DNA from: an uncultured Paracoccaceae bacterium
Lineage (GTDB): Bacteria; Pseudomonadota; Alphaproteobacteria; Rhodobacterales; Rhodobacteraceae
Assembly (NCBI GenBank): GCA_947503765.1
Contig: CANNFA010000007.1
Location: 162,614-197,146 of the forward strand
Length of the DNA stretch: 34,533 bases
Reading direction: 5' to 3'
Shown: positions 1-34,533 of the stretch, in pieces
How positions within the stretch are numbered: position 1 is the stretch's first letter
How the letters are laid out: each line of letters opens with the position of its first letter
The notes under the pieces: generated by a model
What the model saw: the letters and a program-made list of their open reading frames with translations, nothing else
Told to the model about the DNA's origin: nothing
The model's database searches: none
Made by a program: the position numbers and the translations under genes

Positions 1-113
1 CCAGGAACACGGCCGGGTCCAATTGCCCCATGCAGCCTTGACTTGAATCAACGCCATACCTGCCCGCCCCGGTTCATATTTGCCCATGCATGTGTGAACG
101 GGAGACCAGAATC

Positions 114-2498
114 ATGCCCAATTCCCCAGAAGCGATTTTCTTTGACGATCTGCGCCGCGCCGATGTCGCGCTTGTCGGCGGCAAGAATTCCTCGCTCGGG
201 GAAATGGTGCAGGAACTGGGATCGGTGGGCATCCGCGTTCCGCCGGGGTTTGCGACCACCTCGGACGCCTTTCGCAACTATATCGCGGCGAACGACCTGG
301 GCGAAATCATCGACGGGGCGATGGAGGACCTGGACGCCGGCAAGATCACCCTGCAACAGGCGGGTACGACGATCCGCGCGGCCATCGTCGCGGGCGACTG
401 GCCGGCCGCGACCGAGGCGGCGATCCGCGAGGCGTATCGCACGCTGGCCGACCGCGCGGACCAGCCAAACCTGCCGGTCGCCGTCCGTTCCAGCGCGACG
501 GCCGAGGATCTGCCGGATGCGAGTTTCGCGGGCCAGCAGGAAACCTTCCTCAATGTCGTCGGAGAGGAGGCGCTGCTTGCCGCCTGCCGCAAATGCTATG
601 CGTCGCTGTTCACCGACCGCGCGATCACCTATCGCAAGGTCAAGGGGTTCGATCACGCGGAAATCGCCCTTTCGGTCGGCGTGCAGCAGATGGTGCGGTC
701 CGATATCGGCGGCTCGGGCGTCATGTTCTCGATCGACACGGAATCGGGCTTTGACCGGATCGTGCTGATCAACGCGGCCTGGGGTCTGGGCGAAACGGTC
801 GTGCAGGGGGCCGTCACCCCCGACGAATTCCAGGTCTACAAGCCGTTTCTGGACCGCCCCGGCATCGTGCCCGTGATCGAGCGGAAACTGGGCGCGAAAG
901 AGATCAAGATGATCCATTCGGGGGCGGGCGACGCGTCCCCCGTCCGCACCGTGCCGACATCGAAGGCCGAGCGCGCACAATATGTCCTGACCGATGACGA
1001 GGTGCTCGATCTGGCGCGTCAGGCGGTCACGATCGAGCAGCATTACGGCCTGCCGATGGACATGGAATGGGCCAAGGACGGCAATACCGGCGAGTTGTTC
1101 ATCGTCCAGGCCCGCCCCGAAACGGTTCAGTCCCGCATCGAGGCCGGCGCCTTGCGCAGCTTCAGCATCGCCGATCATGGCCGCACGCTGATCACGGGGC
1201 TGTCGGTGGGCGAGCAGATCGCCACCGGGCAGGTCTGCCTGATCGAGGATGTCGCGGACATGGATCGCTTCGTCGATGGCGCGGTGCTCGTCACCTCCAC
1301 CACCGACCCGGACTGGGTGCCGATCATGAAACGCGCCTCTGCCATCGTGACCGATCACGGCGGCCGGACCAGCCATGCGGCGATCGTCAGCCGCGAGCTT
1401 GGCGTGCCGGCCATCGTCGGCTGCGGGCGGGCGACCCATGTCCTGCACGACCAGCAGGAGGTGACGGTCTGCTGCGCCGAGGGCGATCAGGGCTTCGTCT
1501 ACGAGGGGATCGCCGACTTCACGGTAGAAGAGCTTGATCTGGACAATGTGCCGGATACCCGAACCAAGGTCATGCTGAACCTCGCCAATCCCGCGACCGC
1601 CGCGCGGTGGTGGCGCCTGCCGGCCGATGGCGTGGGGCTGGCGCGCATGGAATTCGTGGTCTCCAACACGATCCGCGTCCACCCCGAGGCGCTGGTGCAT
1701 TTCGACGACATCCACGATGCGCAGGTGCGCGAAGAGATCGAGACGCTGACAGCGGGCTATCCGGACAAGGCCGAATATTTCGTCGACCAGCTCGCGCTCG
1801 GCCTGTCGCGGATCGCCGCCGTCGCCTATCCGAACCCGATGATCCTGCGGATGAGCGATTTCAAGTCCAACGAATACGCCGACCTCCTGGGCGGGCGGCA
1901 GTTCGAACCCGATGAGGCCAACCCGATGATCGGCTGGCGCGGGGCCTCGCGCTACTACGATCCGGCCTACAGGGACGGCTTCCGGCTGGAATGCCGCGCC
2001 GTGCACCGACTGCGCGAGAGGATGGGATTCGACAACGTGCTGGTCATGATCCCCTTCTGCCGCACGCCCGAGGAAGCGGACCGGGTACTTGCCGTCATGG
2101 CGGAAGAGGGGCTGACGCGCGGCGAAGCCGGCCTTGAGGTCTACGTGATGTGCGAGGTGCCCTCGAACGTGATCCTCGCCGAGGAATTCGCCAAGCGTTT
2201 CGACGGGTTCTCCATCGGCTCGAACGACCTGACGCAGCTGACATTGGGCATCGACCGCGACAGCGACAAGCTTGCGGGGCTGTTCGACGAACGCCACGCG
2301 GCGGTTCAGTGGATGATCCGCACGGTGATCGCCAAGGCGCACGAGGCCGGGGTGAAGGTCGGGCTGTGCGGGCAGGCACCCTCGAACTATCCCGATTTCG
2401 CACAGGTGCTGGTCACGGCGGGGATCGATTCGATCTCGGTCACGCCGGACAGCTTTCTGCAGGTGAAGGATCACGTCGCCAGGGCCGAGCGGACCTGA
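114..2498 (+). CDS. ppsA: phosphoenolpyruvate synthase
   Basis: Converts pyruvate, ATP and water to PEP, AMP and phosphate, the entry step of gluconeogenesis from three-carbon acids; cytosolic. The 794-residue product has the three-part PPDK/PpsA layout. The N-terminal nucleotide-grasp domain shows GGKNSSLGEM near residue 22 and VRSSATAEDLPDASFAGQQE near 130. The central swivelling domain has the phosphohistidine loop DHGGRTSHAAIVSRE with His421, the position used in E. coli PpsA. The C-terminal TIM barrel has IGSNDLTQLTLGIDRD and the catalytic Cys752 in CGQAPSN. I chose the ATG at 114 because GGGAG lies about 9 bases upstream; an in-frame ATG at 90 would add 8 residues without a clear ribosome site. 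It stands alone, with a stem-loop after it. Family assignment is very secure. Confidence 0.97.
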   Translation: MPNSPEAIFFDDLRRADVALVGGKNSSLGEMVQELGSVGIRVPPGFATTSDAFRNYIAANDLGEIIDGAMEDLDAGKITLQQAGTTIRAAIVAGDWPAATEAAIREAYRTLADRADQPNLPVAVRSSATAEDLPDASFAGQQETFLNVVGEEALLAACRKCYASLFTDRAITYRKVKGFDHAEIALSVGVQQMVRSDIGGSGVMFSIDTESGFDRIVLINAAWGLGETVVQGAVTPDEFQVYKPFLDRPGIVPVIERKLGAKEIKMIHSGAGDASPVRTVPTSKAERAQYVLTDDEVLDLARQAVTIEQHYGLPMDMEWAKDGNTGELFIVQARPETVQSRIEAGALRSFSIADHGRTLITGLSVGEQIATGQVCLIEDVADMDRFVDGAVLVTSTTDPDWVPIMKRASAIVTDHGGRTSHAAIVSRELGVPAIVGCGRATHVLHDQQEVTVCCAEGDQGFVYEGIADFTVEELDLDNVPDTRTKVMLNLANPATAARWWRLPADGVGLARMEFVVSNTIRVHPEALVHFDDIHDAQVREEIETLTAGYPDKAEYFVDQLALGLSRIAAVAYPNPMILRMSDFKSNEYADLLGGRQFEPDEANPMIGWRGASRYYDPAYRDGFRLECRAVHRLRERMGFDNVLVMIPFCRTPEEADRVLAVMAEEGLTRGEAGLEVYVMCEVPSNVILAEEFAKRFDGFSIGSNDLTQLTLGIDRDSDKLAGLFDERHAAVQWMIRTVIAKAHEAGVKVGLCGQAPSNYPDFAQVLVTAGIDSISVTPDSFLQVKDHVARAERT

Positions 2499-2544
2499 GC
2501 CTTCCTGCGGCGCGCCCGCGCCCTTGCGCGCCGGGATCGGCGAA

Positions 2545-2583
2545 AATTCCGCCCCGGCAGCAAGGCCTGCACCGGGCGGAATT
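2545..2583 (+). terminator. stem-loop downstream of ppsA
   Basis: AATTCCGCCC at 2545-2554 is perfectly complementary to GGGCGGAATT at 2574-2583, and the 19-base interior contains a further GCAG/CTGC pair. It lies 47 bases after the ppsA stop and before zapE. No T-run follows, so it may be a weak or Rho-assisted terminator or an mRNA-stabilising end. Confidence 0.5.
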
Positions 2584-2682
2584 GCCCGGATGCGCGATCA
2601 GAACCTTCGGGAATGATCGGACCTCGGATTGCCGGGCCGGGGCGGCCTTTCCTTGCCCGGCATGGCGGTCTATGCCGGGCGC

Positions 2683-3759
2683 ATGGGCGAGCGTATTCAG
2701 GACATCTTCGAGGCCCGCGTGGCCGAAGGGGCGCTGACCGCCGATCCGGCGCAGCGCGCCATCCTGCCCGAACTGGAGCGGATCCGCGCCTGGTTCGCGT
2801 CCGCCCCCGCGCCGAAGCGGGGCTTGCGCGGGCTGTTCGCGCGCGCCCCCGAGCCGCCCGAGGGTCTGTACCTCTGGGGCGGGGTGGGGCGCGGCAAGTC
2901 GATGTTGATGGACCTGTTCTTTGCCGCAGTGCCGGCCGAAAACAAGCGCCGGGTGCATTTCCATGCCTTCATGCAGGAAATCCATGACGGCATGTTCGCG
3001 GCGCGCAAGACCGGGGTGGACGACGCCCTGCGCCCGGTGGCCGAGGCGGTGGCGGCCGAGGTGCGGCTCTTGTGCTTCGACGAGATGCAGATCACCGACA
3101 TCGCCGATGCGATGATCGTCGGGCGGCTGTTCGCGGTGCTCTTCGAGGCCGGCGTGGTGGTGGTGGCAACGTCGAACCGGGCGCCGGACGAGCTGTACAA
3201 GAACGGGCTGAGCCGCGAGCATTTCCTGCCCTTCATCGACCGGATCAAGACGGCGATGCGGGTGGTGCATCTGCGCTCGGCCACCGATTACCGGCAGGAC
3301 ATGCTTGCCGGCTCGGCGGTGTATTTCACGCCCGCCGATGCGGCCGCGCGCGCGGCGATCGACGCGCTTTGGGCCGACCTGACCGGCGGCGACTGGGCGC
3401 CGCTGGTGCTGCGCGTCAAGGGCCGCGACGTGGTGCTGCCCGGCTTCGGGGGCGGCGTGGCGCGCGCCGAGTTCTGGGAGCTGTGCGGCCGGCCGCTGGG
3501 GCCGGCCGATTACCTGGCCATCGCAGAGGCGGTGCGGGTGCTGATCCTCGAGGACATCCCGCGCCTGTCGCGGTCCAACTTCAACGAGGCGAAGCGGTTC
3601 GTCACCCTGATCGACGCGCTGTACGAGGCGCGGGTGCGGCTGATCGCGTCCGCCGCCGACATGCCCGAGCGGCTATATATCGAGGGCGAGGGCAGTTTCG
3701 AATTCGAACGCACCGCCAGCCGGCTGCGGGAGATGCAGGCAGAGGATTGGGGGACATGA
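2683..3759 (+). CDS. zapE: cell division protein ZapE / AFG1-like ATPase
   Basis: P-loop ATPase of the AFG1/LACE1/ZapE family. In E. coli ZapE acts on the FtsZ ring under stress; mitochondrial AFG1 supports turnover of oxidase subunits. Seen here: Walker A GGVGRGKSMLMD at about residue 66, Walker B LCFDEMQITDIADAM near 129, the sensor-like stretch VVVATSNRAPDELYKNGL, and the C-terminal RFVTLIDALYE region typical of the family. The length of about 358 residues matches the usual 350-380. The start is uncertain: ATG 2683 gives the usual N-terminus (ERIQDIFEARVAEGAL), ATG 2662 adds 7 residues, TTG 2629 adds 18, and none has a strong ribosome site. The stop overlaps the start of thpR (ATGA), so the two are probably co-translated. 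Confidence 0.92.
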   Translation: MGERIQDIFEARVAEGALTADPAQRAILPELERIRAWFASAPAPKRGLRGLFARAPEPPEGLYLWGGVGRGKSMLMDLFFAAVPAENKRRVHFHAFMQEIHDGMFAARKTGVDDALRPVAEAVAAEVRLLCFDEMQITDIADAMIVGRLFAVLFEAGVVVVATSNRAPDELYKNGLSREHFLPFIDRIKTAMRVVHLRSATDYRQDMLAGSAVYFTPADAAARAAIDALWADLTGGDWAPLVLRVKGRDVVLPGFGGGVARAEFWELCGRPLGPADYLAIAEAVRVLILEDIPRLSRSNFNEAKRFVTLIDALYEARVRLIASAADMPERLYIEGEGSFEFERTASRLREMQAEDWGT

Positions 3760-4331
3760 TGCGCGCGTTCGTGGGCATAGAGCTGCCCGATACGGTGGCC
3801 GATATACTGGCCGATCTGCAGGACCGGCTGCCGGCCGGGCGGCTGACCGACCCCGAGGCGTTTCACCTGACGCTGGCCTTCCTGGACGACCAGCCCGACG
3901 ACACCCTCGAAGCGTTGCACCTTGCCCTGTCGGAGGTGGCGCTGCCGCCGTTTTCCGTCCAGGTTCGCGGCCTGGGCACCTTCGGGCGGCGCGCGCCGCA
4001 GGCGCTTTGGGCCGGGGTGGCGCGCAATCCGTCCCTTGCCGGCCTGCACGGCAAGGTGCGCGGCGCGGCGCATCGGGCCGGGATCGTGCTGCGCCGCGAA
4101 CGGTTCCGCCCGCATGTGACGCTGGCGCGGTTCGGCGAGCCGCTGCTGCCCGAAGAGCTGGAAAAGCTGCGCCGGTTTCTCGAACGCTTCGACGGCTATC
4201 CCGCGCCGCCGTTCGAGGTGGCGTCCTTTACCCTGTACCGGTCGATCCTGACCAAATCGGGCCCCGTGCACGAGCCATTGGCCGAGTATCCGCTTCAGGA
4301 GGCACAGCAGACCGGCGAGCCGCAGCCATGA
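3756..4331 (+). CDS. thpR: RNA 2',3'-cyclic phosphodiesterase (LigT/ThpR)
   Basis: Member of the 2H phosphoesterase superfamily, which hydrolyses 2',3'-cyclic phosphate ends of RNA to 2'-phosphates and can ligate tRNA halves in vitro. Both catalytic HxTx motifs are present: H37-L-T39 in FHLTLAFL and H120-V-T122 in FRPHVTLARF. The 191-residue length is normal for bacterial ThpR. The gene starts inside the zapE stop codon (ATG 3756, TGA 3757-3759); a second ATG follows directly at 3759. The final 15 residues are rich in Gln, Glu and Pro and are probably disordered. It converges on folC. Confidence 0.93.
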   Translation: MMRAFVGIELPDTVADILADLQDRLPAGRLTDPEAFHLTLAFLDDQPDDTLEALHLALSEVALPPFSVQVRGLGTFGRRAPQALWAGVARNPSLAGLHGKVRGAAHRAGIVLRRERFRPHVTLARFGEPLLPEELEKLRRFLERFDGYPAPPFEVASFTLYRSILTKSGPVHEPLAEYPLQEAQQTGEPQP

Positions 4332-4434
4332 CCGCCGCCCGGCCCCTGTGCATCCCGCGCCTGTCATCCGCCCGCCGCCTTTTCGTGCCCGATTGTCGCC
4401 TCAACATGGCGCGCAGAGGTTAAAATGCTGTTAA

Positions 4435-4466
4435 CAAAAGAAAAATGTTTCGCGCGCGAAACATTT
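4435..4466 (-). terminator. palindromic Rho-independent terminator of folC
   Basis: Positions 4443-4466 form a perfect 24-base palindrome with half-site AAATGTTTCGCG. Read on the minus strand, it is followed directly by a T-rich tract (complement of 4435-4442), as expected for an intrinsic terminator of accD-folC. A second inverted repeat, GTTAA-N7-TTAAC, lies alongside at 4419-4435. The element sits between the convergent thpR and folC genes and could act in both directions, but the T-tract favours the minus strand. Confidence 0.75.
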
Positions 4467-4483
4467 GGCTGGCGCGGCGCGTC

Positions 4484-5767
4484 TCAGGCGTTGTCGCGCA
4501 GCACCTCGCCGGCAAGATAGAGCGAGCCGCAGATCAGGATCCGCGCCGCCGGCGTTTCCGCCGCGATGGCGCGCAAGGCCGCCTCGACCGACCCGGCCTC
4601 GGCCGCGCGCAGACCCACGGCGCGCGCCGCCGCGGCGGTTTCGGCCGCGGGCAGCGTCGCCTCCGTATCCGCGATGCCCACCGCGTGCAGACCCTGCGCA
4701 AGCGGCGCAAGCGGTGCAAGATAGCCGCGCACATCCTTGCTGTTCAGCATCCCGCACACCAGATGGAGCGGTCGCGCGCGCAGGTCGCCAAGGGTCCGCG
4801 CCAGCGCCGCGCCCGCCGCCGGGTTGTGCCCGCCGTCAAGCCAAAGCTCCGCCTCGGGCGCGGCGTCCACCAGCGGCCCGCACGACAGAAGCTGCATCCG
4901 TGCCGGCCATTGCACCGCGGTCATCGCGGCCTCATACGCCGCCTCGCGCCGGTCCTCGGGCAGGTCCAGCTGCCGCATGGCCGCCAGCGCCATGCCGGCA
5001 TTGTCGAACTGGTGGTGCCCCAGCAGGCGCGGCAGCGGCAGATCCAGCAGGCCGTCCTCGTCCTGGAAGACCAGCCGCCCATGTTCCGGCATGCAATGCC
5101 AGTGCTGGCCCTGCACCAGCAGCGGCGCGCCCAGCCGGGCGGCCTGCCGCTCGATCACCTCCAGCGCGGCATCCTGCTGCCGGCCGACGATGCAGGGCAC
5201 GCCGGGCTTCAGGATGCCCGCCTTCTCGAAGGCGATCGCGTCCAGCGTGTCGCCGAGATAGGATTGATGGTCCAGCGAGACCGGCGTGATGATCGTCAGC
5301 GCCGGGTCCACCACGTTGGTCGCATCCAGCCGCCCGCCCAGCCCGACCTCGAGCAGGGTGTAATCCGCCGGCACCCGCGAAAAGGCCAGCAGGGCGGCGC
5401 AGGTGGTGATCTCGAAATAAGTGATCTCGGCCCCGCCATTGGCCGCGTCGCACTCGTCCAGCACTGCGGCCAACGCATCCTCGTCGATCAGCGTCCCGGC
5501 CAGCCGGATGCGTTCGTGGAACCGCACCAGATGCGGCGAGGTATAGGCATGGGCAGCCAGCCCTGCCCCCTCGATCCCGGCGCGCAGCATCGCCTGCACC
5601 GATCCCTTGCCGTTGGTGCCGGCGATGTGAATCACCGGCGGCAGGCTTTCCTGCGGATCACCCAGCGCATGCAAAAGGCGCCACACCCGGTCCAGCGTCA
5701 GGTCGATGATCTTCGGGTGCAGCGACATCATCCGCTCGAGGATGACGTCGGAACCTGCGCCGCTCAC
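4484..5767 (-). CDS. folC: bifunctional folylpolyglutamate synthase / dihydrofolate synthase
   Basis: ATP-dependent ligase that adds glutamate to dihydropteroate and then builds folate polyglutamates; cytosolic. The Mur-ligase-type P-loop [10 protein letters not shown] spans about residues 48-57, followed by the family motif [17 protein letters not shown]. The central-domain segments [17 protein letters not shown] and [21 protein letters not shown] are present, as is [11 protein letters not shown] in the C-terminal domain. The length of 427 residues is normal. Its start overlaps the accD stop by 4 bases (ATGA), so the two are translationally coupled, an order common in alphaproteobacteria. 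A palindromic terminator follows. Confidence 0.96.
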
Positions 5768-6723
5768 CTGGGCGCGGCCTTCGCCTCGTCCCCGGCCTTC
5801 GCTTCGGCATCGTCCGGCGGGGCGGGCAGCTCGGGCGCCTCGACCGGCGCGGGCAGATCGCCCATCACCGCCGGCGGCAGACCCAGCAGCATCCGGGTGA
5901 TCCCGATCAGCTCGTCGCGCATCCGGCCGCGGTGCGTCACCCGGTCAAGCATGCCGTGATCCAGCAGGTATTCGGCGCGCTGGAACCCCTCGGGCAGTTT
6001 CTCGCGGATGGTCTGTTCGATGACCCGCGGGCCGGCGAAACAGATCAGCGCGTTCGGCTCGGCGATATGCACGTCGCCAAGCATCGCGTAGGACGCGGTG
6101 ACGCCGCCGGTCGTGGGATGGGTCAGCACCACGATATAGGGCAGCCCGGCCTCTTTCAGCATCTCGACCGCGACCGTGGTGCGCGGCATCTGCATCAGCG
6201 ACAGGATGCCTTCCTGCATCCGCGCGCCGCCGGCGGCGGAGAACAGGATCAGCGGCAGGTTCGCCGCCACCGCGCGCTCTGCGGCGGCAATGATGGCGTT
6301 GCCGACATACATCCCCATCGACCCGCCCATGAAGCTGAAATCCTGCGCCGCGCAGATGACCGGCGTGCGCCCGATCTCGCCCTGGGCGACCAGCATCGCC
6401 TCTTTCTCGCCGGTGGCGCGCTGGGCGGCGCGCATGCGTTCGGGATAGCGTTTCTGATCGCGGAATTGCAGCGGATCGGCCAGCGGCTCGGGGACCGCCA
6501 CCTCGGCAAAGGTGCCGCCGTCGAACAGCGCGGCAAAGCGGGCGCGCGGGGTGATCGGCATGTGATGGTCGCAATTGGTGCAGACGTTCAGGTTGTCCGA
6601 CACCTCGCGGTGAAACAGCATGGTGCCGCATTCGGGGCACTTGGTCCACAGGTTCTCGGGCGTCTCGCGGCGCGAGAACAGCGAATTGATCTTGGGACGG
6701 ACGTAGTTGGAGATCCAGTTCAT
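5764..6723 (-). CDS. accD: acetyl-CoA carboxylase carboxyltransferase subunit beta
   Basis: Beta subunit of the carboxyltransferase that moves CO2 from carboxybiotin to acetyl-CoA, giving malonyl-CoA for fatty acid synthesis; works with AccA. The N-terminal four-cysteine zinc ribbon is complete (Cys29, Cys32, Cys48, Cys51 in CPECG and CTNCDHH). The crotonase-fold core includes [14 protein letters not shown]-like glycine loops (here [14 protein letters not shown]), [17 protein letters not shown] and [16 protein letters not shown]. The C-terminal 35 residues form an Ala/Pro/acidic tail seen in related bacteria. The start at 6723 has only a weak ribosome site, but the N-terminus [12 protein letters not shown] is typical. 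The upstream CPBP gene is 75 bases away on the same strand. Confidence 0.97.
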
Positions 6724-6798
6724 CGCGGGCCATGGCTTGCTGTTTGGGGTCAGATAGTCGCCGGGGGCGCGAATTGCAATCGGCGCGGCGCCGGGCGG

Positions 6799-7665
6799 TC
6801 AGCGCACCAGAACGCGGCGCAGCGCGGCCCAGGCGACCAGCAGCACCGCGATATCCGCCACGATCAGCCAGCCGGAAATCGCCCCCGGATCCGGCGCGAC
6901 GAACAGCGCAAGGCCGGGAATCGCGCCGTCGGTCGACAGGATCAGCAGCGCGCCGGCATTGTTGGCGAAATGCAGCCCCCAGGCGGCGCCGAGGCTGCCG
7001 GTGGCGGCGGTCAGGTCGGCGGCCAGCAGCCCGATGATCGCGGTGGCCAGCACGATCAGCCAGGCCTCGGCGCCGCCGCCCGGCTCGTAATGCAGCAGCC
7101 CGAACAGCGCCGAGGGCAGCACCGCCCAGGCCAGCGGCGAGGCGAAGCGCGCGGCGAGCTGTTGCAGCAGGTAGCCGCGAAACACCATCTCCTCGGCCAT
7201 GGTCTGCACCGCGATCCCGGCCAGCGCCAGCGGCAGCAGCGCCGCCCAGATGCGCGGATCGAGGTTCGCGGCCGCGTCGTTGACCGCGAACCAGCCGGCC
7301 AGCGCCAGCCCCTGAATGACGCCGATCACCAGCGCGGCGACCGCGAAATCCCGGCCCAGCCGGGCGCGCGGGCCGAACAGGCTGGCGGCGGTGCGGCGGT
7401 GCAGCAGCCGTACCGCCAGGACCGGCCCCAGCGCCAGCCAGCCGAACCCCGCCAGAAGCAGCAGCACCGCAATCGGCATGTCCGCCCCCGGCAGTGCCGC
7501 AGCCGGCATCCCGAACAGCCCGACCAGCAGCACCGCCGTCAGGTTGAGCCCGCCCAGAAAGACCGCAACGCACAGGCCGGTGCCCAGCAGCAGCCGCCAC
7601 AATTCCGGCTTGCGCCGCGCGGGCGCGGCAAATGCCTCCAGCCGTGCCGTCCGGTTGTTCGTCAT
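6799..7665 (-). CDS. CPBP family intramembrane glutamic endopeptidase
   Basis: Integral membrane protein of the CPBP (CAAX protease and bacteriocin-processing, Abi) family. The family motifs are intact: Glu158-Glu159 and Arg163 in AEEMVFRGYL, Phe188 and His192 in FGLLHY, and His232 in LHFANN. About seven to eight hydrophobic segments can be seen over 288 residues. The substrate is unknown; bacterial homologues have been linked to peptide processing, but nothing here points to a bacteriocin. A purine-rich ribosome site precedes the ATG at 7665. The gene lies upstream of accD on the same strand with a 75-base gap, so it may be cotranscribed with it without sharing function. Confidence 0.88.
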   Translation of the reverse strand: MTNNRTARLEAFAAPARRKPELWRLLLGTGLCVAVFLGGLNLTAVLLVGLFGMPAAALPGADMPIAVLLLLAGFGWLALGPVLAVRLLHRRTAASLFGPRARLGRDFAVAALVIGVIQGLALAGWFAVNDAAANLDPRIWAALLPLALAGIAVQTMAEEMVFRGYLLQQLAARFASPLAWAVLPSALFGLLHYEPGGGAEAWLIVLATAIIGLLAADLTAATGSLGAAWGLHFANNAGALLILSTDGAIPGLALFVAPDPGAISGWLIVADIAVLLVAWAALRRVLVR

Positions 7666-7894
7666 CCGCCCTCGCCTTCCATGTGCCGCCCGCGCCGTTC
7701 AGCACGAAACGCTTCACGCAGCCATACCGGCGTGCGCCGGATTTGTCCCGCCCGGCCGGGGCAAACGACGCGACGCGCATCCGGGCGATGAACCGGGCGC
7801 AGCCTTTGAACATCGCAAGATGCTGACGCATCCGAAGCGTTTGCCACCTGCGCAACTCTGCGCCGATCCCGCATCGGGGCGGGAGCGCATTCCG

Positions 7895-8545
7895 TCATGG
7901 CGGACAATACCCTTTCAGCGCGACGACCGGCCCACCGGCGGCGGCGGCATCCTCGGGGTCATGCGTGACCATCAATGCCGGCACGCCGCGCGCGGTCACA
8001 TGTCCGAAGGTGAAATCGCGCATCTCCTGGCGCAGCCCGGCATCGAGGTTCGAGAACGGCTCGTCCAGCAGCAGCGCGGCGGGCTCGGCCAGCAGGGTGC
8101 GCATCAGGGCGGCGCGGGCGCGCTGCCCGCCCGACAGCGTGGCCGGGTCGCGCGCATAGAGCCCGGCCAGACCGGCCTGCGCGAGCGCGGCCTCGACCGC
8201 CGCACGCCGGTTCGCGCGGCCGCGCAAGCCGGGCGGCAGGCCGAAGGCCAGGTTGTCGCCGACCGACAGGTGCGGAAACAGCAGCGCGTCCTGGAACATC
8301 AGCCCGATGCGCCGCGCCTCGGCCGGCAGGCCCGTCACATCGCGCCCGTTCAGGCGCACCCGTCCCGATGCGCGAAACCCATGCGCCAGATGCCCGCCGA
8401 TCGCATCCAGCAGGGTCGATTTCCCCACCCCCGACGGCCCCATGACAGTGACCACCTCGCCCGGCGGCACATGCAGCGTCAGCGGCCGGAACAGCGCGGC
8501 GCCGGTGGCGGGCCGGATGCAAAGCGCGTCGAGATCGAGGCTCAT
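7895..8545 (-). CDS. ynjD: ABC transporter ATP-binding protein, YnjD type
   Basis: Cytoplasmic ATPase of the YnjBCD importer. The 216-residue product has Walker A GPSGVGKSTLLDAIGG near residue 36, Q-loop LMFQDALLFPHLSVGDNLAF, the signature LSGGQRARAALMRTLL, Walker B ALLLDEPFSNLDAGL and the switch histidine in VTHDPEDAAA. It is short for an importer ATPase and lacks a C-terminal regulatory domain, like E. coli YnjD. The start overlaps the ynjC stop (ATGA), and it is the last gene of the cluster. On its own it would be hard to tell from thiamine-type ThiQ, but the neighbouring YnjB- and YnjF-like genes decide the family. The substrate is not known. Confidence 0.88.
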   Translation of the reverse strand: MSLDLDALCIRPATGAALFRPLTLHVPPGEVVTVMGPSGVGKSTLLDAIGGHLAHGFRASGRVRLNGRDVTGLPAEARRIGLMFQDALLFPHLSVGDNLAFGLPPGLRGRANRRAAVEAALAQAGLAGLYARDPATLSGGQRARAALMRTLLAEPAALLLDEPFSNLDAGLRQEMRDFTFGHVTARGVPALMVTHDPEDAAAAGGPVVALKGYCPP

Positions 8546-10245
8546 GCGCCGCCCCCTGCCAGCGCGCGGCGGTTGCGATGCACCAGTGCCGGGATCAGGA
8601 ACGCCGCAAGGTATGCCGCGAAGGGCAGCCCCGCCTGCAACGTCGCATAGACCCCCGTCACCCGCCGGTCGGACCCCGAGGACAGCGTCACCGCCTCGGT
8701 CGTCAGGGTCGCGACGCGGCCCGCGCCCATGAACAGCGTCGGCAGGTATTGCGCCACCGACACCGCCACGCCGATGGCGGCGGCGGTCAGGATCGGGCGC
8801 AGCAGGACCGGCAGCTTGACCGTCCACAGCCTGCGCCCCGGCCCGGCGCCCAGTGCGGCGGCGGCGCGGATCATCCGCGCATCCAGCGCGCGCCAGGGAT
8901 CGGACAGCGCGATCATCACGTAGGGAAAGACGAACAGCGTCTGCGCCCAGATCACCGCCCAGATCCCGCTGGGCAGGCCGATCCGCAGGAACCCCACGTT
9001 CAGCCCGTAAAGGAACCCGATCTGCGGGATCAGCAGCGGCAGATAGATCAGCGCCTCGGCCCAGGGCGCGCGGGCGCGGCGGGCACGATCCTCGCCCTCC
9101 AGCCAGGCGATCGCCAGCGCCAGCGACAGGCCCGCCGTGGCCCCGGCCAGCAGGGCCGTGTTGCCCAGCGCCCGCATCCAGCCGCCCTGCGCGCCCGTCC
9201 AAGGTTTCAGCGACCAGCTTTGCGGCAGGATCTGCGGAAAGGACCAGCGCCATGCCAGCGACCAGACCGCAAGCGACACCATCGCCAGCGCGCCCGCCGC
9301 CATCAGCACCATCACCGCCGCGCTGGCCGCCCACAGCCCCGGTTCCGCCGACAGCCCGCGCCCGCCCCGCCGAAGCCACCAGCGGCCCAGCCGCCTGCCC
9401 GCCGCCTCGAGCATCAGCAACAACGCCACCCCGCCCGCCACGATCCCCGCCTGCAGGATCGCCCCGGCCGAGGCGGGCAGGATCATCAAGGGGTCGGGGT
9501 CGAAGAACCAGCGCGTCAGCGCCACTGCCAGCGTCGGCGGATTGGACGGGCCGAGGATGATCGCCATGTCCACCACCGACAGCGCATAGGCCAGCACCAC
9601 CCAGACCGGCAGCCGGATCAGCGGCCAGACCTGCGGCATGATGATCTTGATCCAGACGATCCCCCGACCATAGCCCAGCGCGCGCCCCGCCGCCATGTGG
9701 CGCGCCACGGGGATCTGGCTGAGCGCCGAAAGGATCACCAGAAGCAGGAACGGCACCTCCTTGACCATCAGCCCGACCATCAGCGCCAGGCCCCAGCCGT
9801 CATTGACGATGGCGATGTCCGGCGGCCTTTCCCACCCGGCCAGCGGCGCGATCATCCGGGCGATCCAGCCGGACGGCGCCAGCACGAAGGCCAGCCCCAC
9901 CGCCATCGCCGCATGCGGAATGGCCAGGAACGGCGTCAGCATCCGCGCGCCCGCTATCCGGGTCATCCGGGCATGGACGGCGGCGCAGAACCCGGTGGCC
10001 AGCAGCAGCGACAGCAGCGTGGCGCCAAGCCCGGTGACAAGCGTCAGGCGCAGGCTGGTGGCAAAGCCCGGCAGGCCGGCCAGGTCCTGCCACGGGCCCA
10101 GCGATACCGCATCCCGCCCCAGCGCGGGCAGCACGCCGAAGGCGGCGCGCCCGGTCTGCCACAGCCCCGCGGCAATCGGCGCGATCAGGCCAAGCGCGAC
10201 CGCCGCCAGAACGGCAGCGCGCAGCAGGCGGCCCTCATGGCTCAT
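8542..10245 (-). CDS. ynjC: ABC transporter fused double permease, YnjC type
   Basis: Inner-membrane component with two permease domains in one 567-residue chain, the layout of YnjC, ThiP and iron permeases of the FbpB type. Each half carries an EAA-like cytoplasmic loop that contacts the ATPase: around MAAGRALGYGRGIVW in the first half and IRAAAALGAGPGRRLW in the second. About a dozen hydrophobic segments can be counted. ATG 10245 overlaps the ynjB stop, and its own stop overlaps the ynjD start, so B, C and D are translationally coupled. The ThiP alternative is less likely because the binding protein is clearly YnjB-like, not ThiB-like. Confidence 0.88.
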   Translation of the reverse strand: MSHEGRLLRAAVLAAVALGLIAPIAAGLWQTGRAAFGVLPALGRDAVSLGPWQDLAGLPGFATSLRLTLVTGLGATLLSLLLATGFCAAVHARMTRIAGARMLTPFLAIPHAAMAVGLAFVLAPSGWIARMIAPLAGWERPPDIAIVNDGWGLALMVGLMVKEVPFLLLVILSALSQIPVARHMAAGRALGYGRGIVWIKIIMPQVWPLIRLPVWVVLAYALSVVDMAIILGPSNPPTLAVALTRWFFDPDPLMILPASAGAILQAGIVAGGVALLLMLEAAGRRLGRWWLRRGGRGLSAEPGLWAASAAVMVLMAAGALAMVSLAVWSLAWRWSFPQILPQSWSLKPWTGAQGGWMRALGNTALLAGATAGLSLALAIAWLEGEDRARRARAPWAEALIYLPLLIPQIGFLYGLNVGFLRIGLPSGIWAVIWAQTLFVFPYVMIALSDPWRALDARMIRAAAALGAGPGRRLWTVKLPVLLRPILTAAAIGVAVSVAQYLPTLFMGAGRVATLTTEAVTLSSGSDRRVTGVYATLQAGLPFAAYLAAFLIPALVHRNRRALAGGGA

Positions 10246-11423
10246 TCGACGTAACGCCGCGCCCATTCGTCCGTCAGCCGCGTCATCCAGCTTGCATGCG
10301 GCTCCAGCAGGGTCGGGCCAAGCTCTGCCAGGTCCGGCAGCGCCGGGGCGGTCGGCAATGCGTCGAAGGCCGCGCTTGCCTCCGCGTCCAGCCGCGACGG
10401 ATCGAGCACAGAGAACGCGCCCAGCACCTCGATATTCTGCATATGCGCCTGGGTCGCGGGATCGAGCAGGAAATTCGCCACCACCTCTGCCCCTTCGGCA
10501 TTGGCGGCATTGTAGGGAATGGCGACGAAGCTGACATTGCCGATGCTGCCGCCCTCGGGCACGAAGACCCGCACGCTTTCGGGCAGCAGCCCGTCCGCGA
10601 TGACGGCGGCGGCCGAGGCGGGATCGAAGGACATGGCGATATCCACCTCGCCATCGTTCAGCAATTGCTGCTGCACCGACTCGTTCTCGGGGAAGGTCCG
10701 CCCGCCGCGCCACAGGTTGGGGCGCAACGCGTCGTACCAGTCCCAAAGCGGCGCGGTCGCCGCGTCGAAGGCGGCGTCGTTGACAGGGTCTTGCAGCACC
10801 GATGCATCCGGGGCCAATTCGATCAGCGCCTGTTTCAGGAAGGTCGCGCCCATGAAATTCGACGGACCCGGATGGGTGAAGCGGCCCGGATGCGCCGCCG
10901 CCCAATCCACGAAATCCGCCATGCGGCGCGGCGGCGCGTCCACGCGCGCGGAATCGTAGGTGAAGACGAACCGGGCCAGCCGCCAAGGGCTTTCCATGCC
11001 CTCCACCGGCACGGTGAAATCCACCGATACGGGGGAGCCCGGCCCGAGATCGAGATAGCGCGCATTGGGCAGATCGGCCACGAACGGCCCGTGCAGCAGC
11101 CCCTGCGCCTTCATCGCCAGAAAGTTCGGCCCGTTGATCCAGATCAGATCCACGCTGCCGCCCTCGTCCCGGCCGGCGGCCTTTTCCGAGATCACGCGGG
11201 TCACGGCCTCGGCGGTGTCGCTCAGCTTGACCTGTTCTACACGGACGCCATACAGCGCCTCTGTCCGTTCGCCCACCCAGGAGATGAAGGCGTTGGTGCG
11301 CGCATCGCCGCCCCATGCGCTCCAATAGACGGTCTGGCCGCGCGCCGCGTCCAGGGTCTGTTGCCAATCGGCCAGGGCCGGGGTTGCAAAAAGGGACAGG
11401 GCAAGGGCGAAAAGGCGTATCAT
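10242..11423 (-). CDS. ynjB: ABC transporter substrate-binding protein, YnjB type
   Basis: Periplasmic binding protein of an importer with unknown substrate. The 393-residue product begins with a signal peptide (MIRLFALALSLFATPALA, cleavage before DWQQ). The mature start then shows the YnjB hallmark stretch ARGQTVYWSAWGGDARTN, followed by VEQVKLSDTAEAVTRVISEK and DLIWINGPNFLAMK, which closely recall the E. coli protein as I remember it. I chose ATG 11423 over an upstream in-frame ATG at 11480 because CCGGAGCCCAG precedes it and it opens directly into the signal peptide. It follows ynjF after 76 bases and overlaps ynjC by 4 bases. Confidence 0.9.
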   Translation of the reverse strand: MIRLFALALSLFATPALADWQQTLDAARGQTVYWSAWGGDARTNAFISWVGERTEALYGVRVEQVKLSDTAEAVTRVISEKAAGRDEGGSVDLIWINGPNFLAMKAQGLLHGPFVADLPNARYLDLGPGSPVSVDFTVPVEGMESPWRLARFVFTYDSARVDAPPRRMADFVDWAAAHPGRFTHPGPSNFMGATFLKQALIELAPDASVLQDPVNDAAFDAATAPLWDWYDALRPNLWRGGRTFPENESVQQQLLNDGEVDIAMSFDPASAAAVIADGLLPESVRVFVPEGGSIGNVSFVAIPYNAANAEGAEVVANFLLDPATQAHMQNIEVLGAFSVLDPSRLDAEASAAFDALPTAPALPDLAELGPTLLEPHASWMTRLTDEWARRYVE

Positions 11424-11499
11424 CTGGGCTCCGGTAATCTTGGGTCGGGTTCTGGGATAATGACAGCTTCGCCGCTGCATGGTTACAATTTCCTGCCGG

Positions 11500-12114
11500 T
11501 TATTTTTGCGGTGAAAACGCCCGCCAGCCCTGATGCCAGCGCAGGGCCGTGGTCAGGGCGCAGGCGGCGGCATAGCCATAGGCGAGGATCGGAAATACCT
11601 GAGGAAACAGGCACATGGCCGTAAAGACGGCGATGGTCTCGAAGCCTTCGGTCAGGCCGCCAAGGTAATGGATGCCCTTGGCAGGATGGGCGGCGGCGCT
11701 GTCACCGCGCTTGGCCGCGATGGCGGCAAAGGCCAGAAAGGACGATCCCGTCCCCACGAAGGACGCGATCAGCACGGAAGCCGGTAAGGCGTTCAGCGCC
11801 GGATCCGCCAGCGCGAAGCCCAGCGGAAACAGCGCGTAGAAGACGAAATCGAGCGCGATGTCCAGGAATGCGCCGCGATCGGTGGGGCCGGCAAGCCGCG
11901 CAACCGCGCCGTCCAGCCCGTCCGCCAGACGGTTCGCCGCCAACAGCGCCAGCGCCAGGCCGTAGGCGCCAAAGGCCAGGGCCGGCACCGCCAGCACGCC
12001 CAGGGCAAAGCCCGCCAGCGTGAGGTGATCGGCATGGATGCCGCGCGCGGCCAGCCACCGACCGGGCGGGGCCAGCACACGCCGTTGCAGGGGCTGAAGG
12101 GCCGCGTCGATCAT
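11500..12114 (-). CDS. ynjF: CDP-alcohol phosphatidyltransferase, YnjF type
   Basis: Membrane enzyme of the family that transfers a phosphatidyl group from a CDP-lipid to an alcohol. The full signature D-x2-D-G-x2-A-R-x7-G-x3-D-x3-D is present: Asp65, Asp68, Gly69, Ala72, Arg73, Gly81, Asp85, Asp89. The hydrophobic segments and the motif AKGIHYLGGLTEGFET match E. coli YnjF, which sits in the same gene neighbourhood. The acceptor alcohol is unknown. AGGAGA precedes ATG 12114. It is the first gene of the minus-strand cluster ynjF-B-C-D; the E. coli ynjA and ynjE genes are absent from the cluster. The genomic link to an importer suggests, but does not prove, that the importer supplies a headgroup or related small molecule. 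Confidence 0.88.
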   Translation of the reverse strand: MIDAALQPLQRRVLAPPGRWLAARGIHADHLTLAGFALGVLAVPALAFGAYGLALALLAANRLADGLDGAVARLAGPTDRGAFLDIALDFVFYALFPLGFALADPALNALPASVLIASFVGTGSSFLAFAAIAAKRGDSAAAHPAKGIHYLGGLTEGFETIAVFTAMCLFPQVFPILAYGYAAACALTTALRWHQGWRAFSPQK

Positions 12115-12519
12115 CCCCGTCTCCTGTCGTGAATAGCGTTACAACTAGCCCGAAGGCACGGGATCACATGCGCGCCGGCGTTGCGGCTGCCCTTCGCAGG
12201 GGCAGGCCCCTGGCCCGCGCGATCGTATCCCGGCCTTCCCGCCAGCAACGTAGAGGCAATCGCCCCGGCGGCCAACGGGAACATCATTCGGCCGGCTACG
12301 GCCCGAAGGCGATCACGGCAGGAGGGGCGCAAACCGGCTGAACACATCCGGGATCACAGCACAGGCTGCACATGCCCGGCGGTGGCTGCCAGGACGGCAG
12401 CACCGCCGGTCTTGCCGCGAAAGGCATGTTGCCCCCTCGCCGGATTTTTTAATCCCCGATGGCGCGTGTTTTTCCGCATGCATATGTGCGCTGACCGGCC
12501 GGTATGATATTCGGTGGTC
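12115..12519. other. 405-base intergenic region between ynjF and the antiporter gene
   Basis: Divergent promoter space for ynjF (minus) and the antiporter (plus). No convincing reading frame is visible: the short frames on both strands are Arg/Pro-rich and without ribosome sites. A small perfect inverted repeat, GGATT-N4-AATCC, lies at 12443-12456, and an ATGCATATG stretch at about 12478-12486. I could not define a convincing -35/-10 pair. Confidence 0.5.
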
Positions 12520-15057
12520 ATGGACATCGTATTGATCACGACCGTCATTTCGTCGCTTTTCATCGTCATCGGCGCGTCGGAGCCGTTGGCGGCACGCCTG
12601 CGTATGCCCTACACCGTGATCCTGGCCGTTGTCGGGCTGCTGATCGGTGTCGCCGCGCTGTTTTTCCTGCGTACCGATCTGACGGATGCGCTGAACCCGG
12701 TGGCCGAGGCGATCCTCGGCCTGCCGATCCGGTCGAACGCGTTCCTGTATGTCTTTCTGCCGACGCTGCTGTTCCAGGCGACGCTGGGGATGAACCTGCG
12801 GCGCATGATCGACGACTGGGTGCCGATCCTGACGCTGGCCGTCGTCGCCGTGGTCGTGGCCACGCTGTCGATCGGCTACGCGCTGTCCTGGGCAAGCACG
12901 CTGCCGCTGGCGGCCTGTTTCCTGGTCGGTGCCATCGTCTCGACCACCGATCCGTCGGCGGTCGTCTCGATCTTCCGGTCGATTTCGGCGCCGCGGCGGC
13001 TTGCCCGGATCATCGAGGGCGAGAGCCTGCTGAACGATGCCGCCGCGATCGCGCTGTTCGGGCTGTTCATGGGCTTCGTGATGCTGGGCAATCCCGACCC
13101 GTCGCTGAGCGACGCGCTGGCGCAGTTTCCGCGCCTGATCTTCGGCGGCGCGCTGATCGGCTGGCTGGCGGCGCGCAGCGCGGTGTGGGTGATGGCCGCC
13201 TTCGCGCGCTACGAGCTTGCGCAACTGTCGATCTCGGTCGCGCTGCCGTACATGGCTTATATCATTTCCGAACAAAGCGTCGGCGCTTCGGGCGTCATCG
13301 CGGTTGTCGTGTCCGGGCTCACGCTGAACCTGACCGGTCCGGGGCGGCTGGCACCGCAGCTTTGGGTCAACCTGCGCGAGGTCTGGGATCTGCTTGCGCA
13401 TTGGGCGGGTGCGCTGATCTTCATTCTGGCCGCGCTGCTGATTCCGCGGATCCTGGAGGATGTCAGGTTCGGGGATCTCGTCCTGATCGGCGTCGTGGTG
13501 CTTGCGGCGATGGCGGCGCGGCTGGTGATCCTGTTCGGGCTTTTCCCGTTGCTCAGGGTGATGCGCGTTTCGCCGGTGGTCGAACGGCCCTACCGGATCG
13601 CGATCCTGTGGGGCGGGCTGCGCGGCGCGGTCACGCTTGCCCTTGCCCTGGCGGTTACCGAAAGCTCGCAGGTTCCGTTCGAGACAAAGCGCGTCGTCGG
13701 CATCCTGGCCACGGGGTTCACGCTGTTCACGCTGATCGTGCAGGGAACCACCCTGCGGTCGATGATCGGCTGGCTGGGCCTTGACCGGCTGTCGCCCATC
13801 GACGAGGCGCTGTCGCGGCAGGTCGTGGCGGTCGCCCTGCAAACCGTGCGCGAAGACGTGGCGCGGACGGCGGAGAATTACGAGCTGACCCATGACATCG
13901 TGCGGTCCGAGGCGAAACGCTTTGGACGGCGGCTGGACGATGCGGTCAGGTCGGCCGAGGACAGCGCGGACATTCTCGATCGTGACCGGATCACCCTGGC
14001 GCTGATCTCGCTTGCCGGGGTCGAGCGTGACACGGTGCTGGAGCGTGTCCGCGAGCGGACGATCTCGGCGCGGATGGCCGAGCAGGCGCTGTCGGGTGCG
14101 GACCGCCTGATCGAAGCGGCCCGGACAGGCGGGCGCAGCGGCTATCAGCGCGCGGCGCGCCAGTCGGTCAGCTACGGCCTCGGGTTTCGCAGCGCGGTCA
14201 TGCTGCACAACCGGTTTCACATCTCGGCGCCGCTGGTGCGGTTGACGGCGGACCGGTTCGAGCAGCTTCTGTCCCAGCGTCTGATCATGCGCGATCTGGG
14301 GGCGTTCATAGACGGCCGCATTCGCCGCATTCACGGCCGGAGGCTGGCCGATCTTCTGCACGAGCTGCTGGCGCGGCGCGTCGACATCGTGGAAACCGCG
14401 CTTCAGGGGTTGCGGCTGCAATATCCTGGATACGCCGAAGAGCTTGAGCGCCGTTTCATCCGCCGCACCGCCTTGCGGCTGGAAGAGCGCGAATACACCG
14501 CCATGCGCGAGGACGGGGTGATCGGCGCCGAGGTGTACACGATGCTGATGCAGAGTCTCACGGCCCGGCGCGCCGCCGCGGAACGCCGCCCGCGCCTCGA
14601 TATCGCGCTCGAGCGGACCGAGCTTGTGCGGCGATACCCGTTATTTACGGACCTTGAAGAGGCGGCGCTGAAACGGCTCGGGCGGGCGTTTCAGACCCGC
14701 TACGTGAACGCGGGCGATACCATAATGCACAAGGACAGCGCGGCCAAAAGCGTGTTCTTCATCGCCTCGGGCGCCGTCGAGCTGGTCGGCGCGGGCCAAT
14801 CCTGGCGCCTTGGGCGCGGCGAGATGTTCGGACAGATGGCCATTCTGATGAAGAAGAGGATCCGGACCGAGGTGCGCGCGATCGCGCCCTCGACGCTTCT
14901 TGTTCTTGACGAGGAACGCTTTCGGCGGTTGCTGTCGCGCAGTACCGCGCTGCAATCTGCCGTGCGCGACAGTGCGGAAAAGCGCGGGATCGCGCCGGAG
15001 GATCTTTTTACCGACAAGGGCGCATCGCCCAAGGCCAGGGATCGCGCCACGGCGTGA
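12520..15057 (+). CDS. CPA1-type Na+/H+ antiporter with C-terminal cyclic-nucleotide-binding-like domain
   Basis: Cation:proton antiporter exchanging Na+ (or K+) for protons at the inner membrane. The N-terminal ~420 residues hold 11-13 membrane segments and the NhaP/SOS1-type ion-site motifs TDPSAVVSIF near residue 142 and EGESLLNDAAAIALFGLFMG near 166. Residues ~430-700 form a long charged, mostly helical cytoplasmic region. Residues ~705-835 form a cNMP-binding-like beta roll (YVNAGDTIMHKDSAAKSVFF, GEMFGQMAILMKKRIRTEV). The canonical phosphate-binding arginine loop is not obvious, so nucleotide binding is uncertain. The same order of domains occurs in the plant SOS1 exchanger. The start is uncertain: ATG 12520 is favoured; GTG 12514 would add two residues. 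Its stop is only 2 bases from the end of the convergent next gene. Confidence 0.9.
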   Translation: MDIVLITTVISSLFIVIGASEPLAARLRMPYTVILAVVGLLIGVAALFFLRTDLTDALNPVAEAILGLPIRSNAFLYVFLPTLLFQATLGMNLRRMIDDWVPILTLAVVAVVVATLSIGYALSWASTLPLAACFLVGAIVSTTDPSAVVSIFRSISAPRRLARIIEGESLLNDAAAIALFGLFMGFVMLGNPDPSLSDALAQFPRLIFGGALIGWLAARSAVWVMAAFARYELAQLSISVALPYMAYIISEQSVGASGVIAVVVSGLTLNLTGPGRLAPQLWVNLREVWDLLAHWAGALIFILAALLIPRILEDVRFGDLVLIGVVVLAAMAARLVILFGLFPLLRVMRVSPVVERPYRIAILWGGLRGAVTLALALAVTESSQVPFETKRVVGILATGFTLFTLIVQGTTLRSMIGWLGLDRLSPIDEALSRQVVAVALQTVREDVARTAENYELTHDIVRSEAKRFGRRLDDAVRSAEDSADILDRDRITLALISLAGVERDTVLERVRERTISARMAEQALSGADRLIEAARTGGRSGYQRAARQSVSYGLGFRSAVMLHNRFHISAPLVRLTADRFEQLLSQRLIMRDLGAFIDGRIRRIHGRRLADLLHELLARRVDIVETALQGLRLQYPGYAEELERRFIRRTALRLEEREYTAMREDGVIGAEVYTMLMQSLTARRAAAERRPRLDIALERTELVRRYPLFTDLEEAALKRLGRAFQTRYVNAGDTIMHKDSAAKSVFFIASGAVELVGAGQSWRLGRGEMFGQMAILMKKRIRTEVRAIAPSTLLVLDEERFRRLLSRSTALQSAVRDSAEKRGIAPEDLFTDKGASPKARDRATA

Positions 15058-15059
15058 GA

Positions 15060-15530
15060 TCAGTCCAGCGTCGCGTCGAACTCGATGATGTTGCGGCCGT
15101 CATCGGCGGTCGGGACGGCGACGATCTTGGCGTTGAAGATGCCGGGGCCGGAAAACTCGATCGACCGCTCCAGCAGATCCTCGGCGTCCTGCGTGACGGC
15201 GTAGCCGCCGCCGCTCAGGCTTTCGCTCCAGTCCGTCAACAGCGCATCGACATCGGCGCCCGTCGCGAAGGAAAAGAGCCGCACGGTGGAGCCGATGGCG
15301 CGGTCGGTCACCACCTCGGCATCGGCGGGGAAGGCAAGCACGCCCGGTATCCAGTCCTGAAACCGGTCGTCGGCATAGACGACCGCAGAGGCCGCGATCA
15401 CGAGCCAGGCCGCGACGAAGGCATCCCGGATCGGGACAAGCGCGGCGAAGGCGTGCAGCATGGCGAACGGCCGGGCGAGGGCGATACGGGGAAACGGGGC
15501 GAGAGCGGGGGTGCAAGCGATGGCAGTCAT
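15060..15530 (-). CDS. small membrane-anchored or secreted protein of unknown function
   Basis: Not recognised. The 156-residue frame has one hydrophobic stretch (VAAWLVIAASAVVYA, about residues 39-53), followed by a soluble ~100-residue domain with a regular alternation of acidic and hydrophobic residues (DALLTDWSESLSGGGYAVTQ, RSIEFSGPGIFNAKIVAVP). This looks like one N-terminal membrane anchor or signal with a small periplasmic alpha/beta domain. The start is unsure: ATG 15530 has no clear ribosome site and ATG 15464 is an alternative. Codon-position GC and a tight convergent end with the antiporter (2 bases) support it as real. Confidence 0.6.
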   Translation of the reverse strand: MTAIACTPALAPFPRIALARPFAMLHAFAALVPIRDAFVAAWLVIAASAVVYADDRFQDWIPGVLAFPADAEVVTDRAIGSTVRLFSFATGADVDALLTDWSESLSGGGYAVTQDAEDLLERSIEFSGPGIFNAKIVAVPTADDGRNIIEFDATLD

Positions 15531-15730
15531 GGCGGCGAAGCTATCGCAAACGGCAGCGTGTTCAAGCCGGGCGGCGCATACCCGCCGACGCCCGGTGCCG
15601 GGTGAACCGGTGCACGCCTTGTCCTCGGGACAGGCAGCGTCGAGGCACCCTGCCGCGCGGGGACCGCGCAGGCGGGCCCGCCGGACAATCCGGCACCGGC
15701 GCTTCGGCAGGACAGCAGGCTGCGCCTGTT

Positions 15731-15753
15731 AACCGAGATCGGTTTGATATAAC
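15731..15753 (+). promoter_or_regulatory. inverted repeat and -10-like box upstream of the UspA gene
   Basis: The 320 bases between the unknown protein and the stress-protein gene hold no gene. Within them AACCGA-GA-TCGGTT (15731-15744) is a perfect inverted repeat, followed 3 bases later by TATAAC (15748-15753), a good -10 box. The base composition here is locally AT-rich. No consensus -35 sits 17 bases upstream, so activation by a factor bound at the repeat is plausible; the factor is unknown. It does not match the FNR consensus. Confidence 0.4.
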
Positions 15754-15850
15754 ACTTCGGGACGCGATCCGAGCTGTCCCGGACCGGGTTCCTGCGCGCC
15801 TTCAGAGCAAACCGAGTGGCCCGCGGCGCGCCGCACAAGGATGTGATGCA

Positions 15851-16714
15851 ATGAAGAAAATCATGGTTGCCACGGATTTCTCGGAGCGGTCGGACCGGGC
15901 GCTGCGGCGGGCGGCCCTGCTTGCCCGGCAATTCGGGGCCGCCATCACGCTTGTCCATGTCGTGGACGACGATCTGCCGCGCCGGATCCTCGATGCCGAG
16001 CGCGACGAAGCGGAAACGCTGCTCCGCCAGACGGCCGACACGCTTGGGCAGGTCGACGGCGTGCAATGCGAAACGCGGATCATTCTGGCATCGCCCTTCG
16101 CCGGGATCATCCGGGGGGTCGAAGAGGCAAAGCCCGATCTGCTGGTCATCGGCCCGCACCGCCGCCAGATTCTGAAGGATGTGTTCATCGGAACCACCGC
16201 CGAGCGGACGATCCGGCTGGGCGGCTGCCCGGTCCTGATGGTGAACGCGCCGCCCACCGGGGCCTACCGGCACATGATGCAGACCACCGACCTGTCCGAC
16301 GGATCGCGGGACGCGCTGCAGACGATCCGCGCGCTCGGAATCGGCGACGAGACGCGGATCACGCTGCTGCATGTCTTCGACGCGCCGGCGCTGCGGCTGA
16401 CCATGTCGCATACCATGTCGAAGGCGGATCAGGCGCATTACATGGCAGGCGAAGAGAAGGATGCGCTTCGCGATCTGACCGGGTTTCTTGCAGGGGCGGG
16501 GCTTGGCAGCGTCGTGCCGAAGGTCCGCCACAAGGCGACGACGGTGCACCGCGAGATACTGGAGGCGGCGCAGGCGGAAGCGGCGGATCTGATCGTGGTG
16601 TCGACGCACGGCAAGACCGGCCTTCGGAAACTGCTTGTGGGCAGCGTCACGGAGCATGTCCTGCGAACCTCGGCGATCGATATCCTTGCGATCCCGCCGG
16701 TGCAGGGCGGGTAG
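15851..16714 (+). CDS. tandem-domain universal stress protein
   Basis: Cytosolic UspA-family protein of 287 residues made of two UspA folds. The first runs from KKIMVATDFSERSDRALRRA to CPVLMVNAP. The second runs from about residue 143 to DILAIPP. The second half keeps the ATP-binding loop pattern (STHGKTGLRKLLVGSVTEHV); the first half has a weaker version (GPHRRQILKDVFIGTTAERT), so only one site may bind nucleotide. ATG 15851 was chosen because AAGGATG lies upstream and the UspA fold begins immediately; the longer open frame upstream is not conserved in look. Such proteins rise under starvation, oxidative or anaerobic stress; the trigger here is unknown. Confidence 0.9.
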   Translation: MKKIMVATDFSERSDRALRRAALLARQFGAAITLVHVVDDDLPRRILDAERDEAETLLRQTADTLGQVDGVQCETRIILASPFAGIIRGVEEAKPDLLVIGPHRRQILKDVFIGTTAERTIRLGGCPVLMVNAPPTGAYRHMMQTTDLSDGSRDALQTIRALGIGDETRITLLHVFDAPALRLTMSHTMSKADQAHYMAGEEKDALRDLTGFLAGAGLGSVVPKVRHKATTVHREILEAAQAEAADLIVVSTHGKTGLRKLLVGSVTEHVLRTSAIDILAIPPVQGG

Positions 16715-16733
16715 GACCGGCCGGGGCCGGTCC
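16714..16733. terminator. GC-rich stem-loop between convergent genes
   Basis: GGACCGGCC at 16714-16722 pairs perfectly with GGCCGGTCC at 16725-16733. It starts at the last base of the UspA stop codon and lies between convergent genes, so it may end transcription in both directions, although no T-run follows on either strand. Confidence 0.45.
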
Positions 16734-16764
16734 GCCGCGTGTCGCCGCCGGGCTCGCCGTGCCG

Positions 16765-18081
16765 TCAGTCCAGTGAACCGACGACGTCCGAGGTGATTTC
16801 CAGCGTCTCGTCGATGATCGCCTCGTCATGGGCGAGCGAGATGCTCGATTGCTTCGTCGTGACCGGAAAATGAAAGACCCCGGCCTCGATCATGGCGCGC
16901 CGGTAGGTCAAATCCCGGTCGCTGTCGTTGTCCATCGCGATGTCGCGCCAGTTCTGCGGCGCGCGATCCATGAAGTACACGGTGAAGGCCGAGCCCTGGC
17001 GCACGACCGTCGCCGGATAGGGGCGATCCGCGAAGATCCGCTCCAGCCCGGCCTGCATCCGCGCGCCCAATGCCTCGAGCTTGCCATAGACCTGCTGTTC
17101 CTGGCTCTTCAGCCGAAGCAGCGTGGCCCGCGCCGCGGCCACGTTCACCGGGTGGCCGTTATAGGTTCCGGCCACGACGACGCGCCGCGCCGGGTCCGGG
17201 TCGCCGCACAGCGCCATGATCTCGCGGCGCCCGCCGACCACCCCCAGAGGATAGCCGTTGGCGACCGCCTTGCCGAAGGTGCTCAGGTCGGGCGTGACCC
17301 CGCAGATCGACTGGTAGCCGCCCAGCGCATGACGAAATCCCGTCTTCACCTCGTCGAAGATCAGGACCGTTCCGTAGCGGTCGCACAGATCGCGCAGACC
17401 TTCCAGATAGCCGGGCCGCGGTTTGACGATGCCGATATTCTGAAGCACCGGCTCGAGGATGATGGCCGCGACATCCCCCGCCGCCAGAAGCGTTTCCGCC
17501 GCCTCGAGGTCGTTGAACTCGATCGCCCTGACCGTCTGTCCGACGACATCGGGGATGCCGGCCGTGGTCACGCGCAGCGGATAGTCCGTGCCGGGTTCGT
17601 GATCGGCCACGGCGCCGGCCGGATCCATCAGGTTGTAGGAGACATAGTCGTTCCAGCCGTTATAGCCGCCCTGCATCACGACGACGGTATCGCGGCCGGT
17701 ATGGGCACGGGCCAGGCGAAGCGCGTAGGCCACCGCCTCGGAGCCGCTCGTCGTCAGCTGAAGCTGCTCGATCCCCGGCACGGCCTCTGCCAGCATCTCG
17801 GAGATCTCGGCCTCCCACGGCATCGTTCCGGCGCCGATCAGCGAGGCCCCGCTGCGGATCGCGGCGATGACGGCCTCGTCCACCTCGGTATCGCCGTGAC
17901 CGAACAGGTAGGGGGCAAATCCGGCATGGTAGTCGATGTACCGCCGCCCGTCGGAATCCCAAAGGTATGCCCCCTTGGCGCGGACGAAAACACGCTCGGG
18001 CGTGATCGCGCGGTTGATGGACATGGTTCCGCCTGCCACGTAACTTCGCTGGCGGGCAACTTCGCTCGCTATATCGGTCAT
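16765..18081 (-). CDS. class III aminotransferase, glutamate-1-semialdehyde aminomutase-like
   Basis: PLP enzyme of fold type I, 438 residues. Seen: LTTSGSEAVAYALRLARAHT (phosphate-binding region), the PLP aspartate in LIFDEVKTGFR (Asp243), and the Schiff-base lysine Lys271 in STFGKAVANGYPLG. The order and length fit the HemL-like group. It is unlikely to be the haem-pathway HemL, since the N-terminal and active-site stretches differ from the highly conserved HemL form and alphaproteobacteria make 5-aminolevulinate through HemA. The true amino donor and substrate are unknown. ATG 18081 has GGAG about 7 bases upstream. It is transcribed away from a 218-base gap, downstream of but not obviously coupled to the two-component genes. 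Confidence 0.85.
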   Translation of the reverse strand: MTDIASEVARQRSYVAGGTMSINRAITPERVFVRAKGAYLWDSDGRRYIDYHAGFAPYLFGHGDTEVDEAVIAAIRSGASLIGAGTMPWEAEISEMLAEAVPGIEQLQLTTSGSEAVAYALRLARAHTGRDTVVVMQGGYNGWNDYVSYNLMDPAGAVADHEPGTDYPLRVTTAGIPDVVGQTVRAIEFNDLEAAETLLAAGDVAAIILEPVLQNIGIVKPRPGYLEGLRDLCDRYGTVLIFDEVKTGFRHALGGYQSICGVTPDLSTFGKAVANGYPLGVVGGRREIMALCGDPDPARRVVVAGTYNGHPVNVAAARATLLRLKSQEQQVYGKLEALGARMQAGLERIFADRPYPATVVRQGSAFTVYFMDRAPQNWRDIAMDNDSDRDLTYRRAMIEAGVFHFPVTTKQSSISLAHDEAIIDETLEITSDVVGSLD

Positions 18082-18299
18082 CCATCACTCCTTGTCGCAA
18101 GATTGGAAAAAGGCCGCACGCCGCGCGTGTCGGCATTGCCAGATCGAACATGCTGGCGGGTATTCTGCCGTTCGGGGCTTTGCTTGTCGGAAGAAAGCCT
18201 GCTGGTTGCCCGGGTGCCGCCGGGCAGCGCGCCGCGAAAGCCGCCGAAACCTCTGGCCGCAGCCTAGCAGATCAATCCGGGCTGGCAATGCGCGCCCGA

Positions 18300-19025
18300 T
18301 CAGCCGGACGGGCGGTGCCTGCGCTGCCAGCGCTCGAAATCGCGCTGCGCGGTTTCCAGCGTCTCGATGTTGAGCGTGCGGGTGACGATCGCCCGGTTCA
18401 GCGCGCGCACCCGCTTGTTGAGGGGCGCCCGCCCGTCCTCGGCGCCATCGACGCCCAGCTTGTCGTAAAGCGACAGAAGCCGGTTCTGCACCGTGCGCAG
18501 CGACATCGAGCGGCGTTCGGCGATCATCTTGTCCTGAAGGCCCAGCGCCAGGTCGAGCAGGACGGCATATTCGCTGTCGTCCAGCGCGTTGCCCGGCATG
18601 TCCGAGCGGCGTTGCAGCCGGTGGACCTCGCGGTCCACCATGATCTGCCCCTCGATCAGCACCGCCCGCAACGCCAGCTTGAGCCGGTCGCGGCTGGCGG
18701 TCTTGAGGATGTAGCCATAGGCGCTTTCGCTGGGCACGATCCGCGAGATGCCGCGCACATAGGCCTCGTCGGAATAGTTCGACCAGAACAGGATGCGGGT
18801 GTGCGGCCGTTCGGCCCAGATCGCGCGGGCCGCCTCGATGCCGTTGCGGCGATCCATCTGCAAATCCATCACGATCGCGTCGATCCGTCCGCTGCGGGCC
18901 TCGGCCTCGCCTTCGAGGCCATCGACGGCATGCAGCGTTTCTGTAACCTCGGGCAGCGCCTCGGCCAGCGCGTCCTGAAGGTAGCGCGCGTGGAATTGAT
19001 CGTCCTCGACCAGCAGAACCTTCAT
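18300..19025 (-). CDS. NarL/LuxR-type response regulator
   Basis: 241-residue DNA-binding response regulator. The receiver domain spans residues 1-125, with the acidic pocket VEDDQ, the phospho-acceptor Asp54 in IVMDLQM and the conserved lysine in YILKTAS. The helix-turn-helix near residues 150-200 (LALGLQDKMIAERRSMSLRT, RLLSLYDKLGV) follows the LuxR pattern, with a departure from the usual GxSNKEIA turn. Its ATG overlaps the stop of the kinase gene by 4 bases, so the pair is made together. The pair is divergent from the sugar ABC operon, which is its most likely target. Confidence 0.88.
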   Translation of the reverse strand: MKVLLVEDDQFHARYLQDALAEALPEVTETLHAVDGLEGEAEARSGRIDAIVMDLQMDRRNGIEAARAIWAERPHTRILFWSNYSDEAYVRGISRIVPSESAYGYILKTASRDRLKLALRAVLIEGQIMVDREVHRLQRRSDMPGNALDDSEYAVLLDLALGLQDKMIAERRSMSLRTVQNRLLSLYDKLGVDGAEDGRAPLNKRVRALNRAIVTRTLNIETLETAQRDFERWQRRHRPSG

Positions 19026-20245
19026 GGCGCGGCCTCGCGCAGCGTGACGGCCACGCAGGTGCCGCCGGTCGACACCAGTTCCAGTTCGGCGCCGATCAGG
19101 TCGGCGCGGGTGCGCATGTGCGCCACGCCCGAATGCCGGCCGGCGCCGGGTTCAAGCCCGCATCCGTCATCTTCGACGGTGATGCACAGCCGGTGGCCCG
19201 CGTCGCGGCCGACCGTGACGAAAATCCGCGCCGCGCCGGAATGGCGGGCGGCGTTGTTGATCGCCTCCTGGACGATGCGGAACAGCGCGGTGCGGGTCGT
19301 CGGGTCAAGCCGGTCGGGCGCGCCGTCGGTCGTGTCCTCGACGTCGATTTCCACCGGGCCGGGCCCCACCGCGCGTTCAAGATGCACGCGCACGGCATGG
19401 ACGAAGCCGAACAGGTCCAGCAGGGTCGGCACGGCAGTGTCGATGATGCGGCGCAAATCCTCGATACAGTCACGTATCCGGCCGGACAGGTCCGCGGCAT
19501 CCGGCATCGCACCGTCGCTGGTCGTGTCGCGCAGCAGGCGGGTCAGGTCGGCAAGGGTCTGGTCGTGCAGGTCCATGCCGATGCGCTGGCGTTCGCGTTC
19601 CAGCGTCTGGGTCAGTTCCAGCGCACCCTGGCGCAGGCCCTCTTCGCGTTTCAGCGCCTCGGCGCGCACCTTGGCCGCCTGCTGCGCCTTTTCCGAGGCG
19701 TGCAGTGCATGGAAATAGGGCGCGAGGACATTCGCGAGGATCCGGGTCTCGGCCACGACGCGCTCGTCGTACAGCCCCTCGATCCGGTGCGAGATGTTGA
19801 GCGTGCCGATCACCCGGCCCATCACCCGCATCGGCACGTTGATGCGCGAGCGCAGGCGGTGGTCGAGGATCGGCTCGCAGCAGGCGCCGGGATAGGTATA
19901 GCGCGGATCCTGCATCGCGTTGGCGGTCAGCATCAGGTCGGTCTTGCCGGTCAGCAGATCGCGCACCGGCGAATATTGCACCCGCGTGCGGGCGCGCGAC
20001 CAGCGGGTGCGGATGCCGACCTCGTAGCTGACCACCCAGCCGGGCGAATCGTGCAGGCAGATGTCGGCATGGGTGAAGGGCATGATCTCGGCGATCTCGG
20101 CGGCGATGGCGGCCAGCGCGGCGCGCGGCTCCACCTCGCCGGCGAGATGCGAGGAAATGCGCAGATACACGTCCTGTCCGGGCGCCTCGCGCGGGACGAA
20201 CGGCACCGACGGGGCGGCCGCGGCGGTTTTGCTGGGGGATGGCAA
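19022..20245 (-). CDS. GAF-domain sensor histidine kinase (NarX/DegS-type)
   Basis: Soluble kinase, about 407 residues. A GAF domain covers residues ~36-180, a short coiled coil ~180-215, and a HisKA_3 dimerisation helix carries the phospho-acceptor His227 in RIGMDLHDQTLADL. The HATPase domain follows, with IVQEAINNAARHSGA (N box) and VEDDGCGLEPG (G1 box). There is no membrane segment, so the signal is probably a cytosolic ligand. A pair of cysteines in YPGACCEPIL could be redox- or metal-sensitive, but this is a guess. The start is a TTG at 20245 placed after GGGAGAG; the frame stays open further upstream to 20416, so a longer form is possible. It is the first gene of the pair with the response regulator. 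Confidence 0.85.
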   Translation of the reverse strand: MPSPSKTAAAAPSVPFVPREAPGQDVYLRISSHLAGEVEPRAALAAIAAEIAEIMPFTHADICLHDSPGWVVSYEVGIRTRWSRARTRVQYSPVRDLLTGKTDLMLTANAMQDPRYTYPGACCEPILDHRLRSRINVPMRVMGRVIGTLNISHRIEGLYDERVVAETRILANVLAPYFHALHASEKAQQAAKVRAEALKREEGLRQGALELTQTLERERQRIGMDLHDQTLADLTRLLRDTTSDGAMPDAADLSGRIRDCIEDLRRIIDTAVPTLLDLFGFVHAVRVHLERAVGPGPVEIDVEDTTDGAPDRLDPTTRTALFRIVQEAINNAARHSGAARIFVTVGRDAGHRLCITVEDDGCGLEPGAGRHSGVAHMRTRADLIGAELELVSTGGTCVAVTLREAAP

Positions 20246-20320
20246 CGGGTCTCTCCCTTGCGGACATACTGCGCGTTCCTGCAAGAATGCCCCCGCCGCG
20301 CGCAGAACGAAACACCATTT

Positions 20321-20348
20321 CCCGCAATCGCCTTGCGGGAACCCGCAA
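20321..20348. promoter_or_regulatory. triple CCCGCAA operator-like array between kinase and sugar transport genes
   Basis: Three copies of one 7-base half-site in alternating orientation: CCCGCAA at 20321-20327, TTGCGGG at 20333-20339 and CCCGCAA at 20342-20348. They make two overlapping inverted repeats with spacers of 5 and 2 bases. The array lies in the 237-base divergent region between the histidine kinase and the sugar-binding-protein gene. A T-run follows at 20360-20364. It is a candidate binding site for the response regulator; alternatively the hairpin could act at the RNA level. Confidence 0.5.
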
Positions 20349-20482
20349 CAGATCTGCGGTTTTTCGTCTTTACTGGATGCGCCCTGCACCGCAGCATCGA
20401 CCTTGTGCCCGAACAAGTGGCACGATCACCAAACCCGCGCGCCCGCTGCCGTCGCTGCCGTGCGCGCGTGAAGGGAGGACAC

Positions 20483-21508
20483 ATGACCATTTCCAGAAAG
20501 ATGCTCGGTGCCGCGGCCATCGCCATGACCGCCACAGCGGGCTATGCCGCGTCCCACCTGGGCGACACGTCCGACAAGCGCATCGCACTGTCCAACAACT
20601 ATGCCGGCAATTCGTGGCGCCAGGCCATGCTGCAGACATTCGAGGATGTCGCGGGCGCCGCGGCCGAGGCGGGCGTCGTCGCCGCGGCCGACGCCTTTAC
20701 CACGTCCGAGAACCAGGCGACCGAACAGGCCGCGCAGATCCAGAACATGATCCTGCAGGGATACGACGCGATCGTGCTCAATGCCGCGTCGCCCACCGCG
20801 CTGAACGGGGCGGTCCGGGAAGCCTGCGATGCCGGCATCACCGTCGTCAGCTTCGACGGCGTCGTGACCGAGCCCTGCGCCTGGCGGATCGCCGTGGACT
20901 TCCGGCAGATGGGCCGCGAGCAGGTGGAATACCTGGCGTCGCGCCTGCCCGATGGCGGCAACCTGCTGGAAATCCGCGGCCTTGCCGGGGTGTTCGTGGA
21001 TGACGAGATTCACGCCGGGATCGCCGCCGGGGTCGAGGACAATCCGCAATTCGAGATCGTGGGTTCGGTGCATGGCGACTGGGCGCAGGACGTGGCGCAA
21101 AAGGCGGTCGCCGGCATCCTGCCCTCGCTGCCCGAAATCGCGGGTGTCGTGACGCAGGGCGGCGACGGCTATGGCGCGGCGCAGGCGTTCCGCGCGGCGG
21201 GGCGCGACATGCCGATCATCGTGCTGGGCAACCGCCAGGACGAAATGGCCTGGTGGGCCGAACAGCGCGACGCCAACGGCTATGAAACGCTGTCGCTGTC
21301 GATCGCGCCGGGCGTTGCCTCGCTGGCATTCTGGGTCGCGCAGCAGGTGCTTGCCGGCGAAGAGGTGCCGAAGGATCTGACGGTGCCGTTCCTGACGGTG
21401 ACGCAGGACAACCTGGACGAGGTGCTGGCCAGCACGCCCGAGGGATCGGTGGCCAATGTCAGCTACTCGCTGGAAGATGCCCAGGCGGTGATCGCCGAGG
21501 CGAAGTGA
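20483..21508 (+). CDS. sugar ABC transporter substrate-binding protein
   Basis: Periplasmic binding protein of the ribose/galactose (Peripla_BP_4) type, 341 residues. A signal peptide covers [22 protein letters not shown]. The mature protein starts [20 protein letters not shown] and shows the two Rossmann-like lobes, with [20 protein letters not shown] and [12 protein letters not shown] in the first and [20 protein letters not shown] in the second. GGGAGGA stands 5 bases before ATG 20483, a very strong ribosome site consistent with high expression. It is the first gene of a five-gene operon. The substrate cannot be read from sequence; the terminal lactonase suggests an aldose or related sugar. 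Confidence 0.92.
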
Positions 21509-21513
21509 ACGGC

Positions 21514-21553
21514 GGCCCCGCGTGCCTGCCCTTTGCGGGCGGAACGCGGGGCC
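21514..21553 (+). promoter_or_regulatory. long intergenic stem-loop after the binding-protein gene
   Basis: GGCCCCGCGT (21514-21523) pairs perfectly with ACGCGGGGCC (21544-21553), and the interior forms a second stem (CCTGCCC with GGGCGG). It sits entirely between the binding-protein stop and the ATPase start. Such hairpins in importer operons are known to protect the upstream message and reduce read-through, giving more binding protein than transporter. Confidence 0.7.
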
Positions 21554-21575
21554 TGCAAGACGGCATGAGGCGCCC

Positions 21576-22991
21576 ATGAGCGAGCACGAGACCGCCCCGA
21601 TCGTCGCGCTGACCGATGCCGCCCGGCATTTCGGCCCGGTCCGCGCCCTTGACGGGGTCAGCCTGTCGGTCGCCCCCGGCGATTGCCTGGGGCTGGTCGG
21701 GCATAACGGCGCCGGAAAGTCGACGCTGGTGAACCTGATCAACGGCACCTTCGGGCCGAGCGGCGGGCAGGTCGCCTTTCCGCAGGGGTCCGAGGGGGTC
21801 CGGTCGGTGTTCCAGGAGCTGTCGCTCTGCCCGAACCTGACCGTGGCAGAGAACCTGCGCATCCCGCATCCGGGCCTGAAGCGGCCGGGCTGGCGACGGA
21901 TCGCCCGCGCCGAGATCCGCGCAAGCCTCGACGCGGTGTTTCCCGGCCACGGGATCGACGCCGACAGCGAGGTCGACACCCTGTCCATCGCCGAACGGCA
22001 GATGGTCGAGATCGCCATCGGTTTCGCCCCGCGCGGCGGTGCGGCCCGGCTGGTCATCCTGGACGAGCCGACATCGGCGCTGGATGCGGGCATCGCCGAG
22101 CAGTTGCTGGCCCATATCCGCCGCTTCTGCGAGGGCGGCGGCGCGGTCATCTTCATCTCGCACATGCTGGGCGAGGTGTTTTCGGTGGCGAGCCGCATCA
22201 TCGTGCTGAAGGACGGGCGCATCGTCGCGGAACGCGAGGCCGCGGGGTTCACCCGGCAGGGGCTGGTCGATGCGATGGGCCATGTCGCCGCCGAGACCGG
22301 CGGCACGGCGGCGCCGGCGCGCGGCACGGCGGACGAGATCGTGATCCGCACCGCCGAGGGGCTGGTGGCAAGGCGCGGCGAAATCGTCGGGCTGTCGGGC
22401 CTGGCCGGGCACGGGCAGGCGGCGGCGCTGGCCCGGCTGTTCCTGTCGCAGACATCTGACTGGCGCGCCGGCCGGGCGCCGCGGGCGGTGTTCGTGGCGG
22501 GCGACCGGCCGCGCGACGGGGTGCTGCCGCTGTGGTCGATCCTGCGCAACATCTCGATCTCGGTGCTGCGGCGCGACGCGTGGCGCGGGCTGGTGAACCG
22601 CGAGGCCGAACGCCGCGTGGCCGAGGACTGGAGGCGCCGGATCGGCATCCGCACCGACAACCTGGACAACCCGCTGCTGTCGCTGTCGGGCGGGAACCAG
22701 CAGAAGGTGCTGTTCGCCCGCGCCCTGGCCTCGGACGCGCCGCTCGTGGTGATGGACGATCCGATGCGCGGCGTGGACGTGGGCACGAAACAGGATGTCT
22801 ACGCGATGATCCGCACCGAGGCCGCCGCGGGCCGCACCTTTCTGTGGTATTCGACCGAAACCGAAGAGGTCTGCCAGTGCGACCGCGTCTTCGTGTTCCG
22901 CAACCACGCGATCAGTGCCGAGCTGACCGGCGCCGACATCACCGAGGAAAAGATCCTCGAAGCCTCGTTCGAGATGCAGGAGGCGTCATGA
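21576..22991 (+). CDS. sugar ABC transporter ATP-binding protein (double nucleotide-binding domain)
   Basis: Cytoplasmic ATPase of the RbsA/XylG type with two fused ABC domains, 471 residues. Domain 1 has Walker [21 protein letters not shown], the signature-like [15 protein letters not shown] and Walker [15 protein letters not shown] with switch His in FISHM. Domain 2 has the usual loose P-loop ([18 protein letters not shown]), the signature [15 protein letters not shown] and [11 protein letters not shown]. The protein is about 30 residues shorter than typical RbsA; part of the gap lies in domain 1 between Walker A and the Q-loop, where [19 protein letters not shown] is compressed. ATG 21576 was chosen because the domain begins within 10 residues. 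Its stop overlaps the next permease start (ATGA). Confidence 0.92.
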
Positions 22992-23917
22992 GTTTCCTTT
23001 CCCGCCACCGGATCATCCTGCCGGTGGTGTCGCTTGCGGTGCTGCTGGCGCTGACATTCTGGATGCAGCCGCGCGCCATGAGCTATTTCGGGCTGAACCT
23101 GCTGTTCAACCTCGCGGTGCCCATCGCGCTGGCGACGGTTGCCCAGATGATGATCATCATGGTCAACGACATCGACCTGTCCACCGGCGCCTTTGTCAGC
23201 CTGGTGGCCTGCATCACCGCGACCTTCCTGAACGACGCGCCGCTGACCGGGGTGCTGATCCTGGCCGCGCTGGTGTTGTCCTATGCGGCAATGGGCGCGG
23301 TGATCCATGCGCTGGACCTGCCGGCGATCGTCGTGACGCTGGGCATGTCGTTCGTCTGGGGCGGGCTGGCGCTGTTCGTGCTGCCGTCGCCCGGCGGAAG
23401 CAGCCCCGGCTGGCTGCGCACCCTGATGACGGTGAAGCCGCCCTATATTCCGATGGCCGTCGCCGCCTCGATCATCATCGCGGTGGTCACCCATCTGCTG
23501 ATCGTCCGCTCCGGCATCGGCACGGTGCTGCGCGGGGTCGGCGGCAATGCGCAATCGGTGGCGCGGGCCGGTTGGCAGGTCACCTGGCTGAAGGCGCTGG
23601 CCTACGGGCTGGCGGGCCTGTTCGGCGTGTTTGCCGGCATGGCGCTGGTCGGGCTGACCACCTCGGCGGATGCCAATATCGCGCTGCGCTACACGCTCTT
23701 GTCGATTGCCGGGGTGATCCTGGGCGGCGGCGAGTTCACCGGCGGCAAGGTGTCGCCCGTGGGCGCGGTGATCGGCGCGCTGACGCTGACGCTTGCGGCC
23801 TCGTTCCTGTCGTTCATGCGCCTGCCGCCGGACTGGCAGATCGGGGCGCAGGGGGCGATCCTGATACTGGTGCTGACCGCGCGTCTGCTGTTCGCCCGAA
23901 AGGGGCCGGCGGCATGA
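22988..23917 (+). CDS. sugar ABC transporter permease (first of pair)
   Basis: Inner-membrane permease of the BPD_transp_2 (RbsC/XylH-like) family, 309 residues with about eight to ten hydrophobic segments. Conserved stretches include [56 protein letters not shown] (cytoplasmic ATPase-contact loop) and [20 protein letters not shown]. The start overlaps the ATPase stop and has GGAGG upstream; the end overlaps the second permease by 4 bases. The system carries two different permeases, so the channel is probably a heterodimer. Confidence 0.92.
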
Positions 23918-24879
23918 GCACGGCACCCACGAAATCCGCCCTGTTGCAGGGATTCACGCGGCCCTGGATCTGGGCGTGGCTGGCCGCCGCGCTGGCCTTT
24001 GCCGCGACGCTGGGCCTGACCTCGGGGCGCGGCGCGGGGGAACTGGCCTATGCCGCGCTCAGCTTCGGCGCCTTTGCGGCGATCGTCGGGATGGGCCAGA
24101 TGCTGGTGATCACGCTGGGGCCGGGAAACGTGGACCTGTCGATCCCGGCGACGATGACGCTGGCGGCCACGCTGGCCCTCAAGACGATGGGCAGCGATCC
24201 TGGCACGGCGATGCTGGGCCTGGCCGTCGCGCTGGCTGTCGGGCTGGCGGTGGGGCTGGCGAATTTCGCGCTGATCTACCTGCTGCGGCTGCCGCCGATC
24301 ATCGCCACGCTGGCCGCGTCGCTGGTCTATCAGTCGGTGGCGATCTGGTCGAACCGGGGGCTGCGCATCAAGCCGCCCGAGGGGCTGGCCGATTTCGCCA
24401 CGGGGCGGTTCCTGGGGCTGCCGAACGTGGCCTGGGTGGGGCTTGCGCTGGCCATCGCGGTGTGGGTCGTGCTGGAACGCTCGGTCTGGGGGCGGTGGCT
24501 GCTGGCCTCGGGGCAGAACCTGCGCGCCGCGCGGCTGGCCGGCGTGCCGGTCGAGGCGGTGCGCGCCGCAACCTATGTCGCCGTCGCCGTCATGGCCGCG
24601 CTGGCGGGGTATCTGCTGGCCAGCTTCTCGGGCGGGGCCGCGCTGAACATGGGGGGCGAGTACCTGCTGATGTCGATTGCGGTCGTAGTGATCGGCGGCT
24701 CGTCCATCGCCGGGGGCAATTCCAACGTGCCGGGCGTCTGGGGCGCCGCGCTGTTCATGTTCCTCGTCGTCTCGACACTCAACAGTTACGGGGCCGGGGC
24801 GGGGGTACGCAACCTGCTGACCGGCGCCATCATCATCGCCATCGTCATTGCCGCCAGCACCAGAAGGGTCCGCCGATGA
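23914..24879 (+). CDS. sugar ABC transporter permease (second of pair)
   Basis: Second BPD_transp_2 permease, 321 residues, similar in plan to its partner: GMGQMLVITLGPGNVDLSIP aligns with the first permease's NDIDLSTG loop, PPIIATLAASLVYQSVAIW with its TLGMS segment, and GGSSIAGGNSNVPGVWGAAL with its GGGEF segment. The ATPase-contact loop is SGQNLRAARLAGVPVEAVRA. It overlaps both neighbours by 4 bases, so the whole ATPase-permease-permease-lactonase stretch is translationally coupled. Confidence 0.92.
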   Translation: MSTAPTKSALLQGFTRPWIWAWLAAALAFAATLGLTSGRGAGELAYAALSFGAFAAIVGMGQMLVITLGPGNVDLSIPATMTLAATLALKTMGSDPGTAMLGLAVALAVGLAVGLANFALIYLLRLPPIIATLAASLVYQSVAIWSNRGLRIKPPEGLADFATGRFLGLPNVAWVGLALAIAVWVVLERSVWGRWLLASGQNLRAARLAGVPVEAVRAATYVAVAVMAALAGYLLASFSGGAALNMGGEYLLMSIAVVVIGGSSIAGGNSNVPGVWGAALFMFLVVSTLNSYGAGAGVRNLLTGAIIIAIVIAASTRRVRR

Positions 24880-25820
24880 TCGACACACCTGAGCATCTGG
24901 ACATCCGCGACGCGCGGTTCCGGGGCCTCGTCCATCCGATGTCCCGGCTCGAGCGGATCGCCGAGGGGTTCACCTGGACCGAGGGGCCGGTCTGGTTCGG
25001 CGACCGCGATTGCCTGCTGTTCTCGGACATCCCCTCGCGCCGGATCCTGCAATGGTCCGAGGCGGGGGGCACCGCGCCGTATCGCGCGGACAGCGCGTTC
25101 AACAACGGCAACACGCGCGACCGGGAAGGGCGGCTGGTCGGGTGCCGGCACGGCACGCGCGACGTGGTGCGCACGGAACATGACGGAACGCTGACCGTGC
25201 TGGCCGACAGCCACGAGGGACGCCGCCTGAATTCGCCGAACGACGTGGTGGTGTCCTCGGACGGGGCGGTATGGTTCACCGATCCGACCTATGGCATTAT
25301 CTCGAATTTCGAGGGGGTCCGCGCGGATCCCGAGCAGACGGCGAACAACGTCTTCCGGCTGTCGCCCGAGGGCGCGCTTTCGGTGGTCGCGGGTGATTTC
25401 GTGCAGCCCAACGGGCTGTGCTTTTCACCGGACGAGCGCCTTCTTTTTATTGCGGAAAGCGGATCGAGCCACGACGATTCGGTGCCATCGGTGATCCGGG
25501 TGTTCGGGGTCGACGGTGCCCGGCTGACCGACCGGGGCGTGTTCGCAACCATCGACACCGGGCTACCGGACGGGATCCGGTGCGATACCGATGGCAACCT
25601 GTGGTCCTCGGCCGCGGACGGGGTGCATTGCTTTGCCCCGGACGGGACGCTGCTGGGCAAGATCCTGGTGCCGGAAACGGTGTCGAACCTGTGTTTCGGC
25701 GGGCCTGACGGGCGGCGGTTGTTCATCACCGCGACAACATCGGTCTACCGCGTCTTTGTGGATGCCGAAGGGGCAGAGCCGTGGGCGCGCGGCCGGCTGT
25801 GCGGCCCGCCGCGGCAGTAG
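24876..25820 (+). CDS. SMP-30/gluconolactonase family lactonase
   Basis: Six-bladed beta-propeller hydrolase that opens sugar lactones to acids with a divalent metal. The 314-residue product shows the metal-ligand regions of the family: Glu36 in FTWTEGPVWFGD, the Asn in LNSPNDVVVSSDGAVWFTDP, the Asn in FVQPNGLCFSPDERLLF and the Asp in GLPDGIRCDTDGNLW. It lacks a signal peptide and so acts in the cytosol, after uptake. It overlaps the second permease by 4 bases. No sugar dehydrogenase is encoded in the cassette; if the pathway is oxidative, that step must be encoded elsewhere. Confidence 0.92.
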   Translation: MIDTPEHLDIRDARFRGLVHPMSRLERIAEGFTWTEGPVWFGDRDCLLFSDIPSRRILQWSEAGGTAPYRADSAFNNGNTRDREGRLVGCRHGTRDVVRTEHDGTLTVLADSHEGRRLNSPNDVVVSSDGAVWFTDPTYGIISNFEGVRADPEQTANNVFRLSPEGALSVVAGDFVQPNGLCFSPDERLLFIAESGSSHDDSVPSVIRVFGVDGARLTDRGVFATIDTGLPDGIRCDTDGNLWSSAADGVHCFAPDGTLLGKILVPETVSNLCFGGPDGRRLFITATTSVYRVFVDAEGAEPWARGRLCGPPRQ

Positions 25821-25850
25821 CGGGCGGGGCGTTTCCCGGCGCGAGGGCCG

Positions 25851-25880
25851 AAAAAGCCCTGCGGGACGGACCCGCAGGAC
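25851..25880 (-). terminator. Rho-independent terminator of the catalase gene
   Basis: Read on the minus strand: a 10-bp stem GTCCTGCGGG / CCCGCAGGGC (one G-T pair), loop TCCGT, then TTTTTC. It begins about 35 bases after the catalase stop. The same hairpin lies downstream of the convergent lactonase gene and may serve both. Confidence 0.85.
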
Positions 25881-25913
25881 TTCGTTATCTGGCGCAAGGC
25901 GCGGACGCCCGGC

Positions 25914-27368
25914 TCAGCCTTCGCGGACGCCCTTTTCGATCCGCTCGCCAAGCGTCTTGTCCACGTTGCTCCAATATTCGAAGGCGCGTTTCAGGATCGG
26001 CTCTGACACGCCGCCCTTGAGATGCCCGACGATGTTGCCGACCAGCCGGTCGCGCGCGGCGTCGTCCAGCACGTCGCGCACCAATGTGCCGGCCTGCCCC
26101 CAATCGTCGTCATCCTCGCGCAGGGTATAGGCGCGGCGCACCATGTCGCCATCGGCATACCACAGCCCCGCCGCGTCGGTGAGCGACGGATCGGCCGCAG
26201 GGCCGCCATAGGAATTGGGCGCATAGACCGGGTCCGACACGTTTTCGGCCCGCATCGCGCCATCCTTGCTGTAGCTGTGGACGGGCGATTTCGGCCGGTT
26301 GACCGGGATCTGCTTGTAATTGGCGCCCAGCCGCGCGCGGTGTGCGTCCGAATAGGAGAACCCGCGCCCCAGCAGCATCTTGTCGGGGCTGAGGCCGATG
26401 CCGCGCACCAGATTGCTCGGCTCGAAGGCGGCCTGCTCGATCTCGGTATGGAAATCGGTCGGGTTGCGGTCCAGCACCAGCTTGCCGACCTCGACCAGCG
26501 GGTAATCGGCATGCGGCCAGACCTTGGTCAGATCGAACGGGTTGTAGCGGTAGGTCTTCGCCTCTTCGAACGGCATTATCTGCATCTTCAGCGTCCAGCT
26601 GGGATAGTTGCCGTCACGGATCGAATTGAACAGGTCGCGGCGATGGTAATCGCCGTCAACGCCGGCCAGGCGGTCGGCCTCGTCCTGGGTCAGGAAGTCG
26701 TTCCCCTGATCGGTCTTGAAGTGGTATTTCACCCAGAACTTCTCGCCCTCGGCATTCACCCACATGTAGGTGTGGCTGGAAAAGCCGTCCATGTGCCGCC
26801 ATGTCTTGGGGATGCCGCGATCGCCCATCAGCCAGGTGACCTGATGCGCCGATTCCGGCGAGAGCGTCCAGAAATCCCACTGCATGTCATGATCGCGCAG
26901 ACCGCTATCGGCGCGGCGTTTCTGCGAGCGGATGAAGTGCTGGAACTTCATCGGATCGCGCAGGAAGAAGATCGGCGTGTTGTTGCCGACCATGTCGTAA
27001 TTGCCCTCGCTGGTGTAGAATTTCAGCGAGAAGCCGCGCGGATCGCGCCAGGTGTCGGGGCTGCCCTGTTCGCCGGCCACGGTCGAGAAGCGGATCAGAA
27101 CGTCGGTTTTCGTGCCCGGCTGGAACAGCGCCGCGCTTGTGTACTTGCTGACGTCCTGCGTCACCTCGAAATGGCCGAAGGCGCCGCCGCCCTTGGCATG
27201 GGGCTGCCGTTCGGGGATGCGTTCGCGGTTGAAGGCGGCCATCTGCTCGATCAAGTAGTGATCGTGCAGAACGATCGGGCCGTCGGCACCGATCGTCAGC
27301 GAGTGTTCGTCACTCGCCACGGGTGCGCCCGCATCGGTGGTGGTGGGTTTTCTGGTGTCGTCGGTCAT
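25914..27368 (-). CDS. katA: haem catalase, small-subunit type (clade III-like)
   Basis: Breaks down hydrogen peroxide to water and oxygen; cytosolic. The active-site set is complete: His57 in [12 protein letters not shown], the catalytic Asn at 129/130 in [15 protein letters not shown], and the haem-ligating Tyr339 in [17 protein letters not shown]. The length of 484 residues fits the small-subunit, NADPH-binding class; clade III is judged by look only. ATG 27368 was chosen because GGGAGAG lies 6-7 bases upstream; the in-frame TTG at 27374 is less likely. A strong terminator follows. The neighbouring LysR gene is upstream on the same strand, but its own features link it to the divergent dioxygenase and not clearly to katA. 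Confidence 0.96.
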
Positions 27369-27607
27369 GGTCAACTCTCCCTGCGCCGATCAGGCCGATG
27401 GGCTTTCCCACAGGCACGGCAGCGCTCTGCAATCGTGGTGTTGGCACGCCCGATTTTGGGGCAAGTATGCCCAATAGCCAAGAGATGGATCGCCGGAGCG
27501 GAAAATTCATATCCGCGGGTACGGATTATCCGGCCGAACCCGGTCATGTGCCCCGGAGGCGCGGGCCGCGGCGTATTCTGCCACACGCCATCCGCGCCCT
27601 GCCCCGT

Positions 27608-28516
27608 TCAAGGCCCTCCGGGCAGGCAGGTCTCGATGACATGCGCCTCGAAGAAGTCCGAAAAGGTCGCAACGCGCAGCGGCAATTGCTCGTAGGGTGG
27701 ATAATAGAGGGTCAGCCAGATCTCGGGCGCGGTCCAGTCGGGCAGCACCGCGACCATGCGCCCGGCGGCGAGGTCGGGGTCTGCGATGAAGCGCGGCAGC
27801 AGCGCGATGCCCTCGCCGTTCAGCACCAGCCCCGCCAGAAGATCGCCGTTATTGGCGCTGAGCCGGCCCTGTGCCTTGTGGCTGCGCCGGCGCTTGCCGC
27901 TTGACAGGTGCCAGACCTCGTCGCGCAGATCGTTGCGGTAGCCAAGGCACGCGTGGTCGGCCAGATCCTCGGGCCGGGCCGGGGTGCCGCGCGCCCGCAG
28001 ATAGGCCGGCGAGGCGGCCAGGACGCGGGGGATCCTGCAAATCTTGCGCCAGATCGTGGATTTGTCGCTTGGCGGTCCGGAAATGCGGATCGCCAGATCG
28101 AAATCTTCCTCGACGATGTCGACGAAGCCGTCGGACAGGCTGACATCCAGATGCGTTTGCGGATACAGCGCGCCGAACTGCGACAGGACCGCCGGCAGAA
28201 CCTTGACGCCCAGCGACAGCGGCGCGCTGATCCGCAGCCGGCCCGAGATGATGCCCTGCGCCTCGCGGGTTTCGTTCGCCGCCTCGGCCAGCCCCCGCGA
28301 CAACGGCGCGGCGCGTTCGGCATAGAGCGCGCCCGCCGAGGTCATCGAGACCTGCCGCGTCGTGCGCACCAGAAGCTGTACGCCAAGACGCGCCTCGAGC
28401 GCGGCAATCGTGCGCGTGACCGAGGCCGGGGTCATGCCAAGCTGCCGCGCGGCCCCGGCAAAGCTCTGCTGATCGGCGACGGCCAGAAAGACGCGGATGG
28501 ATTCAAGCTCGCCCAT
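27608..28516 (-). CDS. LysR-family transcriptional regulator
   Basis: 302-residue LysR regulator. The winged HTH spans residues 1-60 (FLAVADQQSFAGAARQLGMT, VTRTIAALEARLGVQLL), and the substrate-binding domain ~90-295 contains SGRLRISAPLSLGVKVLPAV and DLAIRISGPPSD, as in the common CrgA/DsdC-like subgroup. It is divergent from the dioxygenase-reductase pair with a 112-base shared promoter region, the classic layout for a LysR protein that controls the divergent operon. Homologues in such places respond to quinones or phenolics; the inducer here is not known. It is not an OxyR: the redox cysteine spacing of OxyR is not visible. Confidence 0.9.
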   Translation of the reverse strand: MGELESIRVFLAVADQQSFAGAARQLGMTPASVTRTIAALEARLGVQLLVRTTRQVSMTSAGALYAERAAPLSRGLAEAANETREAQGIISGRLRISAPLSLGVKVLPAVLSQFGALYPQTHLDVSLSDGFVDIVEEDFDLAIRISGPPSDKSTIWRKICRIPRVLAASPAYLRARGTPARPEDLADHACLGYRNDLRDEVWHLSSGKRRRSHKAQGRLSANNGDLLAGLVLNGEGIALLPRFIADPDLAAGRMVAVLPDWTAPEIWLTLYYPPYEQLPLRVATFSDFFEAHVIETCLPGGP

Positions 28517-28522
28517 GGTCTA

Positions 28523-28592
28523 TCATTACACCAACGGCAATAGTGAATGCAACATTATGGCTGTTCACGGCAATGAAAGTCCCGCCTATATC
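28523..28592. promoter_or_regulatory. overlapping divergent promoters with LysR-type site
   Basis: Plus strand: TTCACG (28564-28569), 17 bases, TATATC (28587-28592) form a fair promoter for the dioxygenase gene. Minus strand: TTGCAT (28552-28547), 18 bases, TAATGA (28528-28523) could serve the regulator gene. Candidate operators are TTCA-N6-TGAA at 28564-28577, which overlaps the plus -35, and GTGAA-N16-TTCAC at 28543-28568. Spacing is one base longer than the ideal T-N11-A of LysR boxes. Confidence 0.5.
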
Positions 28593-28628
28593 GGGTGCAG
28601 AACAGCACATTCCACTTGGAGAGATGCG

Positions 28629-29561
28629 ATGCTCACGCAGATCAAAGGCCTGCACCACGTCACCTCGATGGCGTCCGACGCGCAGCAGAACAACCGGTTC
28701 TTCACCGAACTGCTTGGCCTGCGGCGGGTCAAGAAGACGGTGAATTTCGACGCGCCCGATGTCTATCACCTGTATTACGGGGACGAGGTGGGGTCGGCCG
28801 GAACCGTCATGACCTATTTCCCGTTCCCGAACATCGTCAAGGGTCATCGCGGCACCGGCGAGGTGTCCGAAACGGTGTTTGCCGTTCCCGAAGGCGCGCT
28901 GGACTTCTGGCGCGCGCGGCTTGAGGGCGCCGGGGTCGACGGGATCGGCACCGATGAACGGTTCGGCGAGGCCCGGCTGCGCTTTGCCGGGCCGGATGGC
29001 GACGGCTTTGCGCTGGCGGAGGTGGCGGGCGACCCGCGCGCGCCGTTCGCAGACGGGCCGGTTCCCGCCGAAAGCGGCATCCACGGCTTTCGCGGGGTGA
29101 CCATGCAGCTGCGCAACACCGCGGCGACGGCCGAGCTGCTGAAGCTCATGGGCTACGAGGAGGTCGGCCGCCAAGGCGATTTCACCCGTCTTGCCCTTGC
29201 CGGCGGCAACGGTGCCGACATCATCGACCTTGAGGCCCGCCCCGACGCGCCGCGTGCCCGGGAGGGCGCAGGCTCGGTGCATCATGTCGCCTTCGCGGTC
29301 GAGGATCGCGCGGCGCAGATGCAGGTCCGCAAGGCGCTGCTGGAGGCCGGGGCCCATGTCACGCCGGTGATCGACCGCGACTACTTCTGGGCTATCTATT
29401 TCCGCACGCCGGACGGGGTCCTGTTCGAGGTGGCGACGCACGAGCCGGGCTTTGCCCGCGACGAGGGCGTGGCGCATCTGGGCGAGGCGCTGAAGCTGCC
29501 CGACCAGCACGCCCATCTGCGCGCCCGGCTGGAGCAGTCGCTGCCCGCGATCCCCGGCTGA
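28629..29561 (+). CDS. ring-cleaving dioxygenase, VOC family (MhqO/MhqA-like)
   Basis: Extradiol-type dioxygenase with two glyoxalase/VOC modules, 310 residues. Module 1 begins [20 protein letters not shown] (metal His near 9-10). Module 2 begins [12 protein letters not shown], with [11 protein letters not shown] (His) and [13 protein letters not shown] (Glu) as further metal ligands. The look is that of hydroquinone-specific dioxygenases of the MhqO/MhqA group, which detoxify quinones and aromatic electrophiles. ATG 28629 follows GGAGAG; the frame continues upstream to 28497 but without a ribosome site. It precedes a quinone reductase gene by 94 bases and is divergent from a LysR regulator. 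The exact substrate is inferred. Confidence 0.87.
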
Positions 29562-29575
29562 GCCGGAACCCGTTA

Positions 29576-29602
29576 ATTGCCGGGGCGGGCCGCTCCGGCA
29601 AT
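29576..29602 (+). promoter_or_regulatory. intergenic stem-loop between dioxygenase and quinone reductase
   Basis: ATTGCCGG (29576-29583) pairs perfectly with CCGGCAAT (29595-29602). No T-run follows. It may partly terminate or process the message between the two genes. Confidence 0.45.
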
Positions 29603-29655
29603 GGCGCAACGCAACACGCAACAACCCTGATCAACCCAACCACAGGAGAACGACC

Positions 29656-30246
29656 ATGAGTGTCAAACTCGCCATCGTCTATTATTCCACCTACGGCACC
29701 AACCACGAGATGGCCGCCATCGCGGCCGAGGCGGCAAAGGCCGCCGGTGCCGAGGTGCGGCTGCTGAAAGCCCCCGAAACTGCACCCGACGCGGTGGTGA
29801 AGGGTCAGGATGCCTGGGCCGCCCAGGCCGAAAAGACCGCCGATATTCCCGAGGCGACCGCCGAGGACATGGAATGGGCGAACGCCTACCTGATTTCGGC
29901 GCCGACCCGTTTCGGCATCATGTCCAGCCAGATGCGCGCCTTCATCGACACGCTCGGCGGTGTCTGGGGCAAGGGCGGGCTTGCGGGCAAGCCGGTCTCG
30001 GCGATGACATCCGCTCAGAACCCGCATGGCGGGCAGGAAACGACCCTGGTGTCCTTCTATGCCACCGTCATGCACTGGGGCGGAATCGCCGTGGCGCCGG
30101 GCTATACCGACGAGGTCATCTTCAAGACCGGCGGCAACCCCTATGGCTACAGCCACACGCAGGGCACGGAGTTCACCGAAGAGGTCAAAACCGCCATCGG
30201 CCATCAGGCCCGGCGTCTGGTCGAGGTCGCCGGCAAGCTCGCCTGA
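29656..30246 (+). CDS. NAD(P)H:quinone oxidoreductase, WrbA-like flavodoxin-fold protein
   Basis: FMN enzyme of the WrbA/NQO type IV group, 196 residues; two-electron reduction of quinones to hydroquinones in the cytosol. Seen: the FMN phosphate loop [13 protein letters not shown] at residues 9-21, [20 protein letters not shown] and the second flavin loop [22 protein letters not shown] precedes ATG 29656. Paired with the upstream dioxygenase it gives a sensible route: quinone is reduced to hydroquinone, then ring-opened. Confidence 0.92.
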
Positions 30247-30278
30247 CGCTTCCGAGCGCCTTTGTTGAAAGGCAAGAT

Positions 30279-30340
30279 CCCCGCCAGCACGATCAGCCGT
30301 GCTGGCGGGGGGCATGCGTCGCCCTCGCGGGCGGCGCATG
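30279..30340 (+). terminator. two tandem stem-loops after the quinone reductase gene
   Basis: First hairpin: 12-bp perfect stem CCCCGCCAGCAC (30279-30290) with GTGCTGGCGGGG (30299-30310), loop of 8. Second: CATGCGTCGCC (30313-30323) with GGCGGCGCATG (30330-30340), one G-T pair, loop of 6. They stand only 2 bases apart. The first is a likely terminator despite lacking a clear T-run; the second is at the edge of the decayed dab locus. Confidence 0.65.
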
Positions 30341-31090
30341 TATCACGATGGCCCGCCGGACAGGCTCGAACCCCGCGCTTTCGGCACGCCTGCTGGTGCA
30401 GCGGGCGGGTTCCTGTTGATCCGCTTCGCCGACGTGCTGCTTGCGGCGCCGGGCGTCTTGGCGGTTCTGGCCCTTGTGGGCGGATTCAGCGCGCTTCTTG
30501 GCGCGGCCGTGGCGCTGACGCAGCCCGCGGTCAAGACGGCGCTTGCCTGGTCCACCTGCGCGCAGATGGGATTCATGGTGCTGCAATGCGGCCTCGCGCT
30601 CTTTCCGCTGGCACTCTTGCATATCGTCGCGCACTCGCTTTACAAGGCGCATGCCTTTCTTGCCTCGGGCGGGGCGGTCCGCGAGGTGGCGTCGATCCGG
30701 CGGCCCGGGCCGGTCGCGGTGCCAGAGCTGAGCGCGGTGGCAAGGGCATTCGGCCTCGCGCTCGTCCTCTATCTCGTTGTCGGGCTGGCCTTCGGCATCG
30801 GCTCCAAACCGCCGCAAGCAATCGCTCTTGGCGCGATCCTGATTTTCGGTGTCGTCTATCTTGTTGCGCAAGGACTCGCGGACCTCGCCCCTCGCGCGCT
30901 GACCCGGCGCACGGTCGCAATGTCGGTGGCCGCGACGCTGGCCTACTTCGCCTTGCAGCAGGGCATCACCTGGGCTTCGGGGGGAACTTTGCCGCCCCCG
31001 CCTCAGCCTGACGGGCTGGTCCGGGCCACGATCGTACTGGCCAGAGCTGGTCGAGGAACTGATCGGCCACTGGGCCGCGGCACATTTTGA
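30338..31090 (+). pseudogene. dabB: truncated DabB/NuoL-like proton-channel subunit (dabB remnant)
   Basis: Remnant of the membrane subunit of a DAB inorganic-carbon accumulation complex, a relative of NADH dehydrogenase subunit L. Recognisable sequence runs from AGGFLLIRFADVLLAAPG (about 30404) through LTQPAVKTALAWSTCAQMGF and LHIVAHSLYKAHAFLASGGA to about 31040. A complete DabB has about 250 more residues in front; here the frame begins with non-homologous sequence just after the tandem hairpins. The end is also lost: after PPPPQPDGLVRATIVLA the frame runs out of homology while DabA sequence begins in another frame at 31032. There is no credible start codon with a ribosome site. Almost certainly non-functional as a channel. 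Confidence 0.75.
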
Positions 31091-33017
31091 CCGGGGACAG
31101 GCATTCTGGCCAAGCCCGGCAGACGCGGCCTGGCCGTCCTGGCGCGCCTATGCCAGCCGTGACCTTACACCGGGCCTGGCGGGTCTTTCGGGCTTTGCCG
31201 CGCGGATCGCCGCGACACCGACCGAGCCGCGCGCCGCCTTCGCCGAGGCTTGCCAGGCGCTCGGGCTTACGGCCGCGGCGGCCCCGATCTACTTTCACAG
31301 GTTGCTGGTTACCCTCTCGGGCTGGGCACAATATGCGCGCCACCCGAGTTGGGTCGCCGAGCGCGATGGCGGCCGCGACGGAACCCTGTTCGACCTTCTG
31401 ACCATTCGTCTGTTGTGGGATGTGGCCCTGCTCGGCAATTGCGGCAATACGCGTGTGGCAGGCTGGAAGGCGGCCCTGGCGGATTACGCCGCCCCGATCA
31501 CGCCCGATCCCGACACGATCCTTGACGCGGCCTTGCAGGAGGCCGTGGACCGCAGCGCCGAGCGGCGTCTCGCAAGCACGCTGGGGCAACAGAAGACCCC
31601 CGCAAATGATGCGCGCCCGGCAATCCAGGCCGCGTTCTGCATCGACGTCCGGTCGGAAATCCTGCGCCGTGCGCTGGAGGCGTCCGACCCGGAGCTACGG
31701 ACCATTGGCTTCGCGGGCTTCTTCGGCCTGCCCGTCCGGCACCGGGCCCATGCGTCCGACATTGTCGAGGCGCGGGCGCCGATCCTGTTGTCACCGGCCA
31801 TCGATACGGAAACACAAGAGGAAGACAGCGCCGAGCGGGTCCGGCTCCGGTCCATCCGCGCCTGGGGCCGGTTCAAGCGGGCGGCGGTCTCGGCCTTTGC
31901 CTTTGTCGAGGCGGCGGGGCCGCTTTACGTCGGCAAGCTTCAGCGCGACGGCCTCGGCCGGATCGAAAGCCCTGCGCCCGACCCTGTTCCCGAACTCGAT
32001 CTGCCGCTCGACGATCGGATCGAGGCCGCGGCGGCTGTGTTACGGGCCATGTCACTGACGCAGGGCTTCGCGCGTCTTGTTCTGATCTGCGGGCATGGCG
32101 CAACAGTCACCAACGCGCCGCATGCCAGCGCCCTTCAATGCGGCGCCTGCGGCGGCCACGCAGGAGACGTCAACGCGCGCCTTCTGGCCGCGCTTCTGAA
32201 TGACGATGCCGTGCGTGCGGGGCTGACCGAAAGGGGGCTCGAGATCCCTGGCGACACACGCTTTGTGGCCGGTCTGCATGATACGGTGTCCGACGTAGTG
32301 CGGTTGTTCGGGGATGATGTGCCGCAAAGCCATGATGCCGACATGGACCGGCTTTGCGCTACGCTTTCGAAGGCGGGCGTGCTGGCGCGCACCGAACGCG
32401 CCGGAACGCTCCCGCGCGGGACGCCGAACATGCTCGCCGCGCGCGGCCGCGACTGGTCTGAGTTGCGGCCTGAATGGGGCCTGGCCGGCTGCCGGGGATT
32501 CATCGCGGCACCGCGGTCACGGACGGCCGGCCGCGATCTTCACGGCCAGGTCTTTCTGCACGACTATGACTGGCGGCAGGACGAGGAAGCCGCGACGCTT
32601 GAACTGATCCTGAGCGCCCCTGTCGTCGTCGCAAGCTGGATCGCGTTGCAGTACCACGGCTCGGCGGTCGTCCCCGGGATCTTCGGTGCCGGCAACAAGC
32701 TGTTGCACAACGTGGTCGGCGGGATCGGCGTCCTTGAAGGAAACGGCGGCGCGCTGAGGGTCGGATTGCCGTGGCCGTCGGTGCATGACGGCGCGAGGTT
32801 CCGCCATTTGCCAAGCCGACTCGTCGTTGCGGTCGAGGCCCCCGAAGAGATGATCTCGGAAGTCCTGGAACGCCAGCCGGACGTTCGCGCGCTCTTCGAC
32901 AATGGCTGGCTGACGCTGGTGGCCATCGACAGCTGGGGCCGGGCAGGCCGGCGCTATGACCGGGGAAGCTGGACGGACCGCAGGCTGGCCGGTGCGCCCA
33001 TGTCGACGGCGGCGTGA
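31032..33017 (+). pseudogene. dabA: N-terminally truncated DabA (DUF2309) inorganic-carbon transporter subunit
   Basis: Soluble zinc, carbonic-anhydrase-like subunit of the DAB complex (DUF2309/UPF0753). Family-like sequence starts at SYWPELVEELIGHWAAAHFD (31032) and runs open to 33017. The four zinc-ligand positions described for Halothiobacillus DabA are present: Cys and Asp in FCIDVRSE (Cys codon 31638), His in ICGHGATV and, 15 residues later as in that protein, Cys in LQCGACGGH. About 150 N-terminal residues are missing. The frame upstream is open to 30903 but offers no ATG, GTG or TTG until a TTG at 31302, inside the conserved domain, without a ribosome site. Only the 5' end looks damaged, so the loss is recent, or an unusual start or frameshift is used. 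A 571-residue TTG-start product is possible. Confidence 0.75.
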
Positions 33018-33118
33018 ACAATCGCTTTAACGGCAACCCCGCAGTCGTGCTCTTGCCCCTCGCCATTTTTTCAACGGCACTCATCAACATGGTGGGAGAA
33101 AGGACCAAAGGTAACAAT

Positions 33119-33247
33119 ATGAAACCAAAATCGACGGGCACAACGAAGTTCCATACGTTTCTAAGCAATCTTGCAGGCACCATCCTGGTCATGACGGCGG
33201 CTTGGGGCATTGGTAAGATAGCAGGGGTCGCCGGGTTGCAGCTATAG
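33119..33247 (+). CDS. small putative membrane peptide of 42 residues
   Basis: Not recognised. It begins MKPKSTGTTKFHTFLSNLAG and contains one hydrophobic helix (NLAGTILVMTAAWGIGKIAG) after a basic N-terminus, suggesting a single-pass membrane peptide with the N-terminus in the cytosol. AAAGG at 33107-33111 lies 7 bases from ATG 33119, a good ribosome site. The frame extends back to a GTG at 33014 that overlaps the dabA stop and would give 77 residues, but that start has no ribosome site. Composition is visibly less GC-rich than upstream genes. Confidence 0.5.
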   Translation: MKPKSTGTTKFHTFLSNLAGTILVMTAAWGIGKIAGVAGLQL

Positions 33248-33534
33248 TCAAAGCCGCATTCCTCAACACGGCTTGCTACCTCTCCGCTCACTGCGGAAAT
33301 GCACATATGAAGTGGTTTCGGATTTCCGGGGCCGCTTCAATGGCACCGGGAATCCGGCAACCTATTCGTGGCTCCATAAACGCGCGTTTCAAGAGTTGAA
33401 CGCAGGTTGCCGGCATGATCCCAAATTGGTATGCGCAAGTCGGATTGACTTTCTGTTCATGAAACCGGCAGCAGGCCAGTCATATGCATGCATTGCGAGG
33501 CACCTCGAACAGGCCGCACCTACCGGAGATGGAA

Positions 33535-34098
33535 ATGACAGATCTGAACAGCCGTTACGGCATGAACCCGCCCCACAGCGAAGTCGTGGATGCATGCCAG
33601 CATGTCCAGCCCTGCGACGCCCTCGACATGGGGTGTTCCAACGGCCGCAATGCCCTGTATCTGAGCCAGCTGGGGTTCAACGTCACCGCCGTGGACAGCA
33701 ACGCCAATGCCGTCCAGATGCTGCAATCCATCGTCGCGCAGGAAGGCATCGGCAATATCGACCCGCGGGTCTATGACATCAACCAGGCCGCGCTGGATGC
33801 CGATTACGGGTTCATTGCCTGTACCGTGACCCTGATGTTCCTGGACCCCGGGCGGGTCGAAGCCGTCCTTGCCGACATGCAGGCGCATACCTTGCCCGGC
33901 GGCAGCAACCTGATCGTCTGCGCGATGGATACGGCCGAACATCCTTGCCCCATCGGGTTCCCGTTCACCCTGGATGAAGGCCAGCTCAGCACGATCTACC
34001 AGGGCTGGGAGATGCTCAAATACAACGAGGATCTGGGCACCATGCATAACGGGGCGCAGCTACAGTTCGCCACCTTGCTGGCGCGCAAACCGGCATAG
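33535..34098 (+). CDS. tehB: TehB-like SAM-dependent methyltransferase
   Basis: 187-residue class I methyltransferase of the tellurite-resistance TehB group, which can methylate tellurite/selenite-type oxyanions; cytosolic. The N-terminus TDLNSRYGMNPPHSEVVDAC is TehB-like. The SAM-binding glycine loop is ALDMGCSNGRNALYLSQLGF, followed by the acidic residue in VTAVDSN. Motif DADYGFIACTVTLMFLDPGR and the C-terminal YNEDLGTMHNGAQLQFATLL fit as well. GGAG at 33525-33528 favours ATG 33535 (an ATG at 33529 is too close). No tehA is nearby. The 287 bases upstream hold no convincing gene. Its place in a less GC-rich segment suggests acquisition. Confidence 0.88.
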   Translation: MTDLNSRYGMNPPHSEVVDACQHVQPCDALDMGCSNGRNALYLSQLGFNVTAVDSNANAVQMLQSIVAQEGIGNIDPRVYDINQAALDADYGFIACTVTLMFLDPGRVEAVLADMQAHTLPGGSNLIVCAMDTAEHPCPIGFPFTLDEGQLSTIYQGWEMLKYNEDLGTMHNGAQLQFATLLARKPA

Positions 34099-34454
34099 TC
34101 GCCAACATCCTCGAACACGCACAACGGGGCCGTCCTGAACGGCATCTTCAATCCGTCTGTCATGACGAAGAAACGGAACGGTCGAGTTCAGGCAGAAGCA
34201 CTTTTCCGCCGGTAGCCCCAGAATATTCGTCCAGACCTCGCGGAGACGACTCTTCATGATCCTTTTCGGCGCTCCCGAAGAAGCGTCCGGAAGAACGACC
34301 AATGTTCTCTTCACCAGCACCGAAGACCAGCTTTTGCAACCAACCGAAAGGAGCCTGCCGGACCCCACGCATCTCCCGCGAAGCACGGAACGTGACGCCG
34401 ATGAACCAGGCACACTAGCCCCGTTTCCGCGACCGCATGAAAGGGAGATCATCA
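34099..34454. other. 356-base gene-poor segment before the IS-like end
   Basis: No gene can be supported. A 70-residue minus-strand frame (34160-34372) has an ATG but only a GGGAG directly abutting it, and its product is not recognised; a 131-residue overlapping minus frame runs into tehB and looks random. A short inverted repeat GCCGT-N5-ACGGC at 34129-34143 follows tehB and might be a weak terminator. Composition is lower in GC than the chromosome to the left. Confidence 0.45.
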
Positions 34455-34455
34455 T

Positions 34456-34533
34456 GTGTCAATCGGCATGCAAATTTGACCCCCTATCGGCGCCCAATAA
34501 TGACCCCCTATTTGGCGCACGTGTAGCTGGCCC
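34456..34533. mobile_element. probable terminus of an IS21-type insertion sequence (edge of window)
   Basis: Two direct repeats TGACCCCCTAT followed by GGCGC-like sequence lie 24 bases apart (34477-34493 and 34501-34518), after TGTCAATCGGC near 34457. Repeated TGACCCCC boxes behind a TG-starting end are the pattern I associate with IS21-family termini. No transposase is inside the window, so only the end can be claimed. The exact outer boundary is estimated. Confidence 0.55.

Follow-up and report, generated by a model that had tools for sequence, protein, structure and literature searches.

The locus studied here raises the question of why an ABC importer, YnjBCD, and a CDP-alcohol phosphatidyltransferase, YnjF, are encoded side by side, all four genes (ynjB, ynjC, ynjD and ynjF) being orphans. 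In the window, that is, the whole 34,533-nucleotide stretch of DNA that we analysed, the four genes are intact and lie on the minus strand in the order F-B-C-D:

11500..12114, minus strand: ynjF, CDP-alcohol phosphatidyltransferase of the YnjF subfamily, 204 aa
11424..11499, minus strand: gap of 76 bp between ynjF and ynjB, read from the sequence
10242..11423, minus strand: ynjB, periplasmic substrate-binding protein, 393 aa, with a hydrophobic stretch at its N-terminus
10242..10245, minus strand: ATGA overlap of the ynjB stop and the ynjC start, read from the sequence
8542..10245, minus strand: ynjC, double-length permease, 567 aa
8542..8545, minus strand: ATGA overlap of the ynjC stop and the ynjD start, read from the sequence
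7895..8545, minus strand: ynjD, ABC ATPase, 216 aa

Sequence and profile matches together bear out what an earlier note had read from this DNA, namely four genes of the ynjF, B, C and D families in this order on one strand, with B-C-D coupled through ATGA overlaps. It was also right in seeing neither ynjA nor ynjE beside them, since a tblastn map (E 1e-5) placed no similar gene within the window. A scan of 11424..11499 found no terminator-like site in the gap between ynjF and ynjB, and scans for repeats, tRNAs and promoters yielded nothing useful.

The same four families are found in Escherichia coli K-12 (ynjBCD and ynjF, b1754-6 and b1758), with 42% identity between the aligned YnjB sequences and 53% identity over 192 residues (E 2e-51) between the YnjF sequences. 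There, ydjXYZ and ynjA precede the importer genes, ynjE lies in between, and ynjF is convergent on the strand opposite to ynjA-E; by contrast, ynjF leads on the same strand in the window. Of 5426 complete E. coli genomes, 5373 have a match to the ynjB-ynjF region of E. coli, and in 5364 the match covers 80% or more of that region. Among named YnjF loci, those nearest to the one in the window are of Rhodobacteraceae type (Roseovarius, Antarctobacter and kin), in agreement with the alphaproteobacterial host that had been proposed.

Across 398 sampled genomes of the phylum, the co-occurrence of the two components is near-obligate: YnjF is present in 49 of the 51 genomes with YnjB versus 11 of the 347 without it (Fisher p ~2e-49, uncorrected for relatedness), which by taxon corresponds to 30/32 genera and 15/16 families. 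Within the window's own family, the YnjB/YnjF counts are 11/0/6/10 of 27 genomes (p 0.001). YnjF lies at most 8 kb from YnjB in 35 of the 51 genomes, representing 21 genera and 7 families, and the two are unlinked in 14 of the 49 genomes where they co-occur. The 35 linked genomes show three layouts, with F upstream (10), downstream on the same strand (19) or convergent (6), and a fourth, divergent, was found among 80 named YnjF loci; in these 80, YnjB, C or D occurs within 10 kb of YnjF in 62, and BCD is on the opposite strand in five, one of them 5.2 kb away. Since the layouts differ, the genes seem to have come together anew more than once instead of simply staying together by descent. The correlation between YnjB and YnjF distances (r 0.66 over 50 genomes, 0.82 for linked and 0.83 for unlinked pairs, calculated without a control pair) mostly reflects common descent. 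The shared function argued for earlier from retention in distant lineages is strongly supported by these counts and by the four layouts; co-occurrence did not become rare once close relatives were removed, the outcome that the earlier note had named as speaking against it. It is highly likely that YnjF and YnjBCD are functionally coupled, and very probably the importer and the phosphatidyltransferase share one lipid-related job across Proteobacteria, E. coli included. YnjB occurs without YnjF in 2 of 51 genomes and YnjF without YnjB in 11 of 60, so that import need not be obligatory.

What YnjF might do with an imported compound can be approached through its active site. The protein matches PF01066 with 32.9 bits (cut-off 22) and scores 297 bits on a YnjF profile whose upper group begins at 217 bits and whose next match falls to 52.8; this profile included the window sequence itself, and the identity with E. 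coli YnjF is independent of it. CDP-alcohol phosphotransferases carry the motif D-x2-D-G-x2-A-R-x(n)-G-x3-D-x3-D, which is complete in the window YnjF as DGLDGAVAR...GAFLDIALD. D65, D68, G69, A72, G81, D85 and D89, including all four catalytic aspartates, are invariant in the 141 sequences of a YnjF alignment that was not dereplicated, and R73 is kept in 139 of them; one locus from a batch of 26 YnjF loci yielded no YnjF entry when the ORFs were clustered and is absent from the set. The following positions of the protein are relevant here:

11848..11922, minus strand: CDP-alcohol phosphotransferase signature, YnjF residues 65-89 (YnjF alignment, n=141)
11845..11847, minus strand: YnjF F90, at R94 of Mycobacterium tuberculosis PIP synthase (alignment; Phe in 139/141)
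11635..11637, minus strand: YnjF T160, at the phosphate-binding R155 of PIP synthase (alignments with the AIPS-like paralogue of the same genome and with 4mnd; Thr in 141/141)
11539..11541, minus strand: YnjF R192, at R195 of PIP synthase, kept (alignment; Arg in 141/141)

The nearest sequences and folds to YnjF are those of the prokaryotic PIP synthases and AIPS/DIPPS (PDB 6h59, 5d92 and 4mnd; NF040950, NF045883), which have the catalytic motif in common with it. Nevertheless, YnjF falls below their cut-offs (53 bits versus 180 for PIP/AIP synthase), and three of the four inositol-phosphate-pocket arginines compared (R94, R152, R155 and R195, as named in the available part of PMC6506517) are replaced, R152 aligning with G157 and only R195 being retained. 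Because YnjF keeps this single arginine, the pocket residues argue for an acceptor lacking phosphate, and YnjF does not class as a PIP or AIP synthase. Nor does it class as a phosphatidylcholine synthase, at 26.5 bits versus a cut-off of 440. The replacement of phosphatidylserine synthase was also considered: no PssA over the cut-off was found in the genome of the window, but five YnjF-negative relatives have just two PF01066 matches each, and no link was seen.

On this basis, we tentatively propose that YnjBCD imports a small unphosphorylated alcohol and that YnjF attaches it to CDP-diacylglycerol, producing a minor phospholipid under envelope stress. YnjF and YnjBCD would be two parts of one envelope-lipid module, in which YnjB would bind a small, hydroxyl-bearing organic solute in the periplasm for YnjC and YnjD to pump inward, and, in the inner membrane, YnjF would let this hydroxyl displace CMP from CDP-diacylglycerol. 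What is inferred in this scheme is the identity of cargo with acceptor, the direction in which YnjBCD transports, the lipid that is formed and its part in stress. Attachment of an imported alcohol to a lipid had been offered earlier as an example of a shared function; it agrees with the type of enzyme, with an active site that is intact and with the residues of the acceptor pocket, whereas its two specific elements, the acceptor as cargo and the lipid made from it, keep the standing of a proposal. In the pairing of Pcs with a choline ABC importer, an imported alcohol is joined to CDP-diacylglycerol in one step, which would make it a functional analogy to YnjF and YnjBCD. A Pcs-like protein is also encoded separately in the genome of the window, scoring 235.9 bits where 350 is its own cut-off.

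The importer itself has the expected parts: a binding protein, a double-length permease and an ATPase encoded contiguously. YnjB, the only member of its subfamily in the whole genome, scores 476.9 bits on NF008633/COG4134 (cut-off 203); YnjC has PF00528 in its C-terminal half and NCBIfam permease models covering both halves (residues 62-237 and 426-543); YnjD matches PF00005 with 104.5 bits and has the Walker A GPSGVGKST, the LSGGQ signature and DEPF. No substrate of YnjBCD is named in the accessible portions of the literature on this transporter, and a thiamine/sulfur importer annotation is quoted in the part of PMC9184624 available. A thiamine or inorganic sulfur importer with YnjF as an incidental neighbor would agree with that annotation, with the ABC architecture common to ThiBPQ and YnjBCD, and with ThiQ as the best score for YnjD (159.6 bits). 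However, the window genes miss the ThiBPQ cut-offs (245 for ThiQ, and 24.4 bits versus 395 for ThiP), a separate ThiB-type binding protein is encoded elsewhere in the genome (353.6 bits, over cut-off), Rfam gives no match in the window and only tRNAs, with no riboswitch, in eight related loci, and the co-occurrence of YnjB and YnjF itself speaks against this role, which we regard as very improbable.

The AF2 model of YnjB (mean pLDDT 92.6) matches solute-binding proteins in Foldseek, its closest folds being the small-solute binding proteins FutA1, AfuA, PotD and STM0429 kin, and also FbpA, whose ligands differ greatly. Among 28 YnjB sequences, the positions conserved at 90% or more comprise eight Trp, seven Phe and six Asn, three Asp and three Glu, and one His and one Tyr near the C-terminus, with no Cys, no Lys and no Met past the start. 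The acidic positions, the presence of FutA1 and FbpA among the nearest folds, and a TonB receptor or DUF692/DUF2282 genes near some loci would be compatible with import of ferric iron, copper or another metal tied to metal stress; with so few conserved ligand residues (neither Cys nor Met beyond the start, a single His and a single Tyr), we give this explanation very little credence.

The neighbors of the ynj genes vary, including a fusion of a VTT (DedA) domain with a MerA-like FAD reductase, a TIGR03169-type FAD oxidoreductase, DoxX, sigma-70 family factors and DUF692/DUF2282. The VTT-MerA fusion is a frequent third partner of YnjBCD/YnjF: it is present in full in 24 of 60 YnjF genomes. Of the 11 genomes with YnjF but not YnjB, five have it at most 10 kb from ynjF, which implies that YnjF exists apart from the importer. 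The total set is 66 genomes, including nine split or weaker matches, for a strict count of 57 full fusions. Plasmids from Klebsiella, Paracoccus and Pseudooceanicola bear TVP38/TMEM64-FAD oxidoreductase islands that include YnjBCD and YnjF, and some of these islands add DUF692/DUF2282/DoxX and small sigma-70 family factors; by contrast, the genome of the window has a match to the reductase part only, with neither a full fusion nor a DUF692 gene found. In a Pseudoalteromonas operon, the order is TonB receptor, TVP38/FAD, DUF547, B, C, D, F and sterol desaturase, the last being a second lipid-type enzyme in this operon.

Such variable, stress-like neighbors are also what might be expected if importer and enzyme merely belonged to one envelope-stress programme with separate chemistry, YnjBCD importing an unrelated solute (e.g., redox or osmotic) and YnjF using a cytoplasmic alcohol for a stress lipid. 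The YnjF genomes devoid of YnjB are in line with this, as is regulation in E. coli, where the available parts of PMC2731931 and PMC3688515 list ynjA/ynjB in a BaeR envelope-stress table and ydjXYZ-ynjABCD in an FNR regulon table, respectively. By contrast, the co-occurrence of YnjB and YnjF is far tighter than the associations counted for the fusion, ArsS, TIGR04283 or DUF692, and F-B-C-D also occurs as a bare four-gene block, as on the single Aliiroseovarius plasmid region inspected, out of eight such records matched. DUF692 genes, the bufferin-type neighbors, do occur in some islands (2/50, 1/26 and 6/80 loci), but without genome-wide enrichment (21/40 versus 18/40 controls), so that a specific DUF692/bufferin link was rejected. 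A common stress programme with separate chemistry is thus possible, if doubtful. TIGR04283, DUF692 and ArsS show no enrichment with YnjF, and no accessory gene names the alcohol.

DedA proteins have a role in moving lipid across the membrane. Under the import-and-attachment reading that we favor, the VTT/DedA-MerA-like fusion would, in many relatives, probably move or chemically finish the lipid product. The same partner may suggest lipid movement in the opposite order of events, with YnjBCD taking back the lipid made by YnjF, or the head group of that lipid, out of the periplasm rather than acting as a supply system. Since the same genes would serve, gene content fits both; the predicted fold of YnjB, of the small-solute binding type, speaks against recycling, which seems unlikely.

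The fusion further raises the case of organoarsenic sugars, imported and lipid-anchored as the import counterpart of ArsS pathways. It lies at most 10 kb from ArsS in 12 genomes and from YnjF or YnjB in 20, and the fusion, DUF547, TIGR03169 and TIGR04282/04283 occur to varying degree near ArsS in 13 fetched loci, most of them picked because the genome has both. ArsS (TIGR04167) and YnjF also avoid each other, only 1 of 60 YnjF genomes being over the cut-off and that of the window below it (E 9.6e-6), a pattern that could stem simply from the sampling of a single ArsS-rich family. In two genomes, a gene for a CNT-type nucleoside transporter precedes ynjF, which would suit such a pathway. Nonetheless, TIGR04283 is over its cut-off in 8 of 62 YnjF/YnjB genomes versus 14 of 62 controls chosen by hand among genomes that lack YnjF, YnjB and ArsS, and the 13 ArsS loci contain no ORF with the CDP-alcohol motif; with no such enrichment and ArsS avoiding YnjF genomes, a link to arsenosugars is highly improbable.

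With importer and phosphatidyltransferase near-inseparable, four orphan genes become a single problem that two connected assays could address. It is conceivable, with real doubt, that they form an undescribed pathway for the salvage of phospholipid head groups, found throughout Proteobacteria, in almost all E. coli genomes and on plasmids of enteric bacteria, in which YnjBCD/YnjF would act with a VTT-MerA-type partner finishing or moving the lipid and would adjust the membrane to withstand polycations, metals or oxidants. If true, one of the best-studied membranes would gain a further phospholipid. The literature searched held no mention of ynjF as a word. A lipid-based explanation of the recurrent ynjC mutations under colistin becomes testable: according to the available parts of these papers, which contain no lipid measurements, reversion of a ynjC missense mutation in evolved E. 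coli caused a large fitness loss under colistin (PMC9184624, which alternatively invokes altered colistin uptake, since ynjC deletion lowers cationic dye uptake), and ynjC is under positive selection in Klebsiella pneumoniae, where 7 of 12 ynjC-mutated isolates were resistant in phenotype data that exclude stop-codon isolates (PMC8767333).

The genes lie in the window as follows:

7895-12114, minus strand: ynjF, ynjB, ynjC and ynjD, in that order, all intact

The array described in the earlier note, with the four genes on one strand and ATGA overlaps joining ynjB to ynjC and ynjC to ynjD, thus holds, and we likewise saw no ynjA- or ynjE-like gene within the window, in agreement with their claimed absence. 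YnjF (204 aa) possesses the whole CDP-alcohol phosphotransferase signature and shares 53% identity with E. coli YnjF across 192 residues. YnjB (393 aa) scores far above the YnjB-subfamily cut-off; the other two proteins are the double-length permease YnjC (567 aa) and the ABC ATPase YnjD (216 aa). Since the ATGA overlaps are accompanied by a gap of only 76 bp between ynjF and ynjB, in which a scan detected no terminator-like site, ynjF and ynjBCD are likely to be carried on a single transcript. Upstream of ynjF, on the other strand and divergent from it, is a Na+/H+ exchanger gene with a C-terminal cNMP-binding domain (12514-15057); downstream of ynjD are a gene for an Rce1-like protein and an accD-like gene. 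No Rfam family exceeded its threshold in the window.

We searched one set of 398 Pseudomonadota genomes for both proteins, using the YnjB model and a YnjF profile constructed in this analysis; each gave a two-humped score distribution (YnjB at least 429.8 bits, next score 116; YnjF at least 217.3 bits, next 52.8). YnjB was present in 51 genomes and YnjF in 60; two had YnjB without YnjF, 11 YnjF without YnjB, and 336 neither. The retention of YnjF with YnjBCD across lineages proposed before is borne out, both proteins occurring in 49 of the 51 YnjB genomes, and co-occurrence stayed high when close relatives were collapsed (30 of 32 YnjB-bearing genera and 15 of 16 families also had YnjF). As Fisher values for this association ignore kinship, these genus and family counts serve as the guard, together with the table for the window's own family (27 genomes: both 11, YnjB only 0, YnjF only 6, neither 10).

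The genes are also physically linked. We fetched flanks of about 8 kb around the 50 other YnjB genes (three had 7 kb on one side and one met a contig end) and found YnjF nearby in 34, or 35 of 51 with the window included. Among the 35 linked loci, ynjF preceded ynjBCD on the same strand in 10, followed ynjD on the same strand in 19, and was convergent beyond ynjE in six; linked cases came from seven families and 14 unlinked cases from nine, with one family in both. Seeding the scan with YnjF instead, the best 80 of 455 confirmed loci, all named, included YnjB in 60, YnjC in 61 and YnjD in 61; 62 had one or more of these. Within these 62, ynjF came first in 27 and last in 30, and ynjBCD lay on the opposite strand to its left in five (four from Marivita, at about 0.2 kb, and another at 5.2 kb); two of the 18 loci lacking all three were on contigs with less than 5 kb on either side. 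A cluster that recurs in several layouts is a stronger sign of shared function than one kept layout would be, and the shared function suggested in the earlier note is well supported by linkage and co-occurrence together.

YnjF, judged from its sequence, is very probably catalytically active. Its AF2 model (mean pLDDT 87, weak at 141-149) has PIP synthases and DIPPS as nearest solved structures, and these are also its nearest sequences; no named NCBIfam family reached its cut-off for the window YnjF. The acceptor pocket of the M. tuberculosis PIP synthase is described as comprising R94, R152, R155, R195 and K135, together with R137 from the second chain, with R155 and R195 strictly conserved and R94 retained in inositol-phosphate users (PMC6506517). 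Our comparison covers the four arginines R94, R152, R155 and R195, only the last of which has an equivalent in YnjF (R192, in all of 141 sequences, a set that is not dereplicated). The R94 place is taken by F90 (Phe in 139 of 141), that of R152 by G157 (Gly 128, Ala 12, Ser 1) and that of R155 by T160 (141 of 141). F90 and R192 were placed by alignment with PIP synthase, G157 and T160 by the AIPS-like paralogue of the same genome, which has the arginines. With one of these four arginines kept in the alignments, YnjF probably does not use a phosphorylated polyol as its acceptor. The coding sequence of the AIPS-like CDP-alcohol enzyme begins where an FGGY-type (xylulokinase-like) kinase gene ends (L002, a stretch of the window's genome, 116-2049), which suggests a separate polyol-phosphate lipid route. 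PF01066 at E 0.001 retrieved only PgsA, the AIPS-like enzyme, a Pcs-like protein and YnjF from this genome, where no PssA exceeded the TIGR00473 cut-off.

The YnjB model (mean pLDDT 92.6) is folded like a small-solute binding protein. As the 50 matches listed are varied, including STM0429, FutA1, FbpA, AfuA and PotD at 12-20% identity, the modelled fold does not single out a ligand. Across 28 sequences, the residues conserved at 90% or more include eight Trp, seven Phe, six Asn, three Asp and three Glu, with no Cys or Lys, and the ligand is more likely organic, polar and aromatic-held than a bare metal ion. The mechanism that we tentatively place first is that YnjBCD would import an unphosphorylated alcohol, which would then be attached to CDP-diacylglycerol. 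Its main rival, possible though doubtful, is a shared stress programme in which YnjF and YnjBCD would perform separate chemistry.

In open-licence papers we found nothing on ynjF and no coupling of YnjF with YnjBCD. Reverting a ynjC missense mutation in evolved E. coli caused a striking fitness loss under colistin by a mechanism that the authors call unknown, and a ynjC deletion took up less of one of two cationic dyes (PMC9184624). Outbreak genomes of K. pneumoniae showed positive selection on ynjC, premature stops included, with a putative colistin link; seven of 12 ynjC-mutated isolates were resistant, the stop-codon isolates being without phenotype data (PMC8767333). Published tables list ynjA and ynjB for BaeR (1.6 and 1.4 fold; PMC2731931) and ydjXYZ-ynjABCD for the FNR regulon (PMC3688515), a ciprofloxacin-tolerance screen lists a ynjB deletion (PMC13131330), and a Marinobacter study names YnjBCD as uncharacterized (PMC9207381).

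A recurrent neighbour is a fusion protein, about 717 aa long, whose VTT (DedA/TVP38) domain precedes a MerA/lipoamide-dehydrogenase-like FAD reductase. The full fusion occurs in 57 of the 398 genomes, 24 of which have YnjF; in 20 genomes YnjF or YnjB lies no more than 10 kb from it, as does ynjF in five of the 11 YnjF-only genomes. Partial matches included, it is present in 31 of the best 80 of 455 YnjF loci. It is also within 10 kb of arsS (arsenosugar radical-SAM protein) in 12 of 25 genomes having both; many of loci L196-L207 show a recurring set, with arsS near the fusion, TIGR04282/TIGR04283 glycosyltransferases, DUF547 or a TIGR03169-type oxidoreductase. A Pseudoalteromonas plasmid operon runs TonB receptor, TVP38/FAD fusion, DUF547, ynjB, ynjC, ynjD, ynjF, sterol desaturase, and much of this set recurs in eight genomes of three families and two Idiomarina-type loci, the end gene being FA_hydroxylase/OlsE-like (95.6 bits, under the OlsE cut-off of 475).

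Plasmid records with YnjF homologues number 55, some chromosome-sized. Klebsiella, Paracoccus and Pseudooceanicola plasmid stretches carry TVP38/FAD, YnjBCD, YnjF, a second FAD oxidoreductase and small sigma-70 family factors, which we read as ECF-type, and two of the three have DUF692/DUF2282/DoxX. The K. pneumoniae island (L221) reads DUF6789-DUF2282-DUF692-DNA-binding-DoxX-TVP38/FAD-FAD oxidoreductase-YnjBCD-YnjF, with one gene each of the sigma-70 and carboxymuconolactone-decarboxylase families (AhpD-like being the annotation given to YnjA). Plasmids of E. coli, Salmonella, Citrobacter and Providencia, many of bovine, veal or milk origin, carry YnjF likewise at 59% identity. The single stretch of Aliiroseovarius plasmid inspected has the bare F-B-C-D block, as in the window.

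Two YnjF-only genomes (L110, L111) have a CNT-type nucleoside transporter gene directly before ynjF (Pfam assignment on the L110 protein only), with DoxX and the fusion ahead of it. Four genomes from three genera of the window's family (L050, L051, L063, L064) have a hydantoinase/oxoprolinase-like gene (Pfam on the L063 protein) just upstream of ynjF on the same strand. Neither a full fusion nor a DUF692 gene was found in the window genome. The nearest named relative, an uncultured Roseovarius (L113), has a partial fusion match immediately preceding ynjF, with DUF692 no more than 7 kb away; at 7991-12380 of this stretch, the ynjB match is split into two pieces separated by about 3.1 kb, as though the gene had been interrupted.
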